64,000 nt of DNA from Acutalibacter sp. 1XD8-36 (GTDB lineage: Bacteria; Bacillota; Clostridia; Oscillospirales; Acutalibacteraceae): positions 1 to 64,000 of the forward strand of contig NZ_QZDU01000005.1 in assembly GCF_009917525.1 (NCBI RefSeq), written 5' to 3'. Below are positions 1 through 64,000 of the stretch, piece after piece. Position 1 is the stretch's first letter. Each line of letters starts with the position of its first letter. The notes under the pieces were generated by a model that was not told where the DNA came from, did not search any database, and saw nothing but the letters and a program-made list of their open reading frames with translations. Both the position numbers and the translations under genes were made by a program.

Positions 1-21
1 ACATGGTTTACTGTCTCCTTT
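1..21 (-). promoter_or_regulatory. Ribosome-binding site and start codon of a gene leaving the window
   Basis: Read on the minus strand, AAAGGAG (15-21) lies 10 bases before an ATG at 4-2. This looks like the start of a leftward gene whose body lies outside the window, so nothing can be said about its product. Confidence 0.4.
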
Positions 22-479
22 CTGAATGGGGTGTGATAACTTCATTCTACCAGAGAGCTGCAAACCGTGTCTCTTTTTGTTTTTGCGAAACTTATTTTAC
101 CTTATCGTGCCACACCATGACGAAACCATTGACCAAATACCAGCGAATAACAAGATACCAGCATTGTCCATAACTTAATAGGTGATAAAATCACAATAAA
201 CATGATAGATTCCACCCCAAAATTGTGTTTTTGATTTTGCTGGATTGCAGGGCAAAAATGCAATGGGTTATAAAATTTTGCGTAGGTTCGAATGCATCCA
301 CCAATTGGGTAAAAATATCTTTTTGGTCGTGCGTTCACAACAAACAGACTTGCTAAAGCATCATTACTTTTAGGTAGGTCTGTTTTCTTTTGTGACCGGG
401 GTAACATAGATATCGACCCAGGTTTCCAGTTAAGCATATTTCTGTTTTTGGGCCTCTGCCCCGGATAACCTTGATTTTT
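22..479. other. Stretch without a convincing gene
   Basis: AT-rich DNA with a 132-codon open frame on the minus strand (102-500). That frame has no ribosome site and no recognisable family, and its amino-acid composition is unlike the neighbouring proteins. It continues from the transposase relic at 480-535, so the stretch is most simply decayed insertion-sequence or intergenic DNA. Confidence 0.4.
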
Positions 480-535
480 CCATATGTCTCTTGCCTTCAA
501 TATTTCGAGTGTAATAAACTATTAATGTCATTCAT
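480..535 (-). mobile_element. Relic of an IS200/IS605-type tnpA start
   Basis: A strong ribosome site (AAGGAGG) precedes an ATG at 535. The reading starts MNDINSLLHSKY, then a stop, then RQETYGKIK in the same frame. IS200/IS605 Y1 transposases of Clostridia typically begin MNDINSLSH(S/T)KW, with RRQxIYGKIK about 20 residues later. The match therefore suggests a gene 5' end with an internal deletion of the block carrying the HIVFAPKY-type segment. The rest of the transposase, including its catalytic Tyr and HUH motif, is not visible, so it is dead. The call rests on two short recalled motifs. Confidence 0.5.
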
Positions 536-874
536 TTATCTTTCCTCCTTGCTGTAATGTAGTGCGGTTGCCTAGACTACTTCTATCCTGCTATACAGAG
601 GATAGCGTCAGAATCGGTTGCCCCCGCTAGCCGCAAGTTACTGGCAATATAATATAATGCTTGTCCCAAAATCAGTAGAACGCTCACGGTCAACAAGTGC
701 TCCCTGATAGGAGAACGTCCAGCCTCCATAGCTGGTGGCTGGACGGATTTATTGGGTATCAAAAATCTGCTTTCCCATTTCCCTTTTCGTTCATCCATAC
801 AATAACTTCTTTGAACTCAATATACTGTTACACTACGATATCCAGCTCGACCAAATTATGCTCCTTACCTCAGC
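536..874. other. Intergenic DNA downstream of GH127, no gene seen
   Basis: Contains the ribosome site of the transposase relic and one inverted repeat (716-724 with 737-745, 9 bp, 12-base loop). The repeat could be the subterminal hairpin of an IS200-type element or a weak terminator for the GH127 gene; it has no T-run. The short open frames on both strands have no ribosome sites or family features. Confidence 0.35.
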
Positions 875-2770
875 CTATTTTCCCCCACTGCAAGGAAGCC
901 ACACCGCAATCCTTTTATCATAATCCTTCCCCGCCGAGGCATAGTCAGTGAAACACATACGTCCGCCATTCTCTAGCTCCGTTTTGAATGCCATCCGTGC
1001 TTCAAAAGGTACCTCTGCAAGCTCCAGCGGCTTGACTTCTAGCCTGCCACCCGCGTCCGTCTTAAATCCTGCTGGCGCTGACAGGTCATCCTCCGGGAAC
1101 TCCTCGGAAACAGCCAGCGCTATCGGCCCCCTGACTAGAGCCTGATGAGACGGCAGCTTTTCACTCTCCTCGCCCATTTCATTGGATGATAGGATCTCCA
1201 CCGGCATAGGGAAACGAAGGCTGACCCTGTCGCCGTCCTGCCAGAGCCTCTGAAGCTTCAGCCAGCCGGGCCCCGCAGAGGTACCTTCGCCATTCACGCG
1301 GACTTTGGCTGCCTTGCACCAGCCCGGGATTCTCATAGCCAGCTCGAAAGTCTCCGGCCTGTCCAGTGACAGCTCCAGCATGATGTCCTCCCCCACAGGA
1401 TATGTGGTTTCAATAGTCAGTCCCAGCCTATTGCCCTCTGGCGTGGTAAGGTTTAGCGTGCCGGGAAAATACAGATTCACCGCCGCGCCGTTTCGGGTGT
1501 GCATAGCGCTTAGCTGAACCGCTGCACCCAGCCCAGCCGCGCCAATAGCCGCGCAGCAGCCATATATAGTGTTGTCCTCCATTACCATGCGTCCGCCCAC
1601 AGCCTGTCCTCGGGGTGCGGCACGCAGGGGGCTATAGCTGTCAAAAGGCAGCCAGCCGCCCGGAGATAGCGGGTCTCTGGGAACCATGCGGGTGTTCACA
1701 GCACCCAACAGAGCGTTGTGCAGGGAGCGCTCCATGGCATCACCAAAAACAGGGTCACCGGTGAAGCAGAGCACCTGTCCGCAGAGCTTCATCCATGTTA
1801 CCGTAACGCAGGTCTCCTGCATAATGCCGGCATAGTCCGGGTCAATCTGCCGGAGCCTTGAGTGGTCAAAGAGCTCGTGGGTACATCCGGCGCTGCCGAT
1901 AATTGTATTGTCTGAATCCAGCACCCGCCGGGCGAAATTCACCACAGCCCTGCTCCATTTTCCGTTGCCTGTGGCTCTGGCGTACTCCAAAAGCCCCTCA
2001 AAGCAGGACATCATCTCATAGGCCTTTGTGACCGGGTACTGCCAAGGGTCCAGCCGGTCTTCATAAGCCAGCTCGAAAATATTCGCCGATTGGATTCCCC
2101 CAAGGCTCACAATATAATCCGCAAAGTCCAGATATCTCTTCTCACCTGTCATATTGTATAGCCTCACCACCGGTTCAAGTATCGAGGATGAGTTGAGCCC
2201 CTCCCAGTGGCAGCTGGCCTCACGCAGGTCGGCCTTCCCCGGGCCAAAATGAGCTAAAAGACAGTCGGTCTGTGCCATCAAGGAGTCCAGAAGCTCCCCT
2301 TTTAAACTTTCGTCTGCACAGATATCATAGAAATATTCCATTCCCAGCAGCACGTATTTCCTACCCCAGATGTCCCAGCCCTGGAACTCAGCTTCCCGGC
2401 TGTAGGTGGATATCCTGCCGTCAGGTTCGGCATTTTTGAGCATATCTCGGGCGGCGGCTTCCAGCTGCCGGTACAGTTCCGGGTTCCGGGTATAGGACCA
2501 GACCATCGCCCCGCCGCGCATGAGCTTGCCCCAATATTCGCAGCGCCAGCCCAGATCATGGTCGTCGGAGGGGCGGGTAAACTGCTCAGCAAACCTGGTC
2601 CAGAGGGCGGCGTCCAAAAGCTGGTGGCTCTCGATAAACCGAACAGCCTCGTGGAAGGGACCGGTATAGGCCCAGGAGCCGGGACCCGGGCAGAAAAACT
2701 TATCTGTGGAGAGTCTTGGGCGGTATGCGGATTGATTGGCGATAAGGCGTGTGCTCATATCGTTTAACAT
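875..2770 (-). CDS. GH127-family beta-L-arabinofuranosidase (DUF1680-type glycosidase)
   Basis: A 631-residue glycoside hydrolase of the GH127/GH146 type, which removes terminal beta-L-arabinofuranose. These enzymes use a cysteine nucleophile held in a Glu/Cys3 zinc site. Here E319-T-C321 (in QETCVTVTW) and the pair C405-C406 (in IYGCCAAIG) supply the expected residues, so the active site looks intact. The (alpha/alpha) barrel occupies roughly 30-420 and beta-sandwich domains follow. There is no signal peptide, so it acts in the cytoplasm on imported oligosaccharide. I chose the ATG at 2770, which has GGAAG about 8 bases upstream; an ATG at 2794 lacks a ribosome site. It sits directly downstream of the tail of a lost permease gene, suggesting it once followed a transporter operon. 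Confidence 0.9.
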   Translation of the reverse strand: MLNDMSTRLIANQSAYRPRLSTDKFFCPGPGSWAYTGPFHEAVRFIESHQLLDAALWTRFAEQFTRPSDDHDLGWRCEYWGKLMRGGAMVWSYTRNPELYRQLEAAARDMLKNAEPDGRISTYSREAEFQGWDIWGRKYVLLGMEYFYDICADESLKGELLDSLMAQTDCLLAHFGPGKADLREASCHWEGLNSSSILEPVVRLYNMTGEKRYLDFADYIVSLGGIQSANIFELAYEDRLDPWQYPVTKAYEMMSCFEGLLEYARATGNGKWSRAVVNFARRVLDSDNTIIGSAGCTHELFDHSRLRQIDPDYAGIMQETCVTVTWMKLCGQVLCFTGDPVFGDAMERSLHNALLGAVNTRMVPRDPLSPGGWLPFDSYSPLRAAPRGQAVGGRMVMEDNTIYGCCAAIGAAGLGAAVQLSAMHTRNGAAVNLYFPGTLNLTTPEGNRLGLTIETTYPVGEDIMLELSLDRPETFELAMRIPGWCKAAKVRVNGEGTSAGPGWLKLQRLWQDGDRVSLRFPMPVEILSSNEMGEESEKLPSHQALVRGPIALAVSEEFPEDDLSAPAGFKTDAGGRLEVKPLELAEVPFEARMAFKTELENGGRMCFTDYASAGKDYDKRIAVWLPCSGGK

Positions 2771-2795
2771 ACTATACTTCCTTTCTTCTGTCATT

Positions 2796-2885
2796 TTACT
2801 CTTTTACTGAGCCAATGGTAATGCCCGTCACAAAAGCATTGATGGAGAACGCAAGTACAAAGCTATTGTATATTTTACAGTTCAT
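2796..2885 (-). pseudogene. C-terminal remnant of a CUT1 sugar ABC permease
   Basis: Only 29 codons remain. The last residues read NAFVTGITIGSVKE followed by a stop. This is almost the same as the ends of the intact LplC-type permeases here (KYFVTGIVVGAVKE at 33386; SFIKGITIGSVKG at 40462). An ATG with AGGAG upstream happens to open the fragment but cannot make a functional permease. It ends 25 bases before the GH127 start, so GH127 was probably once the last gene of a transporter operon. Confidence 0.75.
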
Positions 2886-2887
2886 AA

Positions 2888-3250
2888 TGTCAACTCCTAA
2901 AAAATTCGGTAGTCAGTATAGCGGCAGGCGATATAGTTTGCCGTCAGTGTCAGGATAAGGGCGAGGCGAGTATTTTTGCCCGCAGTGATTTCACTGTGAC
3001 CATCTGCCGCGATTCGAACCATAGTCCGGAGATATTTCCGTTTGCCTACGATACCCTGGAATATGTCAGCAAAGAATTTGTAAATGAAGGCATTTTGAAC
3101 GACGCTGTTCCGCAGATAACCACGCCCTATTCCAAGTTCTACGAACATCAGGTTCACTGTATGGAGGGTAATACTGCAATGCCGGAAGCATCCATCCGGG
3201 ATTACTACGGCTATTTATACCACCTGCAGCGCCGCTCCATCCGCCATTGA
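2888..3250 (+). pseudogene. Orphan C-terminal fragment of an unknown protein
   Basis: An open frame runs from just after a stop at 2885-2887 to a TGA at 3248-3250 without a convincing start. A GTG at 2996 has no ribosome site. The later part (FTVTICRDSNHSPEIFPFAY, then YSKFYEHQVHCMEG, DYYGYLYHL) looks like genuine folded-protein sequence, with aromatic residues and balanced composition. I do not recognise the family. The likely reading is the 3' end of a gene whose front was deleted together with the permease at 2796. The promoter of the next operon overlaps its stop codon. Confidence 0.45.
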
Positions 3251-3275
3251 CAATCCCTCCCATCCCTGCTATAAT
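3247..3275 (+). promoter_or_regulatory. Consensus sigma-A promoter of the 3306-7017 operon
   Basis: TTGACA (3247-3252), a 17-base spacer and TATAAT (3270-3275), a perfect match to the vegetative consensus, 30 bases before the first gene. The -35 box overlaps the stop codon of the fragment before it. Confidence 0.85.
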
Positions 3276-3305
3276 AAAACCACGATAATCTTTTCACACA
3301 AGGCA

Positions 3306-4169
3306 GTGAGTTCATTGAAAAAGCACACCTTTATTTACTGGCTTTTCCTGCTCCCCAGCCTGCTGGGAGTGGCGCTGTTCTATGTGTTTCCCTTCCTGTT
3401 TTCCCTTTACTATGCGACAGTGGATAACCTTGGGGATATGCGCTTTGCCGGTTTGGAAAATTTTGCGGACACACTCTCAAACCCCCTTTTTCAGCAGGCC
3501 GCCGGGAACACCCTGCTCTTTATTGGACTATGCGTTCCGCTGGGGATGGTACTGGCGCTGTTTCTTTCCATCTGCCTGCAGAGGATGGGGCGCGGCCGTG
3601 TACCGGCTACATTGGCGCTACTGATACCGCTGGTGGTTCCCTCGGGCAGCATCGTGTATTTCTGGAAAGTTTTATTCGACCAGAACGGACTTTTAAGAAA
3701 GCTTCTCCTGCAGGCGGGTTTTTCCCCTGAAATTGTCTTTCAGAACAGTTGGGCCATGGGTATCCTTGTGGCGGTGTTTCTTTGGAAAAACGTCAGCTAT
3801 AATATCGTGCTGTTCTGGTCGGGGCTGGTCTGGATACCCAAGACTTATTACGAGCAGATGGCTCTTGAAGGAGCCGGTGCCTGGAGGCAGTTCATAAATG
3901 TCACATGGGTCTACCTCTCCCCCACTACCTTTGTGGTGCTGCTCATGTCCATTGTGAACTCCTTCAAGGTATTTAAGGAGATTTATATGCTCTACGGCCC
4001 CTACCCCAGCACAGATATCTATATGCTCCAGCACTACATGAACAATCAATTCCAGTCATTGAGTCTGCCGCAGCTTTGCAGCGGCGCGTATATTCTCTTT
4101 CTGGCGGTCAGTTTGGTGCTGCTGGTGCTGTTTAGACTGCAAAAGCGTGTGACGGACACATATCAATAA
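3306..4169 (+). CDS. Sugar ABC transporter permease (MalF/UgpA type)
   Basis: A 287-residue inner-membrane subunit of a CUT1 carbohydrate importer, with about six hydrophobic segments starting at YWLFLLPSLLGVALFYVFPF. The cytoplasmic EAA loop that contacts the ATPase reads YYEQMALEGAGAWRQF near residues 185-200. The start is a GTG with AAGG just upstream. It is the first of three transporter genes in the order permease, binding protein, permease; the more usual order puts the binding protein first. No ATPase gene is nearby, so a shared MsiK/MsmK-type ATPase elsewhere is assumed. The substrate is unknown; context suggests an arabinose- or apiose-containing oligosaccharide. Confidence 0.9.
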   Translation: MSSLKKHTFIYWLFLLPSLLGVALFYVFPFLFSLYYATVDNLGDMRFAGLENFADTLSNPLFQQAAGNTLLFIGLCVPLGMVLALFLSICLQRMGRGRVPATLALLIPLVVPSGSIVYFWKVLFDQNGLLRKLLLQAGFSPEIVFQNSWAMGILVAVFLWKNVSYNIVLFWSGLVWIPKTYYEQMALEGAGAWRQFINVTWVYLSPTTFVVLLMSIVNSFKVFKEIYMLYGPYPSTDIYMLQHYMNNQFQSLSLPQLCSGAYILFLAVSLVLLVLFRLQKRVTDTYQ

Positions 4170-4193
4170 ACCAATTTTGAAAGGGTGAACCAT

Positions 4194-5729
4194 GTGAAAA
4201 CAGTCAAGCCGCTCTGCTCCCTTCTGCTGGTACTCTGCCTGGTCTTTACCTGCGCGGGGTGCCAGAACGAACAGGAAGCGTTATACAGCCAGGCTTTGTC
4301 CTCTCAGACGGATGAAGCTTCAGCGCAGGAGTCTATGCCTGAGAGCGCTCTACAAAGCTCCGAACCCGGAGACGGATTGAGCGGAACTCTCACCATAAAG
4401 ACAGCCTCATATTTGAAAAACAGCTCTATCAACTTTCTGGCTGAAGAGTTTATGCAGCTGCATCCCCAGGTCAAAATCGAGTTTGACTATGAACTGGGCG
4501 AAGCAGAGCTAAACTCGCTCTCCCGCACGGAACGAAATATGCGCCGGGACAGCTATTACACACAGCTGCGTCTGGAGCTTGCCTCCGGGGAGGGCGATTA
4601 CCTTCTCTATAACGTGCAGGAAAAGCTGGATCTTCCAAGCGTGAGCGGACTGCTGGAGGATATTCACGAATATTGGGACAGCGACCCGGACATAGACCCC
4701 GAAGAATATTTCACACCTGTCTTGGAGGCCTTTACTGTTGGCGGAAAGATACCAGTCCTGCCCTTTTCCTTTAAGTACAATGGTATGTATTTCAGCAGTT
4801 CCATTTTACAGAGCTTAAGCGCAGACGCCGGCTCTATCCAATCGGTGAGCTGTGACGATATTTTGGACTGGTATGAGGAAGCTCGAAAGAGCGACCCGCA
4901 GCTCAATCTGATTTTCACATCACCCGGTAAGGACACATTGTTCGCTGCGGAAAAGCCCCGGTACATAGACCTGGAAAATAAAACGGCGGATTTTCAGTCT
5001 CCGAATTTCATCCGCTTTCTGGAACGGACCGCCGCCGTATCCAACGAGGACCCGGAACTGGACCCAGAGAGTGAGATTGGCATCTCGGACCCGGAGCTTA
5101 TGAACGAAAAGCTGCGCTGCCTTTATACAGGGGCCGACCCGTCCGTAACCCTTGGCAATTTTGCCGAGCTGTTCGGGCACCTTGTCACCGCCAGCCGACC
5201 GGCATTTGCCGCGCAGCTGGATGTGGGCTTAGCTGAGATGGCAAGCGCCCTGCATCCTATGGAGTATGTTGCGGGACCCTATCCCTATACCAGCTCCGAC
5301 GGCAAGCTAGGTATAACCTCTTTGGAGAGCTTTGCTCTGCCGGTAAGCTGCAAGAACAAAGACCTTGCCTGGGCATTTATGAAGCACTGCGTCCTGCCCA
5401 GGGACAGCGTGGACTTTTCCCATATGGGCTCCCGCCAGCGCTACACCCATGATATCCCTCTCAGCAAGACAAACTTGCGAAATTTTCTTGAGGATTTTGC
5501 GGAAAATGGCGTACCCATGATGATAACCGAGCCTCGGCTTGACCCTATGGATTTGGAAAACACGACAGAAGTCCTGGAGCAGATTTTGTCCATGCCCCTG
5601 GTCAATACCGGCGCTTACGGCGTTGACCTGCAGGATTATCTGGATGAATACTATATAAATGCTCTGACCACCCCGGAACAGTGCGCCGAAAAGCTGCAGG
5701 ACCGGGTAAATATCTGGCTGCATGAATAA
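4194..5729 (+). CDS. Extracellular sugar-binding lipoprotein of the 3306 importer
   Basis: A 511-residue solute-binding protein. A hydrophobic signal peptide ends in a lipobox (TCAGC) with Cys as the lipidated residue, followed by an acidic Ser/Glu-rich linker and a family-1-type binding domain starting near LTIKTASYLKNSSINFL. I use the GTG at 4194, which has AAAGGG 8 bases upstream; the GTG at 4185 overlaps that ribosome site. The 3' end overlaps the next permease by 8 bases (ATGAATAA), showing translational coupling. It is longer than many homologues (about 420-450), so an inserted region is possible. Confidence 0.85.
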   Translation: MKTVKPLCSLLLVLCLVFTCAGCQNEQEALYSQALSSQTDEASAQESMPESALQSSEPGDGLSGTLTIKTASYLKNSSINFLAEEFMQLHPQVKIEFDYELGEAELNSLSRTERNMRRDSYYTQLRLELASGEGDYLLYNVQEKLDLPSVSGLLEDIHEYWDSDPDIDPEEYFTPVLEAFTVGGKIPVLPFSFKYNGMYFSSSILQSLSADAGSIQSVSCDDILDWYEEARKSDPQLNLIFTSPGKDTLFAAEKPRYIDLENKTADFQSPNFIRFLERTAAVSNEDPELDPESEIGISDPELMNEKLRCLYTGADPSVTLGNFAELFGHLVTASRPAFAAQLDVGLAEMASALHPMEYVAGPYPYTSSDGKLGITSLESFALPVSCKNKDLAWAFMKHCVLPRDSVDFSHMGSRQRYTHDIPLSKTNLRNFLEDFAENGVPMMITEPRLDPMDLENTTEVLEQILSMPLVNTGAYGVDLQDYLDEYYINALTTPEQCAEKLQDRVNIWLHE

Positions 5730-6612
5730 GAAATCGCCTATGAAGTCAAAACATATTTGGGCCGGTACCATCATCTGGCTGGCGGCAGCAGTTGCCCTGT
5801 TCCCTGTCATATTTATCGCGGCAAACTCCTTTATGGGCGGCGGGGAAATTGTCAGCCGGTACTCGCCTGAAATGCTCCCCACGAATGCCGGGGATTTCAC
5901 CTCTCACAATATCCACTTCGTGCGCTTCGGGCTTATCCCCCAGGAGCCCACGCTCGAACAGTACCGCAGGCTGCTGCTGGAAAGCCCCGGCTACCTTCGG
6001 ATGTTCTGGAACTCCGTGCTGATTGTCGCGCCGGTGCTGCTGGGTCAGTGTGTGCTGGCCCCCTTAGCCGCATATGGCTTGGAGAATATCCGCTGGAAGT
6101 ATAAAGAGGCCATTTTCTTTACGTATATAGTTGTCATGCTAATGCCCACACAGCTTTCGCTGGTGCCGAATTTTATCGTAGCCGGGTGGCTGAACATCCG
6201 GGACTCTTACCTTGCCATCATACTTCCCGCGCTGTTCCATCCGCTGGGCGTGTTTCTGGTGCGCCAGCAGCTGATAAGCTTTCCAAAGGAGTGTATGGAA
6301 GCCGCCGCCCTGGACGGCGCCGGACCGTTTCGGACGTACAGTTCGGTGGTGCGCCCGAACTTAAACTCTGTTGTCGCTGCGCTGTTGGTGCTTCTCTTTG
6401 CAGATAACTGGAACGTCATCGACCAGGCGGTAGTCTTCATCGGCCAGACCTACCGCAACCCGCTGTCCGTCTATCTTGGCAATGTGGTCACTGACGAACC
6501 GGGTATGTTTTTCGCGGTATCTGTATTCTATTTGATTCCGGCGCTGCTGGTATTTTTGTTTGGGCAGGAACATCTTACAGAAGGCATCGCGCTGTCGGGC
6601 CTGAAAGCATAG
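5722..6612 (+). CDS. Sugar ABC transporter permease (MalG type)
   Basis: A 296-residue partner permease for the gene at 3306. It has about six membrane segments and the EAA loop CMEAAALDGAGPFRTY near residue 195. The periplasmic-side loop after the first segment is unusually long (about residues 35-85). It overlaps the binding-protein gene by 8 bases, and a short membrane-anchored protein follows 9 bases later, so all four genes form one transcript. Confidence 0.9.
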   Translation: MNKKSPMKSKHIWAGTIIWLAAAVALFPVIFIAANSFMGGGEIVSRYSPEMLPTNAGDFTSHNIHFVRFGLIPQEPTLEQYRRLLLESPGYLRMFWNSVLIVAPVLLGQCVLAPLAAYGLENIRWKYKEAIFFTYIVVMLMPTQLSLVPNFIVAGWLNIRDSYLAIILPALFHPLGVFLVRQQLISFPKECMEAAALDGAGPFRTYSSVVRPNLNSVVAALLVLLFADNWNVIDQAVVFIGQTYRNPLSVYLGNVVTDEPGMFFAVSVFYLIPALLVFLFGQEHLTEGIALSGLKA

Positions 6613-6621
6613 GAGAGCGGC

Positions 6622-7017
6622 ATGAAGAAAAAAATGCGGGTTGTTTACACCTTTATCGCGGTGATTTATTTCATAGCTGTGATATTTGCTACCGTCTACG
6701 CGCAGACCGGTTATATTGGCACGCTGCCGTCAGTGGAGCTGGGCCGGGTGACAGATGGGCGCATCCCCAAGAAATGCACCTGGTATGACACGGAAAAGGA
6801 GTGCCTGCGAGTCAATACCGTTGTCCAGGAGGATGGTCCATGGGGGAAGCGGTATGTTATACACACGAAGGATATTCTCAACTATCGGGAGCTGGATGAA
6901 GAGAGTATCGTGGTCTTTGGCGTCACAGAGATTAAAGAGCCGATTGTGGTTTCCGCAGAACGGGAGGTTTTCAGCGGGCAGGAGGTTCGGCTGAAAAGTG
7001 TGAATGAGCAAGGTTGA
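6622..7017 (+). CDS. Small membrane-anchored protein of unknown function
   Basis: 131 residues with one N-terminal membrane helix (VVYTFIAVIYFIAVIFATVY) and an outside domain of about 100 residues. That domain is rich in beta-forming residues and looks like a barrel-sandwich or beta-barrel extension; I do not recognise the family. It has a good ribosome site (AGGAG) 9 bases after the permease stop and closes the transporter operon. Its position suggests an accessory surface subunit of the importer, but that is inference only. Confidence 0.7.
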   Translation: MKKKMRVVYTFIAVIYFIAVIFATVYAQTGYIGTLPSVELGRVTDGRIPKKCTWYDTEKECLRVNTVVQEDGPWGKRYVIHTKDILNYRELDEESIVVFGVTEIKEPIVVSAEREVFSGQEVRLKSVNEQG

Positions 7018-7127
7018 ATTTGTCCGGGTTCTGTGCTATTCACTAGGCAAAAATGTTTCTTATAATCTGCCCAAATAACATATGGTCCCTAACACCGCCA
7101 ATAAAATTCAAATACTCCGGACACCTT

Positions 7128-8135
7128 CTACACACTTTTGCGCTTTACAAGCACCGTGCTAATCTCAATTTTCATCGCATGTGAATCCACTTTCTCCGCC
7201 ATTTCCGCCAGCCTGCTTACGGCTGTTTCTCCCATAACCTGAGTGGGAACGTGAATGGTGGTCAGCGGCGGTTCCATGTAATTGCAGAGAGGCAGGTCGT
7301 CAAAGCCAACCACTGCCACGTCCTCGGGAATCCTGTACCCCGCCTCCTTCAGCGCCGCGATTGCCCCGATAGCAATGTGGTCGTTGTCTGCAAAGTAACA
7401 GTCCGCCGGTTCTTCTCCGCTTTCCAGCAGGGCTTTCATGTCGGCATAGGCGCCCTCCTGAGAAGGCGTAAGCTGATAAACAACAGACTTCGCGGTTGAC
7501 ATGCCGTTCCTGCGGATAGCCTTGTAAAAACCGTCGGCCCGCTCTGCAAAATTGCTGATTTTATAGGACGAGCACAGGTAGCCCGGCTGAGTCCTGCGCT
7601 TGGAAATCAGATAATTGGTGGCAATAAACGCCCCCTGAATATTGTTGATAAGGACATAGTTATAGTCTGCCGTTTCAAAATAGGCGTCAAGAATGACAAT
7701 GGGCGTTTTAATTTGAGAAAAACGGGAAAGTGCCGAAGCGTCCAGTTCGGTAGCCAGAAGAATGATTCCCCGAAAGCCGGAGGTCTCCAAAGTGTAAAGC
7801 TGGTCGGGCAGAGTTTCATCTTCGTATAGATAACGGATAAGTAAATCGTACTGCGCTTTTTGACACCCAAAGCTGACGCCGTTTGTCAGGTCTGCAAAGA
7901 ATGGAGTGTCCCCCACAACAGCTCCGCTCCGTCTGTACACCACCAGGCAGAATTGCCCTTTCCAGTTTCCGCGGGCAACTGCCTTTCGGGAAAAATCGTA
8001 TCCCAGGCGCCGGGCAGCTTCTATCACCTTCCGCCTTGTAGCGGTGCTTACGCCGGGCTTATTGTTTAGAGCCATTGAAACCGCTGCCTGAGAAAGTCCC
8101 AGTGCCTTTGCCAGCTCTTTTGCTGTAACTGCCAT
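7128..8135 (-). CDS. LacI-family transcriptional regulator
   Basis: 335 residues. The N-terminal LacI helix-turn-helix and hinge read AKELAKALGLSQAAVSMALN then RRKVIEAARRLGYDF. A periplasmic-binding-protein-like sugar-sensing core follows (about 60-335), with the usual DVAVVGFDDLPL motif near its end. The ATG at 8135 has AGAGGTG upstream. The gene is divergent from the catabolic operon at 8265 and convergent with the transporter operon, so it most likely represses both in the absence of a sugar or sugar phosphate. Its own promoter is at 8159-8187. Confidence 0.93.
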   Translation of the reverse strand: MAVTAKELAKALGLSQAAVSMALNNKPGVSTATRRKVIEAARRLGYDFSRKAVARGNWKGQFCLVVYRRSGAVVGDTPFFADLTNGVSFGCQKAQYDLLIRYLYEDETLPDQLYTLETSGFRGIILLATELDASALSRFSQIKTPIVILDAYFETADYNYVLINNIQGAFIATNYLISKRRTQPGYLCSSYKISNFAERADGFYKAIRRNGMSTAKSVVYQLTPSQEGAYADMKALLESGEEPADCYFADNDHIAIGAIAALKEAGYRIPEDVAVVGFDDLPLCNYMEPPLTTIHVPTQVMGETAVSRLAEMAEKVDSHAMKIEISTVLVKRKSV

Positions 8136-8158
8136 AATCTTCACCTCTATTCAATTTT

Positions 8159-8187
8159 AGTATATAAGATTTAGTGAATTAAGTCAA
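8159..8187 (-). promoter_or_regulatory. Promoter of the LacI-type gene
   Basis: On the minus strand TTGACT (8182-8187), a 17-base spacer and TATACT (8159-8164). The region is embedded in AT-rich direct repeats that may be operator half-sites (8171-8200). Confidence 0.65.
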
Positions 8188-8200
8188 TAAATACTGAATT
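8171..8200. promoter_or_regulatory. Candidate operator: 20-bp-spaced direct repeat between divergent genes
   Basis: TTAGTGAATT (8171-8180) recurs as ATACTGAATT (8191-8200), starts 20 bases apart (two helical turns), between the LacI-type gene and the operon it faces. LacI proteins normally bind palindromes, so the repeat is only a candidate site. Confidence 0.35.
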
Positions 8201-8264
8201 TTTTCTGTAAATTAAGTTCCTCATCTGGTATTCTAAGTATAGGAAACCGTGAAGGAGGAATTTT

Positions 8265-9665
8265 ATGGCAAACATCAAACTGGGCTTTGCGCCTACCAGA
8301 AGGAGTATCTTCAGCGCGCCGGACGCTGTGAAATATCGTGGCCTTACTGCCGGCCGCCTACAGGAGCTGGGCGTGGAATTCGTAGATATTGACGATATCA
8401 ACGATGAAGGGCTGCTATATGATGAAAATGACCGGTTGAAGATTCTGGAGAAATTCAAAGCCTCGCAGGTAGACGGCCTCTTTCTGCCCCACTGCAATTT
8501 CGGCACAGAGTACCTGTGCGCCAGGCTTACAAAAGACCTGCATGTCCCGGTGCTTCTCTGGGGACCCCTTGACGAGAGGCCCGAGCCAAATGGCGTGCGG
8601 CTTCGCGACACCCAGTGCGGACTGTTTGCCACCGGAAAGGTGCTCAGGCGTTTTGGCGTGCCATTTACCTACATGACAAACTGCCGGTTAAACGACCCTG
8701 TGTTTGCCCGGGGCATAAATGATTTTCTGGCTGTGTGCAATGTGGTGAAGACTTTCCGCAATATCCGCATTTTGCAGATTGGGCCAAGGCCCTTCGACTT
8801 TTGGAGCACCATGTGCAACGAGGGTGAGCTGTTGGAAAAATTCGGCGTGGAGCTGTCGCCCATCCCCCTGCCGGAGCTGACCGGGGAAGTTAAGCGGGCT
8901 ATTGCCGACCGGGACGAGGTGCAGAAAACCATTGCCTGCTGCAAGGCAAATATGGAAATCAATGTAACCGAAGAACAGCTTGAAAACATAGCCGGGCTTG
9001 CAGTGGCAATGGAGCGCCTGATGGGGAAATATCACTGCAGCGCCGGAGCTATTCAGTGCTGGAACGCCTTGCAAGGCGAGCTTGGCATTATGCCCTGCGC
9101 AGCCAACGCCATTCTGAACGAAAAAGGGCTGCCCGTTGTTTGTGAGACCGATATTCATGGGGCGATTACCGCTCTGCTGGTGGAAGCTGCCGCCAACGAC
9201 GGAACACGCAGCTTTTTTGCCGACTGGACCATCCGCCACCCGGATATTGAAAACGGCGAGCTTTTGCAGCACTGTGGCCCCTGGCCCATTTCCTGCGCAA
9301 AAGGGAAGCCCTGCATTACTTACCCGCTGGCGTTTGATTACCCCGGCGCAGTCACAGCCGAGGCAAAGCACGGTGAGCTGACCCTCGCCCGGTTTGATGG
9401 CGACAACGGCAAATACAGCCTGCTTTTGGGCAACGCCAAAGGCGTAGACGGTCCAAAAGGTATGGGGACCTATCTTTGGGTAGAGGTGGAGAATATCAAG
9501 CGTCTGGAAGCCAAGATAGTAGAGGGGCCATATATACACCACTGTGTGGGCATTCACAGGGATGTTGTGCCGGTGCTGTATGAGGCCTGCAAATATCTGG
9601 GCGTTGCGCCTGACCTTTACGACCCTATTGAGGAGAAAGTGAGGGCGTATCTCCGTGGAGAATAA
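8265..9665 (+). CDS. L-fucose/L-arabinose-isomerase-like sugar isomerase
   Basis: A 466-residue protein of the FucI/AraA-like superfamily, Mn-dependent aldose-ketose isomerases. The C-E-T-D-I-H-G stretch at 293-299 matches the conserved metal-binding segment of this family, and late His residues (YIHHCVGIH) fit the C-terminal part of the site. At 466 residues it is shorter than classical FucI (about 590) and belongs to the shorter subgroup of unassigned specificity. It opens an operon with a split transketolase and an FGGY kinase and overlaps the next gene by 11 bases. In this setting it probably converts an imported aldose to the ketose that the kinase phosphorylates; D-apiose to D-apulose is a good candidate. 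Confidence 0.85.
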   Translation: MANIKLGFAPTRRSIFSAPDAVKYRGLTAGRLQELGVEFVDIDDINDEGLLYDENDRLKILEKFKASQVDGLFLPHCNFGTEYLCARLTKDLHVPVLLWGPLDERPEPNGVRLRDTQCGLFATGKVLRRFGVPFTYMTNCRLNDPVFARGINDFLAVCNVVKTFRNIRILQIGPRPFDFWSTMCNEGELLEKFGVELSPIPLPELTGEVKRAIADRDEVQKTIACCKANMEINVTEEQLENIAGLAVAMERLMGKYHCSAGAIQCWNALQGELGIMPCAANAILNEKGLPVVCETDIHGAITALLVEAAANDGTRSFFADWTIRHPDIENGELLQHCGPWPISCAKGKPCITYPLAFDYPGAVTAEAKHGELTLARFDGDNGKYSLLLGNAKGVDGPKGMGTYLWVEVENIKRLEAKIVEGPYIHHCVGIHRDVVPVLYEACKYLGVAPDLYDPIEEKVRAYLRGE

Positions 9666-10491
9666 AGAACTGGAACTGCTCTCCTGGAATCTGCGCCGGG
9701 ACACTTTAGACATTATTATGGCTGGGGGCGGCGGGCATATTGGCGGCGATATGAGCCTGCTTAACGCTTTGATGGTGCTGTATAAAAACCATCTGAATAT
9801 TACGCCGGAAACAGTTGACGACCCCGACCGGGACCGGTTCGTGCTGTCCAAGGGCCACGCCATGGAGGCCTATTACGCCGTGCTGTGCCATTGCCGGTTT
9901 CTTGACCTGGACGACGTAAAAGCGGGGTTTAATAAATTCGGTTCACCCTATATCGGGCACCCCAATAATAAGCTGCCGGGCATTGAGATGAATTCGGGCA
10001 GTCTGGGCCATGGACTGCCTGTCTGCGTGGGCATGGCCCTGGCGGGCAAGCGGGACGGCAAAAAATATCGGGTCTACACCATTTTAGGCGACGGCGAGCT
10101 GGCTGAAGGCTCCGTATGGGAGGGGGCTATGGCTGCTGGCCACTATAAGCTGGACAACCTCTGCGCCGTAATTGACCGCAATGGCCTGCAGATTTCCGGC
10201 TCCACCGAGGATGTAATGAGTCACAAGCCCCTGGGCGCCCGCTGGGAAAGCTTTGGCTGGAATGTGCTGGAGGTAAACGGAAACAGCATTGCGCAGCTTG
10301 ACAAGGCTTTTAGTCAGGCAAAATCATATATGGGAAAGCCCACTGTCATTATTAGCCAGACCACCAAGGGCTTTGGTAGCCCGCTGATGGAAAACCGCCC
10401 AGAGTGGCACCACCATCTGCCTACTGAAGAAGAATATGAAGCAATCAAGGCGGACTTTCAAAAGGGAAAGGAGGCAGTTGCCAGTGAATAA
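9655..10491 (+). CDS. Transketolase N-terminal (TPP-binding) subunit
   Basis: 278 residues covering the pyrophosphate-binding half of transketolase. The TPP motif starts G145-D-G and ends at N176, with the family-typical SKGHAMEAYYAVL and SGSLGHGLPVCVGMALAG stretches before it. The start is a GTG inside the end of the isomerase gene, and the 3' end overlaps the C-terminal subunit gene by 8 bases. Split transketolases of this type work as a heterodimer with the next product. Beside an FGGY kinase and a sugar isomerase the arrangement matches apulose-4-phosphate transketolase, which moves a two-carbon unit from a branched ketose phosphate to glyceraldehyde 3-phosphate. The substrate is inference. 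Confidence 0.92.
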   Translation: MENKELELLSWNLRRDTLDIIMAGGGGHIGGDMSLLNALMVLYKNHLNITPETVDDPDRDRFVLSKGHAMEAYYAVLCHCRFLDLDDVKAGFNKFGSPYIGHPNNKLPGIEMNSGSLGHGLPVCVGMALAGKRDGKKYRVYTILGDGELAEGSVWEGAMAAGHYKLDNLCAVIDRNGLQISGSTEDVMSHKPLGARWESFGWNVLEVNGNSIAQLDKAFSQAKSYMGKPTVIISQTTKGFGSPLMENRPEWHHHLPTEEEYEAIKADFQKGKEAVASE

Positions 10492-11422
10492 AATACCCAA
10501 CCGGCAGGCGATTTGCCAAACACTTTTGAAGTATGCGGAAAAGGATAAAAGCATTTTTGCCCTGTGCAGCGACAGCCGGGGCAGTGCCGGCATGTCGCCC
10601 TTTTTCCAACAGTTTCCGGAGCAGACGGTAGAGCTCGGCATTGCAGAGCAAAATCTTGTAAGCATAGCGGCGGGACTCGCCTCCTGTGGCAAAAAGCCCT
10701 ATGCTTTTTCCCCTGCCTGCTTTCTTGCGAGCCGCAGCTACGAACAGGCCAAGGTGGACTGTGCATATTCCAACACCAATGTGAAGCTTATCGGTATTTC
10801 AGGCGGCGTCAGCTACGGCGCTCTAGGCATGAGCCACCACAGCGCCCAGGACATCGCTGCCATGGCTGCTCTTCCCAACATGCGGGTGTATCTGCCCAGC
10901 GACCGCTTTCAGACTGCAAAACTGATAGAAGCCCTTTTGCAGGACGAAAAGCCCGCCTATGTTCGCGTGGGCCGCAATCCGGTGGAGGATATTTACAGCG
11001 ATGAAGCTTGCCCCTTTGAACTGAACCGGGCAACCTGGCTGCGAAGCAGGGCTCAGACCGTAAGGGTAGCGCTTATTACCTGCGGAGAAATGGTGTGCCC
11101 GGCCCTGGAGGCTGCCGGTTTACTGGAGAGGGAGGGGATATCTGTCAGCGTGCTGGATATGTACTGCGTTAAGCCGCTGGATAAGGCTGCTGTGACCGAG
11201 GCCGCACAGAATGCGGATATTGTGGTTACGGTGGAGGAGCATTCTCCCTACGGTGGGCTGGGAAGCATGGTGGCCCAGGTAGTGGGTGAATGCTGTCCCA
11301 AACGAGTAAAGTGCCTGTCCCTGCCGGATGCGCCTGTGATTACCGGCACCTCTGCTGAGGTGTTTGCCCACTATGGGCTCACCGGCCGGGGGATTGCAAA
11401 AACTGTGAAGGAGCTGCTGTGA
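10484..11422 (+). CDS. Transketolase C-terminal subunit
   Basis: 312 residues containing the pyrimidine-binding domain (VELGIAEQNLVSIAAGLAS, with the Glu that activates TPP) and the C-terminal transketolase domain (ALITCGEMV to the end). The GTG at 10484 has AAGGAGG 9 bases upstream and overlaps the N-terminal subunit gene; a longer open frame from 10436 has no ribosome site. It pairs with the product of 9655 to make one enzyme. Confidence 0.92.
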   Translation: MNKIPNRQAICQTLLKYAEKDKSIFALCSDSRGSAGMSPFFQQFPEQTVELGIAEQNLVSIAAGLASCGKKPYAFSPACFLASRSYEQAKVDCAYSNTNVKLIGISGGVSYGALGMSHHSAQDIAAMAALPNMRVYLPSDRFQTAKLIEALLQDEKPAYVRVGRNPVEDIYSDEACPFELNRATWLRSRAQTVRVALITCGEMVCPALEAAGLLEREGISVSVLDMYCVKPLDKAAVTEAAQNADIVVTVEEHSPYGGLGSMVAQVVGECCPKRVKCLSLPDAPVITGTSAEVFAHYGLTGRGIAKTVKELL

Positions 11423-12861
11423 TGAAATATGTGCTAGCCATTGACCAAAGCACCTCCGGCACCAAGGCTCTGCTTTTGGATGGGGCCGGTGAGCTTCTCA
11501 AACGTGCAGACTTGTCCCATGAGCAGAAAATCAATGCCCTGGGATGGGTCAGCCACGACCCTATGGAGATATACCGAAACACCATCGAAGCGGCCCGCCT
11601 GGCAGTTTCAGGCATTGACCCGGCAAAGATAGCAGCTATTGGCATCAGCAACCAGCGGGAAACCGCTCTGATATGGGATAGTGAGACCGGGCTGCCTGTA
11701 GCTGACGCCGTTGTCTGGCAGTGCGGACGGGCGCAGGAAATCTGTGACCGTTTAGCAAATCAGGCCGAGACTGTACGGCAAAAAACCGGACTGCTACTTT
11801 CCCCTTATTTTCCGGCAGCCAAATGGGCATGGATTTTAGGGAACACTCAGGGCCTAGAAAACCGGCAGTTATGTGCGGGGACGATTGACAGCTGGCTCGT
11901 CTACAAACTTACCGGCAGCTTTAAAACTGACTTTTCCAATGCAAGCCGCACCCAGCTTTTTAATATTAATCTGCTGCAATGGGATAAAGAACTGTGTGAG
12001 CTGTTCGGCGTGCCATTGGAATCCCTTCCCGAAGTCTGCATGAGCGACAGCTGTTTTGGAGAGACCGATATGGAAGGGGTACTTCCCGGGCCAGTCCCTA
12101 TATTCGGTGTTTTGGGCGACTCCCACGGAGCCCTTTTCGGTCAAGGCTGTGTGAAACCCGGCATGGGAAAAGCCACCTACGGCACCGGCTCTTCCGTTAT
12201 GGTAAATGTGGGAGAGAAGCCGGTGTTCAGCGACAGTGGCATTGTCACTTCGCTGGCCTGGGGCATTGACGGCAGAATCCATTATGTGCTGGAGGGAAAT
12301 ATCAACTACACCGGCTCAGTAATCAAATGGCTGGTGGACGATGTTAAGCTGCTGAGTTCCTCGAAAGAAGCCGGAGAGATTGCCGCCGGCGCAGACCAAA
12401 ACGACGGCACTTACCTGGTTCCAGCCTTTACCGGCCTGGGGGCGCCCTACTGGAAATCTGACTCAAGGGCCATTCTCTGTTGCATGGGGCGGGGAACCGG
12501 ACGTGCCGAAATCGTCAGGGCCGCAGAGGAGAGCATTGCCTACCAGATTGCAGACGTGGCCCTTGCCATAGAAAAGGGCTCCGGGATAATGCTTAATGAG
12601 CTGCGGGCGGACGGCGGGCCTACCCGGGACAAATTCCTCATGCAGTTTCAAAGCGATTTGCTGGGCCGCCCTGTGGCTGTTTCAGAACGCGAGGAACTGT
12701 CCGGCATAGGCGCGGCATATTGTGCGGGAATCGCCTGCGGCCTGTATGGCTGGGAAATACTGGAAAAGCAGGCCCGCACCAGTTTTCTTCCCCAAAGAGA
12801 TTTGGCCTGGCGGGAAAAGAAATATAGCGGCTGGAAGCAGGCTGTGAGCCTGTTATTATAA
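11422..12861 (+). CDS. FGGY-family carbohydrate kinase (glycerol-kinase-like)
   Basis: 479 residues with the two FGGY actin-like domains. The phosphate loop reads DQSTSGTKALL near residue 8, and GLGAPYWKSDSR and RADGGPTRDKFLMQFQSDLL lie in the C-terminal half. The last two resemble glycerol kinases more than xylulokinases. The ATG sits in a TGATG overlap with the transketolase stop and has GAAGGAG upstream. In this operon it should phosphorylate the ketose made by the isomerase; apulose kinases are FGGY enzymes, so D-apulose is plausible. A glycerol or other polyol kinase role cannot be excluded from sequence alone. Confidence 0.9.
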   Translation: MKYVLAIDQSTSGTKALLLDGAGELLKRADLSHEQKINALGWVSHDPMEIYRNTIEAARLAVSGIDPAKIAAIGISNQRETALIWDSETGLPVADAVVWQCGRAQEICDRLANQAETVRQKTGLLLSPYFPAAKWAWILGNTQGLENRQLCAGTIDSWLVYKLTGSFKTDFSNASRTQLFNINLLQWDKELCELFGVPLESLPEVCMSDSCFGETDMEGVLPGPVPIFGVLGDSHGALFGQGCVKPGMGKATYGTGSSVMVNVGEKPVFSDSGIVTSLAWGIDGRIHYVLEGNINYTGSVIKWLVDDVKLLSSSKEAGEIAAGADQNDGTYLVPAFTGLGAPYWKSDSRAILCCMGRGTGRAEIVRAAEESIAYQIADVALAIEKGSGIMLNELRADGGPTRDKFLMQFQSDLLGRPVAVSEREELSGIGAAYCAGIACGLYGWEILEKQARTSFLPQRDLAWREKKYSGWKQAVSLLL

Positions 12862-12874
12862 GGAGGAAATTGTT

Positions 12875-14401
12875 ATGTCAACTAACAAAACAGAACGCTG
12901 GTCTGTATTTGAGGTCGTGATTACAGGCCCGAGAGACGGCAATCCCTTTACAGAGCGGGAGCTTTCCGGAGTATTCCGGAGCAAAAACGAAGAAAAGCGT
13001 GTCATGGGCTTCTATGACGGAGAGGGCGTGTATAAGCTGCGCTTTATGCCCAGCTTTGAGGAGGAATACACCTACGAGACCACAGGAAATTTCCCGGAGG
13101 CCCAGACCTCAGGCAGTTTTACCGTAACGCCGCCCAGAGAGGGAAACCATGGCCCTGTTCATGTGGTGAACGGCTGCCATTTTGCCTATGAGGATACCAC
13201 GCCATATTATTCTGTGGGCACCACCTGTTATGTGTGGGAGCATCAGCCTGACGAAGTTTATGAAAAGACCCTGAAGGAGCTTGATAAGGGGTATTTCAAC
13301 AAAATGCGGTTCTGCGTATTCCCCAAGCACTATATCCACAATTTCAAGGACCCGGAGACCTTCCCCTATGAGGGCACGCCGGTGGACAATTCTGGGCTCT
13401 GCGAGGAGACCTTCACCTATGAAGCAGATTTTTCCGGAAACAGCTGGGATTTTACCCGGTTCAACCCCGAGCATTTCCGCCGTGTAGAGCGGGCAATTCT
13501 GGACCTGCAGAAGCGTGGAATTGAGGCGGACCTTATCGTTATGCACCCATATGACCGCTGGGGATTTTCCGCCATGACCAGAGAGCAGGACGACCTGTAC
13601 TGGAAATACGTCATTGCTCGGTTTGCCGCCTACCGCAACGTCTGGTGGAGCCTTGCCAATGAGTACGACCTGCTCCGCGCCAAAACACTGAAGGACTGGG
13701 AGCACTATGCAGATATGCTCTGTAGGCTTGACCCCTACAACCGGCTTCGGGGCATTCACAACTGCATTGCATTTTACGACCATACGCGCCCATGGATTAC
13801 CCACTGCTCCCTGCAGCGGCAGGACCTTTACCGCCACGTGGAGTATACCGCAGACTACCGCACCCAGTGGGCAAAACCCGTGGTATGGGACGAGATTGCC
13901 TACGAAGGAAACATCGACATGGGCTGGGGCAATATCTCGGGCCAAGAGCTGACCCGCCGTTTCTGGGAGGCCAGTCTGAGGGGCGGCTATGCGGGCCACG
14001 GAGAGACTTATGTAGACAATGAGAATGATGTACTGTGGTGGAGCCACGGCGGGGAACTTCACGGCGAAAGCCCGGAGCGAATCAAATTTCTCCATCAGAT
14101 TCTCTGCCAGACTCCCGGCTATGGGCTTCGGCAGGGACATGGCAGCTTCGACGAGACCGTGGCCGTGCCTGACGGCGCAGATTTCCTAACTCCCGGCGGC
14201 CCCGGCTATGAGATTCACTATTACGGCTTCGGCCGCCCCAGCTTCCGGGATTTTTACAAATCTCCCGACGAAAGCTGGCAGGTTGAAATTATCGACACTT
14301 GGGAAATGACTGTCACCGACGCCGGGATACATAGCGGTAAATTCCGCATTTCCCTGCCGGGCAAAGAGTATATGGCTGTCAGGCTGAGAAAGCTTTCCTG
14401 A
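12875..14401 (+). CDS. DUF5060/DUF4038/DUF5605-type glycoside hydrolase
   Basis: 508 residues. An N-terminal beta-sandwich (DUF5060-like, about 5-85) is followed by a DUF4038-like TIM barrel (about 95-425) and a C-terminal beta domain (DUF5605-like). N262-E263 in WWSLANEYD fits the acid/base and E340 in VVWDEIAYEG fits the nucleophile of a retaining clan-A-like enzyme. DUF4038 proteins include the GH140 apiosidases that act on rhamnogalacturonan-II. There is no signal peptide, so it acts on imported oligosaccharide. It follows the kinase by 13 bases with AGGAGG before its ATG. Apiosidase activity is inferred from the domain and the neighbouring genes. Confidence 0.85.
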   Translation: MSTNKTERWSVFEVVITGPRDGNPFTERELSGVFRSKNEEKRVMGFYDGEGVYKLRFMPSFEEEYTYETTGNFPEAQTSGSFTVTPPREGNHGPVHVVNGCHFAYEDTTPYYSVGTTCYVWEHQPDEVYEKTLKELDKGYFNKMRFCVFPKHYIHNFKDPETFPYEGTPVDNSGLCEETFTYEADFSGNSWDFTRFNPEHFRRVERAILDLQKRGIEADLIVMHPYDRWGFSAMTREQDDLYWKYVIARFAAYRNVWWSLANEYDLLRAKTLKDWEHYADMLCRLDPYNRLRGIHNCIAFYDHTRPWITHCSLQRQDLYRHVEYTADYRTQWAKPVVWDEIAYEGNIDMGWGNISGQELTRRFWEASLRGGYAGHGETYVDNENDVLWWSHGGELHGESPERIKFLHQILCQTPGYGLRQGHGSFDETVAVPDGADFLTPGGPGYEIHYYGFGRPSFRDFYKSPDESWQVEIIDTWEMTVTDAGIHSGKFRISLPGKEYMAVRLRKLS

Positions 14402-14433
14402 ACGGAATAAACACATTGAGTGCAAAGGTTTTG

Positions 14434-14474
14434 CGATTCAGGGGCCCTGTCATTGAGACAGGGCCCCTGAATCG
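14434..14474. terminator. Bidirectional hairpin terminator between convergent genes
   Basis: A perfect 18-bp inverted repeat (14434-14451 with 14457-14474), GC-rich, with a 5-base loop. It lies between the plus-strand glycosidase and the minus-strand ABC ATPase. There is no T-run, so it may work as a transcript-end stabiliser as well as a terminator. Confidence 0.75.
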
Positions 14475-14484
14475 CTGCCGCCAT

Positions 14485-15231
14485 CTACCAGCCCATCTCC
14501 ATGAGCCACTTTGCCACTTTTTCCTCCCGCTGCTTCTCATCCCCGGCCACTATTTTGCCCATCCTCAGCTCTGCAGAAATTCGTCCGTCCAGCAGGTATG
14601 TAATCCTGTCACAGCTGCTGGCAACCCTGCTGTCGTGAGTCACCAGCAAAACCGTGGTCCCCTCCCTGTTCAGCTTGACCAGTTCCCCCATGACTTCACC
14701 TGCCGCGCTTTTGTTCAGCGCCCCGGTAGGCTCATCGGCAAACAGGATTTCCGGCTCGTTCATCATGCTCCGGCAGATACACGCCCGCTGAAGCTGGCCC
14801 CCTGACACCTGGGTTATCTTCCGGCTCTCCAGCCCGGTGATTCCCAGCTTTTCCATAAGCCTTCGCGCCCGCAGGTTCAGTTCCTCTTTCGATTTTCCAT
14901 CCCGTCCCCTGTTGGCCTGTATAGCCGGGAGCAAAATATTATCCAGAATATTCAGATTTGCCATCATGTTCATCTGCTGGAACACAAAGCCCATGCGGTG
15001 CAGCCGCAGCCTCGCCTTTTCGTCCTCGGACAGCTTCGTGATTTCAACGCCACCAAGCCACACCAGGCCGCCGGTGGGCTGGTCCATTCCGGCTACGTTA
15101 TATAGCAGCGTAGATTTCCCGGAGCCGGACGGCCCCATGACCGCCAGCATTTCCCCCGGCTCCATATCAAACGAAATTTTGTGCAGGATATGTTCTTTTG
15201 TCAGGTTTTCTGCCCAAAGCAGCTTCTTCAT
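14485..15231 (-). CDS. ABC transporter ATP-binding protein (MacB/LolD type)
   Basis: 248 residues with Walker A GPSGSGKST, signature VSGGQLQRA and Walker B EILFADEP, plus the D-loop and H-loop (LLVTHDSR). This is the subfamily that works with FtsX-like permeases in export of peptides or lipids and in antibiotic or bacitracin resistance. The ATG at 15231 has GGGAGGG upstream and lies just after the permease stop, so the two are coupled. The TetR gene heads the same operon. Confidence 0.93.
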   Translation of the reverse strand: MKKLLWAENLTKEHILHKISFDMEPGEMLAVMGPSGSGKSTLLYNVAGMDQPTGGLVWLGGVEITKLSEDEKARLRLHRMGFVFQQMNMMANLNILDNILLPAIQANRGRDGKSKEELNLRARRLMEKLGITGLESRKITQVSGGQLQRACICRSMMNEPEILFADEPTGALNKSAAGEVMGELVKLNREGTTVLLVTHDSRVASSCDRITYLLDGRISAELRMGKIVAGDEKQREEKVAKWLMEMGW

Positions 15232-15236
15232 TGCTA

Positions 15237-17465
15237 TCAATCCCTCCCTGTGCAGCACTCATAGGCTTTGATTCGCCGGACCTCAGCCGTTCCTGTCAAA
15301 ATAGCTGATATCGTTGTTCCGAGAATGACAGCCGGGATTCCCACAAGCAGGCAGTCCCAGCGGATGATAAAACGGAAGCCGTCCGCGCCAAAGGATTTCA
15401 GCACAATCCCGCAAAGGCCCTCCCCAAGTAAAGTACCAAGAAACAGTCCAGACAGAACGCCCGCAGCGGCAGAGAGAAAGCCTTTCATAAAGTAGGCGCG
15501 GGTAATATCGCCGCCGGTAAACCCCAGAGCCTTTTGCAAAGAGACCGCGTCACGGCTCTGCTCCACAATCAGCCGCATAAACAGCGCAATCACCACAAAT
15601 GCCACAAACGCAGCAATCAGCATGGCTCCTATTGAAGCCAGCTTGAGCTGGGCCAGTGTCGGCCCATAGGTATCCTGCACATATTCCTCAATATCTGTCA
15701 CCTCGGCCCCGGTCTGCCTGTAGATTTCCATCCATTGATGGCTGGCTGCCGAATCTTTGAGCGATACATACGCAACGCTCCAAATCACGGAACTACTGCT
15801 CACTATGCTGCCTGCCTTCGCTGTTTTCCCGCCGTTTGTAATGTCAGAATAAATCCCACAGACAGTGTAGGGTATTTCCTCGCCGTTTATTTCCAGCCGC
15901 AGCGTATCGCCGATGGACAGCCCCAGTTCCTTTGCGTTTAAAACAGACAGCGCGATTTCATCGTCCATAACCGGCATTGTCCCGGCTGAATACTGCACAG
16001 GAAATATGGAATGGTCGCCCATCTCCACAGTCAGATTGCAGGCCGTGCCATCCACTAAAGCCGCTGGGACAGACTGAGTCTGAAGCACGGCGTATCTTTC
16101 TACCTGCGTGTCCCTTTCCAGGACTTCGGCAATCTGGGCCGCTGCCGAGCTGATGTCCACACCCTGGCGGATATCCATACGGATATCTGCTTTCCCAATG
16201 CCCATATAGGTGATAAATGTGGGAGAAGATAGAGTTGAATACAGATTTTGCGGTAGCAGCATCAAAAAAGTGCATGCGGCAGACACAAAGCCAATCAGCC
16301 GATATTGCCTCCTGCTCTGCTTCTGCTCCTGAGCTGGGAACAGAGCATCCAAAACAGACAGCTTATCTGTCTGTTTTAAGCTTCGCCATACAAAGAGCAG
16401 AATCACAGCCTCCACTACGGCGGCGGTACAGATGGCAGCCGCCTGCCCACTGTTATCCGCGGCGCCGTACAGCTCACGTATCCGCTGTTCCAGCGGCCCT
16501 TGCAGAGCAGTTGAAGCTCCAAAACCTAAGAGGCCGCCACAGACGGAAAATAAAATATACTTTGAAAAATAGAGCCGCTTGACCTCGCCCTTTCCAATTC
16601 CCAGGGCTTTCAGCATCCCTACCTCCCGCCTATCCCGCTCCATACGAATGGACAGAATAAAGCGGATACATAGCAGGGAAACAAGCAGTACCACCACAGC
16701 CGTTAGGAAGATTACCAAAATCGTTGTCCCGTCTGACAGAGCATTCATCATGCGAATCAACGGCTTTGTTATGGCAGGACCGTTTGCCGGAAGTCCATGC
16801 TGTGTGTATGCTGTGCTGAGATTGTTGACATCCGCGCCGTCCTTCAGGAGAAATTCAATAAGATATTCTTCCTCGCCGCTGGTTTTAAGCCGCTCATAGT
16901 CCCATTCGCTCACAAGGAACCGCTTAGAGGAAGCCATCATGGAGTTCATCTGCGCATCCCGCAAAAATCCGGCTATGGTAAGTTTCTCACCGCCGATTTG
17001 CATGGTGTCACCAATGCTCAGATTATAGCGTGTACGGTAACAGGCAGGGACATATACCTGCCCGGGCAGCACCTCAAGGCGTTTGCTGTCCATGTCCAGC
17101 AGAAAGTCAAATCCCACGTTCTGGACACATAGGCCGTTGTCCTGCGTGCTGTCCAACAGGCTGTGGCTGCCCAGTGTGACCCCGCTGTTATCCAGGTTTA
17201 GTATGCGGCAGAGCTGCCATTGGCCTATCTCCTGATGCTCCTCAACAAACTGGTCAATCTGTCCTTCGTTTATTTCACCGGTGTGCATTTGCACAAGGTC
17301 TGGAACCTGCGCCTGTTCCATCAGTCCGTTGACCGACCCAAGCAGGCTGAAACACAACAGTGCCGTCAGCGAAAGCATCATAGCGGAAACTGCCATAAAG
17401 AAAACTGTGGCGGCAGACAGCAGCTTGTTTTGCCGAACATCGTTCCAAATCAGTTTGTTTAGCAT
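15237..17465 (-). CDS. FtsX-like ABC permease
   Basis: 742 residues with an N-terminal membrane helix (about 15-45), a large outside domain, two FtsX-type three-helix groups (about 250-370 and 625-735) and a second outside domain between them. This is the two-FtsX layout of DUF-type/MacB-like exporters and bacitracin-type systems. It forms a transporter with the ATPase encoded next. Substrates of this subfamily cannot be read from sequence. It lies 52 bases downstream of the TetR gene on the same strand. Confidence 0.92.
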   Translation of the reverse strand: MLNKLIWNDVRQNKLLSAATVFFMAVSAMMLSLTALLCFSLLGSVNGLMEQAQVPDLVQMHTGEINEGQIDQFVEEHQEIGQWQLCRILNLDNSGVTLGSHSLLDSTQDNGLCVQNVGFDFLLDMDSKRLEVLPGQVYVPACYRTRYNLSIGDTMQIGGEKLTIAGFLRDAQMNSMMASSKRFLVSEWDYERLKTSGEEEYLIEFLLKDGADVNNLSTAYTQHGLPANGPAITKPLIRMMNALSDGTTILVIFLTAVVVLLVSLLCIRFILSIRMERDRREVGMLKALGIGKGEVKRLYFSKYILFSVCGGLLGFGASTALQGPLEQRIRELYGAADNSGQAAAICTAAVVEAVILLFVWRSLKQTDKLSVLDALFPAQEQKQSRRQYRLIGFVSAACTFLMLLPQNLYSTLSSPTFITYMGIGKADIRMDIRQGVDISSAAAQIAEVLERDTQVERYAVLQTQSVPAALVDGTACNLTVEMGDHSIFPVQYSAGTMPVMDDEIALSVLNAKELGLSIGDTLRLEINGEEIPYTVCGIYSDITNGGKTAKAGSIVSSSSVIWSVAYVSLKDSAASHQWMEIYRQTGAEVTDIEEYVQDTYGPTLAQLKLASIGAMLIAAFVAFVVIALFMRLIVEQSRDAVSLQKALGFTGGDITRAYFMKGFLSAAAGVLSGLFLGTLLGEGLCGIVLKSFGADGFRFIIRWDCLLVGIPAVILGTTISAILTGTAEVRRIKAYECCTGRD

Positions 17466-17517
17466 GATGCCTCCTGTTCCAGCGCCTCAACGCTTTTTAG
17501 CAGATAAAGACCTACCA

Positions 17518-18141
17518 TCATCCAAAAATCGGGAGGATGGCCCCCTGCAGGCTGTCTCGCTCCATTCCCAGCAGCCGCTCCAGGTTGTAGATGAACGCGG
17601 TAATCTTTCTCTCCCTCTCCTCAACGCTATGTATCGCCAGATTATCGAATATTGTGCTGGAATACAAAAACGTCATCTCCGCTACCTCTGTCGGGTAATC
17701 TGTCTGGCAAATTCCTTGAGCAATGCCCTCCCCAATCAGGGCAGTAATGATTGGATTTACCCCAGCCAGCAGCCGTTCCTGCATTTTCTGGTGCATGAGA
17801 GCGTTTTGTGGCTTATGTACCTGCTCCATTATTTCATACCCGAGACCGTTGTCCACATGCAGCGCCAGCATCATCTGTGTCATGCGCCGTAATACTGGCT
17901 CATCCTTCTTTCCGGCAATTTCTGTGGCCTTTGCCACCAAGCTGCCAGTCATACGCTCGATTATAGCGTCCAGAATGTCCTCTTTGGATTTGAAGTGGTA
18001 GTAGAGCGTTCCCCTGGCAATGCCGGCCTCATTGAGAATATCTGTTGTACTAGTACCGTCAAAGCCCTTTGTTTCAAAAAGCAGCTCCGCTGCATCTAGT
18101 ATCTCGCTCTTACGCACATTTGCCTCTTTAACTACCCGCAT
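17518..18141 (-). CDS. TetR-family repressor of the FtsX/ABC operon
   Basis: 207 residues. The N-terminal TetR helix-turn-helix (KSEILDAAELLFETKGFD, GIARGTLYYHFKSKEDIL) is followed by a ligand-binding helical domain. The ATG at 18141 has GGGAGG upstream; an earlier in-frame start at 18216 would begin inside the promoter. It is the first gene of the operon with the permease and ATPase. A palindrome just downstream of its -10 box gives a clear autorepression model. Confidence 0.93.
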   Translation of the reverse strand: MRVVKEANVRKSEILDAAELLFETKGFDGTSTTDILNEAGIARGTLYYHFKSKEDILDAIIERMTGSLVAKATEIAGKKDEPVLRRMTQMMLALHVDNGLGYEIMEQVHKPQNALMHQKMQERLLAGVNPIITALIGEGIAQGICQTDYPTEVAEMTFLYSSTIFDNLAIHSVEERERKITAFIYNLERLLGMERDSLQGAILPIFG

Positions 18142-18167
18142 ATCGTGCTTCCTCCCTTTATTATACC

Positions 18168-18178
18168 GACAGTCTGTC
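18168..18178. promoter_or_regulatory. Candidate TetR operator
   Basis: Perfect 11-bp palindrome GACAG-T-CTGTC, about 10 bases downstream of the -10 box of the TetR promoter. Binding there would block transcript start of the TetR/permease/ATPase operon. Confidence 0.6.
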
Positions 18179-18187
18179 AGTATTAAT

Positions 18188-18216
18188 ATTATATCACCCC
18201 CACCATAGTTTGTCAA
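18188..18216 (-). promoter_or_regulatory. Promoter of the TetR/FtsX/ABC operon
   Basis: On the minus strand TTGACA (18211-18216), exactly 17 bases, TATAAT (18188-18193): a perfect consensus. Such a strong core promoter fits control by a repressor. Confidence 0.85.
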
Positions 18217-18321
18217 TATAAAACCCGGAACTGCATGAAGTGCCGGGCTATACAGTGTTTTGGTACTTTTGTGTTTTTAATTTTGAGAAAACTAAAATGT
18301 CACCAGTAAGAGTATAAAAGT

Positions 18322-18366
18322 CTGATATAGTCTGTCCTTAAAATGGTATTGTGCTCGCTATATCAG
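18322..18366. repeat. Inverted repeat upstream of the GH20 promoter
   Basis: CTGATATAG (18322-18330) and CTATATCAG (18358-18366) are exact complements with 27 bases between. They lie just upstream of the GH20 promoter and could be two operator half-sites or chance. Confidence 0.35.
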
Positions 18367-18388
18367 TTTTAAAAGTTTTCCCATATAC

Positions 18389-18417
18389 TTGTACTATTTG
18401 GGCAGATATGCTATACT
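18389..18417 (+). promoter_or_regulatory. Promoter of the GH20 gene
   Basis: TTGTAC (18389-18394), 17 bases, TATACT (18412-18417), 36 bases before the ATG. Confidence 0.65.
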
Positions 18418-18453
18418 AAACCTAATATATTCGCCCTGAAAGGAGGGTTTGGG

Positions 18454-19996
18454 ATGAATCTTATCCCAAAAATCAACGGAAAAATTTCTCTGACTGGAGG
18501 TACCTGCAGCTATAGCAGCAAAACCCCTGTAACTGTAGTGAACGGTACAGATATCCCGCAAGAGGGCTATATGCTGACTGTGAGGCCGGAGGAAATCGAA
18601 ATAAAGGCCGGAGATGGAGCTGGGGCCTTTTATGCCAGACAGACCATTGAGCAGCTTGCCCGCGAGGGAGATATCCCCTGCGGCTGTTATGAAGACTCGC
18701 CGAAATTCCCGTTCCGCAGCTTTATGCTGGACGTAAGCCGGCATTTCTTTGGCGTTGACGAAATCAAAAAGCTTCTTGACCAAATGGCCAAGCTTAAGTT
18801 CAATACTTTCCACTGGCACCTTAGCGATGACCATTCGCATTGAGAGCCTGAAGTTCCCTGAACTCAACCGCATCGGTTCCTGGCGCGACGAGGGAGGCCA
18901 GAAAGTCGGGGGATATTATACCCAGGAGGAAATACGGCAGGTAGTTGCCTATGCGTCGGAGCGGTTTATCAATATTGTACCTGAAATAGACCTGCCCGGG
19001 CATACCGGAGACATTGTCGCCACTATGCCGGAATTGAGCTGCTCAGGCGAGCCTCATATGGTAGGGTTTGGCACCGGGCTGAACCCCCGGATACTCTGCG
19101 CCGGAAATGAAAAGGTGTATGACTTTCTGTACGAACTGCTGGATGAAGTCTTCCAGTTGTTCCCCGGGCCCTACTTCCATATCGGCGGTGATGAAGCGCC
19201 TAAGTCCGAGTGGGAAAAATGCCCCCGCTGCCAGAAGAAGATTAAGGACGCAAACCTTAAAGACGAAGAAGATTTGCAGGCATGGTTTACCGGCAGGCTT
19301 ATAGAATTTTTAGAGAGCCGGGGCAAAACGGTAATTGGCTGGAACGAAATACTGGCGTCTGGTACAGTCAGCCCCAAGGCCATTGCACAGTATTGGATAG
19401 AGAGTGGCAGTGAGTACTCTGATAAGGAGGCCGATAAAGGCCGCAAATTTGTATTTTCTAACATGAGCGCGTTTTACCTGGACTACCCCTGCGCGCTGAT
19501 AGGAATGCGCTCTATCTATAATTATAACCCCTATATCATAGACGGAAAGCCTATCCCTAAAGAGCAGGTGTTGGGCCTGGAAGCCCCCTTATGGACGGAA
19601 CGTGTGATAGAAAACAGCCACGTGGAGCGGCTTGTTTTTCCACGGCTTCTGGCCCTGGCAGAAAATAACTGGACTGTTGAGAAAGATTTTACGGACTTTA
19701 TGTCTCGTGCCGGGAGCTACACTGAATATCTTCTGGAGCAGGGCATTACAGCTACCCCAATCACAGAGTGCGACTACCACGGAATGGAGGGGGCCCGCAT
19801 GGCCGGCACACAAATTGTGGAAGTTGTCACAGGGTTTACCCAGGCACAAAAAGACAAAGAACTCCGTGGCAAGGCCTTGCGCCAATTAGGCTGCATACTG
19901 CTGGACAGCTTCTTAAAGCGCTCGGGTTATAGCCAGGATGAGCAGGCCTTAGCTCATGAAAGTATGGAGACGGCAATTCAGGATATGGGATTCTAG
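18454..19996 (+). pseudogene. GH20 beta-N-acetylhexosaminidase, frameshifted
   Basis: The gene has a promoter and AGGAGG before its ATG, and both halves read as GH20. Frame 1 (18454-18843) holds the N-terminal domain and the barrel start (FMLDVSRHFFGVDEIKKLL, FHWHLSDD) and then stops. The second frame carries RIESLKFPELNRIGSWR and the catalytic Asp-Glu pair (FHIGGDEAP), and runs to 19996. The shift lies between 18831 and 18836, where GH20 enzymes usually have D-D-x-G-W-R-I-E; the G-W residues are missing, consistent with a 5-base loss. Some downstream codons remain fully open, so the mutation is recent or a sequencing error. An intact enzyme would release N-acetylhexosamine inside the cell; there is no signal peptide. 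Confidence 0.8.
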
Positions 19997-20065
19997 GCCC
20001 TCCCGAATTTTTGGTCTTTCTCGGTCTCTTATTCTTTAGTCACGCGATTTACTACAGGTTTCGGC

Positions 20066-20100
20066 TAAAAATCCCCCCGGCGGAGCCGGGGGGATTTTTA
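20066..20100. terminator. Strong bidirectional terminator
   Basis: Perfect 16-bp inverted repeat (20066-20081 with 20085-20100), loop GGA, A-run on one side and T-run on the other. It serves the GH20 gene (plus) and the anti-sigma gene (minus). Confidence 0.9.
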
Positions 20101-20217
20101 TGAGGGTATAGCCCTATGTTACTAGCCACGTGTCACATCACGTTGGTATGGTCTGACACCTGCGTATGCCCTTATCTGCAAGCCCATACACAGGTTTCTG
20201 ACAATACTTTTTCTCTC

Positions 20218-20796
20218 CTATTTCTCGCTGCCGCCTCTATGCCTATGGTGCTTGCATTGCTGCCCGCAGGACTGCCTCCCGGCTGAGTGCCCGTGCCCAG
20301 CACCGCTTCCAGCGTGGCAGGTCACATTTCCCTCTTTGCCAACGCAGCCCTCTACTCTCTTCAGCATTTGGTTGCAGCGCTGCTCGTCGTCGCACTCCAC
20401 GTATATCTCCATATCCTTCCCCTGCTCAAAATACTCCTGCATTCGAGGGTCGGCGAGGAGCGTATCTATTGCCTCGGAATACTCGGAGAACATCAAATTA
20501 GTTTCCTCGATTATTCGCTTTCCGTCCTTATTTATGGCCTCAACGCCAACGACTATATCAAATCGGTTTATTTTCAGCCTCAAAGCGGGGTTTATCTCTA
20601 TGCCTATAGCCGATACCGGAATGAAAAACAGCCCGCTCCCAAGGCCCAGAAACAGCACTAAACATGCTGCCGCCCATATAAGCGGATTTGCCCTCCTGTG
20701 CCGTTTGGCGGGAGCATATATCATCTCAATGGTCCTCTCCTTCAGCGCGGCCTCAGCATGGACTCCGGCAAAAGCACTCTGAATCCTATTACGCAT
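20218..20796 (-). CDS. RsgI-like anti-sigma factor with a His/Cys-rich tail
   Basis: 192 residues. A short cytoplasmic N-terminus is followed by one membrane helix (LIWAAACLVLFLGLGSGLFF) and an outside domain starting SAIGIEINPALRLKINRFD. That start closely resembles the middle domain of RsgI-type anti-sigma factors (IDINPSxExxxNRFDRV). The tail (about 155-192) is rich in His, Cys and Gly, including HAGSGAGHGHSAGR and CKHHRHRGG, and could bind metal. The ATG at 20796 overlaps the sigma gene by 8 bases, the standard arrangement for an ECF sigma and its inhibitor. The N-terminal part is short for a sigma-binding domain, so the mode of binding is uncertain. Confidence 0.75.
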   Translation of the reverse strand: MRNRIQSAFAGVHAEAALKERTIEMIYAPAKRHRRANPLIWAAACLVLFLGLGSGLFFIPVSAIGIEINPALRLKINRFDIVVGVEAINKDGKRIIEETNLMFSEYSEAIDTLLADPRMQEYFEQGKDMEIYVECDDEQRCNQMLKRVEGCVGKEGNVTCHAGSGAGHGHSAGRQSCGQQCKHHRHRGGSEK

Positions 20797-21268
20797 CCTC
20801 GTCACCTCCCAGCTTCTCCCGCAGCAGCTTCTTTGAGCGTGTCAGAAGTGAATATACCGTGTTTACATTTTTTTTCGTGAGCTGACCTATCTCTGAGGCG
20901 GTGTATCCCTCAAAGTAATGTAAGTATACCACGTCCCTATACTTTTCAGGCAGTTCCAAAACCGCCCCCAGCACTTCTTTCGTATCGGACTCCTCGGCGG
21001 GCAGGTCTATAAGCTCCTCCAGCGGGACTGTCCGGCTTCGGAAAAAGCTCCGCAGCAGGTCCCTGCAGGCGTTTATTGTCACGCGGATGAACCACGCCTT
21101 TTCGTGCTCTTCATTTTCAAACACAGCAGAGCTGAGGACGTATTTCACAAACACTGTCTGAAACACGTCCTCAGAGTCGGCCTGGTTCTTAACATGTATC
21201 AGGCATAGCCTGCGCACCATATCCGCGTACCGGTCCATTGCCCGGGCCGTCTCCTGCTCGCTGCGCAT
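20789..21268 (-). CDS. ECF RNA polymerase sigma factor
   Basis: 159 residues with sigma region 2 (YADMVRRLCLIHVKNQADSE, DVFQTVFVKYVLS) and region 4 (LPEKYRDVVYLHYFEGYTAS, EIGQLTKKNVNTVYSLLTRS). It directs transcription of an unknown regulon in response to an envelope signal relayed by the anti-sigma factor encoded next. No ribosome site precedes the ATG at 21268; ATG 11 (21238) has GGAG too far upstream to be convincing. It starts 10 bases after the stop of a secreted repeat protein, so it may be translated by coupling. Confidence 0.92.
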   Translation of the reverse strand: MRSEQETARAMDRYADMVRRLCLIHVKNQADSEDVFQTVFVKYVLSSAVFENEEHEKAWFIRVTINACRDLLRSFFRSRTVPLEELIDLPAEESDTKEVLGAVLELPEKYRDVVYLHYFEGYTASEIGQLTKKNVNTVYSLLTRSKKLLREKLGGDEDA

Positions 21269-21278
21269 ATGTCAAATA

Positions 21279-21821
21279 TCAGCCGTGGTGCCTGCCGTGT
21301 CCGCGTCCACCTCCGGAGTGATGTCCGCCGCGATATCCGCTGCCGCTGCCTGCACCGTTACCGGCACCATTTCCGGCTCCTGTACCATTTCCATTCCCGG
21401 CGCCATTACCAGGGCAATACTCTGGGTCATAATTATCACAGACGCCATCGTTGTCCGAGTCAACATAACCACCGCCATTGCCGGGGCAGTACTCCGGGTC
21501 GTAGTTGTCGCATACACCGTCGTTGTCGGCGTCAACATAGCCGCCGTTCTGTGCATAGTTGCCGCAGGCGCCGTTGCCGGGGCAGTGCTCATGACCATAG
21601 TTATCGCAGATACCGTCGTTATCGGTATCCACACAATAGTGGTCGTCCCAGCAGTAGTGCCCGCCTCCCCACCTACCAATACAGGTGGGCTTCAGGTGCC
21701 CAGTCTGCAGACCGCCGCACACAGTATCAAGGGCGGCCCTGTGGTGATGCGCCGACGCACTGACAGTCATAAGGCTTAGCGCCAGCGCCGCGGTAGCAAT
21801 TCCTGCTAAAAGTTTTTTCAT
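21279..21821 (-). CDS. Secreted protein with calcium-binding-type DxDNDGxCD repeats
   Basis: 180 residues: a clear signal peptide (about 1-24, cleavage after SASA), a His start, three copies of a Y-V-D-x-D-N-D-G-x-C-D-N-Y unit (around 65-73, 97-105 and 121-129) each followed by YCPGNG, and a Gly/Asn- then Gly/His-rich tail. DxDxDGxxD is the calcium loop of EF-hands, dockerins and thrombospondin type-3 repeats. The two Cys per unit may form disulfides. It has a good ribosome site and leads an operon with an ECF sigma factor and its anti-sigma factor. I do not recognise it as a named family; an envelope metal sensor or sink is inference. Confidence 0.7.
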   Translation of the reverse strand: MKKLLAGIATAALALSLMTVSASAHHHRAALDTVCGGLQTGHLKPTCIGRWGGGHYCWDDHYCVDTDNDGICDNYGHEHCPGNGACGNYAQNGGYVDADNDGVCDNYDPEYCPGNGGGYVDSDNDGVCDNYDPEYCPGNGAGNGNGTGAGNGAGNGAGSGSGYRGGHHSGGGRGHGRHHG

Positions 21822-21926
21822 TTTATTGTCCCTCCTAAATTTGCTCTGCCGTTTACAGGCTTCAACTATAATACGTTTGACCCAGGCATTTCCATGCGCC
21901 CTAAAAAAATATTTTTCTAGAAATTT

Positions 21927-22901
21927 CTACACGCCCATCACAGCGCAGGTCAGCACCATATAAACTATATAAATACTCAGCAGCAGCACTCCCTGTACTC
22001 TTGTGAATTTCTGGGTAAACATGGTTGGTATCAGCGCCACCCCTCCTACCAGCAGGCAGGCGGGCAGGTCCAGCACAGCAGAGGCCGAGGCGATTGGCAG
22101 GGCCTGGCCTGAGACCAGCGCACTGATAGGGAGAATCAGCGTCAGGTCAATGATATTCGCCCCCAAAATATTGCCCACCGACAGCGACGACTCCTTCTTA
22201 ACTATTGCCGTTATGGTGGTGATAAGCTCAGGCAGCGATGTACCCACAGCTATCACTGTAACGCCGATAATCCTCTCGGATATCCCAATGAAGCGTGCCA
22301 GCTCGCTTCCGTTGTCCACCAGCAGGTCTGCGCCCCAGACAATACCGATGGTGCCCACCGCAAACTTTATGATATTTACAATTATCTCCCTGCGCCCGGG
22401 CCTTGGCCGCTCTATCTCCCTGGTGCTGTCCGTGCGTGTAGTCATGGAACTCTTGGCCTGCAGGATGTTGTCACCCATAAATATAGCGAAAATTACTATC
22501 ATTACTATAGCTATGGCAATCCCCATCTGCCCCAGGAACCCGGACAGTACCACCAGCATAGCCGCTGCCAGCATGAGTACAGACTTTCTGAGATAGTCCT
22601 TACGTTTTGCCTTGCCGGGCATACAGAGTACAGATATCGCCATGATAAGCCCGATATTTGCCGTGACGCTGCCAACAGCGTTTCCGATAGCCATGTCCAC
22701 CTTGCCCTGGGCCGCAGCCATTACGGAGACAAGCATCTCCGGAAGCGTCGTTGCAAGGCTGACAATAGTCGCCCCGATTATAAGCTTCGGGATACCGCTA
22801 ACCTCCGCTATCCAGGAGGCCGCGTCAACAAAGTAGTCGCCGCCCTTGACAATGAAAACGATACCTACCAAAAACAGAAAGATTACCAGTGCCAGTTCCA
22901 T
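21927..22901 (-). CDS. CaCA-family cation antiporter (Ca/Na or Mn exporter)
   Basis: 324 residues, about ten membrane helices, with the two inverted alpha-repeats of the CaCA family. Repeat 1 is GATIVSLATTLPEMLVSV (43-60) with GNAVGSVTANIG; repeat 2 is GVTVIAVGTSLPELITTI (212-229) with GNILGANIIDL. Each carries the ion-binding Glu (E55, E224). The family exchanges Ca for Na or protons; the manganese riboswitch upstream argues that this copy exports Mn, perhaps with Ca. Its transcript starts about 200 bases upstream at the promoter at 23117-23145. Confidence 0.9.
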   Translation of the reverse strand: MELALVIFLFLVGIVFIVKGGDYFVDAASWIAEVSGIPKLIIGATIVSLATTLPEMLVSVMAAAQGKVDMAIGNAVGSVTANIGLIMAISVLCMPGKAKRKDYLRKSVLMLAAAMLVVLSGFLGQMGIAIAIVMIVIFAIFMGDNILQAKSSMTTRTDSTREIERPRPGRREIIVNIIKFAVGTIGIVWGADLLVDNGSELARFIGISERIIGVTVIAVGTSLPELITTITAIVKKESSLSVGNILGANIIDLTLILPISALVSGQALPIASASAVLDLPACLLVGGVALIPTMFTQKFTRVQGVLLLSIYIVYMVLTCAVMGV

Positions 22902-22932
22902 TTCTTTTCCCTCTCATCCGTTTAATTTCAAA

Positions 22933-22973
22933 CGAAAAGGCCCACGTACAGCCCAAAAGCCATACGTGAGCCC
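22933..22973 (-). terminator. Attenuator terminator of the manganese riboswitch
   Basis: On the minus strand a GC-rich hairpin of about 15 bp with several G-U pairs (GGGCTCACGTATGGC ... GGGCTGTACGTGGGCC) is followed by TTTTCGTTT, 32 bases before the antiporter start. A second hairpin at about 22990-23013 lies between it and the aptamer and may be part of the switching structure. Confidence 0.75.
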
Positions 22974-23011
22974 AAGAAGACAAATTTGCACATGTATAGC
23001 CCTCAGCCATA

Positions 23012-23098
23012 CATGAGTCTCGTTATTTAAGACAAGCCAGGCAGACTGCCGGGTATGTTGACTTGCCACGCGAAGCGCGCTTACTACTCCCTCATGGG
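23012..23098 (-). promoter_or_regulatory. yybP-ykoY manganese riboswitch (aptamer)
   Basis: The leader of the antiporter carries the conserved yybP-ykoY elements in order on the minus strand: ATGAGGGAGTAG (about 23096-23085), a GC hairpin, GTCAACATACCCGG, a second hairpin arm, and AACGAGACTCAT, which closes the first helix by pairing with ATGAG. These match the family in which Mn bridges the two helical arms and favours transcription of Mn exporters. With the promoter upstream and terminator downstream the whole control unit is present. Confidence 0.88.
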
Positions 23099-23116
23099 TA
23101 TTTCGATTGTAGGTGT

Positions 23117-23145
23117 ATTATACCAGGCCATGCATATATTGTCAA
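23117..23145 (-). promoter_or_regulatory. Promoter of the riboswitch/antiporter transcript
   Basis: On the minus strand TTGACA (23140-23145), 17 bases, TATAAT (23117-23122): perfect consensus. The transcript would start about 10 bases before the aptamer. Confidence 0.85.
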
Positions 23146-23180
23146 GTACAATTTTCCCAACATATCGACAGTCCTCAGGC

Positions 23181-23209
23181 TTGTTTTATGTGGGCTCCTA
23201 TGCTATAAT
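23181..23209 (+). promoter_or_regulatory. Promoter of the oxidoreductase/isomerase pair
   Basis: TTGTTT (23181-23186), 17 bases, TATAAT (23204-23209), about 50 bases before the ATG at 23258. Confidence 0.7.
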
Positions 23210-23257
23210 TGGCAAAGAGCTGGAATTTATGCCGTTTTGGCAGAAAGGAGACCGATT

Positions 23258-24487
23258 ATGGACAGAAAACCTGTAAAAATTGCCATGATAGGCGTTGGGG
23301 CCATTAGTGGGATATATTTGCAGAACATCACCCACACCTTCCGGGAGCTTGAGCTTGTGGGGGTCTGCGACCTGATACCCGAGCGCGCTGAGAAGGGCGC
23401 GGCCTATGTGAAGGGCGAAATTGAAAATGACCCGCAGCTTCGTGAAAGGAATGTCAGCGTGCCGAAGATTTATAAGGACATGTATGAGGCCTTCAATGAC
23501 CCTGAGGTGGAGGTGGTGCTAAACTTAACCCGTCCTTATGAGCACTTCGAGGTGACAAAGCAGGCTCTCTTACACGGCAAGCATGTGTACAGCGAAAAGC
23601 CGCTGGGAGTTGACATGGACGAGGCTAATGAGCTGATAGCTCTTGCAGAGGAGAAAAACCTTCGGCTTGGGGGCGCTCCTGACACGTTTATGGGCGCCGG
23701 AATCCAGACGGCCCGCAGGCTTATAGACGACGGATACATAGGCGACGTGGTCGGGGCCAGCTGTGCCATGGTCTGCCACGGACACGAAACCTGGCACCCA
23801 GACCCGGAGTTCTACTATAAGCGGGGCGCAGGGCCTATGCTGGACATGGGCCCGTACTATATCACCGCCCTTGTGCAGCTGCTGGGTGAGGCCAAGGGGC
23901 TGATGGGCATGGCAAAGCGCTCCTTTACTCAGCGTCTCATAACCTCAGAACCCCATAGGGGTGAGATTGTTGATGTGGACGTAGACACATGGCTTTCCGG
24001 CAATATCGAGTTTACAAGCGGCGCCATCGCCCAGGTCTTCACCACCTTTGACGTACACTACACCGCCCAGTCCCGGTTTGAGGTGTACGGCACAAGGGGC
24101 AGCATGATGGTCCCCGACCCAAATACCTTTGGCGGACCCGTACTGCTCCTGCGCCCCGAGGATTTTGCGGCAGCCCCGAAAACTGACCCCGGACTCAGCC
24201 GCCATGGCGTGCCGGACTTCTATGCCGGCTGGAGAGAGATGCCTCTGATGTACGACTACCCGGTGAACAGCCGCGCTCTCGGCCTTGCCGACATGTGCAA
24301 GGCTCTGCGCACCGGCCGGGACCATAGGGCCAACTACCAGCAGCAGCGCCATGTGCTGGAGATAATGACCGCCTTCTCAAAGTCCGGAGAACAAAAGGCC
24401 TATGTGCCCATCACCACCGGCTATGAGCGCACCGCACCCATGGTAAACGACCCGCTGAAAATCATGCACGGCATTTTAGATGACTAA
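23258..24487 (+). CDS. Gfo/Idh/MocA-family oxidoreductase
   Basis: 409 residues. The N-terminal Rossmann fold opens VKIAMIGVGAISGIYLQNI, with the EKP motif (YSEKPLGVDMDEANEL) near residue 120. The C-terminal alpha/beta domain carries the sugar site, with a GAGPMLDMGPYYITALVQLLG segment. It oxidises or reduces a sugar with a tightly held NAD(P). The ATG at 23258 has AGAAAGGAG upstream; the longer open frame to 23063 would cross the promoter. It is paired with a TIM-barrel isomerase 16 bases downstream, a combination also found in keto-sugar glycoside cleavage and inositol-like pathways. Confidence 0.92.
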   Translation: MDRKPVKIAMIGVGAISGIYLQNITHTFRELELVGVCDLIPERAEKGAAYVKGEIENDPQLRERNVSVPKIYKDMYEAFNDPEVEVVLNLTRPYEHFEVTKQALLHGKHVYSEKPLGVDMDEANELIALAEEKNLRLGGAPDTFMGAGIQTARRLIDDGYIGDVVGASCAMVCHGHETWHPDPEFYYKRGAGPMLDMGPYYITALVQLLGEAKGLMGMAKRSFTQRLITSEPHRGEIVDVDVDTWLSGNIEFTSGAIAQVFTTFDVHYTAQSRFEVYGTRGSMMVPDPNTFGGPVLLLRPEDFAAAPKTDPGLSRHGVPDFYAGWREMPLMYDYPVNSRALGLADMCKALRTGRDHRANYQQQRHVLEIMTAFSKSGEQKAYVPITTGYERTAPMVNDPLKIMHGILDD

Positions 24488-24503
24488 TTAGGAGGATACT
24501 ATA

Positions 24504-25328
24504 ATGAAAGCAGCATATACCGGCTGGACCTGGATACACGGCGACCAGGAGACCGCAAAAAGACAGCTTGAGCAGAGCTTCAAGGAGTGCAAATTCTTAG
24601 GATACGATACCGTTGAGAACTTCGCATTTATCCGCGACTACTATAAAGAGGACCCCAGCGAGCTTAAAAAGCTGGCTGACAGCTGTGGTGTAGAGCTTGT
24701 AAACCTCTACGGCCACTTTGACTTTGACATAGAGGCCTCCCTCCAGCGGGCTATGGAGCAGGTGGACTTCCTCTCGGAGATTGGCGGCAAGTGGTATAAC
24801 TGCCAGCACAGCGGCTTCGGTGAGGAGCCCTTCGAGCGGCCCACCAGCCCCGAGATGATAGACAAAATATGCGAGATAGTAAACCGCCTGGGCGAGTATG
24901 CCAAGGGCAAGGGTGTTACCGTCTGCTTCCACCCCCACTACGGCACCTGTGTGTTCTCCCAGAGCGACATCGACTATTTTGCCGCCCATACTAATCCTGA
25001 GTATGTTTTCTTCTGCTTTGACACTGCCCATACCACCCTGGCAGGCATGGACCCGGCTGAGCTTATAAGGCAGTATGGCAGCCGTATTGCCTATATGCAC
25101 CTGAAGGATGTTGACACCTACGCTCTCAAAAAAGCCGAGGGCCGGGCAAAGATGGCCTCCTTCCGTGCACTGGGCCACGGTACAGTGGACTTCCCGGCAG
25201 TTAAGGCGGCTCTTGAGGAAGTCGGCTATGACGGCGTGCTCTGCGTAGAGCTGGACCAGCCCGAGGTGTGCAACTTCCACTCTGCTGAGGTGTCGCGCAT
25301 ATACCTTAGGGATGTGTTGGGAATTTAA
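24504..25328 (+). CDS. Sugar phosphate isomerase/epimerase-family TIM-barrel protein
   Basis: 274 residues of the xylose-isomerase-like barrel (IolE/Hyi type). Probable metal ligands are visible in order: Glu in TVENFAF, HPH in VCFHPHYG, D-x-x-H in CFDTAHTTLAG, H-x-K-D in YMHLKDVD, and the late Glu in CVELDQPE. The reaction is not determined by fold: isomerases, epimerases, dehydratases and beta-eliminating glycoside lyases share it. It is co-transcribed with the oxidoreductase before it. Confidence 0.88.
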   Translation: MKAAYTGWTWIHGDQETAKRQLEQSFKECKFLGYDTVENFAFIRDYYKEDPSELKKLADSCGVELVNLYGHFDFDIEASLQRAMEQVDFLSEIGGKWYNCQHSGFGEEPFERPTSPEMIDKICEIVNRLGEYAKGKGVTVCFHPHYGTCVFSQSDIDYFAAHTNPEYVFFCFDTAHTTLAGMDPAELIRQYGSRIAYMHLKDVDTYALKKAEGRAKMASFRALGHGTVDFPAVKAALEEVGYDGVLCVELDQPEVCNFHSAEVSRIYLRDVLGI

Positions 25329-25503
25329 GCATAAAATATATAAAAATATTTTTAGGCGTGTGTTTTGGAAACGCAAACGGCTCAACGGTGCGAAAAACTG
25401 GTTGTTGTGTGTCCGTTAATGTTTTTCCTCATACCATATAAAACCGCATTCCAATGGCTCTACTCCTTCCGCTCCTGCCACAAAATTGGAGTTGTCCAAG
25501 TAT
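25329..25503. other. Intergenic stretch with nothing recognised
   Basis: Starts AT-rich just after the isomerase stop and contains no open frame with a ribosome site. It leads to the terminator at 25504. It may be a long 3' untranslated region. Confidence 0.4.
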
Positions 25504-25541
25504 AAAGCCCGCCGGAATTTCTATGGATTCCGGCGGGCTTT
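25504..25541 (+). terminator. Rho-independent terminator of the 23258-25328 operon
   Basis: Perfect 15-bp inverted repeat (25504-25518 with 25527-25541), 8-base loop, followed by TCTTTT. Confidence 0.88.
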
Positions 25542-25793
25542 TCTTTTGCGTTGGGCATTGAGGTCACATTGGGGAACACCTTAAATTGGGGAAACATTAA
25601 CATATCCGCGACCATTACGATATACTTGTTCCAGACCACCCCTACCTGAAAATTGTGAACCTGGGAGTCGTGCTTACTATACAAAACACAGGGCATACTG
25701 CAACTTGCAACTGCGGGTTGACAAAAAGCACTTTAATGTTGGTGGCAAATCGTGCTGGTATTTTGTATAATACTCATTAAAGGAGGTGCGGCG
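25542..25793. other. AT-rich intergenic region before the XRE gene
   Basis: Base composition shifts to AT-rich here and stays so to about 26980. A -10-like TATAAT at 25769-25774 with a poor -35 box lies 20 bases before the XRE start. The minus-strand open frame 25460-25696 crosses the terminator and has no family features. Confidence 0.35.
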
Positions 25794-26411
25794 ATGAAAC
25801 TGTCAGAAAAAATTATAGAACTTAGAAAAGCAAATGGCATGACTCAAGAAGAGCTTGCGTCAATATGTAATGTCAGCAGACAGTCCATATCAAAATGGGA
25901 AGCTGACATTGCATTGCCGGAGACGGAAAAGCTGTTGATACTTGGAGAAACCTTCAAGGTGTCTATGGACATCCTGTTAAAGGACGAGCTGACATTAAAT
26001 GAGGTCAAAGATATTTATACCTGCGGAAATAATGCAGTTCAGGAAAAGAAGCAAGAGCTGTATGAAGGGATACTGATTAAAGAAAGCGTAGTAGAGGACA
26101 GTATTATTGACTGTCTCAATATCCACAAAATTGAACTGTGGAATACCGGGGGGAAACCTAAATATTGGACCGCATTGTTTTTTACAAGTGACAAGAGGAA
26201 TTTCCCGGAACTAATCTCAAAAGTCATGCTGTCTGACACTGCTGCAAAGCAGAATTGGTTTGTTGATTTTAAGGCAGGCAATAGGAAATACATTGTATTT
26301 AGAGACAGGATATTGAAATATCAGATTGGGAATCGGAATGAAAAGGAATATGTATGCAATGAGTGCAGAAGGCTAGGCGTTTCTGATAAGCAGATGAACT
26401 GGCCAGAATAG
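25794..26411 (+). CDS. XRE-family regulator with unknown C-terminal domain
   Basis: 205 residues. The helix-turn-helix is at about 5-60 ([20 protein letters not shown]). The remaining 130 residues are an unrecognised domain rich in charged and aromatic residues, perhaps a ligand or partner sensor. The ATG has AAAGGAGGTG upstream. It is 8 bases from the S51 peptidase gene and forms an operon with it. Both genes are clearly AT-richer than the flanking genes, suggesting transfer. Confidence 0.85.
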
Positions 26412-26419
26412 GAGGAAAC

Positions 26420-26980
26420 ATGAGAGTATTATTAACATCAGCGGGTTTGGAAACCGAAGAAATCAAAGAGTGCTTTGTGGATATGGCAGGTAAGGATATG
26501 TCCTTAGTAAAGGCCCTGTTTATCCCTACAGCGGCAATAGACGCAGACGCAATAGAAGTTTTGCCAAAGTGTATGAACGACCTGCTAAAATGCGGTATCT
26601 TAAATGAAAATATCCGCGTATATGATTTACATGCTGGAATGGAATTTGAGCAGCTACAGGAATACGACGTTGTATATTTGTGCGGCGGAAATACGCGGTA
26701 TTTGCTTGAAAGAATCAACGATACAAGGTTTAACAAGTCATTGATGGAGTATATCAATAACAATGGACTGGTAATAGGGGTAAGTGCCGGAAGCCTCATT
26801 TTTTCCAATAATTTGAGGGATAATTTGGGTTTGATAGATACAAAATTGGACGTACATTGTATGACAGGGGAAAAAGAAGGGAAATTGGCATACCCACTAA
26901 AAAGCAATGTAAAGCTCACAAATACATGCGCCCTTGTCATACGGAATTTTCCTGACGACATGGAAATAATTGGAGAGTAG
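26420..26980 (+). CDS. Peptidase S51 (dipeptidase E-like) family protein
   Basis: 186 residues with the S51/class-I-glutamine-amidotransferase-like fold. The nucleophile Ser is in GVSAGSLIF and the oxyanion-side glycines are in VVYLCGGNTRYLL. These proteins cleave Asp-X dipeptides (PepE) or related small peptides in the cytoplasm. The length is somewhat short (PepE is about 230), with the C-terminal part trimmed. It is co-transcribed with the XRE regulator. Confidence 0.85.
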   Translation: MRVLLTSAGLETEEIKECFVDMAGKDMSLVKALFIPTAAIDADAIEVLPKCMNDLLKCGILNENIRVYDLHAGMEFEQLQEYDVVYLCGGNTRYLLERINDTRFNKSLMEYINNNGLVIGVSAGSLIFSNNLRDNLGLIDTKLDVHCMTGEKEGKLAYPLKSNVKLTNTCALVIRNFPDDMEIIGE

Positions 26981-27014
26981 AAAACAGATAGCATGTTTCA
27001 GGGATTTAATTAAT

Positions 27015-27968
27015 TTATTTATCTCCCCGGATTTTGATAGGCACATATAAATCCATCTGGTCATATCCCAGCGCCTTCTTAATTTCCTCTGTGGGGTTGA
27101 GCATATGCCCCATGGCCCGATGACCCGGCCTCTCATCCAGCTCAAAGCCGCTGTCCTCTATCCACTTCAAAATCCCCCCGTAGACCCGATTGCCCATATC
27201 ATCGTCCCCATCCACCGACATGGCGGCTGCATACAGCCCTCCTTCAAATTCAATCAGCTCATAGGGAGCTACATCCTCCTCTGTAACGCCGTCCTCCACC
27301 GCCCAAATCCAGGTGGCCTTGTCCTCCTCAAACCAGAGAAAATCCGGGGCACCGTACAGCATCTTTCTGATCAAATGATTGTGGGCCTCCTGCCATTCCT
27401 GGAAGGGCCCCATCACGTTTTCAATGGTATCAGCGCCCGAGGAAAACGCCTTGAAGGGGTTGATTTGGACAATCCGCACCTCCGGGGCCTTTTTGAGCTT
27501 GTTTGAGATATCAAACAGCTGGTTCACTTTAGAGGCGTTCCCCTTGTAGGGGATGTTCTCAATGCGGGTCTCTACCGTGGCGGCTCTTTCGTAGAGCAGT
27601 TTCACATCCGTATCGCTGCTGAAATCCATTTCCCTGATTTGCTCGATAAACTCCAGGATAATGTCCCGCAAATCCCGGAGCAGGGCCACTTCCTCGTTAA
27701 TATCCTCTACCTTTCTCCCCAGGACCTCCAGGACAGTCTCTGAGCCGGTGGCCTGGAAAATCAGTTGGATGTCCTTAATGCCGATGTTAAGCTTGCGTAG
27801 TATCAGTATCTGCTCCAGGCGTTTGAGCGCCTGCCGGTCGTACAGCCTATATGCGTAATCCGCAACCCTTGCACTCTCAATCAATCCCATGTCCTCATAG
27901 TACCGCAGTGTGCGGGCGGGAATGTTATACCGCTCTGTAACCTCTCGAATTTTAATTAAATCTGTCAT
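27015..27968 (-). CDS. MerR-family regulator with GyrI-like effector domain
   Basis: 317 residues. The N-terminal MerR winged helix (KIREVTERYNIPARTLRYYE) and dimer coiled coil (about 80-115) are followed by a GyrI-like/AraC-effector ligand domain (about 165-315, with YGAPDFLWF and the late DMGNRVYGGILKWIEDSGFE). That layout is typical of multidrug- or small-molecule-sensing MerR proteins (BmrR/TipA style). The ATG at 27968 has AAGGG upstream. It stands alone, converging with the S51 gene, and its own promoter has the 19-bp spacer of MerR targets. Confidence 0.9.
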   Translation of the reverse strand: MTDLIKIREVTERYNIPARTLRYYEDMGLIESARVADYAYRLYDRQALKRLEQILILRKLNIGIKDIQLIFQATGSETVLEVLGRKVEDINEEVALLRDLRDIILEFIEQIREMDFSSDTDVKLLYERAATVETRIENIPYKGNASKVNQLFDISNKLKKAPEVRIVQINPFKAFSSGADTIENVMGPFQEWQEAHNHLIRKMLYGAPDFLWFEEDKATWIWAVEDGVTEEDVAPYELIEFEGGLYAAAMSVDGDDDMGNRVYGGILKWIEDSGFELDERPGHRAMGHMLNPTEEIKKALGYDQMDLYVPIKIRGDK

Positions 27969-27983
27969 GTGCAAGCACCCTTT

Positions 27984-27998
27984 CCTTAAGTTTTAAGG
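27984..27998. promoter_or_regulatory. Inverted repeat next to the MerR promoter
   Basis: CCTTAA-GTT-TTAAGG, a perfect 6+3+6 palindrome just downstream of the -10 box (28001-28006). It is a candidate operator or start-site control element. Confidence 0.45.
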
Positions 27999-28000
27999 GT

Positions 28001-28031
28001 ATTATATACGCTTCCCCAACGGCAGAGTCAA
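28001..28031 (-). promoter_or_regulatory. MerR-type promoter with 19-bp spacer
   Basis: On the minus strand TTGACT (28026-28031), 19 bases, TATAAT (28001-28006). Nineteen-base spacing is the hallmark of promoters that MerR proteins activate by twisting DNA, so the gene is probably autoregulated. Confidence 0.7.
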
Positions 28032-28060
28032 GGGGCTTTTGCTTAAAATTCTTTTTCCCT

Positions 28061-28381
28061 TTATGTAATTGCAGAGGCGATTTCTTTTAGAGCGTCCATC
28101 TCCAGTTCTTTGCTTCTTCGCAGTACCACAATTAGCATTTTCCTTTTTTCTCTGGATTCCTCCGCCGTCTCAGGAGCGCTCTCCGACAAACTGTACAGGC
28201 ATTTTTCGCACATGCTTATCATCTCCTCATACTTGGAAATTGCTACTGTAGCGTGTCCGTTCTCCCATTTGCTTACAGCCTGTGGGCTTATGCTTAACCT
28301 AACGGCAAGCTCCTCCTGGGTCAGGCCCATCTTCTTCCTTTGAACCACAATTTCCCTGCCTGCTTTTACGCTGTCAAACAT
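28061..28381 (-). CDS. Small XRE-family DNA-binding protein
   Basis: 106 residues: an XRE helix-turn-helix (KKMGLTQEELAVRLSISPQA, VSKWENGHATVAI) and a charged helical tail (about 65-106). The ATG at 28381 has AAGGAG 7 bases upstream. It has no operon partner. A promoter candidate (TTGTTA, 17 bases, CATACT at 28432-28460) lies upstream. Confidence 0.85.
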   Translation of the reverse strand: MFDSVKAGREIVVQRKKMGLTQEELAVRLSISPQAVSKWENGHATVAISKYEEMISMCEKCLYSLSESAPETAEESREKRKMLIVVLRRSKELEMDALKEIASAIT

Positions 28382-28431
28382 CTCCATTCTCCTTGTCTGA
28401 TTGCTGTGATAGGGTTTTACCCTTCCAGGAT

Positions 28432-28460
28432 AGTATGTAGGGTTTACGGATTATTAACAA
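28432..28460 (-). promoter_or_regulatory. Candidate promoter of the small XRE gene
   Basis: On the minus strand TTGTTA (28455-28460), 17 bases, CATACT (28432-28437), about 50 bases before the start codon. Confidence 0.5.
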
Positions 28461-28551
28461 TATGCCGGGAGTTGAGTATCCCCATGAAAAATCAACCTGT
28501 GGTTTACAAGGGGTAGGATTTTTGGGGAGGTTAAAGTGTCAACGTCTCTGT

Positions 28552-29016
28552 TCAGAAGCCAAATGACTCCGTTAAGTTCATGGCGTATTCCAACTCGTCC
28601 TCGTCCACCACGCCAGTGTGATGGAATCCCATTTTCTCATAAAATGAAATGGCTGACCGATTCTCCCTGTGGCAGGTGAGGACCACCCTGTCAGATGGGC
28701 CGAAGGGCTTGGTGCGGATGTATGAAAGGACCTCTCTCAATGCCGCCTTGCCGTATCCCCGCCCCTGCTGAGCGGCGTCAATCATCATGTGCCAGATGTC
28801 GTATTCCGGCATGTCGTAGTCGTAAATTACCATGACGTAGCCCACCATTTCCTCCCCGGCATATATGCCGAAGGGGACGCATTGGTGGTAGTACACATAT
28901 GCCTGGGCCAAGCTTCGTATGGGATGAGAGACAAATCGCTCTTGCCCTTCCCCCAGATGCAGCCTAAAGGCATCCAAGAAATTTTCCGCATCGATTCTTT
29001 TTAGTGAGATTTTCAT
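28552..29016 (-). CDS. GNAT-family N-acetyltransferase (spermidine acetyltransferase-like)
   Basis: 154 residues of the GNAT fold with the acetyl-CoA loop QGRGYGKAAL and the late NRSAISFYEKMGF. The layout resembles BltD/SpeG-type diamine and spermidine acetyltransferases, but the acceptor cannot be read from sequence. The ATG at 29016 has GGAAGGG upstream. Confidence 0.88.
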   Translation of the reverse strand: MKISLKRIDAENFLDAFRLHLGEGQERFVSHPIRSLAQAYVYYHQCVPFGIYAGEEMVGYVMVIYDYDMPEYDIWHMMIDAAQQGRGYGKAALREVLSYIRTKPFGPSDRVVLTCHRENRSAISFYEKMGFHHTGVVDEDELEYAMNLTESFGF

Positions 29017-29093
29017 TTGCAATACCCTTCCTGTGGGTTAGCTCCACTGTGAATTCTGGCAATCCAATTTATTAGAACTGCGTTATATCAATA

Positions 29094-29122
29094 ATTATAT
29101 CACGGGTAGGCGAAAGCGGCAA
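29094..29122 (-). promoter_or_regulatory. Promoter of the acetyltransferase gene
   Basis: On the minus strand TTGCCG (29117-29122), 17 bases, TATAAT (29094-29099). Confidence 0.6.
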
Positions 29123-29308
29123 GAAGGATTTGCGCTCCCGTTTCCTGCGTTTGTCCGCGAACACGCTGCACTATTCCAATGGCAGTGTTCACGCTATAGT
29201 CTGCACTCTTACTGATAAAGGCAGCATTAACATAAGTAATCTCATCGTACCTAGTATTTCAGCAACGGCTGAACTGCGTTCTCATAAATCTCCGCCTAAT
29301 CTTGTTCC

Positions 29309-30079
29309 TCACTTCTTCGGGCGTTTACCCGCCTGATACTCCCGGGGGCTGCATCCCACATACTTTTTAAAAAGTTTACTGAAATACCGCGGGTTATGTC
29401 CAAAGCCAATCTCCTCAGCTACGGTATAAATCTTGTTATTCTTCTGCGGATCCAACAGCTCTTTCGCCCGCTTTATCCGGCAGCGGTTTAGATAGGTTAG
29501 GAAATTTTCTCCGGTATGGGCGGCAAAAACTTTGCCTACATAGTCCTCGTTACGGAAGACCACTTTATTGGCAATCCATTTTAGATTCAAGCGGCTATCG
29601 CTAAGATTGGCATTTACATATTCTATAATTTCATCTACAAAATGCGGGTTACTCTGGGTGGCGGCATTTTCCGGATTTTCTGCCGCCGTTCCCATCTCAT
29701 ACCTCTTAATATAATTTTCCTGTGCGCTGCGCAGGACCTCGCCCAGTTCCTTTTCACCGCATGGCTTTAGAAGATAATATCGGATACCAAAGCTCATGGC
29801 CCTTTTGGCAAATTCAAACTCGCTGAACCCGGAAAGAATGATAAACTCTGCTTCAACCCCCATATCCTTTGCGCGCCGGACCATTTCAATACCGTCGATT
29901 ACTGGCATTTTCACGTCAGTAATCACAATATCCGGGGGCGATGTCTCCATGAACTGCAGAGCTTCCAGAGCATTCTGACATGTCCCCGCCAACTCAACGC
30001 CATAATTTTCCCACCGAATAGTGCTTGCCATCGCTTCCAGCACGTCCTTTTCGTCGTCTACCAGCAGTAATTTCAGCAT
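29309..30079 (-). CDS. YesN-type response regulator (REC + AraC)
   Basis: 256 residues: a receiver domain (1-120) with phospho-acceptor D55 in DIVITDVKMP and a C-terminal AraC-type pair of helix-turn-helices (about 150-253, ending KLFKKYVGCSPREYQ). It is the output partner of the YesM kinase encoded 37 bases upstream, in the operon of the 33386-37059 importer, and is expected to activate that operon through the direct repeats at 37157-37188. Confidence 0.93.
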   Translation of the reverse strand: MLKLLLVDDEKDVLEAMASTIRWENYGVELAGTCQNALEALQFMETSPPDIVITDVKMPVIDGIEMVRRAKDMGVEAEFIILSGFSEFEFAKRAMSFGIRYYLLKPCGEKELGEVLRSAQENYIKRYEMGTAAENPENAATQSNPHFVDEIIEYVNANLSDSRLNLKWIANKVVFRNEDYVGKVFAAHTGENFLTYLNRCRIKRAKELLDPQKNNKIYTVAEEIGFGHNPRYFSKLFKKYVGCSPREYQAGKRPKK

Positions 30080-30116
30080 GAGCCCCTTCCTTTCCCTGTT
30101 CCGTTATTCCGATACT

Positions 30117-31871
30117 CTATCTCTGCCTATGGGCGAGAGGCCGTTTCTTGCCGCCGCTTTTAGGAAGCAGAAGCTCAACCCGTGTTCCATGTCCGGTGTT
30201 ATATATTTTCATCGTATATTGTTCCCCCAGCAGCAGCGCCAGTCGGCGGCGGATATTGTTAAGGCCGATTCCCCCGCCAGGCTCTTCAAGCTTCTGCAGC
30301 ACCTCGCTGTCAATCCCGGGACCGTTATCCTCCACAAAAAGTTGCAGGCATTTGTCGTGCTCGGCAGCCCCCATGTGAATCACACATGGCTCAAGCATAT
30401 TCTCTAAAGCGTGCTTTATTGAATTTTCCACCAGATTCTGAAGCGCCATCGGCGGGATTGGAACACCATGCCATTTGGGGGGAATGCAGATTTCAACGCT
30501 CAGCCTGTCGCCGTATCTATATTCCTGGATAGAAATATACCGCCGGACAATCTCCAGCTCCTCTGAAAGAGGGACCAGCGCCTCTGTTTTATGCAGGGTA
30601 TACCGCAAAATCTTTCCCAATGCCTCGGTAATCTGAGAGATTTCCTCCTGTTTCCCCATTTTAGCCTTCCAGCTAATAGTCTGCAGAATATTGAACAGAA
30701 AATGCGGGTCAATCTGATTTTGCAGGGATTTGAGCTGGGCTTCCTGAATGGCAATTTTTGTCAGGTAGTTTTCCTCAACCAGCCTGCGCACATCGCGGAC
30801 CATCTTGTCAAAGGAGCTGTTAAGATAGCCCAGCTCATCTCTGCGGCTGTCGCTGCGGTACCGGTCCAATTCTTCATATCGTCCCGCCTGGAAAAGCTGC
30901 ATTTTCATAACCAGCAGGTCAAACTGCTGCACAATTTGAGAAACCAGCTTAGAGCAGAACAATGTGTTTACCAGCATAATCAAAACTGCAACAGTCAGCG
31001 TCAAGGTGTTCATCAGCCGCAGTGAGCTCGCCACAGTATCAAATGGAAGATACATGGCGTATTTCAGACCGAACGATGAGTGGGTTGCGTAGTTGACAAA
31101 ATAATCTTTTTCATCTATGCGGAGAATCCTGTACTCATTTTCTGTGGGCTGATACTCGTACTCCTGTACAGCGTCAGGGGAGCTGCTGAAAATCCTCTCC
31201 CCTTTCTGGGAAAAAATGACAATCTGCGGCTGGTAATTTAAGTTTTCCCGGCTTTTCAGAGCGTCTGCCACTATCTTTTCCAAGTCTACCTGGAGCACAA
31301 GCACGCCTATCGGGCGCAGGCTCATCCCCCGCATATTCGTAATATTTCTGACGTAAAACAGCTCGCCGCCGGTCTGGTGTAATATGGGCTTCCCATAGCT
31401 TTCCAAGACTACCGCCGAAAGCTCGTCAATTATCCCCTGCTCCAGCTTATAGGCGTCTCCGATGCCAAAGCTCTTTCCGTCAACACAGACGGCGGCTAAA
31501 AGTACATATGGCAGCTGTCCGTAATGGTTTAAAAGCAGGTCGTTTAGGGCACGGTATGCCTTGCTGAAGGGGAACACCGGCTCCCTAGCATTAAAATCCA
31601 GCATGGAATCCCCGAGCATTTCCTGCACTGCGTCTCCTGTGACTACATAAGAACTGGTCTTGTCTATTGCAGAAAATTCACTTTCGATAGAGTCAATGCT
31701 CATATTCAGAAACTGGGATGTGTTTCGATAAAGTTCCTTTTCATACTGGTGAAATACGTACATGGAGGTGGAGAGTACAGTCAATACAGAAACAAGCAGG
31801 AGCGAACAGAAAACAATCATGAACTTTGGCTTTAATCTGATATTTGCCGTAAACCGCCGGATTCTATTCAT
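30117..31871 (-). CDS. YesM-type sensor histidine kinase
   Basis: 584 residues: an N-terminal membrane helix (about 15-40), an outside sensor domain of about 250 residues, a second membrane helix near 290, a HAMP region, a His-kinase box (QNQIDPHFLFNILQT, phosphorylated His about 390) and a GHKL ATPase (DNGPGI, GGGIGLNNIRRRL). The ATG at 31871 has GGAGG 8 bases upstream. It probably senses the sugar or sugar-loaded binding protein of the importer in its own operon. Confidence 0.93.
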   Translation of the reverse strand: MNRIRRFTANIRLKPKFMIVFCSLLLVSVLTVLSTSMYVFHQYEKELYRNTSQFLNMSIDSIESEFSAIDKTSSYVVTGDAVQEMLGDSMLDFNAREPVFPFSKAYRALNDLLLNHYGQLPYVLLAAVCVDGKSFGIGDAYKLEQGIIDELSAVVLESYGKPILHQTGGELFYVRNITNMRGMSLRPIGVLVLQVDLEKIVADALKSRENLNYQPQIVIFSQKGERIFSSSPDAVQEYEYQPTENEYRILRIDEKDYFVNYATHSSFGLKYAMYLPFDTVASSLRLMNTLTLTVAVLIMLVNTLFCSKLVSQIVQQFDLLVMKMQLFQAGRYEELDRYRSDSRRDELGYLNSSFDKMVRDVRRLVEENYLTKIAIQEAQLKSLQNQIDPHFLFNILQTISWKAKMGKQEEISQITEALGKILRYTLHKTEALVPLSEELEIVRRYISIQEYRYGDRLSVEICIPPKWHGVPIPPMALQNLVENSIKHALENMLEPCVIHMGAAEHDKCLQLFVEDNGPGIDSEVLQKLEEPGGGIGLNNIRRRLALLLGEQYTMKIYNTGHGTRVELLLPKSGGKKRPLAHRQR

Positions 31872-31921
31872 CTGTAACACCTCCGGAAAGGTGCATATTG
31901 TGCGCAGGCCTGCTCCGCATT

Positions 31922-33352
31922 TTACAGGTCCGTAATACGGAATATCATGCCGGCATTTTGGAACTCGCAGTAATGCTCCGGCCCATTCAAAAACTGCGAC
32001 TCCGGGATTTCCCCAGACAACAGCCTGCCACAGAGAAGTGCCATATCATTTACCACATCCTCAGAAATTGGGAGATAATATGTTGAACTGCCGCTGAGAT
32101 AATCCTCCTGACGGTCCAGGTCACAGCCGTTTTCCTGAATAAAGTGCCCGCCATACCATGCGTAATTTTGCAGAGACGGCAGGTATTTCTGGAAGCGAAG
32201 CAGCTCGTCCCGGTAATGGGAAATCATTTGCCGCCACTGGTCCCTGCCGCAAATCATCAGGGCGATATAGCCAGAGCCGATGGCGTCACCTGTAAAAACG
32301 CACTCATGGGCCCGGTCAATAAACACCACGGAATTTGGCGTATGCCCGCCCAGCTCTACGGCTTCAATAATAACCCCTCCCCCAAGATTGATTTTTGTGC
32401 CGTTACTTAATGGGCATAACTGCTCAAGTTTGGGAGCCGGAGACAGCTTTCTGGCGAAAACCTTTGCCATCTCCGTCCTGTTTTCATCCATTGCTTCAAT
32501 ATCATGCTGATGAAGCCATGTTTTTGAAAAACCTGCCGCGTTTGCCATATGGTCTTCATGGGGATGTGTAACCGCCACTTCCACAGGCAGCGGCGTCAGG
32601 CTCCTCACCAGCGCAGGCAGGTCTCCCTCTCCCATCCCGGTATCAATAAGCAGCGCCTTTTCCGTACCGTATACCAGATAGGCTGAAGATGTAAAATAGT
32701 CGTCTATCCGGAAAACTCCGGGGCGCAGGTAAGTTACTTCAAACATTTTTCTCCGGTTCTGTTCAAACATCCAGGTGGACACCTCATAAGAACTGGAGAA
32801 GGCTGTGTCCCAGATACTTTTCTCCACCGGGACCTCCGTATACCGCACATACTGTGAACCGCAGGAGCGCAATGCCGCCGCAGCATACTTAGGAGAGGCC
32901 GGCAGCCACCGGTCTCCGGGCTGTGTGCTGCCAAAGGCCCATACCGGAGTAAATTTCATGCTGCGGGCCGCGTGAGGGTCTCCCCGCCCGCCAAGAGCTA
33001 CAACAGCGGCAAATCGTCTGGGAAACCTTGCCCCAATGGTCCAGGCGGCGGAGCTGCCGATTAAATATATGCGGCAGCCGTCAATTACTTCAGGCTGTTC
33101 GGCCTCCAGCTCAAACAGAAGGCTTCTAAGGGCTTTTGCCGGCTCCCAGGCATTCAAATCCGCCCCGCCTTCCACCAGCAGCACTGAGCAGGGAAATTTC
33201 TGCTGAAATTCTTCTGACAGGAATACCTGTGGCTTTACCTTTGGCTCTCCAGCGTTTTCTGAGAGAAGTACCAAAAGCGGCTTGGGAGCCCCGGTTTCCT
33301 GCTTCCAGCACCGGCAGTGGATTTCACCTCTGATATAATTCATTTCATTCAT
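31922..33352 (-). CDS. Metallo-beta-lactamase-fold hydrolase fused to a degenerate alpha/beta hydrolase
   Basis: 476 residues in two parts. Residues 1-200 resemble a poly-esterase alpha/beta hydrolase with a nucleophile elbow (LIGSSAAW, Ser101), but the usual catalytic His before W-D-x-A-(F/Y) is replaced (EKSIWDTAF), so this half is probably inactive. Residues 205-476 are a complete metallo-beta-lactamase domain: T-H263-P-H265-E-D267-H268, H337 in GGHTPNS, D356 in FTGDAIG and H403 in WYGGHF. The intact part may be a lactonase, esterase or phosphodiesterase on a sugar derivative. It sits between importer permease and YesM/YesN genes in one operon, and there is no signal peptide. Confidence 0.85.
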   Translation of the reverse strand: MNEMNYIRGEIHCRCWKQETGAPKPLLVLLSENAGEPKVKPQVFLSEEFQQKFPCSVLLVEGGADLNAWEPAKALRSLLFELEAEQPEVIDGCRIYLIGSSAAWTIGARFPRRFAAVVALGGRGDPHAARSMKFTPVWAFGSTQPGDRWLPASPKYAAAALRSCGSQYVRYTEVPVEKSIWDTAFSSSYEVSTWMFEQNRRKMFEVTYLRPGVFRIDDYFTSSAYLVYGTEKALLIDTGMGEGDLPALVRSLTPLPVEVAVTHPHEDHMANAAGFSKTWLHQHDIEAMDENRTEMAKVFARKLSPAPKLEQLCPLSNGTKINLGGGVIIEAVELGGHTPNSVVFIDRAHECVFTGDAIGSGYIALMICGRDQWRQMISHYRDELLRFQKYLPSLQNYAWYGGHFIQENGCDLDRQEDYLSGSSTYYLPISEDVVNDMALLCGRLLSGEIPESQFLNGPEHYCEFQNAGMIFRITDL

Positions 33353-33385
33353 CTTATACTTTCCTCCGTTTTTTATGTTATTCTA

Positions 33386-34291
33386 TCACTCTTTCACCGC
33401 TCCCACAACAATACCGGTCACAAAGTATTTCTGTAGGAACGGATAGATTATCAGAATCGGCACCATTGATACGACCACCTTTGCCGAGTTAAATGTCAGG
33501 CTGGACATAGCAAGCTTTTCCTTTATCTCTTCCGGGGACATGGTCGCCATCTGTGTCGGGTCTAGTGTCGCGGACAGCGACTGGATATAGGTCTGCAGCG
33601 GAAGTTTGGAGAGCGAGTTAATATAGAGCTTGCCGTCGAAGAAGCTGTTCCAATGGGTCACAACGGCAAACAGGGCGATGGTCGCTAAAGAGGCCTTAGA
33701 CAGCGGCACAAAGATATGCCAGAGAATATACCAGGGGCTGGCCCCGTCCACAAAAGCGGCCTCTTCCAGAGCAGCAGGAATATTCTTGAAGAAATTCATC
33801 AGCAGAATCACATTGAATACAGGCACAGCGGTAGGCAGTACCAGGGCCCAAATCGTATCCATCAGCTGCAGCTGCCGTATCACCATGAATGTAGGAACTA
33901 GCCCGCCATTGAACATCATGGTAAACACCACAAACCACATATAAAATTTCTTGCTGCGAAACATCCGTGGGCTCTTAGAAAGCGGATACGCCATCAAAAT
34001 TGAAAGGACCATATTGATTGACCCTCCCAGAATGACCCTAGCCACGGAAATCATAAAGGACTGTCCAAACTGGCGCTCCTCCATCATTGCTTTATAGGAT
34101 GAAAGCGTAAAGTTTACCGGCCAAAAGCTGACACGCCCCAGCGCCGCGCTGGTACGGTCGCTAAAGGAGATTGCTACTGTATTCAGGATAGGCACCAGGC
34201 ATATCAATCCGCAGAATAGCAGGACCGCTGCAATCATTATGTCTGACAGGGTAAGTTTTCTCTTCTTTTTAGGTACGCTAGTTGGTTTCAT
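33386..34291 (-). CDS. LplC-type carbohydrate ABC permease
   Basis: 301 residues, about six membrane helices, and the EAA loop reads ALEEAAFVDGASPWYILW. The C-terminal end FVTGIVVGAVKE is the family-typical tail also seen in the relic at 2796. The ATG at 34291 has GAGGAG upstream. It pairs with the LplB-type permease 14 bases upstream. No ATPase is encoded nearby. Confidence 0.93.
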   Translation of the reverse strand: MKPTSVPKKKRKLTLSDIMIAAVLLFCGLICLVPILNTVAISFSDRTSAALGRVSFWPVNFTLSSYKAMMEERQFGQSFMISVARVILGGSINMVLSILMAYPLSKSPRMFRSKKFYMWFVVFTMMFNGGLVPTFMVIRQLQLMDTIWALVLPTAVPVFNVILLMNFFKNIPAALEEAAFVDGASPWYILWHIFVPLSKASLATIALFAVVTHWNSFFDGKLYINSLSKLPLQTYIQSLSATLDPTQMATMSPEEIKEKLAMSSLTFNSAKVVVSMVPILIIYPFLQKYFVTGIVVGAVKE

Positions 34292-34305
34292 ATATACTCT
34301 CCTCA

Positions 34306-35196
34306 CTAAAAGATTCGGTATCCGCAGAATTTGTCCGCCAGCTTATAGGCCATGGCAAGCAGCCCGAAGCTGATTGCCGACTTGAACAGGCCCACGGCTG
34401 TGGCAAAGCTGTATTGGATATTGACCAAGCCCTCCCGGTAAACATAGGTGTCGATAATGTCGCCGGTACGGTATACAAGAGGCGAGTACATATTAAATAC
34501 CTGGTCGAAGCCGGCATTGAGCACATTGCCGATACTCAGAGTGCCCATCAGGATGATAGTTGGCAGAATGGCCGGCAGGGTGATATGAAGGATTTTCTTC
34601 CAGCGTCCTGCGCCGTCAATATCCGCGGCTTCATATAGAGTTGGGTCAATACCGGTCATAGCAGCTACGTAAATCACGGCGTTATAGCCGAACTCCTTCC
34701 ACACATCAGTACCGATAATAATGGGGCGAAACCATGTGTTGCTAATCATAAACATTGTGGGCTCTCCGCCAAATGCCATGATTAACTGGTTGATAATACC
34801 GGTATAGGAGAAAATATTGCTAAACATCACCGCCAAAATAACCCAGGAGAGAAAATGCGGCAGGTAAACGGCAGTCTGTATAAAGCGCTTATACCGGACG
34901 TTTTGACACTCGTTTAGCAAAACCGCAAATACAACTGCCAGTAAAGTCCCAAGTATGATTTTTGACAGGGCGATTATCAGCGTATTCTGCAAAATCTGCC
35001 AGAAGTCAGGCAGCCGGAACAAGCGCTGAAACTGGGCAAGCCCCACAAATTTCGAGCCGAAAATACCCTTTGCCGGGATAAAGTTCTGGAAGGCCATTAC
35101 AATTCCAAACATGGGGATAATTGAGAATGTTATAAGGAATATCATGCCCGGAAGCAGCATTGCGTGGTAATATCTGGCGTTCTTCTTATTATACAA
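34306..35196 (-). CDS. LplB-type carbohydrate ABC permease
   Basis: 296 residues with the LplB-like start (YYHAMLLPGMIFLITFSIIP) and EAA loop LYEAADIDGAGRWKKI. The best start is a TTG at 35196 with AAGGAGG 9 bases upstream; the longer open frame to 35232 reads through that ribosome site. A stem-loop lies between it and the binding-protein gene. Confidence 0.88.
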   Translation of the reverse strand: MYNKKNARYYHAMLLPGMIFLITFSIIPMFGIVMAFQNFIPAKGIFGSKFVGLAQFQRLFRLPDFWQILQNTLIIALSKIILGTLLAVVFAVLLNECQNVRYKRFIQTAVYLPHFLSWVILAVMFSNIFSYTGIINQLIMAFGGEPTMFMISNTWFRPIIIGTDVWKEFGYNAVIYVAAMTGIDPTLYEAADIDGAGRWKKILHITLPAILPTIILMGTLSIGNVLNAGFDQVFNMYSPLVYRTGDIIDTYVYREGLVNIQYSFATAVGLFKSAISFGLLAMAYKLADKFCGYRIF

Positions 35197-35230
35197 TAAA
35201 ATCGACCTCCTTAAAGTGTACCGAAACGGC

Positions 35231-35262
35231 AAGGGTACGCCCGAATAACCGGGCGTACCCTT
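35231..35262 (-). promoter_or_regulatory. Intercistronic stem-loop after the binding-protein gene
   Basis: Perfect 13-bp inverted repeat (35231-35243 with 35250-35262), 6-base loop, no T-run. It lies between the binding-protein stop (35311) and the permease ribosome site. Such hairpins usually stabilise or partly terminate the transcript so that binding protein exceeds permease. Confidence 0.7.
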
Positions 35263-35310
35263 CTCCGCACGGCAGAACCGCAGGGACCATTCTAGCTGCG
35301 GGTCGTCCGA

Positions 35311-37059
35311 TTAGCCTTGGTCAACGATTGCCTGAACTTCTTCCGTCAGGGTGTCGCCGCCCAGGGACTTCCATTGGTTGACAAATTCATCGAAATATTC
35401 CACCGGCTTATCGCCTACGATGATTTGCAGATACATCTCGTCTTCCAGCTTGTCCAGCGCCGCCTTTAAGGTAGTTGAAGACTCTGTCTCATAGTAGTAA
35501 GCCGGATAAACCGGGTTCCCTTCCTCGGTGACGTTGCCGCCTACATACCGGGTCCAGTATGCCCAGAAGCCCATCTCGTCCTTGTCTCCGTCGGCGAATT
35601 TCCTGGACGCTGTGCACTGGCTGCGGTCGTAGTCCGTCATGCCGGGATACTCGGTGTATGAGCCGTTCTCTACGTTGTCCTTCACGCATATGCTCAGCTT
35701 TGGCACCACGTCAAAATAGTCAAAGGTCAAAGCCCCCAGCACATTCAGGCTGCGGCCGCCCGCGTCATCCACCGCGCCGCTGTTACGCAGTTCAAGGCTC
35801 TTTTCGGCATATTTGCAGGCAATTTCATCGTTAGGGTCATGTGTGCCCCGGACTATTTCATTGTTAGCCGCAAGAGCAATTACTGCAGCCTCAGGGTGCT
35901 CACAGTCCTTACTGACAACACACACGGTCTCAGTGGGAGAGCCGGTCATGTAGTTGAACTCACCCTTGCTGTTCACCGGCCCAGGAATTGCCACATACTC
36001 AATGTCCGGCGTATTGGCCAAAGCGTCGTTTGCGATTGCCCACCAGGCCCCGAATTTGGCGCCTGCTGTGCCTGAGGTCCACAGGGCCTCTGTCTCGCCG
36101 GAGCCAATGCGGGTTGGGAACTGCTTGTCAATCAGGCCCCGCTGATACCAGTCGGCAAGAAGCGCCAGGGCGTCTTTCATTCTGGGGTCGGTAGAACCGT
36201 AATATACCTTTCCGTTCTCGTCCTTCATCCAATGAGTTGGGTACACATCGAAGGCATTGAATACGGATTCCAGACCGTAATTGTTGGCGTAGCCCAGCAC
36301 GGGCTTTGTCGCCTGCACCACCAGGCCCACTGTATCATCCTCACCGTTTCCATCGGGGTCCTGCGTGACAAAAGCCTCGAGAACACCGGCAATTTCGTCC
36401 AGTGTCTTGGGTACTTCAAGGTTTAGCGCATCCAGCCAGTCCTTGCGCATCCAGAGCAGATTCTGAGCATAGCCCAGATTACTTCCGGGAATTGCCAGCT
36501 GCTTGCCCTCAACGGTTACAGCTTCGATATTGCGGTTTTCAAAGCTCTCGTCTACCAGTTCCAGTGTGGCGCCTCGATACTTGGGGTAAATCTCAGTTAG
36601 GTCGGCTAGGAGGTCATTTTCAGCCATCTGGCGGAAGGTGAGATACTTATCAACATACATCAAATCGCAAAGCTCGCCGGAGGCTATGTTTATGGAAAGC
36701 TTGTTATTGTACTCGGAAGCCTCGGCGCTCCATGCCAGCTTCATCTCAATATTATAGCGCTCCTTCAGAAAATCGTTGATGTAGTTTTCCTCCGGAGACT
36801 GATCCGCCGGGAACTTGGCACCGGGATACATTACCTTGCTGTACGTGATAGTTACAGGCTCCCTGTACCTCCCATTTTCATCAAACGGACCGTCGTCTGC
36901 GGAAGTCTCTGACGGCTCTGAATCCTGCTGAGTGGAGGAGATTTTGTCGCCTCCAGCAGAAACGTCAGAGGAGGGCTTGTCTCCGTTACCGCAAGCTGCA
37001 CTGGAAAGCATCAGCGCAGCAGCCAAGAGCAATGCGGCTAATTTTCTGCTTTTGTTCAT
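35311..37059 (-). CDS. LplA-type sugar-binding lipoprotein
   Basis: 582 residues. The signal peptide ends in lipobox SSAAC (lipidated Cys near 23), followed by a Ser/Glu/Asp linker and a large binding domain (about 65-582) of the long LplA-like type (EENYINDFLKERYNIEMKLA). It captures an oligosaccharide for the permeases 34306 and 33386. It is the first gene of the operon with a direct-repeat operator upstream. Confidence 0.93.
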   Translation of the reverse strand: MNKSRKLAALLLAAALMLSSAACGNGDKPSSDVSAGGDKISSTQQDSEPSETSADDGPFDENGRYREPVTITYSKVMYPGAKFPADQSPEENYINDFLKERYNIEMKLAWSAEASEYNNKLSINIASGELCDLMYVDKYLTFRQMAENDLLADLTEIYPKYRGATLELVDESFENRNIEAVTVEGKQLAIPGSNLGYAQNLLWMRKDWLDALNLEVPKTLDEIAGVLEAFVTQDPDGNGEDDTVGLVVQATKPVLGYANNYGLESVFNAFDVYPTHWMKDENGKVYYGSTDPRMKDALALLADWYQRGLIDKQFPTRIGSGETEALWTSGTAGAKFGAWWAIANDALANTPDIEYVAIPGPVNSKGEFNYMTGSPTETVCVVSKDCEHPEAAVIALAANNEIVRGTHDPNDEIACKYAEKSLELRNSGAVDDAGGRSLNVLGALTFDYFDVVPKLSICVKDNVENGSYTEYPGMTDYDRSQCTASRKFADGDKDEMGFWAYWTRYVGGNVTEEGNPVYPAYYYETESSTTLKAALDKLEDEMYLQIIVGDKPVEYFDEFVNQWKSLGGDTLTEEVQAIVDQG

Positions 37060-37118
37060 TACACATCACCTTTCTTTCGTTGTCTCGCTGGATTTTTTAG
37101 CTCCAACCGCTTTAGTTT

Positions 37119-37146
37119 AGTATACTATGCTGTCAAAAATAATGAA
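37119..37146 (-). promoter_or_regulatory. Weak promoter of the binding-protein operon
   Basis: On the minus strand TATACT (37119-37124) with a poor -35 match TTCATT (37141-37146), 16 bases apart. A weak -35 box is expected of a promoter needing an activator. Confidence 0.5.
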
Positions 37147-37156
37147 ATAAATAAAC

Positions 37157-37188
37157 CCGACATGGTTTGTGCACAAAACCGACATGGT
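37157..37188 (-). promoter_or_regulatory. Candidate YesN operator: 22-bp-spaced direct repeat
   Basis: On the minus strand ACCATGTCGG occurs twice (37179-37188 and 37157-37166), starts 22 bases apart, ending 10 bases upstream of the -35 region of the importer operon. AraC-type DNA-binding domains usually bind direct repeats near two helical turns apart in exactly this position. Confidence 0.6.
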
Positions 37189-37234
37189 GAGTTTCCTGTT
37201 TCGCCTGCGGCTCAGCTGCCTAATGGCTAGAACC

Positions 37235-37272
37235 AAAAAGAGAAGGGTGCCTCCCGGCTCCCTTCTCTTTTT
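37235..37272 (-). terminator. Terminator of the 51198-37280 operon
   Basis: Perfect 13-bp inverted repeat with A-run and T-run (37235-37247 with 37260-37272), 12-base loop, 8 bases after the deacetylase stop. It isolates the long operon from the importer operon that starts at 37059. Confidence 0.9.
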
Positions 37273-37279
37273 GTGTAAT

Positions 37280-38152
37280 TTACAGTACAGCAGGCTCAGG
37301 CAGTGTTGTCACACAGCCCGGCTTAATCTCTGTGGCAGAATCGGACCCAATAGCTCCGACCCATACAGAGACGCAGGTCGGGTTATACACAAGGCACCCA
37401 TCCACAGAGAAAATCAACTGCCGGTAGGCTGAGACATAGCTTTCAATCTCGCCATTGGTTGCATACCAGATGTTTTCGTGGCCTGACATCTTTTCCAAAA
37501 AGCGCTCGATATAATCCCAATTATCGTTTTGGTCGAATTCATAGCAGTGCCCCCATACATAGAACAGCTTCAGCATTGGGAACAAGGAAGTGTCTTTCAG
37601 AAAATTCTCTGTAAGCTCCGGAAGCCTTTCATCATCGTGATGGCATGTGGGGTCCCAAATCAGGAAATCTTCCGGGATATCAAAAGCATGGGTAGCTTTT
37701 ATGGTCCGGGCGTAGGTGATACCGCAGCTCTTCAAGGCGTTCACCACCGTGTTATCGTAGGCGCCAAAGGCGTATGCAAAACCGGTGATTGGATACCCCG
37801 CCAATGCTTCCAGCTCTTTCCGGCAGTTTAAAATCTCGTTAAGGCACCGGGCTGAATCTGTATTGCAGACGGTGGTATGGTACAGTCCGTGAGAGGCTAT
37901 CTCATGACCGGCGTATATGTTTTTGACCTCTTTGGGAGGCACCTTATTATGGGTCGCGGGCCTCTTCCCCATGTTAATCATTCCGGGCTGTCCCAGCAGT
38001 CCTGAATTGAGATTAAACGTCCCCTTTATCCCATATTTATTGAGCAGTTCAATGAATCGGATATCCTGGGTCACGCCGTCGTCATAGCTTAGAGTAAAAG
38101 CCTTTCGCTTCCCGCCGGGCCACAACAGTCTGTCGTGCATTTGAAGACTCAT
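37280..38152 (-). CDS. Polysaccharide deacetylase (NodB-type) family protein
   Basis: 290 residues of the CE4/NodB fold. Motif 1 reads TLSYDDG (metal Asp and catalytic Asp) and motif 2 reads EIASHGLYH. The usual H-x(3)-H metal pair is present as H-G-L-Y-H. There is no signal peptide, unlike peptidoglycan or chitin deacetylases, so an intracellular sugar deacetylase role is likely. The ATG at 38152 has GGAGGG 9 bases upstream. It is the last gene of the 13-gene operon. Confidence 0.88.
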   Translation of the reverse strand: MSLQMHDRLLWPGGKRKAFTLSYDDGVTQDIRFIELLNKYGIKGTFNLNSGLLGQPGMINMGKRPATHNKVPPKEVKNIYAGHEIASHGLYHTTVCNTDSARCLNEILNCRKELEALAGYPITGFAYAFGAYDNTVVNALKSCGITYARTIKATHAFDIPEDFLIWDPTCHHDDERLPELTENFLKDTSLFPMLKLFYVWGHCYEFDQNDNWDYIERFLEKMSGHENIWYATNGEIESYVSAYRQLIFSVDGCLVYNPTCVSVWVGAIGSDSATEIKPGCVTTLPEPAVL

Positions 38153-38200
38153 AAAAATCATCCCTCCGCTTTTGTGAGATTACAGAGCCTGCACTAAGGT

Positions 38201-39163
38201 TTATCTTTTGACAAGGTGCAGGGCAAACCCGCCAATCTCTTCTTTTAAGTAAATGAGCGTTGTATGGCCCTCGCAATCCACCTTGCAGGAGGTTTCATCG
38301 AAAGCCATGCCCCGCTTTTCCAGCTGATATACAGCTCTGTCAACATTCCTTGTGCCGATTGCGATATGTCCATGCACTCCTAAGTACGGGCCCTTTATAC
38401 ACTCTACCAACGAGCCTGCAAAAACAGCCGTTTCATTCGGCAGGTACGGCACATCAAATAAACGGCTGAAAAGGCTGGCAATCTGCTCGGCTTCCGCTGT
38501 GTCCCTACAGTTTATACCCACGTGGACAACTTTAAAATCCAGCATGGCGCGTACCGCCTCTTTACAGATAGCTGTAATCCCGCTCCAGTCTTCGTTTCGG
38601 ATTAGCTCCTGTTTTATCATCCACGAACCGCCGCAAGCAAGGACTCTGCCGCAGGAGAGATACTCATTCATATTCGCTGTATTTATCCCGCCGGTAGGCA
38701 GCCACTTTAGGCTATTGTAGGGGCCTGCCAGAGCTTTCAGCTTGGCTGCCCCTCCGCTCTGCTCGGCAGGGAAAAATTTTACCACGTTCAGCCCCAGGCC
38801 CATGGCCTGCTCCATTTCGCCCGGCGTTGATGTCCCGGGAATGACAAGGGCACCTTTGGAAATGGCATAGCGGATAACATCAGAGTTAAAACCGGGAGTG
38901 ACTATAAATTTGCCGCCTGCTCCCAGAGCCTTATCAACCTGTTGGCAGGTAATGACTGTCCCCGCGCCTACCAAAACCTCCGGGCACTCCTGAGAGATTC
39001 TGCTAATGGACTCCTCTGCCGCGGCTGTACGGAAAGTGACTTCTGCAACATGGAGGCCTCCGGCAGCCAAAGCTCTTGCCAGAGGTACTGCCTTTTTCGC
39101 GTCATCAATCTCAATGACTGGGACGATACCAATTTTTGAGATTTGCTCCAACCGTTTATCCAT
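38201..39163 (-). CDS. KDPG/KHG aldolase fused to a VOC-like domain
   Basis: 320 residues. Residues 1-205 are a class I KDPG/KHG aldolase with E41 in EVTFRT and Schiff-base K129 in VVKFFPAE. Residues 210-320 form a glyoxalase/VOC-like domain (FKVVHVGINCRDTAEAEQIA, PYLGVHGHIAIGTRNVDRAV). The aldolase splits a 2-keto-3-deoxy sugar acid (phosphate) to pyruvate plus an aldehyde. The appended metal-binding domain might process the substrate or product. Typical Eda is about 210 residues, so the fusion adds a whole domain. Confidence 0.9.
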   Translation of the reverse strand: MDKRLEQISKIGIVPVIEIDDAKKAVPLARALAAGGLHVAEVTFRTAAAEESISRISQECPEVLVGAGTVITCQQVDKALGAGGKFIVTPGFNSDVIRYAISKGALVIPGTSTPGEMEQAMGLGLNVVKFFPAEQSGGAAKLKALAGPYNSLKWLPTGGINTANMNEYLSCGRVLACGGSWMIKQELIRNEDWSGITAICKEAVRAMLDFKVVHVGINCRDTAEAEQIASLFSRLFDVPYLPNETAVFAGSLVECIKGPYLGVHGHIAIGTRNVDRAVYQLEKRGMAFDETSCKVDCEGHTTLIYLKEEIGGFALHLVKR

Positions 39164-39223
39164 TTTTTACACATCCTAAACAGTATTCAAACAGAAGAAA
39201 GAAGCTCCCGCTTTCCTGTCATG

Positions 39224-40351
39224 TCACTCCCTAAACTCTACAACTTTCTTCGTATTTGCTGATTCAAAGCAGGCCTCAATTATCTTCAAAACACGCAGGG
39301 CGTGCTCGTTGGTGACAATCTGCTCAGCCTTGCCCTGGCAGGTCTCTACAAAATTTCTGTACAGTGCATTGCGGTCAAAGTCAAATTTTGGAAGGGGCAG
39401 CTCGGTCAGGGTCTCCTTGGTTCTGGGAGCCATGGTCTTGGTAAGGCCTGAGCCTGCTATAATGGGCAGGGCGTCCTTGTCATGCCAGCTTGACAGAAGC
39501 GTTATCTTGCCGTCGCAGTTCCAGTTTTGAATCTCTGCAGAGCCGTGGCTTGCAAAAAGGTTCCAAAGGGGGAGGCTGACAAAATGGCAGGTGTCCACTT
39601 CAAGGCGGACTGTAAGGCCATCTTCAAATGTCATATGGACAAACAGATTATCATCGCATTCCTCGCTAGTGATGTTTTTTAAGTCGCAAAATACGCGCTC
39701 CGGCGCTTTGCCTACCATCTTCACAATCCGGTCGATAATGTGTACGCCCCAGTCATACATCATCCCGCCGCCAAACTCCTTCTTGCTTCTCCAATCCCCA
39801 GGGATACCACGGGCGCCCATTATCCTGCACCGTATCTCAAATGTCCTTCCAAGAAGCTCCTCTTCATAAATCTTTTTGATGATGAGAAAATCCTCGTCCC
39901 ATTCCCTGTTCTGTCTGGGATAAAAGACTTTGCCTGCTTTTTCAGCTTCCTCTACCACCTCCATAAGGTCGGTGCTGCTCAGCATGACAGGCTTTTCGCA
40001 CAGCACATGCTTGCCTGCCCGCAAAGCGGAAATAGCCATGGGCTTATGCAGATGGTTTGGAGTGGCAATCAGGACAGCGTCTACGGTTTTGTCCCCCAAA
40101 AGTTCCTCATAACCGGCGTAAACGGAAATCCCCTGGGAAACCGCCCATTCAATACGCTCGGAGTCGATATCGGTTATGCCTGCAAGCTCGGCTATCTCTC
40201 CAAGGTTGGTAGTCATAGCGCTGTCGGGCATTTTGGCGTCGGCAACATTTCCCTTATAAACGGTCTCACCGGTTCCGCTTTGCAGCGCCACAGCATGTCC
40301 GCTTCCCATGCCACCGCAGCCAACTATGGCAATTCTGAATTTCTTATTCAT
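39224..40351 (-). CDS. Gfo/Idh/MocA-family oxidoreductase (copy 1 of the long operon)
   Basis: 375 residues. The dinucleotide loop reads AIVGCGGMGSGHAVAL, the EKP motif VLCEKPVMLS and the C-terminal substrate domain begins GRTFEIRCRI. It shares an unusual block (GKVFYPRQNREWDEDFLI) with the oxidoreductase at 46293, so the two are paralogues. The ATG has AGGAG upstream. Confidence 0.92.
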   Translation of the reverse strand: MNKKFRIAIVGCGGMGSGHAVALQSGTGETVYKGNVADAKMPDSAMTTNLGEIAELAGITDIDSERIEWAVSQGISVYAGYEELLGDKTVDAVLIATPNHLHKPMAISALRAGKHVLCEKPVMLSSTDLMEVVEEAEKAGKVFYPRQNREWDEDFLIIKKIYEEELLGRTFEIRCRIMGARGIPGDWRSKKEFGGGMMYDWGVHIIDRIVKMVGKAPERVFCDLKNITSEECDDNLFVHMTFEDGLTVRLEVDTCHFVSLPLWNLFASHGSAEIQNWNCDGKITLLSSWHDKDALPIIAGSGLTKTMAPRTKETLTELPLPKFDFDRNALYRNFVETCQGKAEQIVTNEHALRVLKIIEACFESANTKKVVEFRE

Positions 40352-40461
40352 GTTCAGTTCACTCCTGGTAAAATGATTCTTTTAAACCCACCGGGTAAGC
40401 TCATTATTATCCTGCACCAATTCCGTCTCTTTTGAAGGCGCTTTGGGCTCCTCTGTTCTCA

Positions 40462-41349
40462 TCAGCCCTTAACCGAGCCTATGGTAATGCCCTTGATAAA
40501 GGATTTCTGGAAGAATGGGTACATTATCAAAACCGGCAGAACTCCGATAACCGCCAAGGCCATCCTTATTCCCATAGAGGGCAAATCCTTAACGTCAATT
40601 CCCACCTGGCCGGAAATCTGGCTTTGCAGCACATTGACACTGTCCAGCACAGTTTTCAGGTAGTTCTGAATACCATACATGTCAGTACGGTTCTGGATGT
40701 AATAGATACCGTTGGTCCAGTTGTTCCAGTAGCCGATGAAAGACATCAGGGCAATGGTGCCGATGATTGGCTTACACAGCGGAATGACTACAGAAAGCAG
40801 GGCACGGTAGTCTCCCGCTCCGTCAATTTTCGCCGCGTCAACAATCTCGTTGGCTACATTTGATGTGATATATGTCCTCACCATAATGACGCTAAAGGGG
40901 CTCATCAGCAATCCGGGAATAATCATTCCGAACAATGTGTCCTTGATGTGGAATAGCTGGGTATAGACCATATAGGTGGGCACAAGGCCGCCGTTAAACA
41001 GCATGGTGAAGAACAGGAAAAACGCGAAGAAATTCTTCCCCGGAAGCTCCTGCTTGGAGAGTGGGTAGGCAAACAGAATTGTAAGGACCAAGCAGGTAAA
41101 AACTCCGCTTCCGGCAATGATAATACTCATCATATAGGCCCTCAAAACGCCGCCGCTGACAGAGAACAGGTAGCGGTAAGCGTCAAAGGTAACTATCTTT
41201 GGAAAGAGCGAGTAGCCGCTTTCAAGAATCTCCTTTTCAGTGGTAAAGGAGCTGGAAATCAACAGCCAGAAAGGTATGACAGCCATAATAACCAGGCAGA
41301 AGAGAAAGATATATTGTATGGCGATAAAGACCTTGTTGTTTGTAATCAT
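40462..41349 (-). CDS. LplC-type carbohydrate ABC permease
   Basis: 295 residues, about six helices, EAA loop NEIVDAAKIDGAGDYRAL, and the typical end FIKGITIGSVKG. It pairs with the permease 13 bases upstream and is served by the binding protein at 49621, which lies eight kilobases upstream in the same operon. Confidence 0.92.
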   Translation of the reverse strand: MITNNKVFIAIQYIFLFCLVIMAVIPFWLLISSSFTTEKEILESGYSLFPKIVTFDAYRYLFSVSGGVLRAYMMSIIIAGSGVFTCLVLTILFAYPLSKQELPGKNFFAFFLFFTMLFNGGLVPTYMVYTQLFHIKDTLFGMIIPGLLMSPFSVIMVRTYITSNVANEIVDAAKIDGAGDYRALLSVVIPLCKPIIGTIALMSFIGYWNNWTNGIYYIQNRTDMYGIQNYLKTVLDSVNVLQSQISGQVGIDVKDLPSMGIRMALAVIGVLPVLIMYPFFQKSFIKGITIGSVKG

Positions 41350-41362
41350 TTTCCGGCCTCCT

Positions 41363-42289
41363 TTAAAACAGCGAGCTTTCCGCGTCTACTTTTCTGACAA
41401 TCAGATTGGTGGAGACGACAAGCACGAAACCGAGAACAGACTGGAACAATCCTGCCGCGGAAGACCTCCCGATACTGTTCTGCTCCAGCAAAGCCCTGTA
41501 CACAAAGGTGTCGATGGTCTGTGTGGTGGAATAGAGCAGCCCGCTGTGCATGGGCACCTGGTAGAACAGGCCGAAGTCTGAGTAGCATATCCTGCCCACA
41601 GCAAGAATCAGAAGGATGATAATGGTCTTTTTCATGCAGGGCAGGGTAATCCTGAAAATCTGCTGCCACAAGGAGGCTCCGTCTACCACCGCAGCCTCGT
41701 AAAAAGTCTTGTCGATACCGATAAGCGTGGAATAATAGAGGATTGACGTGTAGCCAATGGACATCCACAGGTATACGATGATTAGGATTATAGGCCATGG
41801 CCCGGGGGTGTTGTACCAGCTGACCGGCTCCATATTGAGCAGCTTCAGTATGGAGTTGTTCATAAAGCCGTTCTGCTCGTTCAGGAAGGCGTAGACTATA
41901 TAGGTAATAATAATCGTGGAGAGCAAGTGGGGGATTAGAATAATTACCTGTGTGGCATTCCTGAAGAAGCGGTTCTTTACTGTATCAAGCGCAATGGCAA
42001 CAATCAGTCCTAGAAGGTTTCCAAGGATGATAAATGCTATATTGTAAAGGATTGTGTTCCTAAACATGATGTATGCGTCGTTAGAAGCAAACAGATACGT
42101 AAAGTTAGAGAAACCTGTCCAGGGGCTTTGGAGAATGCCAACGGAATAATCCACCTTTTTAAAGGCAATCAGAATTCCGAACATTGGCAGATAGTTGTTG
42201 ATAATCAGATAAATCATCCCTGGAATCAGCATGGTATACAGGGGCCAGCTTTTAAAAATGCGCTTTTGCAAGCTTGAATTTTTCCTCAT
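41363..42289 (-). CDS. LplB-type carbohydrate ABC permease
   Basis: 308 residues with LYTMLIPGMIYLIINNYLPM at the first helix and EAA loop FYEAAVVDGASLWQQI. The ATG at 42289 has AAGGG upstream; a GTG nine bases earlier is possible. No ATPase is encoded nearby. Confidence 0.92.
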   Translation of the reverse strand: MRKNSSLQKRIFKSWPLYTMLIPGMIYLIINNYLPMFGILIAFKKVDYSVGILQSPWTGFSNFTYLFASNDAYIMFRNTILYNIAFIILGNLLGLIVAIALDTVKNRFFRNATQVIILIPHLLSTIIITYIVYAFLNEQNGFMNNSILKLLNMEPVSWYNTPGPWPIILIIVYLWMSIGYTSILYYSTLIGIDKTFYEAAVVDGASLWQQIFRITLPCMKKTIIILLILAVGRICYSDFGLFYQVPMHSGLLYSTTQTIDTFVYRALLEQNSIGRSSAAGLFQSVLGFVLVVSTNLIVRKVDAESSLF

Positions 42290-42338
42290 TTTACCCACCC
42301 TTCTATTTCTTTTAAGTAAATTGAAAAGTAAAGGCTAC

Positions 42339-43775
42339 TCAATCATTAAGTATTCCTTTGAACGCAATGGTCTTCTGCTGGGTCATCTCCTCAAGAGTGG
42401 AAACCGCGCCTTCCCTTCCCACTCCAGAGTATTTATAGCCTCCAAAGGGCTGGTGGGCAAGCCTGTAGTTGCCGCTTCCGCCGATAATGCAGGAGCCTGA
42501 TTCTATACGGTTTGCCACCTTCATGGCTGTCTGCATGTCAGAGGTAATGACGCCGGAGGACAGTCCGAAAATGGTGTTGTTCGCAATCTCGATGGCGTCA
42601 TCCATGGTATCGAAAGGTATAAGAGGCCAGACAGGACCAAAGCACTCCATGTCCCTGGCGATATCCGCGGTCTTTGGGACCTTGATAACAGTGGGCTCCA
42701 CAAAGGCGCCGTTCCTCTTGCCTCCCAGCAGTAACTCCCCGCCCTGGCTGACGGTCAGCTCAATCTGCCTTTCCACTTCCATAGCGTCCGCTTCACGCAC
42801 ACAGGGGCCCATTTCCACAGAAGGGTCGGCAGGGTCGCCCACCTTGACAGCGGACAGCCGGGCCGCCAGGTCCTTCGCAAATTTATCGTAAATCCCCTTC
42901 TGCACAATAAATCGCTTGCTGGCGCAGCAGGTCTGGCCCGCATTGCCGATTCTGCCAGCTATGGTCTCGTCGAGCGCCTTCTCATAATCAGCGTCATCAA
43001 AGATAATGAGAGGGTCGTTGCCGCCAAGCTCAAGGGAAACCGGGCGAAGGGACTTTGCGCAGGTCTCAGCCAGAGATATCCCCACGCCGGTGCTGCCGGT
43101 AAAGCTGACAGCCGCCACGCGGGAGTCCTTGGCTGCCGCGGCGCCAATCAAGCTGCCCTTGCCGGTAACACAGCAGACAGCGTTTGCGGGCACGCCGGCC
43201 TTATAGAGCAGGTCCACAATCACAATAGCGCTGCGCGGGGTCTTGGAGGATGGCATTAAGACTACGGAGTTGCCTGTAACCAGCATAGGGGCCAGCTTAT
43301 GGGCCGCAAGCTCGCATGGATAGTTAAATGGTACGATATTGGCAAACACTCCCAGCGGCTCGTGGACAGTCATTACCACGTCGCCCTGTGACCTTGCCTC
43401 TCCGTTATAAGGCAGGGTCTTCCCATAGAAGGTATACGCCGCGGCGCAGTATATCCTGAAAATAGCCGCATTCGCATAGACTTCAGTTCTGCACTGCTCG
43501 ATAGGCTTCCCGCCTTCTTCGCACATAACCTTGGAAATCTCCTCCACGCTCTCCTCGACGAGGCAGGCGTACTTTTCCAGGATACGCATTTTCTCGTGGA
43601 GCGGAACCGCATTCCACTCCTTCTGTCCCTCAACCGCAAGGGAAATAGCTTTATCCAAATCCTCCAAAGTTCCGGCCGGCACGGTGTCTATCACTTTACC
43701 TGTGGCAGGATTGACAATGTCAATTTTGCCGCCGTCGGATGAATCCACAAACCTTCCTCCGATTAACATCTTCAT
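42339..43775 (-). CDS. Aldehyde dehydrogenase
   Basis: 478 residues of the ALDH superfamily. The NAD-binding motif is FTGSTGVG, the catalytic Glu is in LELGGNDP and the nucleophile Cys is in GNAGQTCCASKR. It is closest in feel to lactaldehyde/glycolaldehyde or succinate-semialdehyde dehydrogenases. With a 2-keto-3-deoxy-acid aldolase in the same operon, oxidation of the aldehyde it releases (for example lactaldehyde or glyceraldehyde) is a plausible role. Confidence 0.93.
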   Translation of the reverse strand: MKMLIGGRFVDSSDGGKIDIVNPATGKVIDTVPAGTLEDLDKAISLAVEGQKEWNAVPLHEKMRILEKYACLVEESVEEISKVMCEEGGKPIEQCRTEVYANAAIFRIYCAAAYTFYGKTLPYNGEARSQGDVVMTVHEPLGVFANIVPFNYPCELAAHKLAPMLVTGNSVVLMPSSKTPRSAIVIVDLLYKAGVPANAVCCVTGKGSLIGAAAAKDSRVAAVSFTGSTGVGISLAETCAKSLRPVSLELGGNDPLIIFDDADYEKALDETIAGRIGNAGQTCCASKRFIVQKGIYDKFAKDLAARLSAVKVGDPADPSVEMGPCVREADAMEVERQIELTVSQGGELLLGGKRNGAFVEPTVIKVPKTADIARDMECFGPVWPLIPFDTMDDAIEIANNTIFGLSSGVITSDMQTAMKVANRIESGSCIIGGSGNYRLAHQPFGGYKYSGVGREGAVSTLEEMTQQKTIAFKGILND

Positions 43776-43809
43776 ACAACTCAGCTCCTTTATTTGACTG
43801 TTTATAAAC

Positions 43810-45057
43810 TTATTGGGCTTTGCCCAGCATCTTATCTACTCTTTTCATAACCTCCAGGCACATCTGCCCATTATGGAAGGGACATTTCCCCGGATTCAGT
43901 TTATCAGTTCCATGCTGACCGTCGGAGAGGTGCCCTCCGGTCTCGTCGGACCGTATGTTATTGTACCAGTCTCCGGTCTCCCTGTTGACAAAATACTTCT
44001 CGATGAAGTCAATCTGCCTTTCACAGGCGTCCAGAAATTTGATGTCGCCGGTAATGTCATAGCCGCACAGCATTGCGGAAACAGCCTCGGAAACTGCCCA
44101 CCAGACGTGGACGCTGCCGGTTTCCCCTGTGTCAATATTCGCGCCGTTATACATACAGCCGTTTGAATCAAAGGCCTTTTCTACAACATTTTGCAGCACC
44201 TCTGACACGACCGTATATGTCCTATCCCTGATATCATCAAGCTTCAGTTCATCAACGATATTGATAAACAGGTAGCTCAGTTCACAGTCATGTCCATAGC
44301 TGACGGAGTTCCCCAGACGCTTCATGTCTTTCGCGGCCAGCGTGATAAAGCTGTGGTGCTTATCGTCGTACATCCTGTAAATCATTATCTCGACCATTTC
44401 CTTCAAAATCCCGGCGATTTTATTGTCGTGAGTGGCCTGATACAGCCGGTAATAGGCCTGGCACAGATGGTGAGGATACATTATTGCGTCGTCGGGCAAA
44501 GAATATGATGAGTTTCTCCGTCCGTTGTCAAAGCCAGGCTTTGGAGACCAGTCCCTGTGAAGGGTGGCATGGTAAATGCCCGGGGCAACTCTGGCGTTGG
44601 CCTCCATCAGCTTACAGGCCTCCAGGCACATTTCAAGAGCCTCTTTGCTGCCGGTGGCGTGATAATATTCCGCAAGGCCCATAATGTAAAAGGCCTCGCA
44701 ATAGTTGGGCTTTGTGTCTGAGAGGACTGTGCCGCCGGCGTCTACCGACACGAAGGCGCCGCCAAACTCCCTGTCGTAAAAATGCTCCTTCATCTCTTTG
44801 AAAGCGTAATCGGCCCGGTCCAAATAGAGCCTGCCCTTAAGGTGTCTATAGGAGGAAGAAAACACAAAGAGCATCCTCCCAAGGAGAGTAAGGTTCCGAG
44901 GCTCAGAATAGCCGCGCTCGCCATCCAGGGTGACTACGCCATAATAGCCGCCGTTTTCCCTGTCCATGATGTACTCGCTGCACCACCAGGGCAGGATTGT
45001 CCCCGTCAGGTTTAAATTCGCCCAAGTACGAATCTTCTTCAGCCGTTCAATGTCCAC
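43810..45057 (-). CDS. AGE-family (cellobiose/mannobiose 2-epimerase-like) epimerase
   Basis: 415 residues of the (alpha/alpha)6-barrel N-acylglucosamine 2-epimerase superfamily. Visible motifs include RDWSPKPGFDNGRR, SVSYGHDCELSYL, GSVHVWWAVSEAV and GHLSDGQHGTDK, with the two His expected to swap a proton at C2. The start is uncertain; the GTG at 45057 has AGAGGTG 8 bases upstream, whereas longer starts would overlap the esterase gene. It would convert a C2-configured sugar or disaccharide after import. Confidence 0.88.
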   Translation of the reverse strand: MDIERLKKIRTWANLNLTGTILPWWCSEYIMDRENGGYYGVVTLDGERGYSEPRNLTLLGRMLFVFSSSYRHLKGRLYLDRADYAFKEMKEHFYDREFGGAFVSVDAGGTVLSDTKPNYCEAFYIMGLAEYYHATGSKEALEMCLEACKLMEANARVAPGIYHATLHRDWSPKPGFDNGRRNSSYSLPDDAIMYPHHLCQAYYRLYQATHDNKIAGILKEMVEIMIYRMYDDKHHSFITLAAKDMKRLGNSVSYGHDCELSYLFINIVDELKLDDIRDRTYTVVSEVLQNVVEKAFDSNGCMYNGANIDTGETGSVHVWWAVSEAVSAMLCGYDITGDIKFLDACERQIDFIEKYFVNRETGDWYNNIRSDETGGHLSDGQHGTDKLNPGKCPFHNGQMCLEVMKRVDKMLGKAQ

Positions 45058-45080
45058 TGGCTTCTCACCTCTTATCGTAT

Positions 45081-46241
45081 TTAGAAGAGCAGCTTCAGGA
45101 AAGCGTGGACGCTTTTCCTCCAGGTCTGCCACTCGTGAATGCCGTCGCATAGGAAATACTCCACCTTGATACCGTTCCTGGTCAGGGCCTCCAACTCGCC
45201 GGGAAGCTTCTCGCCACCCTCCAGCATACCCCTGCTGAAGAACAGAAGCTGGTGCTGGGCGTTGAAGCTCTCGGCGTTTTCCGCAGTGGTAAATTTTTCT
45301 GTGCTCACCTCCGGGAAAGCATTGCCCACTGTGCCGCTGAATATCCCTATATAATCAAAGTAGCCGGGATTGTTAAAGGCGGTCCACTGGGTCTGGTAAG
45401 AGCCCATGGAAAGCCCTGCAATGGCCCTATGGGTCTTGTCATTGAGAGCCCTGAAACGCCCCTCGATAAAAGGGATACAGTCTTTGATAAGCAGCTGGTC
45501 AATCTGACCTGGCAGGACGCCCTCCTGCTGGCTGTCAGGGGCATAGGCATGTCCAAAATTCATCACCACAATCATTTCCCTGCATTTCCCCTCGGCAAGC
45601 AGGTTATCCATAATAAAATTGATTTTGCCCTGCCAGACCCATCCGGTCTCGTTTTCGCCGCCGCCGTGCAGCAGATATAGAACTGGATATTTCCTGTCCA
45701 GATTATCCTCATATCCGGGCGGCGTATATACCCAGCAGTTACGCAGGGCGCCGGTATATGTGGAGCGATAATACTCGCACCGCACCGCGCCGTGGGGCAC
45801 ATCCTTATAATCATAGAAATCAAAGTCTGGGTCCGGCACATCCACAAAATTGCACACCCTATTATGGGCATAGCAGACAGGGGCGTGTTCATACAAATGC
45901 TCCTTGCCGTCAAAGTAGTAGTAAAGGAATTGCACGCCGCCGGGGATGTCGGGGATAACGGCCTGCCACCAGCCCTCTTTGTCCGTCCTGTGTAGCGGAC
46001 GCTTTTCTTCACCCATCCTGGTGTTCCTAGTGCCGCTCACCTCAACGCTGTCGGCATCAGGGGCATAGACGTTGAACTCTACTCCCTCAGGCCTGAACTC
46101 AATGGCCCGGGGCTCCCGGGTATAGCCCATCCTGCGGGGCTCCTTTCCATCGGCAGAGGCGGGAATTATCCCCATCCACATATCGGTCTCTGAAAAATTT
46201 ACCGGGCTCGCATTTAGCGTGTCAAATTTACGGTGCTCCAT
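45081..46241 (-). CDS. Esterase D / ferulic-acid-esterase-like hydrolase with N-terminal CBM48-like domain
   Basis: 386 residues. A beta-sandwich resembling the CBM48/isoamylase N-terminal domain (about 45-135) is followed by an alpha/beta-hydrolase esterase domain (about 150-386). The nucleophile elbow is GLSMGSYQT, the catalytic His is in the last motif (CDGIHEWQTWR) and an acid lies between. Such enzymes remove feruloyl, acetyl or other acyl groups from xylan-type oligosaccharides. There is no signal peptide. The start at 46241 is preferred over 46256 because GGAGAAG lies upstream. Confidence 0.85.
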   Translation of the reverse strand: MEHRKFDTLNASPVNFSETDMWMGIIPASADGKEPRRMGYTREPRAIEFRPEGVEFNVYAPDADSVEVSGTRNTRMGEEKRPLHRTDKEGWWQAVIPDIPGGVQFLYYYFDGKEHLYEHAPVCYAHNRVCNFVDVPDPDFDFYDYKDVPHGAVRCEYYRSTYTGALRNCWVYTPPGYEDNLDRKYPVLYLLHGGGENETGWVWQGKINFIMDNLLAEGKCREMIVVMNFGHAYAPDSQQEGVLPGQIDQLLIKDCIPFIEGRFRALNDKTHRAIAGLSMGSYQTQWTAFNNPGYFDYIGIFSGTVGNAFPEVSTEKFTTAENAESFNAQHQLLFFSRGMLEGGEKLPGELEALTRNGIKVEYFLCDGIHEWQTWRKSVHAFLKLLF

Positions 46242-46292
46242 AATGCTCTTCTCCATTTCCCTGTTGCAAAACAGCTTTTTAAATATCCCGGC

Positions 46293-47438
46293 TTATTCAA
46301 AATCTATAGCCTGGTTTTTCTCGCCGCTGAGCAGCGCTGCCTCCATGATTTTAAGGACTCTAAGGGCCTGCTCGCCGGTAACTATCTGCTCTGCTTTGCC
46401 CTCAATGCAGTCCACCAGGTTTCTGTACAGGGAATTCCTGTCGAAAATTGGGCGCTCCAGCTCAATCACATCGTTGTTCATAGGCGGGGCGGCAAACCAG
46501 CTGGGGCCTTCGCCGCGCTTAATACTGGGCTTTCTCACAGGAAGAGCGTTAAAATCCCGGACAAAGTTGGGGTCTCTGGGTTTTGCCTTTAGGACCTTTG
46601 CTCCCTCGCCGGAAAAGGTGATGACTTCACCAATGCCGGTGGTCCCGTTCAGCCTCCATCCGGGAGCGGGGGAATCAAAGTGGCCCACGCCGCTCTCTAT
46701 GTAGGCAATGAATCCGTCCTCAAAGATGAGAGTAAGGTTAAAGCCTTCGTCCACGTCTGTACCGGTAAGATTGATGACCTGGCAGAAAATCTGCTTGATT
46801 TTGGACTTGTTCATCTGAACAATACGGTCGATAAGGTGCACGCCCCAGTCCAGCATCATGCCGCCGCCGAAGCGCTTCTCGCTGCGCCAGCCGAAGGGAC
46901 CGTCTGCACCGCCGCCACCGATACGGTTTTCCAGGCTGAGCGGCTTGCCAGCCAACTGCTCGTCATAGATTTTCTTTACCAGCAGGTAGTCGGGGTCCCA
47001 TCTTCTGTTCTGCCGGGGATAAAATACCCTGCCGGTCTCCTTGGAGACCTTTAAAACCTCCTCAAGCTCGGCAGAGGTGGGAGTAACAGGCTTCTCGCAG
47101 AGCACATGCTTACCCGCGCGCATGGCTTTGATGGCAATCTCTGCATGGAGATGGTTGGGCACAGCTATCAAAACGATGTCCACCTCCTGGTCGTCTAAAA
47201 TTTCATCTAAGGACTGATACACATGAAAGCACTCGCCTCTAGCCCACTCCTGCCTTTTCTCGTCAATATCAAAAATGCCGGAAAGGTGCAGGATTTTAGA
47301 GATATCAGTGGTAACTGCCTCTACTTCGTCGTCGATGATTTGGGGCAGCTGCCAATCGGTATAGCCGGTTCCGTAACCGATAGCCAAAGCGTGCCCACCG
47401 CCCATATTTCCACAGCCAACAATAGCAATATTTTTCAT
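46293..47438 (-). CDS. Gfo/Idh/MocA-family oxidoreductase (copy 2 of the long operon)
   Basis: 381 residues: the NAD loop reads AIVGCGNMGGGHALAIGYGT, EKP motif VLCEKPVTPT, and a substrate domain follows. It is a paralogue of the gene at 39224 (shared GRVFYPRQNRRWDPDYLLVK block). It lies 31 bases downstream of a TIM-barrel isomerase/epimerase-family gene. That pair is the core of known C3-oxidation glycoside-cleaving systems. Confidence 0.92.
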   Translation of the reverse strand: MKNIAIVGCGNMGGGHALAIGYGTGYTDWQLPQIIDDEVEAVTTDISKILHLSGIFDIDEKRQEWARGECFHVYQSLDEILDDQEVDIVLIAVPNHLHAEIAIKAMRAGKHVLCEKPVTPTSAELEEVLKVSKETGRVFYPRQNRRWDPDYLLVKKIYDEQLAGKPLSLENRIGGGGADGPFGWRSEKRFGGGMMLDWGVHLIDRIVQMNKSKIKQIFCQVINLTGTDVDEGFNLTLIFEDGFIAYIESGVGHFDSPAPGWRLNGTTGIGEVITFSGEGAKVLKAKPRDPNFVRDFNALPVRKPSIKRGEGPSWFAAPPMNNDVIELERPIFDRNSLYRNLVDCIEGKAEQIVTGEQALRVLKIMEAALLSGEKNQAIDFE

Positions 47439-47469
47439 TTTGTTTGTCTCCTTTGTTGTTTCTAATTTT

Positions 47470-48312
47470 TTACAGAGCTCTCAGGTAGCCGGCGTCAGCT
47501 GCAAGAGTGGTAAAGATGTCCCCTGTCCAGGCGTAATCGCGCTCCACAATGTAGATTGGCTCGCAGGGCTGGGCGTCGGCGGCTGCCTTAACAGCATTCA
47601 TGTCTACAATACCCTTCCCCAGCTCACAGTTGATGGAGAGGGCTTCATCCAGCTTTTTGGCAGCCTCGGGGTCCAGCTTGGGCCAGCCCGAGATGTCCTT
47701 CTCCCCCTGCTTTTCCTTGGGTATAGGCTTCATAAAGTCGAGCTTCATTGGAAATTCCTTTGTTTCCTTCACATGGACAAGCTCGAATCTCCCGGGGTAT
47801 TTCCTTATGTACCCGGCGGCGTCAACATCTGCCCTGTACGCCCAGGCTATGTCCATTTCAAAGGCCACAAGCTCAGGGTCAGTGTTCTCAATGAGAATAT
47901 CGCAAATCATTTTGCCGTCCAGCTTTAGGAAGTCGTTGGAATGATTGTGGTAGCCGTACTTCATTCCAACGCTCTTTGCTTTTTTGCCCATCTCGTTTAA
48001 GAGCTGCGCGGCTTCATAGGCCTCCTTCGTGCTGGTGATAGCTAGTCCGGGATTTATCATATACCTGCAGCCGGTACCGGGCAGGTATTTCAGGTTTTCC
48101 TCGGTGTCTTCGGTCTCAACGTGAGAGCTTATGACCTCCATACCGATGGAACCAAGGAAGTTTTTCAGCCCCTCGGGAGTATAGCCCCCATGCAGGCCGT
48201 AGAAGATTTCAATACCGTTATAGCCCAGCTTTGCTACCTTTTCCATCACGCCTTCATAGTCATGGACCAGCTGGCGGGAAAAGCCGTCTAATTGAACATA
48301 AAACTTATCCAT
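47470..48312 (-). CDS. Sugar phosphate isomerase/epimerase-family TIM-barrel protein
   Basis: 280 residues with probable metal ligands in order: Glu in NGIEIFYGLHGG, the HNH in YGYHNHSNDF, D in EMDIAW, H-x-K-E in ELVHVKETK, and the late Glu in YIVERDYAW. It is the IolE-like barrel used by isomerases, epimerases, dehydratases and by keto-sugar lyases. It is coupled to the oxidoreductase 46293 and follows a beta-lactamase-fold gene. Confidence 0.9.
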   Translation of the reverse strand: MDKFYVQLDGFSRQLVHDYEGVMEKVAKLGYNGIEIFYGLHGGYTPEGLKNFLGSIGMEVISSHVETEDTEENLKYLPGTGCRYMINPGLAITSTKEAYEAAQLLNEMGKKAKSVGMKYGYHNHSNDFLKLDGKMICDILIENTDPELVAFEMDIAWAYRADVDAAGYIRKYPGRFELVHVKETKEFPMKLDFMKPIPKEKQGEKDISGWPKLDPEAAKKLDEALSINCELGKGIVDMNAVKAAADAQPCEPIYIVERDYAWTGDIFTTLAADAGYLRAL

Positions 48313-48377
48313 ATTATTCCTCCATAAAATCGTTTTACTTTATAAGCTGCTGCGGCTCCCGCCCGCTTGGGCAGACC

Positions 48378-49547
48378 CTACTCCATACATTCATAGACCA
48401 GGTCCCTGATTTTCGGATGGATATCGGAATAAACTCCCCGAAGCCCCAGTATGGCCTGTGCGTAGAACAGGCTGATACCATTCCTGGAATCTATCAGGGC
48501 ATAGGCTCCGGCAGCGCCGTCCCACCCAAACTCCCCGGCGGGGCTCTTGGCCTTCGTATCATCCACCAGGACGCGTACACCCAGGCCATAATTATAGCCC
48601 GGACGGAACATCCCCTTCATGGTAAAATCATCCAGCTGCACTGCATTCAGTCTAGGAGTTTTCATTGCCTCAATGCTTTCCCGGGAAATAATCCTGTTTC
48701 CGTTTGCCCCTACCCCTCCACAGGCCAGGGCATCCAGCAGTACGGAATAGCAGTCCACTGTAGTTATGAGACCCGCGCCGCCACTGTCGTATTCGTCGGT
48801 CAACTCGAAAGCGTTGCCCTCATGCCGGGATTTTTCGCCGGTTTTAAAATCACAGGAATACTGGTCTGCCAGCCTATATCTGTCCTCCTCCCGCAGATGG
48901 AAATATACGTCTTCCTCCCCAAGGGAGTTAAAGATATGCTCAGCCACATAGTCCCTGAATTTCTGCCCAGTGACAGTCTCGACTACCGCGGCAATAACGT
49001 CGTGGCCCAGGCTGTAGGCGTGCCTTGCTCCAGGTTCATAGAGCAGGGGCATTTTAGCGATGGCGCTTACTATCTCCCGTGTAGAAGCCTTATTGCCGCT
49101 CCTTTCTTTCAGTTCCATAATGGGCTCTGAGGTGGTGTTATAGGAAAGCCCGGCGGTCATAGCCATAAGGTCCCGGATAAGTATGGGATTTTTGGCTGGA
49201 TGTGCCGGAGAAGACTGGTTTGGCAAATTGCCAAAATCGCCCATCACGTAATTATCGGCAACCTTCATGTTGGCAAATTCAGGCAGATATTCCGACACGG
49301 GAGCATCCAGCCTGATTCTGCCCGCGTCTACCTGCTGCATACATGCCGTCATGGTCGCAATCTTCGTGCAGGAGTACAGATAATACAAATCATTTTCTGA
49401 GACTGGTCTGGTGCAGTTATAATCACTGTAACCCTGCTTATGGCGGTAAATGACCTCGTGTTTTTTCTTAACAATCATGTCAAGGCCCTTGATATCATAA
49501 CTGTCTTCTAAAGATTCCAGATACTGCGTTAGCTTTTCAAATGACAT
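48378..49547 (-). CDS. Serine beta-lactamase-fold hydrolase (class C / EstB type)
   Basis: 389 residues with SxxK in LYSCTKIATMTA and the tyrosine motif YSLGHDVIAAVVE (Y-x-x in place of Y-x-N), features of esterases and D-aminopeptidases of the beta-lactamase-related family rather than of true lactamases. There is no signal peptide, so it acts in the cytoplasm, possibly as an esterase on a sugar ester. The start at 49547 has GGTGAGAAAG upstream. Confidence 0.85.
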   Translation of the reverse strand: MSFEKLTQYLESLEDSYDIKGLDMIVKKKHEVIYRHKQGYSDYNCTRPVSENDLYYLYSCTKIATMTACMQQVDAGRIRLDAPVSEYLPEFANMKVADNYVMGDFGNLPNQSSPAHPAKNPILIRDLMAMTAGLSYNTTSEPIMELKERSGNKASTREIVSAIAKMPLLYEPGARHAYSLGHDVIAAVVETVTGQKFRDYVAEHIFNSLGEEDVYFHLREEDRYRLADQYSCDFKTGEKSRHEGNAFELTDEYDSGGAGLITTVDCYSVLLDALACGGVGANGNRIISRESIEAMKTPRLNAVQLDDFTMKGMFRPGYNYGLGVRVLVDDTKAKSPAGEFGWDGAAGAYALIDSRNGISLFYAQAILGLRGVYSDIHPKIRDLVYECME

Positions 49548-49580
49548 CTTTCTCACCACAAATAGTTAGTAATAAATAAT

Positions 49581-49606
49581 GAGAGGGGACGATTAAGTCC
49601 CCTCTC
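49581..49606 (-). promoter_or_regulatory. Stem-loop after the second binding-protein gene
   Basis: Perfect 10-bp inverted repeat (49581-49590 with 49597-49606), 6-base loop, followed on the minus strand by an AT-rich run. It is a counterpart of the hairpin after the first binding-protein gene and probably lowers readthrough from binding protein to the enzyme genes. Confidence 0.7.
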
Positions 49607-49620
49607 GGTTCCTCAATCAA

Positions 49621-51198
49621 TTATTTGGCAGCCAGCCACTCGTCAAACTGCCTCTGCTCCTCGGCAATGATATCCTCAATACCTGCGTCGCGGAGAGCCT
49701 GCTGGAAAACAGGAAGTGTGTCGTCAATGTCCACAACGGCGTTTACAATTGGAGCATAGTACTGGGCAATCACATTGGCGCAGGCCGCATACTGGTCTGC
49801 AACAGAAGACAGATTTGGAGTAAAGCCCAGAGCTTTGGACTTAATTGCGTTGGCATTGTCCTCCTTCAGGAGCTCATAGGCGTCAGGCCTGGAATAATTC
49901 CATGTTGGACAGAGGAATCCGTTGGGACGGGCCGCATTGTACATGGCAAACCATCCTGCCTCCTGATGATTGGTGACGCCCTCGGGATACTCCAGCTGCC
50001 CGTTCTCGTCAATCTGATAGGTCACGCCTTCCAGACCGTTCATTAAGATATTTGCGGCCTCGGGGTCGGTGTAGAGAACATTGAGCACACGCATGGCGGC
50101 CTCAGGGGCTTTGCTGAATGAGGTGACATGCCACATATACGTGCTGGCATTTGCGCTGGTCAGATACTTCTCGCCAATCTGGGTTCCCAGAATTGGGCCG
50201 TCATACGAATCCTGCTTCTCGGCCTCGTAAACGGTGTTCTTCATGTTGTAGTCATAGCCGGTAACGCCATAGGTAATCTTGCTGCTCAGGTTTCCCAAAA
50301 CGGCGGTATTATTACTCATGGGGTCGGGAGAAATCAGGTCGTTCTCCTTCCAAATTTTCACGTTCTCCAGGAAGTTGAGAAAATACTCGGACTCATAGAA
50401 ATTCTCAATTTTGGTGCTGTTCTCAGGGTCCAGTATGACGCCAAGATAGTTGTTGTCGCCCAGATAGTCGATGGTCTTGGGTATCCAGTAGGGCGAGGTT
50501 GAACCGGCGATAAAGTATTTATCGGGGTGGGCCTCCTTCAGCTTAATCAGCAGGGGGGTGAGCTCGTCCAGGTCGGCAATCTTCTCGGGAAACTCGATAT
50601 TGGCGTCCTTAACGATATCCTCCATAACAAGGTAGCAGTTTTCACAGGTCCAGGCGCACACAGAAGGGATACCATACAGCTTGCCGTTTACCCGACCGCA
50701 GTCCAGAATCTCGGAATAGGGCTCGAAAATCTCCTGGATACCCTGGCCGCTGGAGGCCAGCAAATCGTCAATAGCCATGACCTGACCGTTTGATACCAGC
50801 TCGCCAACGCCTGCATACCAGAAGGAGCTGAGCAGGTCAAGGGAGTCGTCGCCGCCGGTGAGCAGCAGATTCAGCTGGGTCTTAAGGTCGGACATCTGCA
50901 CATAAACGAACTCTATCTCTGCATGGGCTTTTTCCCGCATGATGACGTTTAAAGCTTCCTGAATGCGGTCGCCATTTTCGGGAGGCCCGCCGTAAAACGC
51001 GGTCTCGTTAATACGGATAACAGGGTAGTCTTCATCATCCTCTGCGGGTGTGCTTTCACTGTTGGCTGAGCTTTCCTCAACCTGACTGCTGCTGCCGTCC
51101 ACGGTGGAGCTTGTAACCTCAGACTGCGTTCCGCCGCCGCAAGCAGCGAGGGAGAAAACGAGCAGGCAAGCCAGCAGGACAGAAATGATACGTTTCAT
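49621..51198 (-). CDS. Sugar-binding lipoprotein of the long operon
   Basis: 525 residues: a signal peptide ending in lipobox SLAAC (lipidated Cys near 20), a Ser/Glu-rich linker and a large LplA-like binding domain (about 70-525). It should feed the permeases at 41363 and 40462. It is the first gene of the 13-gene operon; an imperfect inverted repeat upstream (51225-51258) may bind its regulator. Confidence 0.92.
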   Translation of the reverse strand: MKRIISVLLACLLVFSLAACGGGTQSEVTSSTVDGSSSQVEESSANSESTPAEDDEDYPVIRINETAFYGGPPENGDRIQEALNVIMREKAHAEIEFVYVQMSDLKTQLNLLLTGGDDSLDLLSSFWYAGVGELVSNGQVMAIDDLLASSGQGIQEIFEPYSEILDCGRVNGKLYGIPSVCAWTCENCYLVMEDIVKDANIEFPEKIADLDELTPLLIKLKEAHPDKYFIAGSTSPYWIPKTIDYLGDNNYLGVILDPENSTKIENFYESEYFLNFLENVKIWKENDLISPDPMSNNTAVLGNLSSKITYGVTGYDYNMKNTVYEAEKQDSYDGPILGTQIGEKYLTSANASTYMWHVTSFSKAPEAAMRVLNVLYTDPEAANILMNGLEGVTYQIDENGQLEYPEGVTNHQEAGWFAMYNAARPNGFLCPTWNYSRPDAYELLKEDNANAIKSKALGFTPNLSSVADQYAACANVIAQYYAPIVNAVVDIDDTLPVFQQALRDAGIEDIIAEEQRQFDEWLAAK

Positions 51199-51224
51199 TT
51201 AGTTCCACTCTCCTTAAATATTTT

Positions 51225-51258
51225 CGTCATTTTTACACAATCTTGTGAAAATCTGACG
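51225..51258. promoter_or_regulatory. Inverted repeat upstream of the long operon
   Basis: CGTCA...CACAA-TC-TTGTG...TGACG, an imperfect 34-base inverted repeat 27 bases before the binding-protein start. It could be an operator or a leader hairpin. Confidence 0.4.
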
Positions 51259-51276
51259 TTTACAGTCTAATTTTAC

Positions 51277-52506
51277 TTATTTTTCAGCGGTAAAGCCACT
51301 ACTTTCTTGACATCTAGTATTGTTTTTCTGACATTGACCGGAATACTTTCTACCAATTTTCCACTGGACCAAGGTTAAAAGAGTCTCCGCGATTATGATA
51401 AATATACCGGCCCCGGCAAAAGCCGCCTCGTAACTAAAGGCGCCGATAAAGAATGAGCCGACTATGGGGGCGATGGCGTTGCCGATGTTCTGCCCAATCA
51501 TGATAGTGCTGGCCGCCACGCCTGTGGAGGCTTTGTCCACTGTCTTTATACAGTGGGCCTGAATGGACGGGAGCCCCGTGCCCTGTCCGATGGCGCCGAA
51601 GACGCTTGCAATCAGGAACATGAATAATGCCTTGCCAATGCCTACAAAGAGCATACAGAGCCCGCAGCCCAGAAAAGCCGGGATAATCAGGCAGAAGATT
51701 CCCCTGGAGTCCAAAACCCTGCCGGTAACGGGCCGCATGGCTAAGGAGAGGATGGAGAAAACGGTAAAATACATTGTGATATCTGCAATCTGCCTCACGT
51801 CCGCAATGATGGCTAAATATGTGCTGATAAGCCCACCTGCGGAACTGAACAGAAGGGCCATCAGCATAAAGCATGTAAATCTGGCGGCAAAAAGCTCTTT
51901 CAGGCGCAGGCCTTTTTGTGCCTTGCCAGTGGAATATGTGACCGGGTATGGAAGGAGCACAAGCAATAGGACACAGAGGAATGTAAAGCCTCCCGCCGCC
52001 AGGAAGGTCAGGGAGTAGCCCCCTATTTCCTGAAGCTCCATGCCCACCATGGGCCCCAGTGCCTGGGCAATTACGGTGGAAAGCCCAACATATCCCATCC
52101 CCTCACCTGTCCTGGATTTTGGAATATAGGCTGAGGAGTACGCCACATTCGCCACGGTGCAGAGCGAAAAGAACACTCCTGTTGCCATTCGGACAGTAAT
52201 TAGGGCAGGGATGGACGCACAGACACAGTGCAGGGCGAGGGATATTCCATAGCCGAGATTTGCAACGATAAGTATATGCTCCCGGCTGCCTTTATCACAT
52301 AAAACGCCGGCAAAAGGACAGACCACAAGGGCCACCAGAGACATCATGCCTGCAATAGCCGAGGCCACGGTCAGATTGGCCCCAACGGACAAGGCGTACT
52401 TGGCAACGATGGGAAAGGTCATCATGCCTGCCATGCCGTTACAGAACATGTTAAGCAGGATAACCGCATATTTAGGGGTCCAAAGCTGTTCTTTTTTAGC
52501 TGACAA
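51277..52506 (-). CDS. Major facilitator superfamily transporter
   Basis: 409 residues, about twelve helices, with the MFS loop motif reduced to GVLCDKGSREHIL between helices 2 and 3 (DRxGRR-like) and a second one in the C-half (GRVLDSRG). It is of the drug-efflux/sugar-exporter branch. The TTG at 52506 has AGGAGGG upstream; longer starts have no ribosome site. It lies between the divergent YesM/YesN pair and the long operon and may export a sugar or toxic by-product. Specificity is unknown. Confidence 0.88.
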   Translation of the reverse strand: MSAKKEQLWTPKYAVILLNMFCNGMAGMMTFPIVAKYALSVGANLTVASAIAGMMSLVALVVCPFAGVLCDKGSREHILIVANLGYGISLALHCVCASIPALITVRMATGVFFSLCTVANVAYSSAYIPKSRTGEGMGYVGLSTVIAQALGPMVGMELQEIGGYSLTFLAAGGFTFLCVLLLVLLPYPVTYSTGKAQKGLRLKELFAARFTCFMLMALLFSSAGGLISTYLAIIADVRQIADITMYFTVFSILSLAMRPVTGRVLDSRGIFCLIIPAFLGCGLCMLFVGIGKALFMFLIASVFGAIGQGTGLPSIQAHCIKTVDKASTGVAASTIMIGQNIGNAIAPIVGSFFIGAFSYEAAFAGAGIFIIIAETLLTLVQWKIGRKYSGQCQKNNTRCQESSGFTAEK

Positions 52507-52567
52507 AATAGCTCCCTCCTGCGTGGAAACTTCCAGCAAATATAAATTGACAATGAGTTGGAATTCC

Positions 52568-52595
52568 ACTATAATATAAAAAATGTACCATGCAA
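52568..52595 (-). promoter_or_regulatory. Candidate promoter of the MFS gene
   Basis: On the minus strand TTGCAT (52590-52595), 16 bases, TATAGT (52568-52573). Confidence 0.5.
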
Positions 52596-52718
52596 TCAGC
52601 AAGTTTTTTTAATTCTATCAATTTTATCAGCCTTTTTCTATATTCAATTCCGATTTATACTATTGCTATTCTGACCTATATGCCCTGCCCAGACTTCAGA
52701 GAGGAAGGTCGTGAAAAT

Positions 52719-54416
52719 ATGCAGCGGTCTTTTTCTGTAAGAAAATATACCAGCCGGGTTTTCCTAGTTACTATCCTAGTATTCGGTATCGCTTCTCTGA
52801 TTTATTCCGGCCTTATGTCCTATTATTCTGTCAGGTCAATCCTGTCCGACTTCTCCGTCTCCATACAGAGCTATATGGCTAATCTGTCGTCTAACCTGCG
52901 GGCTGAAAGTGATTTCAACCATACTATAGTGGCCTCCGACCCCAATTTTGCCCTGCTCTCCACCAACGGCACTTCGGAAGCAAAGCGGCTTCCTCCTCTC
53001 TATAACCTTAGGCAGATTATCTACTATCACGACAGCACCTATTGCGTGAATATGTTTTCCGACTCTAAAAAGGATGAAGTCTACTATTTCCCCACTCTCT
53101 TCCCAACGGAAGATTTACAGTCCTATCAGGCCGCATACCACCGGATTGGAGAGAGGGCCTGTGAGGATTACGCCATCTTTGGCCGGTGGTTTCACGAAAA
53201 AGTGGTGAATGACGATTATTTGATTTTACAGAACAAAAAAGGCAGGCTGAACTTGTGTACCTTGTTCAGCCTGCAGAAATATACCAGCCAATACCCTATC
53301 CCCTCCCCTACCGACGGCTCCATTGTAAGCGTCTACTCCTCGGATAAGATTATCACCTCTCAGGAAGCTCTCGAGTCCTGCAATATCAGTCTAGCCGATT
53401 TGCAGAATAGCGACAGCAATTCACACCTGTCACTGCGCGGCGGCAATCTGGTGATTTCCTATTATATTGAGGAATATCAGACAGGTATCGGGGTAGTTAC
53501 CCCTCTCTCAGAGTTTGTGCCCCTGGTGTCCGAACGCTTCCTGATGTCTGCGGTATTCCTCATCATGACGGTGTTTATGTTTGTGGCATTTTACAAAATC
53601 TCCAACCGGATGCTATTGATGCCTATTGTGGAGATTTCGGATTTTTCAAAAGAGATTGAGAAGACCCATGACTATTCCATCTCCAGGCCCAGCAGAATCA
53701 AGGAAGTGCAGAAAACTCAGGAAGCCCTGGTGTCACTGGCAAAAACCGTTTCCGAGCTTGAAGCCGTGCGGCGTGCTGAGAAAGAGGAAAAATCCCACGT
53801 CCTTTTGCAGTATTATCAGCTGCAGACAAAGTCCCACTTTTTTATCAACTGCCTGAAAAGCCTTTACGGTATGCTGGAAAACCGGCAAATCGACAAGATG
53901 AAGTTGATGATTATCGCCTTTTCCAACCACCTGCGGTATTTATTCCGCGACAATATCTCCACGGTGCCCCTGTCTTTGGAGCTGCGTGAGATTGAGGATT
54001 ATTACCAGATTCTGTCTCTGGATTCGGGGAAGATTTTCCTTTTGGACGTGGACGTTGAGGATGGGCTCCAGGAATATCCCGTACCGCCGCTAATCATCCA
54101 GAGCTTTCTGGAAAACTCTTTTAAATATAACGGCGGTAAAAATGATATGGTGATTTTCAGTGTAAAGGTGAGTACCATTGTAGAGGACGGAGCCAATTAT
54201 ATGTGCATACGTATGCAGGATAACGGCCAGGGCTATCCACAGGATGTGCTGGACGCCATTAACCAGAGGGTAAAGTATTCTTTTGAAGAAAACCATGTGG
54301 GTATCAACAATTTAAAGTACCGCCTCAGTATCCTGTATGGGGATAATTATACATTCGCGTTTTATAATCATCCGTCCGGCGGGGCCTGTTCCGTTATCTC
54401 CATCCCGCTGCCATAA
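52719..54416 (+). CDS. YesM-type sensor histidine kinase with altered His box
   Basis: 565 residues: an N-terminal helix, an outside sensor region of about 230 residues, a second helix (about 277-293), HAMP, His-kinase box and ATPase domain. The phosphorylated His (373) stands in QTKSHFFINCLKS where YesM proteins usually read Q-x-N-P-H-F-L-(F/Y)-N-x-L; Asn-Pro is replaced by Lys-Ser. The ATPase keeps DNGQGYP and NHVGINNLKYRL in place of GxGxG-type GHKL glycines. The ATG at 52719 has GAGGAAGG upstream. Confidence 0.9.
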   Translation: MQRSFSVRKYTSRVFLVTILVFGIASLIYSGLMSYYSVRSILSDFSVSIQSYMANLSSNLRAESDFNHTIVASDPNFALLSTNGTSEAKRLPPLYNLRQIIYYHDSTYCVNMFSDSKKDEVYYFPTLFPTEDLQSYQAAYHRIGERACEDYAIFGRWFHEKVVNDDYLILQNKKGRLNLCTLFSLQKYTSQYPIPSPTDGSIVSVYSSDKIITSQEALESCNISLADLQNSDSNSHLSLRGGNLVISYYIEEYQTGIGVVTPLSEFVPLVSERFLMSAVFLIMTVFMFVAFYKISNRMLLMPIVEISDFSKEIEKTHDYSISRPSRIKEVQKTQEALVSLAKTVSELEAVRRAEKEEKSHVLLQYYQLQTKSHFFINCLKSLYGMLENRQIDKMKLMIIAFSNHLRYLFRDNISTVPLSLELREIEDYYQILSLDSGKIFLLDVDVEDGLQEYPVPPLIIQSFLENSFKYNGGKNDMVIFSVKVSTIVEDGANYMCIRMQDNGQGYPQDVLDAINQRVKYSFEENHVGINNLKYRLSILYGDNYTFAFYNHPSGGACSVISIPLP

Positions 54417-54480
54417 CGCGCCTATATCCTCATGTTCTTAATATTAGCAAGGCGTAGTAATATCGAAAGGAAGGGAACGC

Positions 54481-56097
54481 ATGATGAATCTGCTGCTGGT
54501 GGACGACCAGAAAAGCGTGCTGCAGGGCCTGCTCCATGGAATTGACTTTGAAGCGCTCGGCTATTCCATGGTTTTTACGGCGCTAAATGCCGCAGACGCC
54601 ATAAAAGTCTGTGAAGACAACGCCATCAATGTACTGGTCACAGATATTGAAATGCCAGGGCTCTCGGGTATCGAGCTAATCGAATACCTGCAGCAGCATT
54701 TTCCGAATGTCATTCGTATTGTGATGACCTCTCATGCAAAATTTTTCTATGCCCAGAGCAGTTTACGGCTGGGCTGCTTTGATTATATCGTGCAGCCCGC
54801 ACCCTATGAGGCAATCGCCCAGACCTTGAAAAGAGCCGTGGAAGCGTGGAATTTGAATTTCAATAACAGAAGAATGATGGAATATGGCACTTTGTTTAAA
54901 TGCAACCCAAACGAGTTTTTGGCAAAGGCTATAAATAACCTCTATGTAGGCACCGCCGACGAGATTGAAGAGAGCATGGAGCTCCTGAACAAAGCCGGAT
55001 ATTCTTTTACCATGGACAGCCTGGTACATTTATTCTGGGTAGACATCCATGCTTACACCAATAAAGAGCCGGGGTACCCCTCCCAGCGCTATCTGATGAA
55101 GACCATAAACGACTCTATTCCTGTTCTTTTCAACACTGATTCACTGAGCCATTTTATTGTTATGACCCCATTCCGGATGTTCTCCATATTTATCATCGAC
55201 AATAACAGCGAGACCCAACCCTTGAACGAAGAACGCATAGACGAGTTTTTCCATACTCTGCAAAAAAAGCTGGAAACCGAAAGCATAACCCTTTATTTTT
55301 CAGACCCGGTAGAGTACAAGAATGTCCTCCAGGAGATTCACTATGCAAACACATGTATCGGCAACAATGTTTCAAGCAGGTCCGGTATTTTTAACACCTC
55401 CACTGCAAATGCCTCGGACCCGCCAGCCAATGCCGATACTTCCGCCAACCAGAAATACTGGGATTCCCTGCTGCGCACAGGGTCATTCCCTATGCTGAAA
55501 AAAGAAATCCAGCTCTATCTAAATAGAAACATTTTGGATAAGCCCAACAGCCTGCAGCTTTTAAAGAAAACCCATCAGCAGATTATCAACCTTTTCCTGA
55601 TTTACTTTTATAAAAACAATGTGGAGGTCAGCTCAATTTTTTCAAAGGACTTCACCTTTCAGGACTGTATGGACAGTTTCTCAACCATTGACGCAGTGAT
55701 GAAAACTGTTGATTTTCTTACAAACGCCATGAAGGAGAGCCAGAAAACAGAGGATACTGAAAAGGATTACGTCAGCCGCGCAAAAAGCTATGTCATAGAC
55801 CATTATAATTCCGAACTGTCTATAAAAGAGATTGCCGACTTCGTCCATTTAAATCCGGAATATCTTACCAGGCTTTTCAAAAAGGAAATCGGTACGACCC
55901 TGAAGGATTATATCATCGAGTGCCGCATTTCCAAAGCAAAGGACCTGCTGGCAAATTCCTCCCTGTCCATCAGCATGATTGCCTCAGATGTGGGCTATCA
56001 CAATTTTTCCTATTTTGCTTATCTTTTCAAAAAGCTGGAGCAGGTTACGCCCCGGGAATACAGAAATAAATTTGCGGGGCGGGCTCTCCGTGATTGA
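54481..56097 (+). CDS. YesN-type response regulator (REC + long linker + AraC)
   Basis: 538 residues: a receiver domain (1-120) with D55 in INVLVTDIEMP, an unusually long linker region of about 300 residues and a C-terminal AraC-type domain (about 435-535, ending KLEQVTPREYRN). It is the partner of the kinase encoded 64 bases upstream. Because it is transcribed away from the MFS gene and the long operon, the pair probably controls both. Confidence 0.92.
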   Translation: MMNLLLVDDQKSVLQGLLHGIDFEALGYSMVFTALNAADAIKVCEDNAINVLVTDIEMPGLSGIELIEYLQQHFPNVIRIVMTSHAKFFYAQSSLRLGCFDYIVQPAPYEAIAQTLKRAVEAWNLNFNNRRMMEYGTLFKCNPNEFLAKAINNLYVGTADEIEESMELLNKAGYSFTMDSLVHLFWVDIHAYTNKEPGYPSQRYLMKTINDSIPVLFNTDSLSHFIVMTPFRMFSIFIIDNNSETQPLNEERIDEFFHTLQKKLETESITLYFSDPVEYKNVLQEIHYANTCIGNNVSSRSGIFNTSTANASDPPANADTSANQKYWDSLLRTGSFPMLKKEIQLYLNRNILDKPNSLQLLKKTHQQIINLFLIYFYKNNVEVSSIFSKDFTFQDCMDSFSTIDAVMKTVDFLTNAMKESQKTEDTEKDYVSRAKSYVIDHYNSELSIKEIADFVHLNPEYLTRLFKKEIGTTLKDYIIECRISKAKDLLANSSLSISMIASDVGYHNFSYFAYLFKKLEQVTPREYRNKFAGRALRD

Positions 56098-56191
56098 CTG
56101 TGGGGATGTTTTTCTTATGTTTTAAGTTGGCGGTGCAGAAATTATACTGCACAACTATAACCGCATGTCAAACGGTTGCATATGGCTAGAC

Positions 56192-56225
56192 AAAAACGCC
56201 CTCAAATTCGCTGAGGGCGCTTTTT
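56192..56225. terminator. Rho-independent terminator
   Basis: Stem of about 8 bp (C+GCCCTCA with TGAGGGC+G) flanked by an A-run and T-run, between the response-regulator gene (plus) and the DHHW gene (minus). It ends 10 bases before the DHHW stop. Confidence 0.85.
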
Positions 56226-56235
56226 CTAACTTTTT

Positions 56236-57639
56236 TCAATTTTTACCTGCCCATTTCCACCGTCCGTCCTCGTGGAACACCATGTATATGGCACTCCCTT
56301 CCTCAACGTCATCCGGCAGATATCCAGTGCAGGCCGTTCCCTCTCCAGTGTAGACCGGGAAAGCCTCCCAGACCCTGGTACTGCCGTCCTCCGCCATTCG
56401 CGCCAGGTACACCGGTGAATCCTCGTCACACTCTGCCTCTAAGTCCGAAGTTACCTTCTGGTACATCCCTGCTTGCTCCACGCTAAAGTTGGTGGCCTCC
56501 TGACAGCGATTATCTTCCGTGAAAAAGTCTTCGCCCCAAAACGCCTGCCAGTCTTCCAGTTGAGGCGACGGCATTAAAAATGGGGCTTCGGCCAGGCGCG
56601 GCAGGTTGCGTTCCACAAGCTCAATTATAACATATTTTGCCCCGCTCTGCCCTGTCAGCTCCATATTGTATGGCATGGCCCGGGAGAAGACCGCAGATGA
56701 AAAGCTTTCTGCCATTAGGCTGTGCAGGGCGTTGCCGAAGGAGTCCCGGAACATCAGCAGGGGGCCGTTGTTTGAGGCGCTGTACGTCTCAATGCGCAGG
56801 TCGTCTACATTCCGGATGGGCCGGGCATAGGAAAACTCCAGCGGCCGGGCGAAGCTGTACTCTAAGTCCAGATGAGACGAGGCGGGATAGAGCATATCAT
56901 ATAGGTCCCCGCGATGGGTAGGCCGGTAGTCTCCGGGCTTTGAGAATGCTGACTCCTCCGGCAGACCAAGGGCGTCCAGCAGCACATCGCGGGCCAGCGC
57001 AGCGCCCCTATTGGTCCAGTGTGAGTCTGTGGCGAAGTACAATACCTCCTCCTGATTTTTCAGCGGGCCAAACAGGTCTGCGTAGTTCACCCCCTGCTGT
57101 TCCATTGCCGCTATTACCGGGGCTGAATACTCCTTTGGCGCGATGGATTTTTGCAGGTTCTTCGGCAAATGCTGTGGATAAATGCTGGCCTTATTTGGCG
57201 CGATGGTAAACAGGAAATCCGCGCCCTGGCTCTCAGTATAATCCTGGGCTATGCTCAGGGAGCGGGCGATACAATAGGCCTCTCTGGGAGTTATAGTGTC
57301 CGCTCCGGTGAAATCGTCCAGGGTCTCGGCGTAATAAAGCCAGTCGTCCCTGCCCAGGGTCACCAGGGACTGGCTGGAGGTGCCCAGGAGCCTGGCCTTT
57401 AGGCACGAGTCTGCTGTAATGAGCTCCCGCCTGAAGCCAAAGCTTTGGGAAAACCAAGCGGCGGCGTCTGAGAGCAGTTCTACATTTAGTGAGCCGTCCG
57501 CCTCTGTCAGTCTTGGGAGCGCCTTGACAGTTTCATTTCCGGCGGCAGGGCTTGGGCCGAAGGCCAGCATACCCACCCCCGGCAGCAGGCAGGCCGCGAT
57601 AAACAGTGTTGTAAAAAATAAATACAAAAATTTCCTCAT
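56236..57639 (-). CDS. DHHW / AlgX-like protein (SGNH-type)
   Basis: 467 residues with a single N-terminal membrane helix (FLYLFFTTLFIAACLLPGVG) and an outside SGNH-like domain carrying the family motif YFATDSHWTNRGAAL and the FRDSFGNAL segment. In alginate-type systems such proteins transfer acetyl groups to exopolysaccharide, taking the acyl group from the partner MBOAT. It is 19 bases downstream of the MBOAT gene. The exact acceptor polymer is unknown. Confidence 0.88.
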   Translation of the reverse strand: MRKFLYLFFTTLFIAACLLPGVGMLAFGPSPAAGNETVKALPRLTEADGSLNVELLSDAAAWFSQSFGFRRELITADSCLKARLLGTSSQSLVTLGRDDWLYYAETLDDFTGADTITPREAYCIARSLSIAQDYTESQGADFLFTIAPNKASIYPQHLPKNLQKSIAPKEYSAPVIAAMEQQGVNYADLFGPLKNQEEVLYFATDSHWTNRGAALARDVLLDALGLPEESAFSKPGDYRPTHRGDLYDMLYPASSHLDLEYSFARPLEFSYARPIRNVDDLRIETYSASNNGPLLMFRDSFGNALHSLMAESFSSAVFSRAMPYNMELTGQSGAKYVIIELVERNLPRLAEAPFLMPSPQLEDWQAFWGEDFFTEDNRCQEATNFSVEQAGMYQKVTSDLEAECDEDSPVYLARMAEDGSTRVWEAFPVYTGEGTACTGYLPDDVEEGSAIYMVFHEDGRWKWAGKN

Positions 57640-57658
57640 AACTTCCTCGTGTATTCCG

Positions 57659-59077
57659 CTAGAAGCGGAAATAGATAAATGGGTCGAACTCCGCCCCGGA
57701 GAGGTGCATCACACACAGTATAAACAGCACCACCGCACACACATACGACCCGACGTGCAGTACCGCAGCCCCGGTGTTTTCGTCCTCTGCCAGCGCTTTT
57801 ATCCTGGGCAGCAGCGGCAGCGAAAAGACGCATCCAGCGGTCACAGCCAGCAGGTTCATCGGGGTGAGCATGGCCCGCAGAAGGCTTGCGCCCTCTAGGG
57901 TAAAGTGAAATCCTGCCGCCATATTTATGAAAATATCCCCCGCCTGGGCAAGGGTTTCCGCCCGGAAAAGCACAAATCCCAGCAGTACCACCAGCAAGGT
58001 CAGCGGCCTCCAGAGGGTCCGACGAAGCTTTCCGGGAGGCGGCAGCAGACCCTCCAGGATGATAAACGCCCCATGCCAGAGGCCCCAGAGCACGAAGTTC
58101 CAGCTTGCCCCGTGCCATAGGCCAGTGCAGAAAAATACCAGGCACTTGTTTAGCTGTGTGCGCGCCTTCCCTTTACGGTTGCCGCCAAGAGGGATATAGA
58201 GATAGTCCCGAAACCAGGTGGACAGTGAGATATGCCACCGCCGCCAGAACTCCTGGATGGAGCCGCTGGCGAATGGGTAATTGAAATTCTCCTGAAAGCT
58301 GAAGCCGAACATCTTCCCCAGGCCGATAGCCATGTCACTATAGCCGGAGAAATCAAAATAGATTTGTAGGCAGTAGCAGAGAGCGCCAAGCCATGCGGAG
58401 CGGATGTCAAGGGCGCTGCCCGCCCCGAAAGCCAAGTCAGCCATGCGTCCCACAGTGTTGGCAATGAGCAGCTTTTTCGAGAGGCCCACAATAAACCGCC
58501 GTATGCCCTGAGCCGTAAGAGTTAGATTTGTCTCGCGGCTGTCAATTTGCAGGCTAACGTCATGGTACTTCACAATGGGCCCGGCTATGAGCTGTGGAAA
58601 AAAAGATATGTACAGCGCCAGCTTTAGCAGGCTGCAGCTTATGAGCGTGCGGTCGCGGTAGCAGTCTATTACATATGAGAGCCCCTGGAAGGTAAAGAAC
58701 GAGATTCCCACAGGCAGCGCTATCTCCGGCACCGGAAGCGACATACCAAGGCCGTTTAGTGTTGTAACCGCGAAGCCAGCGTATTTGAACACGCATAAGA
58801 GACCCAAGTTTACCGCCACAGTCCCCGCTAGCACTGCCTTCTGCCAGGCCCTGCCTTCCCTTTGCAGCAGCAGTCCGCATAGGTAGTTCACCACCACAGA
58901 GGCCAAAAGCAGCAGTACATAGACCGGCTCGCCAAAGGCATAAAACACCAGGCTCAGTAGGGTCAGGAGTGCGTTTTTTGCCGTATTGGAGGCTTTCCCC
59001 CGGCCTGGAATAATGCGGTATATTAGAAATGTTACAGGCAAAAACGCAAAGAGAAACGCGGGAGAGCTGAATACCAT
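57659..59077 (-). CDS. MBOAT-family membrane O-acyltransferase (AlgI/DltB type)
   Basis: 472 residues with about ten membrane helices. The conserved active-site His lies in LWHGASWNFVLWGLWHGAFI. The PVGISFFTFQGLSYVIDCYR and YLYIPLGGNRKGKARTQLNK stretches are typical. It moves acyl groups across the membrane for delivery to a surface polymer by its DHHW partner. It starts four bases after the lipoprotein stop. Confidence 0.93.
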   Translation of the reverse strand: MVFSSPAFLFAFLPVTFLIYRIIPGRGKASNTAKNALLTLLSLVFYAFGEPVYVLLLLASVVVNYLCGLLLQREGRAWQKAVLAGTVAVNLGLLCVFKYAGFAVTTLNGLGMSLPVPEIALPVGISFFTFQGLSYVIDCYRDRTLISCSLLKLALYISFFPQLIAGPIVKYHDVSLQIDSRETNLTLTAQGIRRFIVGLSKKLLIANTVGRMADLAFGAGSALDIRSAWLGALCYCLQIYFDFSGYSDMAIGLGKMFGFSFQENFNYPFASGSIQEFWRRWHISLSTWFRDYLYIPLGGNRKGKARTQLNKCLVFFCTGLWHGASWNFVLWGLWHGAFIILEGLLPPPGKLRRTLWRPLTLLVVLLGFVLFRAETLAQAGDIFINMAAGFHFTLEGASLLRAMLTPMNLLAVTAGCVFSLPLLPRIKALAEDENTGAAVLHVGSYVCAVVLFILCVMHLSGAEFDPFIYFRF

Positions 59078-59080
59078 GGC

Positions 59081-59626
59081 TTAGCCCACGTCCTGAACAG
59101 TTTCCACGCCGTCTGCACGGTAGGTGTATACGGTGAAGCTGCCGTAGTATAGTATACCATCCTCACCGTCACCCAGGCAGCTGGAGCCGTATTCACTGCT
59201 GTTGGGGTAGCCGAAAACGGCATAGAAGGCGTTGATGTCCCTGCCGATATAGGCATAGGGGTCAGGGGCCGGCTCGGGGGTGGGCTCCGGAGTTGGTTCC
59301 GGGGTTGGAGCCTGGGTAGGCGCGGGAGGCTGTGTTGGGTCGGGAGCTTTGGTTGGGTCTGGAGCCTCCTCCTGAGTGGCCTGTGGCTCCGGCGTATCAG
59401 CAGGAGCTGCAGTCGGGGCCGTGGTAGGCGTTGGAGCCGCCGTCGCCTTAGGGCTGGGATTGGCCTTCTTAGGCGTGGGAGAGGCCTCTGGTGTGGCAGT
59501 TGGGGCCGCACTGGGCGATGGCGACGGAGACGGTCCGGCAGCCGAGCCCTCCCCGCCGCAGGCGGCAAGGCTCAGGGCCAGGGTAAGAGTAACGGCCCCC
59601 AAAACGATGGATCCAAGTTTATTCAT
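59081..59626 (-). CDS. Proline-rich lipoprotein of unknown function
   Basis: 181 residues: signal peptide with lipobox LAAC, a 100-residue Pro/Ser/Ala/Thr/Glu linker with PTPEPTPEP-type repeats, and a C-terminal domain of about 65 residues (YIGRDINAFYAVFGYPNSSE, then YYGSFTVYTYRADG). The C-terminal part is a compact aromatic domain I do not recognise. The linker would let it reach through the wall. It is in the MBOAT/DHHW operon, so it may hold the surface polymer or enzyme. Confidence 0.75.
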   Translation of the reverse strand: MNKLGSIVLGAVTLTLALSLAACGGEGSAAGPSPSPSPSAAPTATPEASPTPKKANPSPKATAAPTPTTAPTAAPADTPEPQATQEEAPDPTKAPDPTQPPAPTQAPTPEPTPEPTPEPAPDPYAYIGRDINAFYAVFGYPNSSEYGSSCLGDGEDGILYYGSFTVYTYRADGVETVQDVG

Positions 59627-59647
59627 TTGTCTATACCTCTTTCAAGA

Positions 59648-61264
59648 TTATTTCTTTATAATATTCTTCACCCGATAACGCCTTGCAGCTGTAAACTCGC
59701 TGTATTTTCTCATAAACAGGTTTTCCCTGGGCCAAACTTTCTGCTGCTGTGGGTCGCATATGTAAATTTGACCGTCCAGATTTATTTCCACCCAGCCATG
59801 GAGCACAAAGCCCCGGCCCTGGACATTCACCTGACCGGAGATACCTGTGGCCTGGAAGCCCATCTTCCTGGCAAGGTAGGTGCATAACCCTGCGTAGCGG
59901 TAGCAGTTGCCCTTGCGGTTCCTCAGCATTTCCAGAGCCATAGTGTCCTCCCAGCCGGTCTGACCGTCCTGGGCACCAACGCCAAGGTAGCTGCCCGCCC
60001 GGTAGGGCCATTTCGACAGCTCGTTATAGAGGCGCTTAAAGTTGTTGAGGTTGCTGTCGCCATCCTTGGTGTAGGTCTTCACCATAGCTGTGAGCTGTTT
60101 ATCTAAAGTGGCATTGCCGGTGGTGTAGCGTCCGTTATTGTCAAATTTTAACACGCCGTCTGTCTTATTGCGAACCCAGTGCCCGGAGCTGTCCACCTGA
60201 TAGAGCTCACCGCCGATAAGGTAATTGCCCGGCTTGTGCTCGGCTTTAGGAACAGTGTAGTCCATCCAGCCGCCGTCCTCATGGTGGATATGCTCCAAAG
60301 CGGCCTCCATTATCTGCCCGTAGGCCCAGTGGGAGTAGGACAGGTCCAGAAATACCAGGGCATAGCCGTCGGACTTTAGCTTTTCAATGTCCGGCTCACG
60401 GCCAAGAGCCTTGTTCACCACAGTGATGGCCTCTGCTCTGGTGATATAACTATTGGGACGGAAGGTACCGTCGGGGGAGCCGGATATCCAGCCCTTAGCG
60501 GCGGCATAGTTTATAGCGGGCGCGTCCCAGCCGTTTTGATTCACGTCCGGGAAGTTGGCGGCAGGTATCTCCTCCCCTTTCGTATCAAAGAACTGTGTAA
60601 GTATCTGCACAAACTCATTGCGCTTAATGGGCTTATCCGGGCGGAATGTGCCGTCCCCGGAGCCGTTTATTACGCCCATCTCCGCAAGGGCCAGCACCTG
60701 CTTACCGTACCAGGCGGTCTCCTTCACATCGGGGAAGGTCTTGGAGCCTGTGAGCTCCGGCTCGTATTCAAGAAGGCTGTACATTATCTGGGCAGCCTCG
60801 GCGCGGGTCAGCTGACCGCCCGGACGGACAAGGTCGCCCTTGCCTTTAATATAGACACGGTGCTCTGTCATCTCGAGGCCGGGGAATTCGGGTTTCTCCG
60901 GGTCATCGGGGTCTTCTGTATCATCAGGGGTCTCTGTGTCGTCCGGATTCTCTATATCATCAGGATTTTCCGTGTCATCTGGAGTCTCTGTGCCATCAGG
61001 ATTTTCTGTATCGTCAGGGATTTCCGTGTCGCCAGGGGTCTCTGTACCGTCTGGATTTTCTGTGTCATCAGGTGTATCCGCATCGTCCGGATTTTCCATA
61101 TTGTCAGAGTTTTCTGTGTCGTCAGGAACGTCTTGATTATCATTATTATCCTGTACCTGAGTGTAGTCTGTAGAAGGCGTACTGCTGTCAGCAGCCTGGG
61201 CCGCGACCGGGATTACTGTGGACAAAATACCGGCCGCAAGCAGAGCGGCAAGAAACTTTTTCAT
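59648..61264 (-). CDS. SLH-domain surface protein with transglutaminase-like domain
   Basis: 538 residues: signal peptide, a Thr/Pro/Asp/Glu repeat tract (about 35-125) of D-D-T-E-N-P-type units, three SLH motifs (about 145-300, TRAEAAQIMYSLLEYEPELT, VINGSGDGTFRPDKPIKRNE, GWISGSPDGTFRPNSYITRA) and a C-terminal transglutaminase-like domain. Its Cys/His/Asp triad is visible: GNCYRYAGL, LHGWVEI, ICDPQQQ. It should bind secondary wall polymers through SLH and could cut or cross-link peptides. It heads the operon with the lipoprotein, MBOAT and DHHW genes. Confidence 0.88.
   Translation of the reverse strand: MKKFLAALLAAGILSTVIPVAAQAADSSTPSTDYTQVQDNNDNQDVPDDTENSDNMENPDDADTPDDTENPDGTETPGDTEIPDDTENPDGTETPDDTENPDDIENPDDTETPDDTEDPDDPEKPEFPGLEMTEHRVYIKGKGDLVRPGGQLTRAEAAQIMYSLLEYEPELTGSKTFPDVKETAWYGKQVLALAEMGVINGSGDGTFRPDKPIKRNEFVQILTQFFDTKGEEIPAANFPDVNQNGWDAPAINYAAAKGWISGSPDGTFRPNSYITRAEAITVVNKALGREPDIEKLKSDGYALVFLDLSYSHWAYGQIMEAALEHIHHEDGGWMDYTVPKAEHKPGNYLIGGELYQVDSSGHWVRNKTDGVLKFDNNGRYTTGNATLDKQLTAMVKTYTKDGDSNLNNFKRLYNELSKWPYRAGSYLGVGAQDGQTGWEDTMALEMLRNRKGNCYRYAGLCTYLARKMGFQATGISGQVNVQGRGFVLHGWVEINLDGQIYICDPQQQKVWPRENLFMRKYSEFTAARRYRVKNIIKK
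60900..61140 (-). repeat. Coding tandem repeat of acidic Thr/Pro units
   Basis: Repeating units of about 15 and 30 bases encode D-D-T-E-N-P-D-G/D-T-E-T/I-P in the SLH protein. Such a low-complexity tract is a candidate for length variation between strains. Confidence 0.8.
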
Positions 61265-61329
61265 GTTTTCATCTTTCCTTCCTGGATAGTTTTGGGTGTT
61301 CTATCATAATACAAACATTTCATAAAGTG

Positions 61330-61475
61330 TACCTTTTGATAGGACTTATGGTTACAGGAAAAATATGGAAAAAATCTCGCAGAAATCTTTATGAAGTATT
61401 GAATTTCGAGCCGGTTTGTGCTAAAATAATTAAATATGTGGGGGCTATCAAAAGGTACAGTTTTTGATAGCCCCC
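61330..61475. repeat. Three-part inverted repeat with mutually exclusive hairpins
   Basis: CTATCAAAAGGTAC (61445-61458) is exactly complementary to GTACCTTTTGATAG (61330-61343), and the overlapping GGGGGCTATCAAAA (61440-61453) to TTTTGATAGCCCCC (61462-61475, 14 bp perfect). The middle arm can pair with either, so only one hairpin forms at a time. The stretch lies between a hypothetical gene and the SLH gene on the minus strand. Confidence 0.55.
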
Positions 61476-61500
61476 ACTTTGGCTTTAGTTTATATTTGTA

Positions 61501-61545
61501 GTAAAGAGAAGAGAGTGGGAATAATTCCCACTCTCTTCTCTTTAC
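61501..61545. terminator. Long perfect palindrome at the end of the 61542 gene
   Basis: A 22-bp arm (61501-61522) and its complement (61524-61545) form an almost loop-free stem that includes the stop codon of the hypothetical gene. It is likely a terminator or transcript-end stabiliser. Confidence 0.75.
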
Positions 61546-62435
61546 ATCAATCCTGCCAGGTCAAACTCACTGATTCCCAAATCATCCTCCGCTTCCCTTG
61601 GCACTTGACTCAGCCTCGCCTGGGCAGAGTTCAGCAGGGCCTGTACCTTGGCAATCTCTGCTTCGTCGCACCATCCCTTTTCCAGTCCTGCCTTACAGTC
61701 GGACATATCCTTCTGCAGCATGGCGATTACCTGCCTTACATCGTTCTGGCACTTAGCCGCTGCAATCTGCCGGGCACGCTTATGTTCATTGACCGCCACC
61801 TTGCCCCCACGGCTCTCAGAAACCTCATCGTCTTCCTCCTCAGCGGGCTCGGCCTGCGCTGCCTTCTCCCGCTCTGCCGCCAGGCGGCCTTCCTCGGATA
61901 TTTCAATACTGTCGACTTTGGAAATAGGCTTCCACGCTTCGGGCAGTCCCACATTTTTAATCAATTTTTCTGTCGCAAGCTGTATAGATTTTCCCTTTGC
62001 CCTGATTGAATTATTTCTGCGGTCAATCAGCCGCTCTTTCGCCGCCTGCTGCTCTTTGGCCTTCTTTTCAGCGTTCTCTTTCGCAATTTTTCCATCCGGG
62101 TCATTTGTACCGGACATAATGACTGTGATTTCGCCGTTGCCGTCAAACTGATAGCTGATATTTGTCACTGTTCCAAGGCAATTTGTTTTTACTGAAGAAA
62201 CACATTCCGGGATAGCCGCCAGGTTTTCCTCTAAAAAGGTGGCTTTCTCCGGGTCATGGGCGCATTTCTCCAGGAAAGACGGTGATACCGAAACTGATGT
62301 TGGAATGCCGCTAATTGAAGCAGAAGAATTAAAGTAACTGAATTTTTCCTTCAGTGCCTGCGCATGGTCTGCTCCCATACTTTTAGCAGCCATCCCCTGA
62401 TACCCATAGCTGTTATTTACTGATGAAATTGCCAT
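61542..62435 (-). CDS. Protein of unknown function downstream of a GHKL kinase
   Basis: 297 residues, no signal peptide or membrane helix. The N-terminus (MAISSVNNSYGYQG) is followed by a compact domain (about 40-110), a Lys/Glu/Ala-rich helical region (about 120-210) and another helical segment. I do not recognise the family with certainty; similar proteins occur in Clostridia as uncharacterised entries. It lies 15 bases after the kinase gene in the same operon, with GGAGGG before its ATG. Confidence 0.7.
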   Translation of the reverse strand: MAISSVNNSYGYQGMAAKSMGADHAQALKEKFSYFNSSASISGIPTSVSVSPSFLEKCAHDPEKATFLEENLAAIPECVSSVKTNCLGTVTNISYQFDGNGEITVIMSGTNDPDGKIAKENAEKKAKEQQAAKERLIDRRNNSIRAKGKSIQLATEKLIKNVGLPEAWKPISKVDSIEISEEGRLAAEREKAAQAEPAEEEDDEVSESRGGKVAVNEHKRARQIAAAKCQNDVRQVIAMLQKDMSDCKAGLEKGWCDEAEIAKVQALLNSAQARLSQVPREAEDDLGISEFDLAGLM

Positions 62436-62450
62436 AATATTCCCTCCAAA

Positions 62451-63815
62451 TTATTCAATATTTTGAAGTATCACCGTAACGGTAAATACCTGCTTCTCAA
62501 ATCCGGCCTCCAGCCCGCCCATATACTTCTCTGCAACCCGCCGCACATTGGCAAGGCCAATTCCGTGCATAGCCGCGTCCTCTTTCGTTGTGACAGGCAG
62601 TCCGTCCGGTCCGAATATCACCTCTCCGGCAAAAGGATTTTTTACCTCTATCAAAAAGAACCTGCCCTTGCGCCTTACAGTCAGCGAAATAAAGCGCCCT
62701 CCTTTATCAACTTTTTCGCAGGCCTCCAAAGCGTTTCTCAGCAGATTCTGCAGGACAATCCCTATGTCAAAGGCGTCGTAGCCAGCCGCAGGATAGTAAA
62801 ACTCCGTCTGAAAGCGAACCCCCAAGTCCTGGCTCTGCCGCCGGGCATCGCTGATAATCACGTCAGTGACCGGGTTGCCTGTTTGAAGCGGCACCTCAAA
62901 GTCCCGGATACTGCCGTCGACTTTTGCGATGTAATCTGCAAGGCTGTCGTATGCCCCTGTGCTTGCCAGCCCTTTGAGATTGGTCAGATGTCCGCGCATT
63001 TCGTGCTTCAAGCCGCGCACCTGGGCGTAAAACCGCTCCATTTCCCTTATGCGTTCCCGGATGGCCTCTGTCTGCCGGCGCTCCACAAATAAGGTTTCTC
63101 TCTCCTCCCGCAAAGTGTCCATGCGCTGCTGGATAGAAACGGTCAGGCAGGCTCCACAATAGAACAGCAGGGCCAGCGCCGGTACCACCCCAAGGAATGC
63201 TGGGTGCCGCTCGTAGAGCTCCAGTAAAATTCCGTCCTTGACCTCAATCAGCAGGTTGGAAATCACCTGACCGAACAGGACGCCTGCCGCCGGGATGACA
63301 CTGAGATAGCACAGCTCACGCCAGTTTAGGGCAGGCCTGCGCTTTTTTATCAGGCCCTGAAGGAAGTTAAGCATTGCTGCCAGCACAATCCCATGGGATA
63401 AAATCAGTATGGTAAGTAAAAGTGCTGAGCGGAGATAAACAGCCTCCGGAGGCTCAATAGGTTGGGGAAAGAGTCGTTCCGCCACAAAATACAAGCTCTC
63501 CACCGTCAGGGCGCTGGCGATTTTGGTATTCCAGAACAGCAGACCCAACAAAAAGGATATGGCTCTTTTTAGCTCCAAAAACCGTGAGGCGGCAACCATC
63601 AGCGTTAGCACAATTAGTGAAAATGTCCCCTGTGGCGCGGGCAGGCAGTCCCATAGCAATGATATGAGCAGGTGACCTGCAAACACCCCTGCTGCCTTCC
63701 ATTTCCGGCGCTCCCCTAAAAATGGGTGCAGAAACAGGGCCAGGCAGACGGCATAAAGCAGCTCCACGCCGATGGGAAAGAGCATGTTAAACACCTGGAA
63801 CCCAGCCTCGCTCAT
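62451..63815 (-). CDS. AgrC-like GHKL sensor histidine kinase
   Basis: 454 residues: an N-terminal multi-helix membrane sensor (about 10-225, six to seven helices), a coiled linker and a GHKL kinase domain. The phosphorylated His is H271 in LKHEMRGHLTNL, and the ATP site is LLRNALEAC then HGIGLANVRRVAEKY. This is the AgrC/ComD-like group that usually senses peptides. The ATG overlaps the LytTR regulator stop by 4 bases (ATGA). Confidence 0.92.
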   Translation of the reverse strand: MSEAGFQVFNMLFPIGVELLYAVCLALFLHPFLGERRKWKAAGVFAGHLLISLLWDCLPAPQGTFSLIVLTLMVAASRFLELKRAISFLLGLLFWNTKIASALTVESLYFVAERLFPQPIEPPEAVYLRSALLLTILILSHGIVLAAMLNFLQGLIKKRRPALNWRELCYLSVIPAAGVLFGQVISNLLIEVKDGILLELYERHPAFLGVVPALALLFYCGACLTVSIQQRMDTLREERETLFVERRQTEAIRERIREMERFYAQVRGLKHEMRGHLTNLKGLASTGAYDSLADYIAKVDGSIRDFEVPLQTGNPVTDVIISDARRQSQDLGVRFQTEFYYPAAGYDAFDIGIVLQNLLRNALEACEKVDKGGRFISLTVRRKGRFFLIEVKNPFAGEVIFGPDGLPVTTKEDAAMHGIGLANVRRVAEKYMGGLEAGFEKQVFTVTVILQNIE

Positions 63816-64000
63816 AGCCCTACCCCCTTTTTCAGAAAGCGCAGGTATGCCTTGACGAATTCCTGGTACTTATATTTGGAAATTAAAAGTTTTGCCCCAT
63901 TTGTCAGCGCTACTTCCGTTTTGGTGTAGCCCGCAACATAGGAGAGATTTACCAGATACCCCTTGTGTACGCGGAAAAAATGTCCCTGGAGCTCCAGCTC
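63812..64000 (-). CDS. LytTR-family response regulator, partial (C-terminal end only)
   Basis: The visible 62 codons read as the end of a LytTR DNA-binding domain (FFRVHKGYLVNLSYVAGYTK ... LLISKYKYQEFVKAYLRFLK) and stop at 63812. The receiver domain lies outside the window. It is coupled to the AgrC-like kinase and should be its partner. Confidence 0.9.
   Translation of the reverse strand, partial: ELELQGHFFRVHKGYLVNLSYVAGYTKTEVALTNGAKLLISKYKYQEFVKAYLRFLKKGVGL

Follow-up and report, generated by a model that had tools for sequence, protein, structure and literature searches.

A probable D-apiose operon with a distinct FucI/AraA-type isomerase in Acutalibacter sp. 1XD8-36

Five tightly packed plus-strand genes, at positions 8265-14401 of the 64,000-nucleotide stretch of Acutalibacter DNA analyzed here (the window), encode an isomerase, two transketolase halves, an FGGY kinase and a glycosidase. 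We propose that this operon catabolizes D-apiose by an isomerase-kinase-transketolase route, and we put the probability of this reading at roughly 85%. Apiose is a rare plant cell-wall sugar, and the source organism is probably a gut bacterium. A first-pass annotation had listed these gene families, their order and a facing LacI-family regulator, all of which were confirmed at the same positions; neighboring genes overlap by 11, 56 and 4 bp, and a 13-bp gap separates the kinase from the glycosidase. That annotation had also assigned the genes to an apiose pathway; phylogenetic trees of the kinase and of both transketolase halves now support this assignment, with the substrate as a deduction.

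The substrate, the specificities of the isomerase and the glycosidase, transport and regulation, as we infer them, would combine as follows. An apiose-containing glycoside would be imported, perhaps via the CUT1-type ABC genes just upstream (permease, solute-binding protein, permease and a 131-aa ORF; 3306..7017, plus strand), a candidate importer tied to the operon only by position, and the cytoplasmic glycosidase would free the apiose. The isomerase would then convert D-apiose to D-apulose, and the FGGY kinase, derived from glycerol kinase, would produce apulose-4-phosphate. The two-subunit transketolase would transfer a C2 unit to glyceraldehyde-3-phosphate, yielding dihydroxyacetone phosphate and xylulose-5-phosphate. 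When substrate is absent, the LacI-family protein would repress the operon.

A D-apiose transketolase pathway of Pectobacterium and other Enterobacterales was reportedly described by Carter et al. in 2018. The window operon resembles that pathway in combining an isomerase, an FGGY apulose kinase and a two-subunit transketolase, the kinase and each transketolase subunit forming one clade with their counterparts. It differs in its isomerase subfamily and in containing a glycosidase, and it is faced by a LacI-family regulator, whereas the Enterobacterales cluster has one annotated 'sugar-binding transcriptional regulator'. Our reference apiose-cluster genes were taken from the E. coli SE15 record, where they were located through the locus tags that PMC13001218 lists. 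Excerpts of that paper state that cluster-bearing E. coli strains grow on D-apiose, identify the D-apiose transketolase pathway as MetaCyc PWY-8089, and attribute to Carter et al. 2018 the report that gut Bacteroides and Clostridia use apiose; because of this last report, part of our finding may already be in print. Among the literature titles and abstract openings that were searched, none assigned either this isomerase of Firmicutes or the Listeria operon to apiose. As excerpted in PMC13001218, the cluster of E. coli SE15, ST131 and ST14 (L101) has AptA, AptB and AplK homologues, as the window does, but it carries two SDR oxidoreductases and no isomerase gene.

The best profile models for the kinase (11419..12861, plus strand), the proposed D-apulose kinase, are those of glycerol kinase, and its raw identity to GlpK (39.7-44.1%) exceeds that to AplK (36.4-38.6%). 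It passes the cut-off of the subfamily model NF000756 (527.4 against 498) and falls below that of the GlpK equivalog TIGR01311 (519.2 bits against 590.35). In a tree of 24 kinase rows, 3 of them from the panel, subsampled from a collection with 75 distinct operon-type/AplK sequences, the kinase and AplK form one clade against GlpK, with support of 100/99.8. In this tree the Listeria kinase has a long branch. An alignment of the glycerol site, restricted to sequences of at least 85% of the query length, divides the same groups: GlpK position 246 is Ser in 82/82 operon-type/AplK rows (7 of them panel repeats, the other 75 distinct sequences from the loci) and Gln in 17/17 GlpK rows (16 distinct), among them the GlpK of the window's own genome. 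Gln246 and Cys269-Phe270 are together replaced in all 82 of the former and in 0/17 of the latter, and the window kinase has Ser246, with Ser-Ser in place of Cys-Phe at 269-270. A site altered in this way points away from glycerol or dihydroxyacetone as the substrate. On the absence of this glycerol site and on the TIGR01311 score, we rejected the identification of the kinase as GlpK; the clade and the common active-site change place it in the apulose-kinase lineage. The named residues may separate apulose kinases from glycerol kinases; this would sharpen annotation and help to predict which organisms consume the apiose of pectin (RG-II) and of apiosylated flavonoids.

The same residues bear on a reversed order of steps, in which the transketolase would act on free D-apulose to give dihydroxyacetone and the glycerol-kinase-like enzyme would convert this to dihydroxyacetone phosphate. 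Chemically the products are the same, and the kinase, a relative of glycerol kinase, keeps the positions that we take to be R83, E84, W103 and D245 in GlpK numbering. However, the replacement of Gln246 and Cys269-Phe270, which sets the operon-type enzymes apart from every GlpK row, is found in the named apulose kinase as well, and we consider the reversed order unlikely.

The transketolase comprises an AptA-like N-terminal half (TKN; 9655..10491, plus strand; Transketolase_N, 168 bits), proposed to be an apulose-4-phosphate transketolase subunit, and an AptB-like C-terminal half (TKC; 10436..11422, plus strand, exact start codon unsure; Transket_pyr, 102.5 bits, and Transketolase_C, 96 bits). 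Their trees were built from subsamples (28 of 77 TKN rows and 28 of 74 TKC rows, the window row being added to each), and only those split transketolases with neither the operon isomerase nor the kinase nearby were presumed to be 'housekeeping'. Against other split transketolases, TKN and AptA form one clade (100/98; 4 AptA rows), as do TKC and AptB (99/92; 2 AptB rows, the other two of four enterobacterial TKC sequences being too short for the length filter). An initial test of the TKN-AptA clade had ended in rejection (p-AU 1.45e-33), because an operon-type TKN at locus L138, 81% identical to that of the window and on a contig separate from its isomerase, had been labeled housekeeping; the value of 100/98 was obtained after L138 and L105 had been hand-labeled as operon genes, with kinase adjacency also accepted and with a different subsample. 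The comparisons with AptA, AptB and apulose kinase that the first-pass annotation had suggested therefore came out positive, and the two subunits belong to the AptA/AptB lineage. Common ancestry with apiose-cluster enzymes thus extends to the kinase and both transketolase subunits.

The isomerase (8265..9665, plus strand; 466 aa), the proposed D-apiose isomerase, scores 23.8 bits against Pfam Fucose_iso_C, under the cut-off of 29.3. Its fold is that of arabinose/fucose isomerases (Foldseek TM about 0.8 to AraA, E 2.8e-24, and about 0.75 to FucI, E 4.1e-17), and its E294, D320 and H426 align with FucI E337, D361 and H528, which we take to be metal ligands. Fold and metal-site residues together indicate a member of the FucI/AraA-type aldose isomerase superfamily. 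In hhalign comparisons, its profile matched the single E. coli AraA or FucI sequence weakly (probability about 4%) and a Klebsiella isomerase with a probability of 100%.

An L-fucose/L-arabinose isomerase-family gene sits between AptB and the kinase in the 3 enterobacterial clusters examined, in which AptA, AptB and kinase homologues are present. The earlier view that a FucI-type isomerase would be unusual for apiose thus fails for the type and holds for the subfamily, which differs here. Identity to the enterobacterial apiose-cluster isomerase is 26%, and a single clade of Firmicutes and enterobacterial isomerases was rejected (p-AU 3.45e-32, or 4.96e-46 once an outgroup was included) in a test run after the first tree had been seen, on 21 isomerase rows, some of them identical. 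On these results, orthology with the enterobacterial D-apiose isomerase ApsI, itself assigned by synteny, was rejected. Because the Firmicutes enzyme forms a separate subfamily, the isomerase step was swapped, and for the same reasons its substrate is assigned from context.

The sole NCBIfam match of the isomerase is the sulfoquinovose isomerase SftI, at 102 bits against an equivalog cut-off of 700, on which we rejected this identity. The match raises the question of a sulfoquinovose transketolase pathway, since published sulfo-transketolase pathways, as excerpted, also combine an isomerase with a transketolase. But the enterobacterial apiose-cluster isomerases score similarly against the same model (114-119 bits), the five-gene operon contains no sulfosugar gene, and a glycerol-type kinase would have no evident place. 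On the cut-off and these similar scores, we rejected such a pathway as highly improbable.

The glycosidase (12875..14401, plus strand), a proposed intracellular hydrolase of the imported apioside, has a DUF5060-(beta/alpha)8-DUF5605 architecture in which the Pfam 'Apiosidase' model PF13204 scores 53.9 bits (cut-off 26.5), over model positions 74-274 of 320 only. Structure searches place it nearer to Bacteroides BVU_0362 (PDB 4n0r) and a GH5 mannanase than to GH140. The match to BVU_0362, a DUF5060-type putative glycoside hydrolase whose entry title gives no function, is nearly whole-length (residues 4-483 of 508, E 6.4e-100), and the structure match shows 36% identity. For GH140, we take the catalytic pair to be BT1012 D187 (acid/base) and E284 (nucleophile). 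The window enzyme has a clan-A-type NE motif with Glu as acid/base, N262-E263, where four Apiosidase-type sequences have GDT or GDR; E340, at the nucleophile position, is conserved as Glu across 7/7 aligned sequences. The earlier proposal of a GH140 apiosidase with a DUF4038 fold is therefore upheld by the Pfam match and contradicted by the missing Asp acid/base signature and by the structure ranking, on which we rejected GH140 membership. No signal peptide was apparent by eye at the N-terminus. It is, in our estimate, an evenly balanced proposition that two things hold jointly: that the isomerase founds a second, non-orthologous D-apiose isomerase family, patchy in gut Firmicutes and Listeria, so that the first apiose step has at least three solutions (the enterobacterial FucI type, the E. 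coli SDR pair and the window type), and that the glycosidase represents a new cytoplasmic apiosidase family outside GH140.

Across 80 loci chosen only by their isomerase, TKN, TKC and the kinase all lie on the same strand within 6 kb at 66, a recurrence that argues against chance linkage; among loci with at least 4.6 kb downstream the figure is 59/64, the remaining five having an incomplete block within 6 kb (none of the three at L055, no transketolase at L058 and L094, no kinase at L091 and L097). The isomerase-transketolase-transketolase-kinase block is also found in Megasphaera, Anaerovibrio, Blautia, Monoglobus and Listeria, and the pectin specialist Monoglobus pectinilyticus carries the operon. 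Cultured commensals that carry it include Blautia caecimuris DSM 29492, Anaerovibrio lipolyticus DSM 3074 and Megasphaera massiliensis. Under this proposal, a conserved block that many gut and rumen Firmicutes carry under the annotations fucose isomerase, transketolase and glycerol kinase would gain a concrete function open to experiment, and the pathway would divide into a conserved core (kinase, transketolase) and replaceable ends (isomerase, glycosidase, importer).

The Listeria monocytogenes operon lmo1030-1036 (L105), identified by its gene order, has the same regulator-isomerase-transketolase-transketolase-kinase arrangement, with an isomerase 69% identical to that of the window; it has a PTS beta-glucoside IIBCA and a strong Apiosidase protein (313 bits), where the window has ABC genes and the DUF5060 glycosidase. 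Published excerpts describe lmo1031 as 'possibly involved in fucose utilization' and the operon as 'responsible for glycerol metabolism', so that ours is likely a new reading. A different route for a ketose or polyol (L-fucose, D-arabinose, glycerol or erythrulose), as these older papers assumed, would agree with the FucI-like metal site and the kinase's annotation as glycerol kinase. Yet those sugars need no dedicated transketolase pair, the kinase and transketolase halves group with apiose-cluster enzymes, the kinase glycerol site is altered, and the window genome has a GlpK and another split transketolase elsewhere; we consider such a pathway slightly less likely still than the reversed order. 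In Caco-2 cells, Listeria lacking lmo1031-1036 replicates modestly less (PMC3091722, in excerpt), an effect that an apiose operon does not explain.

The LacI-family regulator (7128..8144, minus strand; Pfam LacI and Peripla_BP_3) is divergent from the operon. Two putative operator copies with a TTAAGT core, AGTGAATTAAGTCAATAAAT (8173..8192, plus strand) and a second 33 bp downstream (8206..8225, plus strand), form a direct repeat, a motif picked after being seen in the data. Over 24 upstream regions that are flanked by LacI genes and related to one another, the core was counted 41 times, where single-base shuffles gave 4.06; 8 of the 24 lack the motif. Palindromic LacI operators gave weak and inconsistent matches, and a promoter/terminator scan, in which terminators scored fewer than in shuffles, found no terminator-like site downstream of the glycosidase.

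As in Enterobacterales, a ribose-type importer is found near 31/80 Firmicutes loci; its proteins share 44-59% identity with their counterparts in the Klebsiella apiose cluster. Among these binding proteins, one scores 365 bits in its match to PDB 5ibq, which presumably holds D-apiose, while its top match to a ribose-binding protein reaches 192. Enterobacterales clusters have a binding protein of this type, whereas the genome of the window lacks any close homologue. Weak homologues of the upstream CUT1 permeases occur at 2/80 loci (L031 and L042), each of which also has the glycosidase. Among genomes of the genus, 14/15 isomerase-positive ones (threshold 70% identity) and 7/14 others contain an Apiosidase-model gene (Fisher p 0.014), G014, with a 54% isomerase, being counted with the 7/14.

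The operon proposed by the first-pass annotation is present in the window: five plus-strand genes, encoding an isomerase, the N- and C-halves of a transketolase, an FGGY kinase and a glycosidase, follow one another at 8265-14401, overlapping or nearly abutting, and a LacI-family gene diverges from them on the minus strand (7128-8144). Judged from comparative sequence analysis, the best reading of this operon is apiose catabolism, with a probability of about 85%. It would be a mosaic variant of the known pathway, with an isomerase from a different subfamily and an unclassified glycosidase; the Firmicutes gene set may in part already be covered by Carter et al. 2018. The host genome is 3.2 Mb in size and 99.5% complete, and the window lies within contig C54. 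Upstream of the operon are a CUT1-type ABC permease, a binding protein and a second permease (3306-6612), and a GH127-type gene (beta-L-arabinofuranosidase model; minus strand, 875-2794), divergent from this importer, may be part of the same plant-glycan locus. A AGTGAATTAAGTCAA-like motif 5' of the isomerase gene (8173-8225) is a candidate operator; it is a direct, not inverted, repeat, with a spacing of 33 bp in the window and 9 bp in some other loci, and is missing in 8 of 24 LacI-flanked loci. A separate sugar-type pair, a Gfo/Idh/MocA oxidoreductase gene followed by a xylose-isomerase-like TIM-barrel gene, occupies 23063-25328 of the plus strand.

Reference sequences for the apulose kinase AplK and the transketolase subunits AptA and AptB were taken from the record of E. 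coli SE15, whose genes are named by locus tag in an excerpt of PMC13001218. According to the same excerpt, E. coli bearing the cluster grows on D-apiose, and Escherichia is without apsI, the isomerase gene of Pectobacterium, having two putative oxidoreductase genes instead. Plasmids of Klebsiella, Rahnella and Sodalis carry an importer with DUF2291, a regulator, two transketolase genes, a kinase gene and an isomerase gene. The last, annotated as 'L-fucose/L-arabinose isomerase family protein' ('fucose isomerase' in Rahnella), sits between transketolase and kinase in all three clusters; we call its product ApsI, an assignment made by synteny and not the Pectobacterium sequence itself. A FucI-type enzyme in this role is thus not unusual, contrary to the earlier premise: enterobacterial clusters already carry a FucI-family gene.

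The comparisons with AptA, AptB and AplK that had been proposed for the transketolase halves and the kinase all yielded shared clades. The N-half groups with AptA, apart from other split transketolases, with support of 100/98 (four AptA rows), in a tree for which the label of a single operon gene, lying on another contig than its isomerase, was corrected by hand; under its former label the clade test was rejected. The C-half groups likewise with AptB (99/92; two AptB rows). The operon kinases form a single clade with AplK, apart from glycerol kinase, GlpK (100/99.8), with the Listeria kinase as a long branch inside it; as counter-evidence, the raw identity of the window kinase is higher to GlpK (39.7-44.1%) than to AplK (36.4-38.6%). 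The window's genome encodes another split transketolase (contig C11) and a separate GlpK (contig C64). The kinase alignment comprises 99 rows, namely 91 distinct locus sequences and 8 panel rows repeating some of them; glycerol-site positions follow what we take to be GlpK numbering. Serine replaces Gln246 of GlpK in 82 of 82 operon-type or AplK rows (75 distinct) and in 0 of 17 GlpK rows (16 distinct), and at 269-270 the operon-type and AplK kinases have Ser-Ser, Ala-Ser, Thr-Ser or Cys-Ser in place of Cys-Phe. Arg83, Glu84, Trp103 and Asp245 are conserved in all 99 rows, as is Tyr135 save in the enterobacterial AplK rows, which have Leu. Since apulose can be viewed as glycerol whose C2 carries an arm with a ketone, the changed glycerol site would be consistent with apulose as the substrate.

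The AlphaFold model of the isomerase (pLDDT 83.6, pTM 0.87) matches L-arabinose isomerases in structure searches (best E 2.8e-24, TM ~0.8), as well as L-fucose/D-arabinose isomerases (TM ~0.75). Its E294, D320 and H426 align with E337, D361 and H528 of FucI, which we take to be ligand residues. Its identity to ApsI is 26%. In a test run after the first tree had been seen, and with long branches present, a clade joining the two apart from other paralogues, mostly drawn from the isomerase search of the genus genomes, was rejected, with p-AU values of 3.45e-32 (no outgroup) and 4.96e-46 (outgroup included). Phylogenetically, then, the window isomerase belongs to a subfamily other than enterobacterial ApsI. 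The kinase and transketolase share their ancestry with the enterobacterial pathway, so that the isomerase has been swapped, either by exchange or by ancient paralogy. The first step of apiose catabolism would then have three forms, counting the E. coli oxidoreductases.

Comparison loci were picked on the isomerase alone: at least 594 stretches matched, 568 encode a relative, and the best 80 (79-93% identity) were taken. The closest isomerases among the matches listed (93%) come from three loci titled Bacterium D16-76 and Oscillospiraceae bacterium. Of the best 80 loci, 66 encode both transketolase halves and the kinase on the same strand and within 6 kb, and the block is complete in 59 of the 64 that have at least 4.6 kb downstream; among the five exceptions, L055 has no partner, L058 and L094 the kinase only, and L091 and L097 the transketolases only. 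Record titles name Megasphaera, Anaerovibrio, Selenomonas, Blautia, Hespellia and Faecalibacterium among the carriers, and matches from a plasmid collection add Monoglobus pectinilyticus and Listeria monocytogenes. Within the order, the isomerase occurs in 4 of 147 evenly drawn genomes (E up to 1e-150), a count that includes the window's genome. At 70% identity or more it occurs in 15 of 29 genomes of the genus, three times in two or three pieces (G011:C230, G017:C59, G021:C57), which suggests decay or assembly errors. Such patchy spread combined with high identity suggests that the isomerase gene spread horizontally. An RbsD/FucU-type gene in L056 (13589-14062), the sole representative scanned of an ORF cluster found in 25 loci of L021-L100, makes its product and relatives candidate apiose mutarotases.

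Apiosidase-model genes occur in 14 of the 15 genus genomes with an isomerase of at least 70% identity, the exception being 60% complete, and in 7 of the remaining 14, which include G014 with a 54% isomerase (Fisher p 0.014; 0.011 when G014 is left out; relatedness ignored, and the window among the 29 genomes). The two genes lie on one contig within ~6 kb in 11 of the 14 genomes and on different contigs in 3; the same family search was positive in 2 of 14 control genomes. The nearest sister isomerases, 51-53% identical to the window's, each adjoin a GH140-type gene, in clusters at 4637-11079 of L110 and 1391-4499 of L125. That of L125 is intact (Apiosidase, 367.6 bits, plus Collagen_bind_2), the contig ending shortly past the isomerase; that of L110 is a piece at a contig end with an internal stop. 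Past the L110 isomerase come an FGGY kinase, a SIS-domain protein, a zinc alcohol dehydrogenase and an RpiR regulator, and no transketolase homologue was seen in this 11-kb stretch. This second cluster type is possibly a transketolase-free apiose route, and its neighbourhoods link the window's isomerase subfamily to apiosides.

The Listeria monocytogenes operon (L105, 4004-13086) has the gene order lmo1030-1036, in agreement with an excerpt of PMC2996996, and imports by a PTS. Parts of two other papers call lmo1035-1036 a beta-glucoside transporter and beta-glucosidase (PMC8079631), and assign the operon to fucose or glycerol metabolism, its deletion modestly lowering replication in Caco-2 cells (PMC3091722). 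By homology it would instead serve apiose or apiosides, with uptake through the PTS, a function that leaves the Caco-2 phenotype unaccounted for. Relatives (41-44%) of its Apiosidase-model protein occur in operon loci L039, L054 and L094.

A ribose-type importer lies near 31 of the best 80 loci. The binding protein of an Anaerovibrio locus, L063, scores 365 bits against PDB 5ibq, presumably an apiose-bound binding protein, versus 192 against the best ribose-binding protein; its best match in the window's genome is 26% identical, no close homologue being found there. In part of the paper listing that structure, 5ibq is termed a probable ribose transporter. A glycosidase occurs in 14 of the 80 loci (11 of window type, 3 of Listeria type) and coincides with a ribose-type importer in only one (Fisher p 0.007, indicative only, as loci are related and some short). 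The pattern suggests two lifestyles, one taking up free apiose and the other taking up apiosides and hydrolysing them in the cytoplasm; the window operon would follow the second. The window glycosidase resembles BVU_0362 (PDB 4n0r) over most of its length, and Foldseek places its model (pLDDT 75.7) nearer to the GH5 mannanase ManDH5 than to GH140 BT_1012 and 8t9w. It should be named an unclassified DUF5060-DUF5605 glycosidase. Four Apiosidase-type sequences have Asp as the acid/base residue, where the window enzyme has the Glu of an NE motif.
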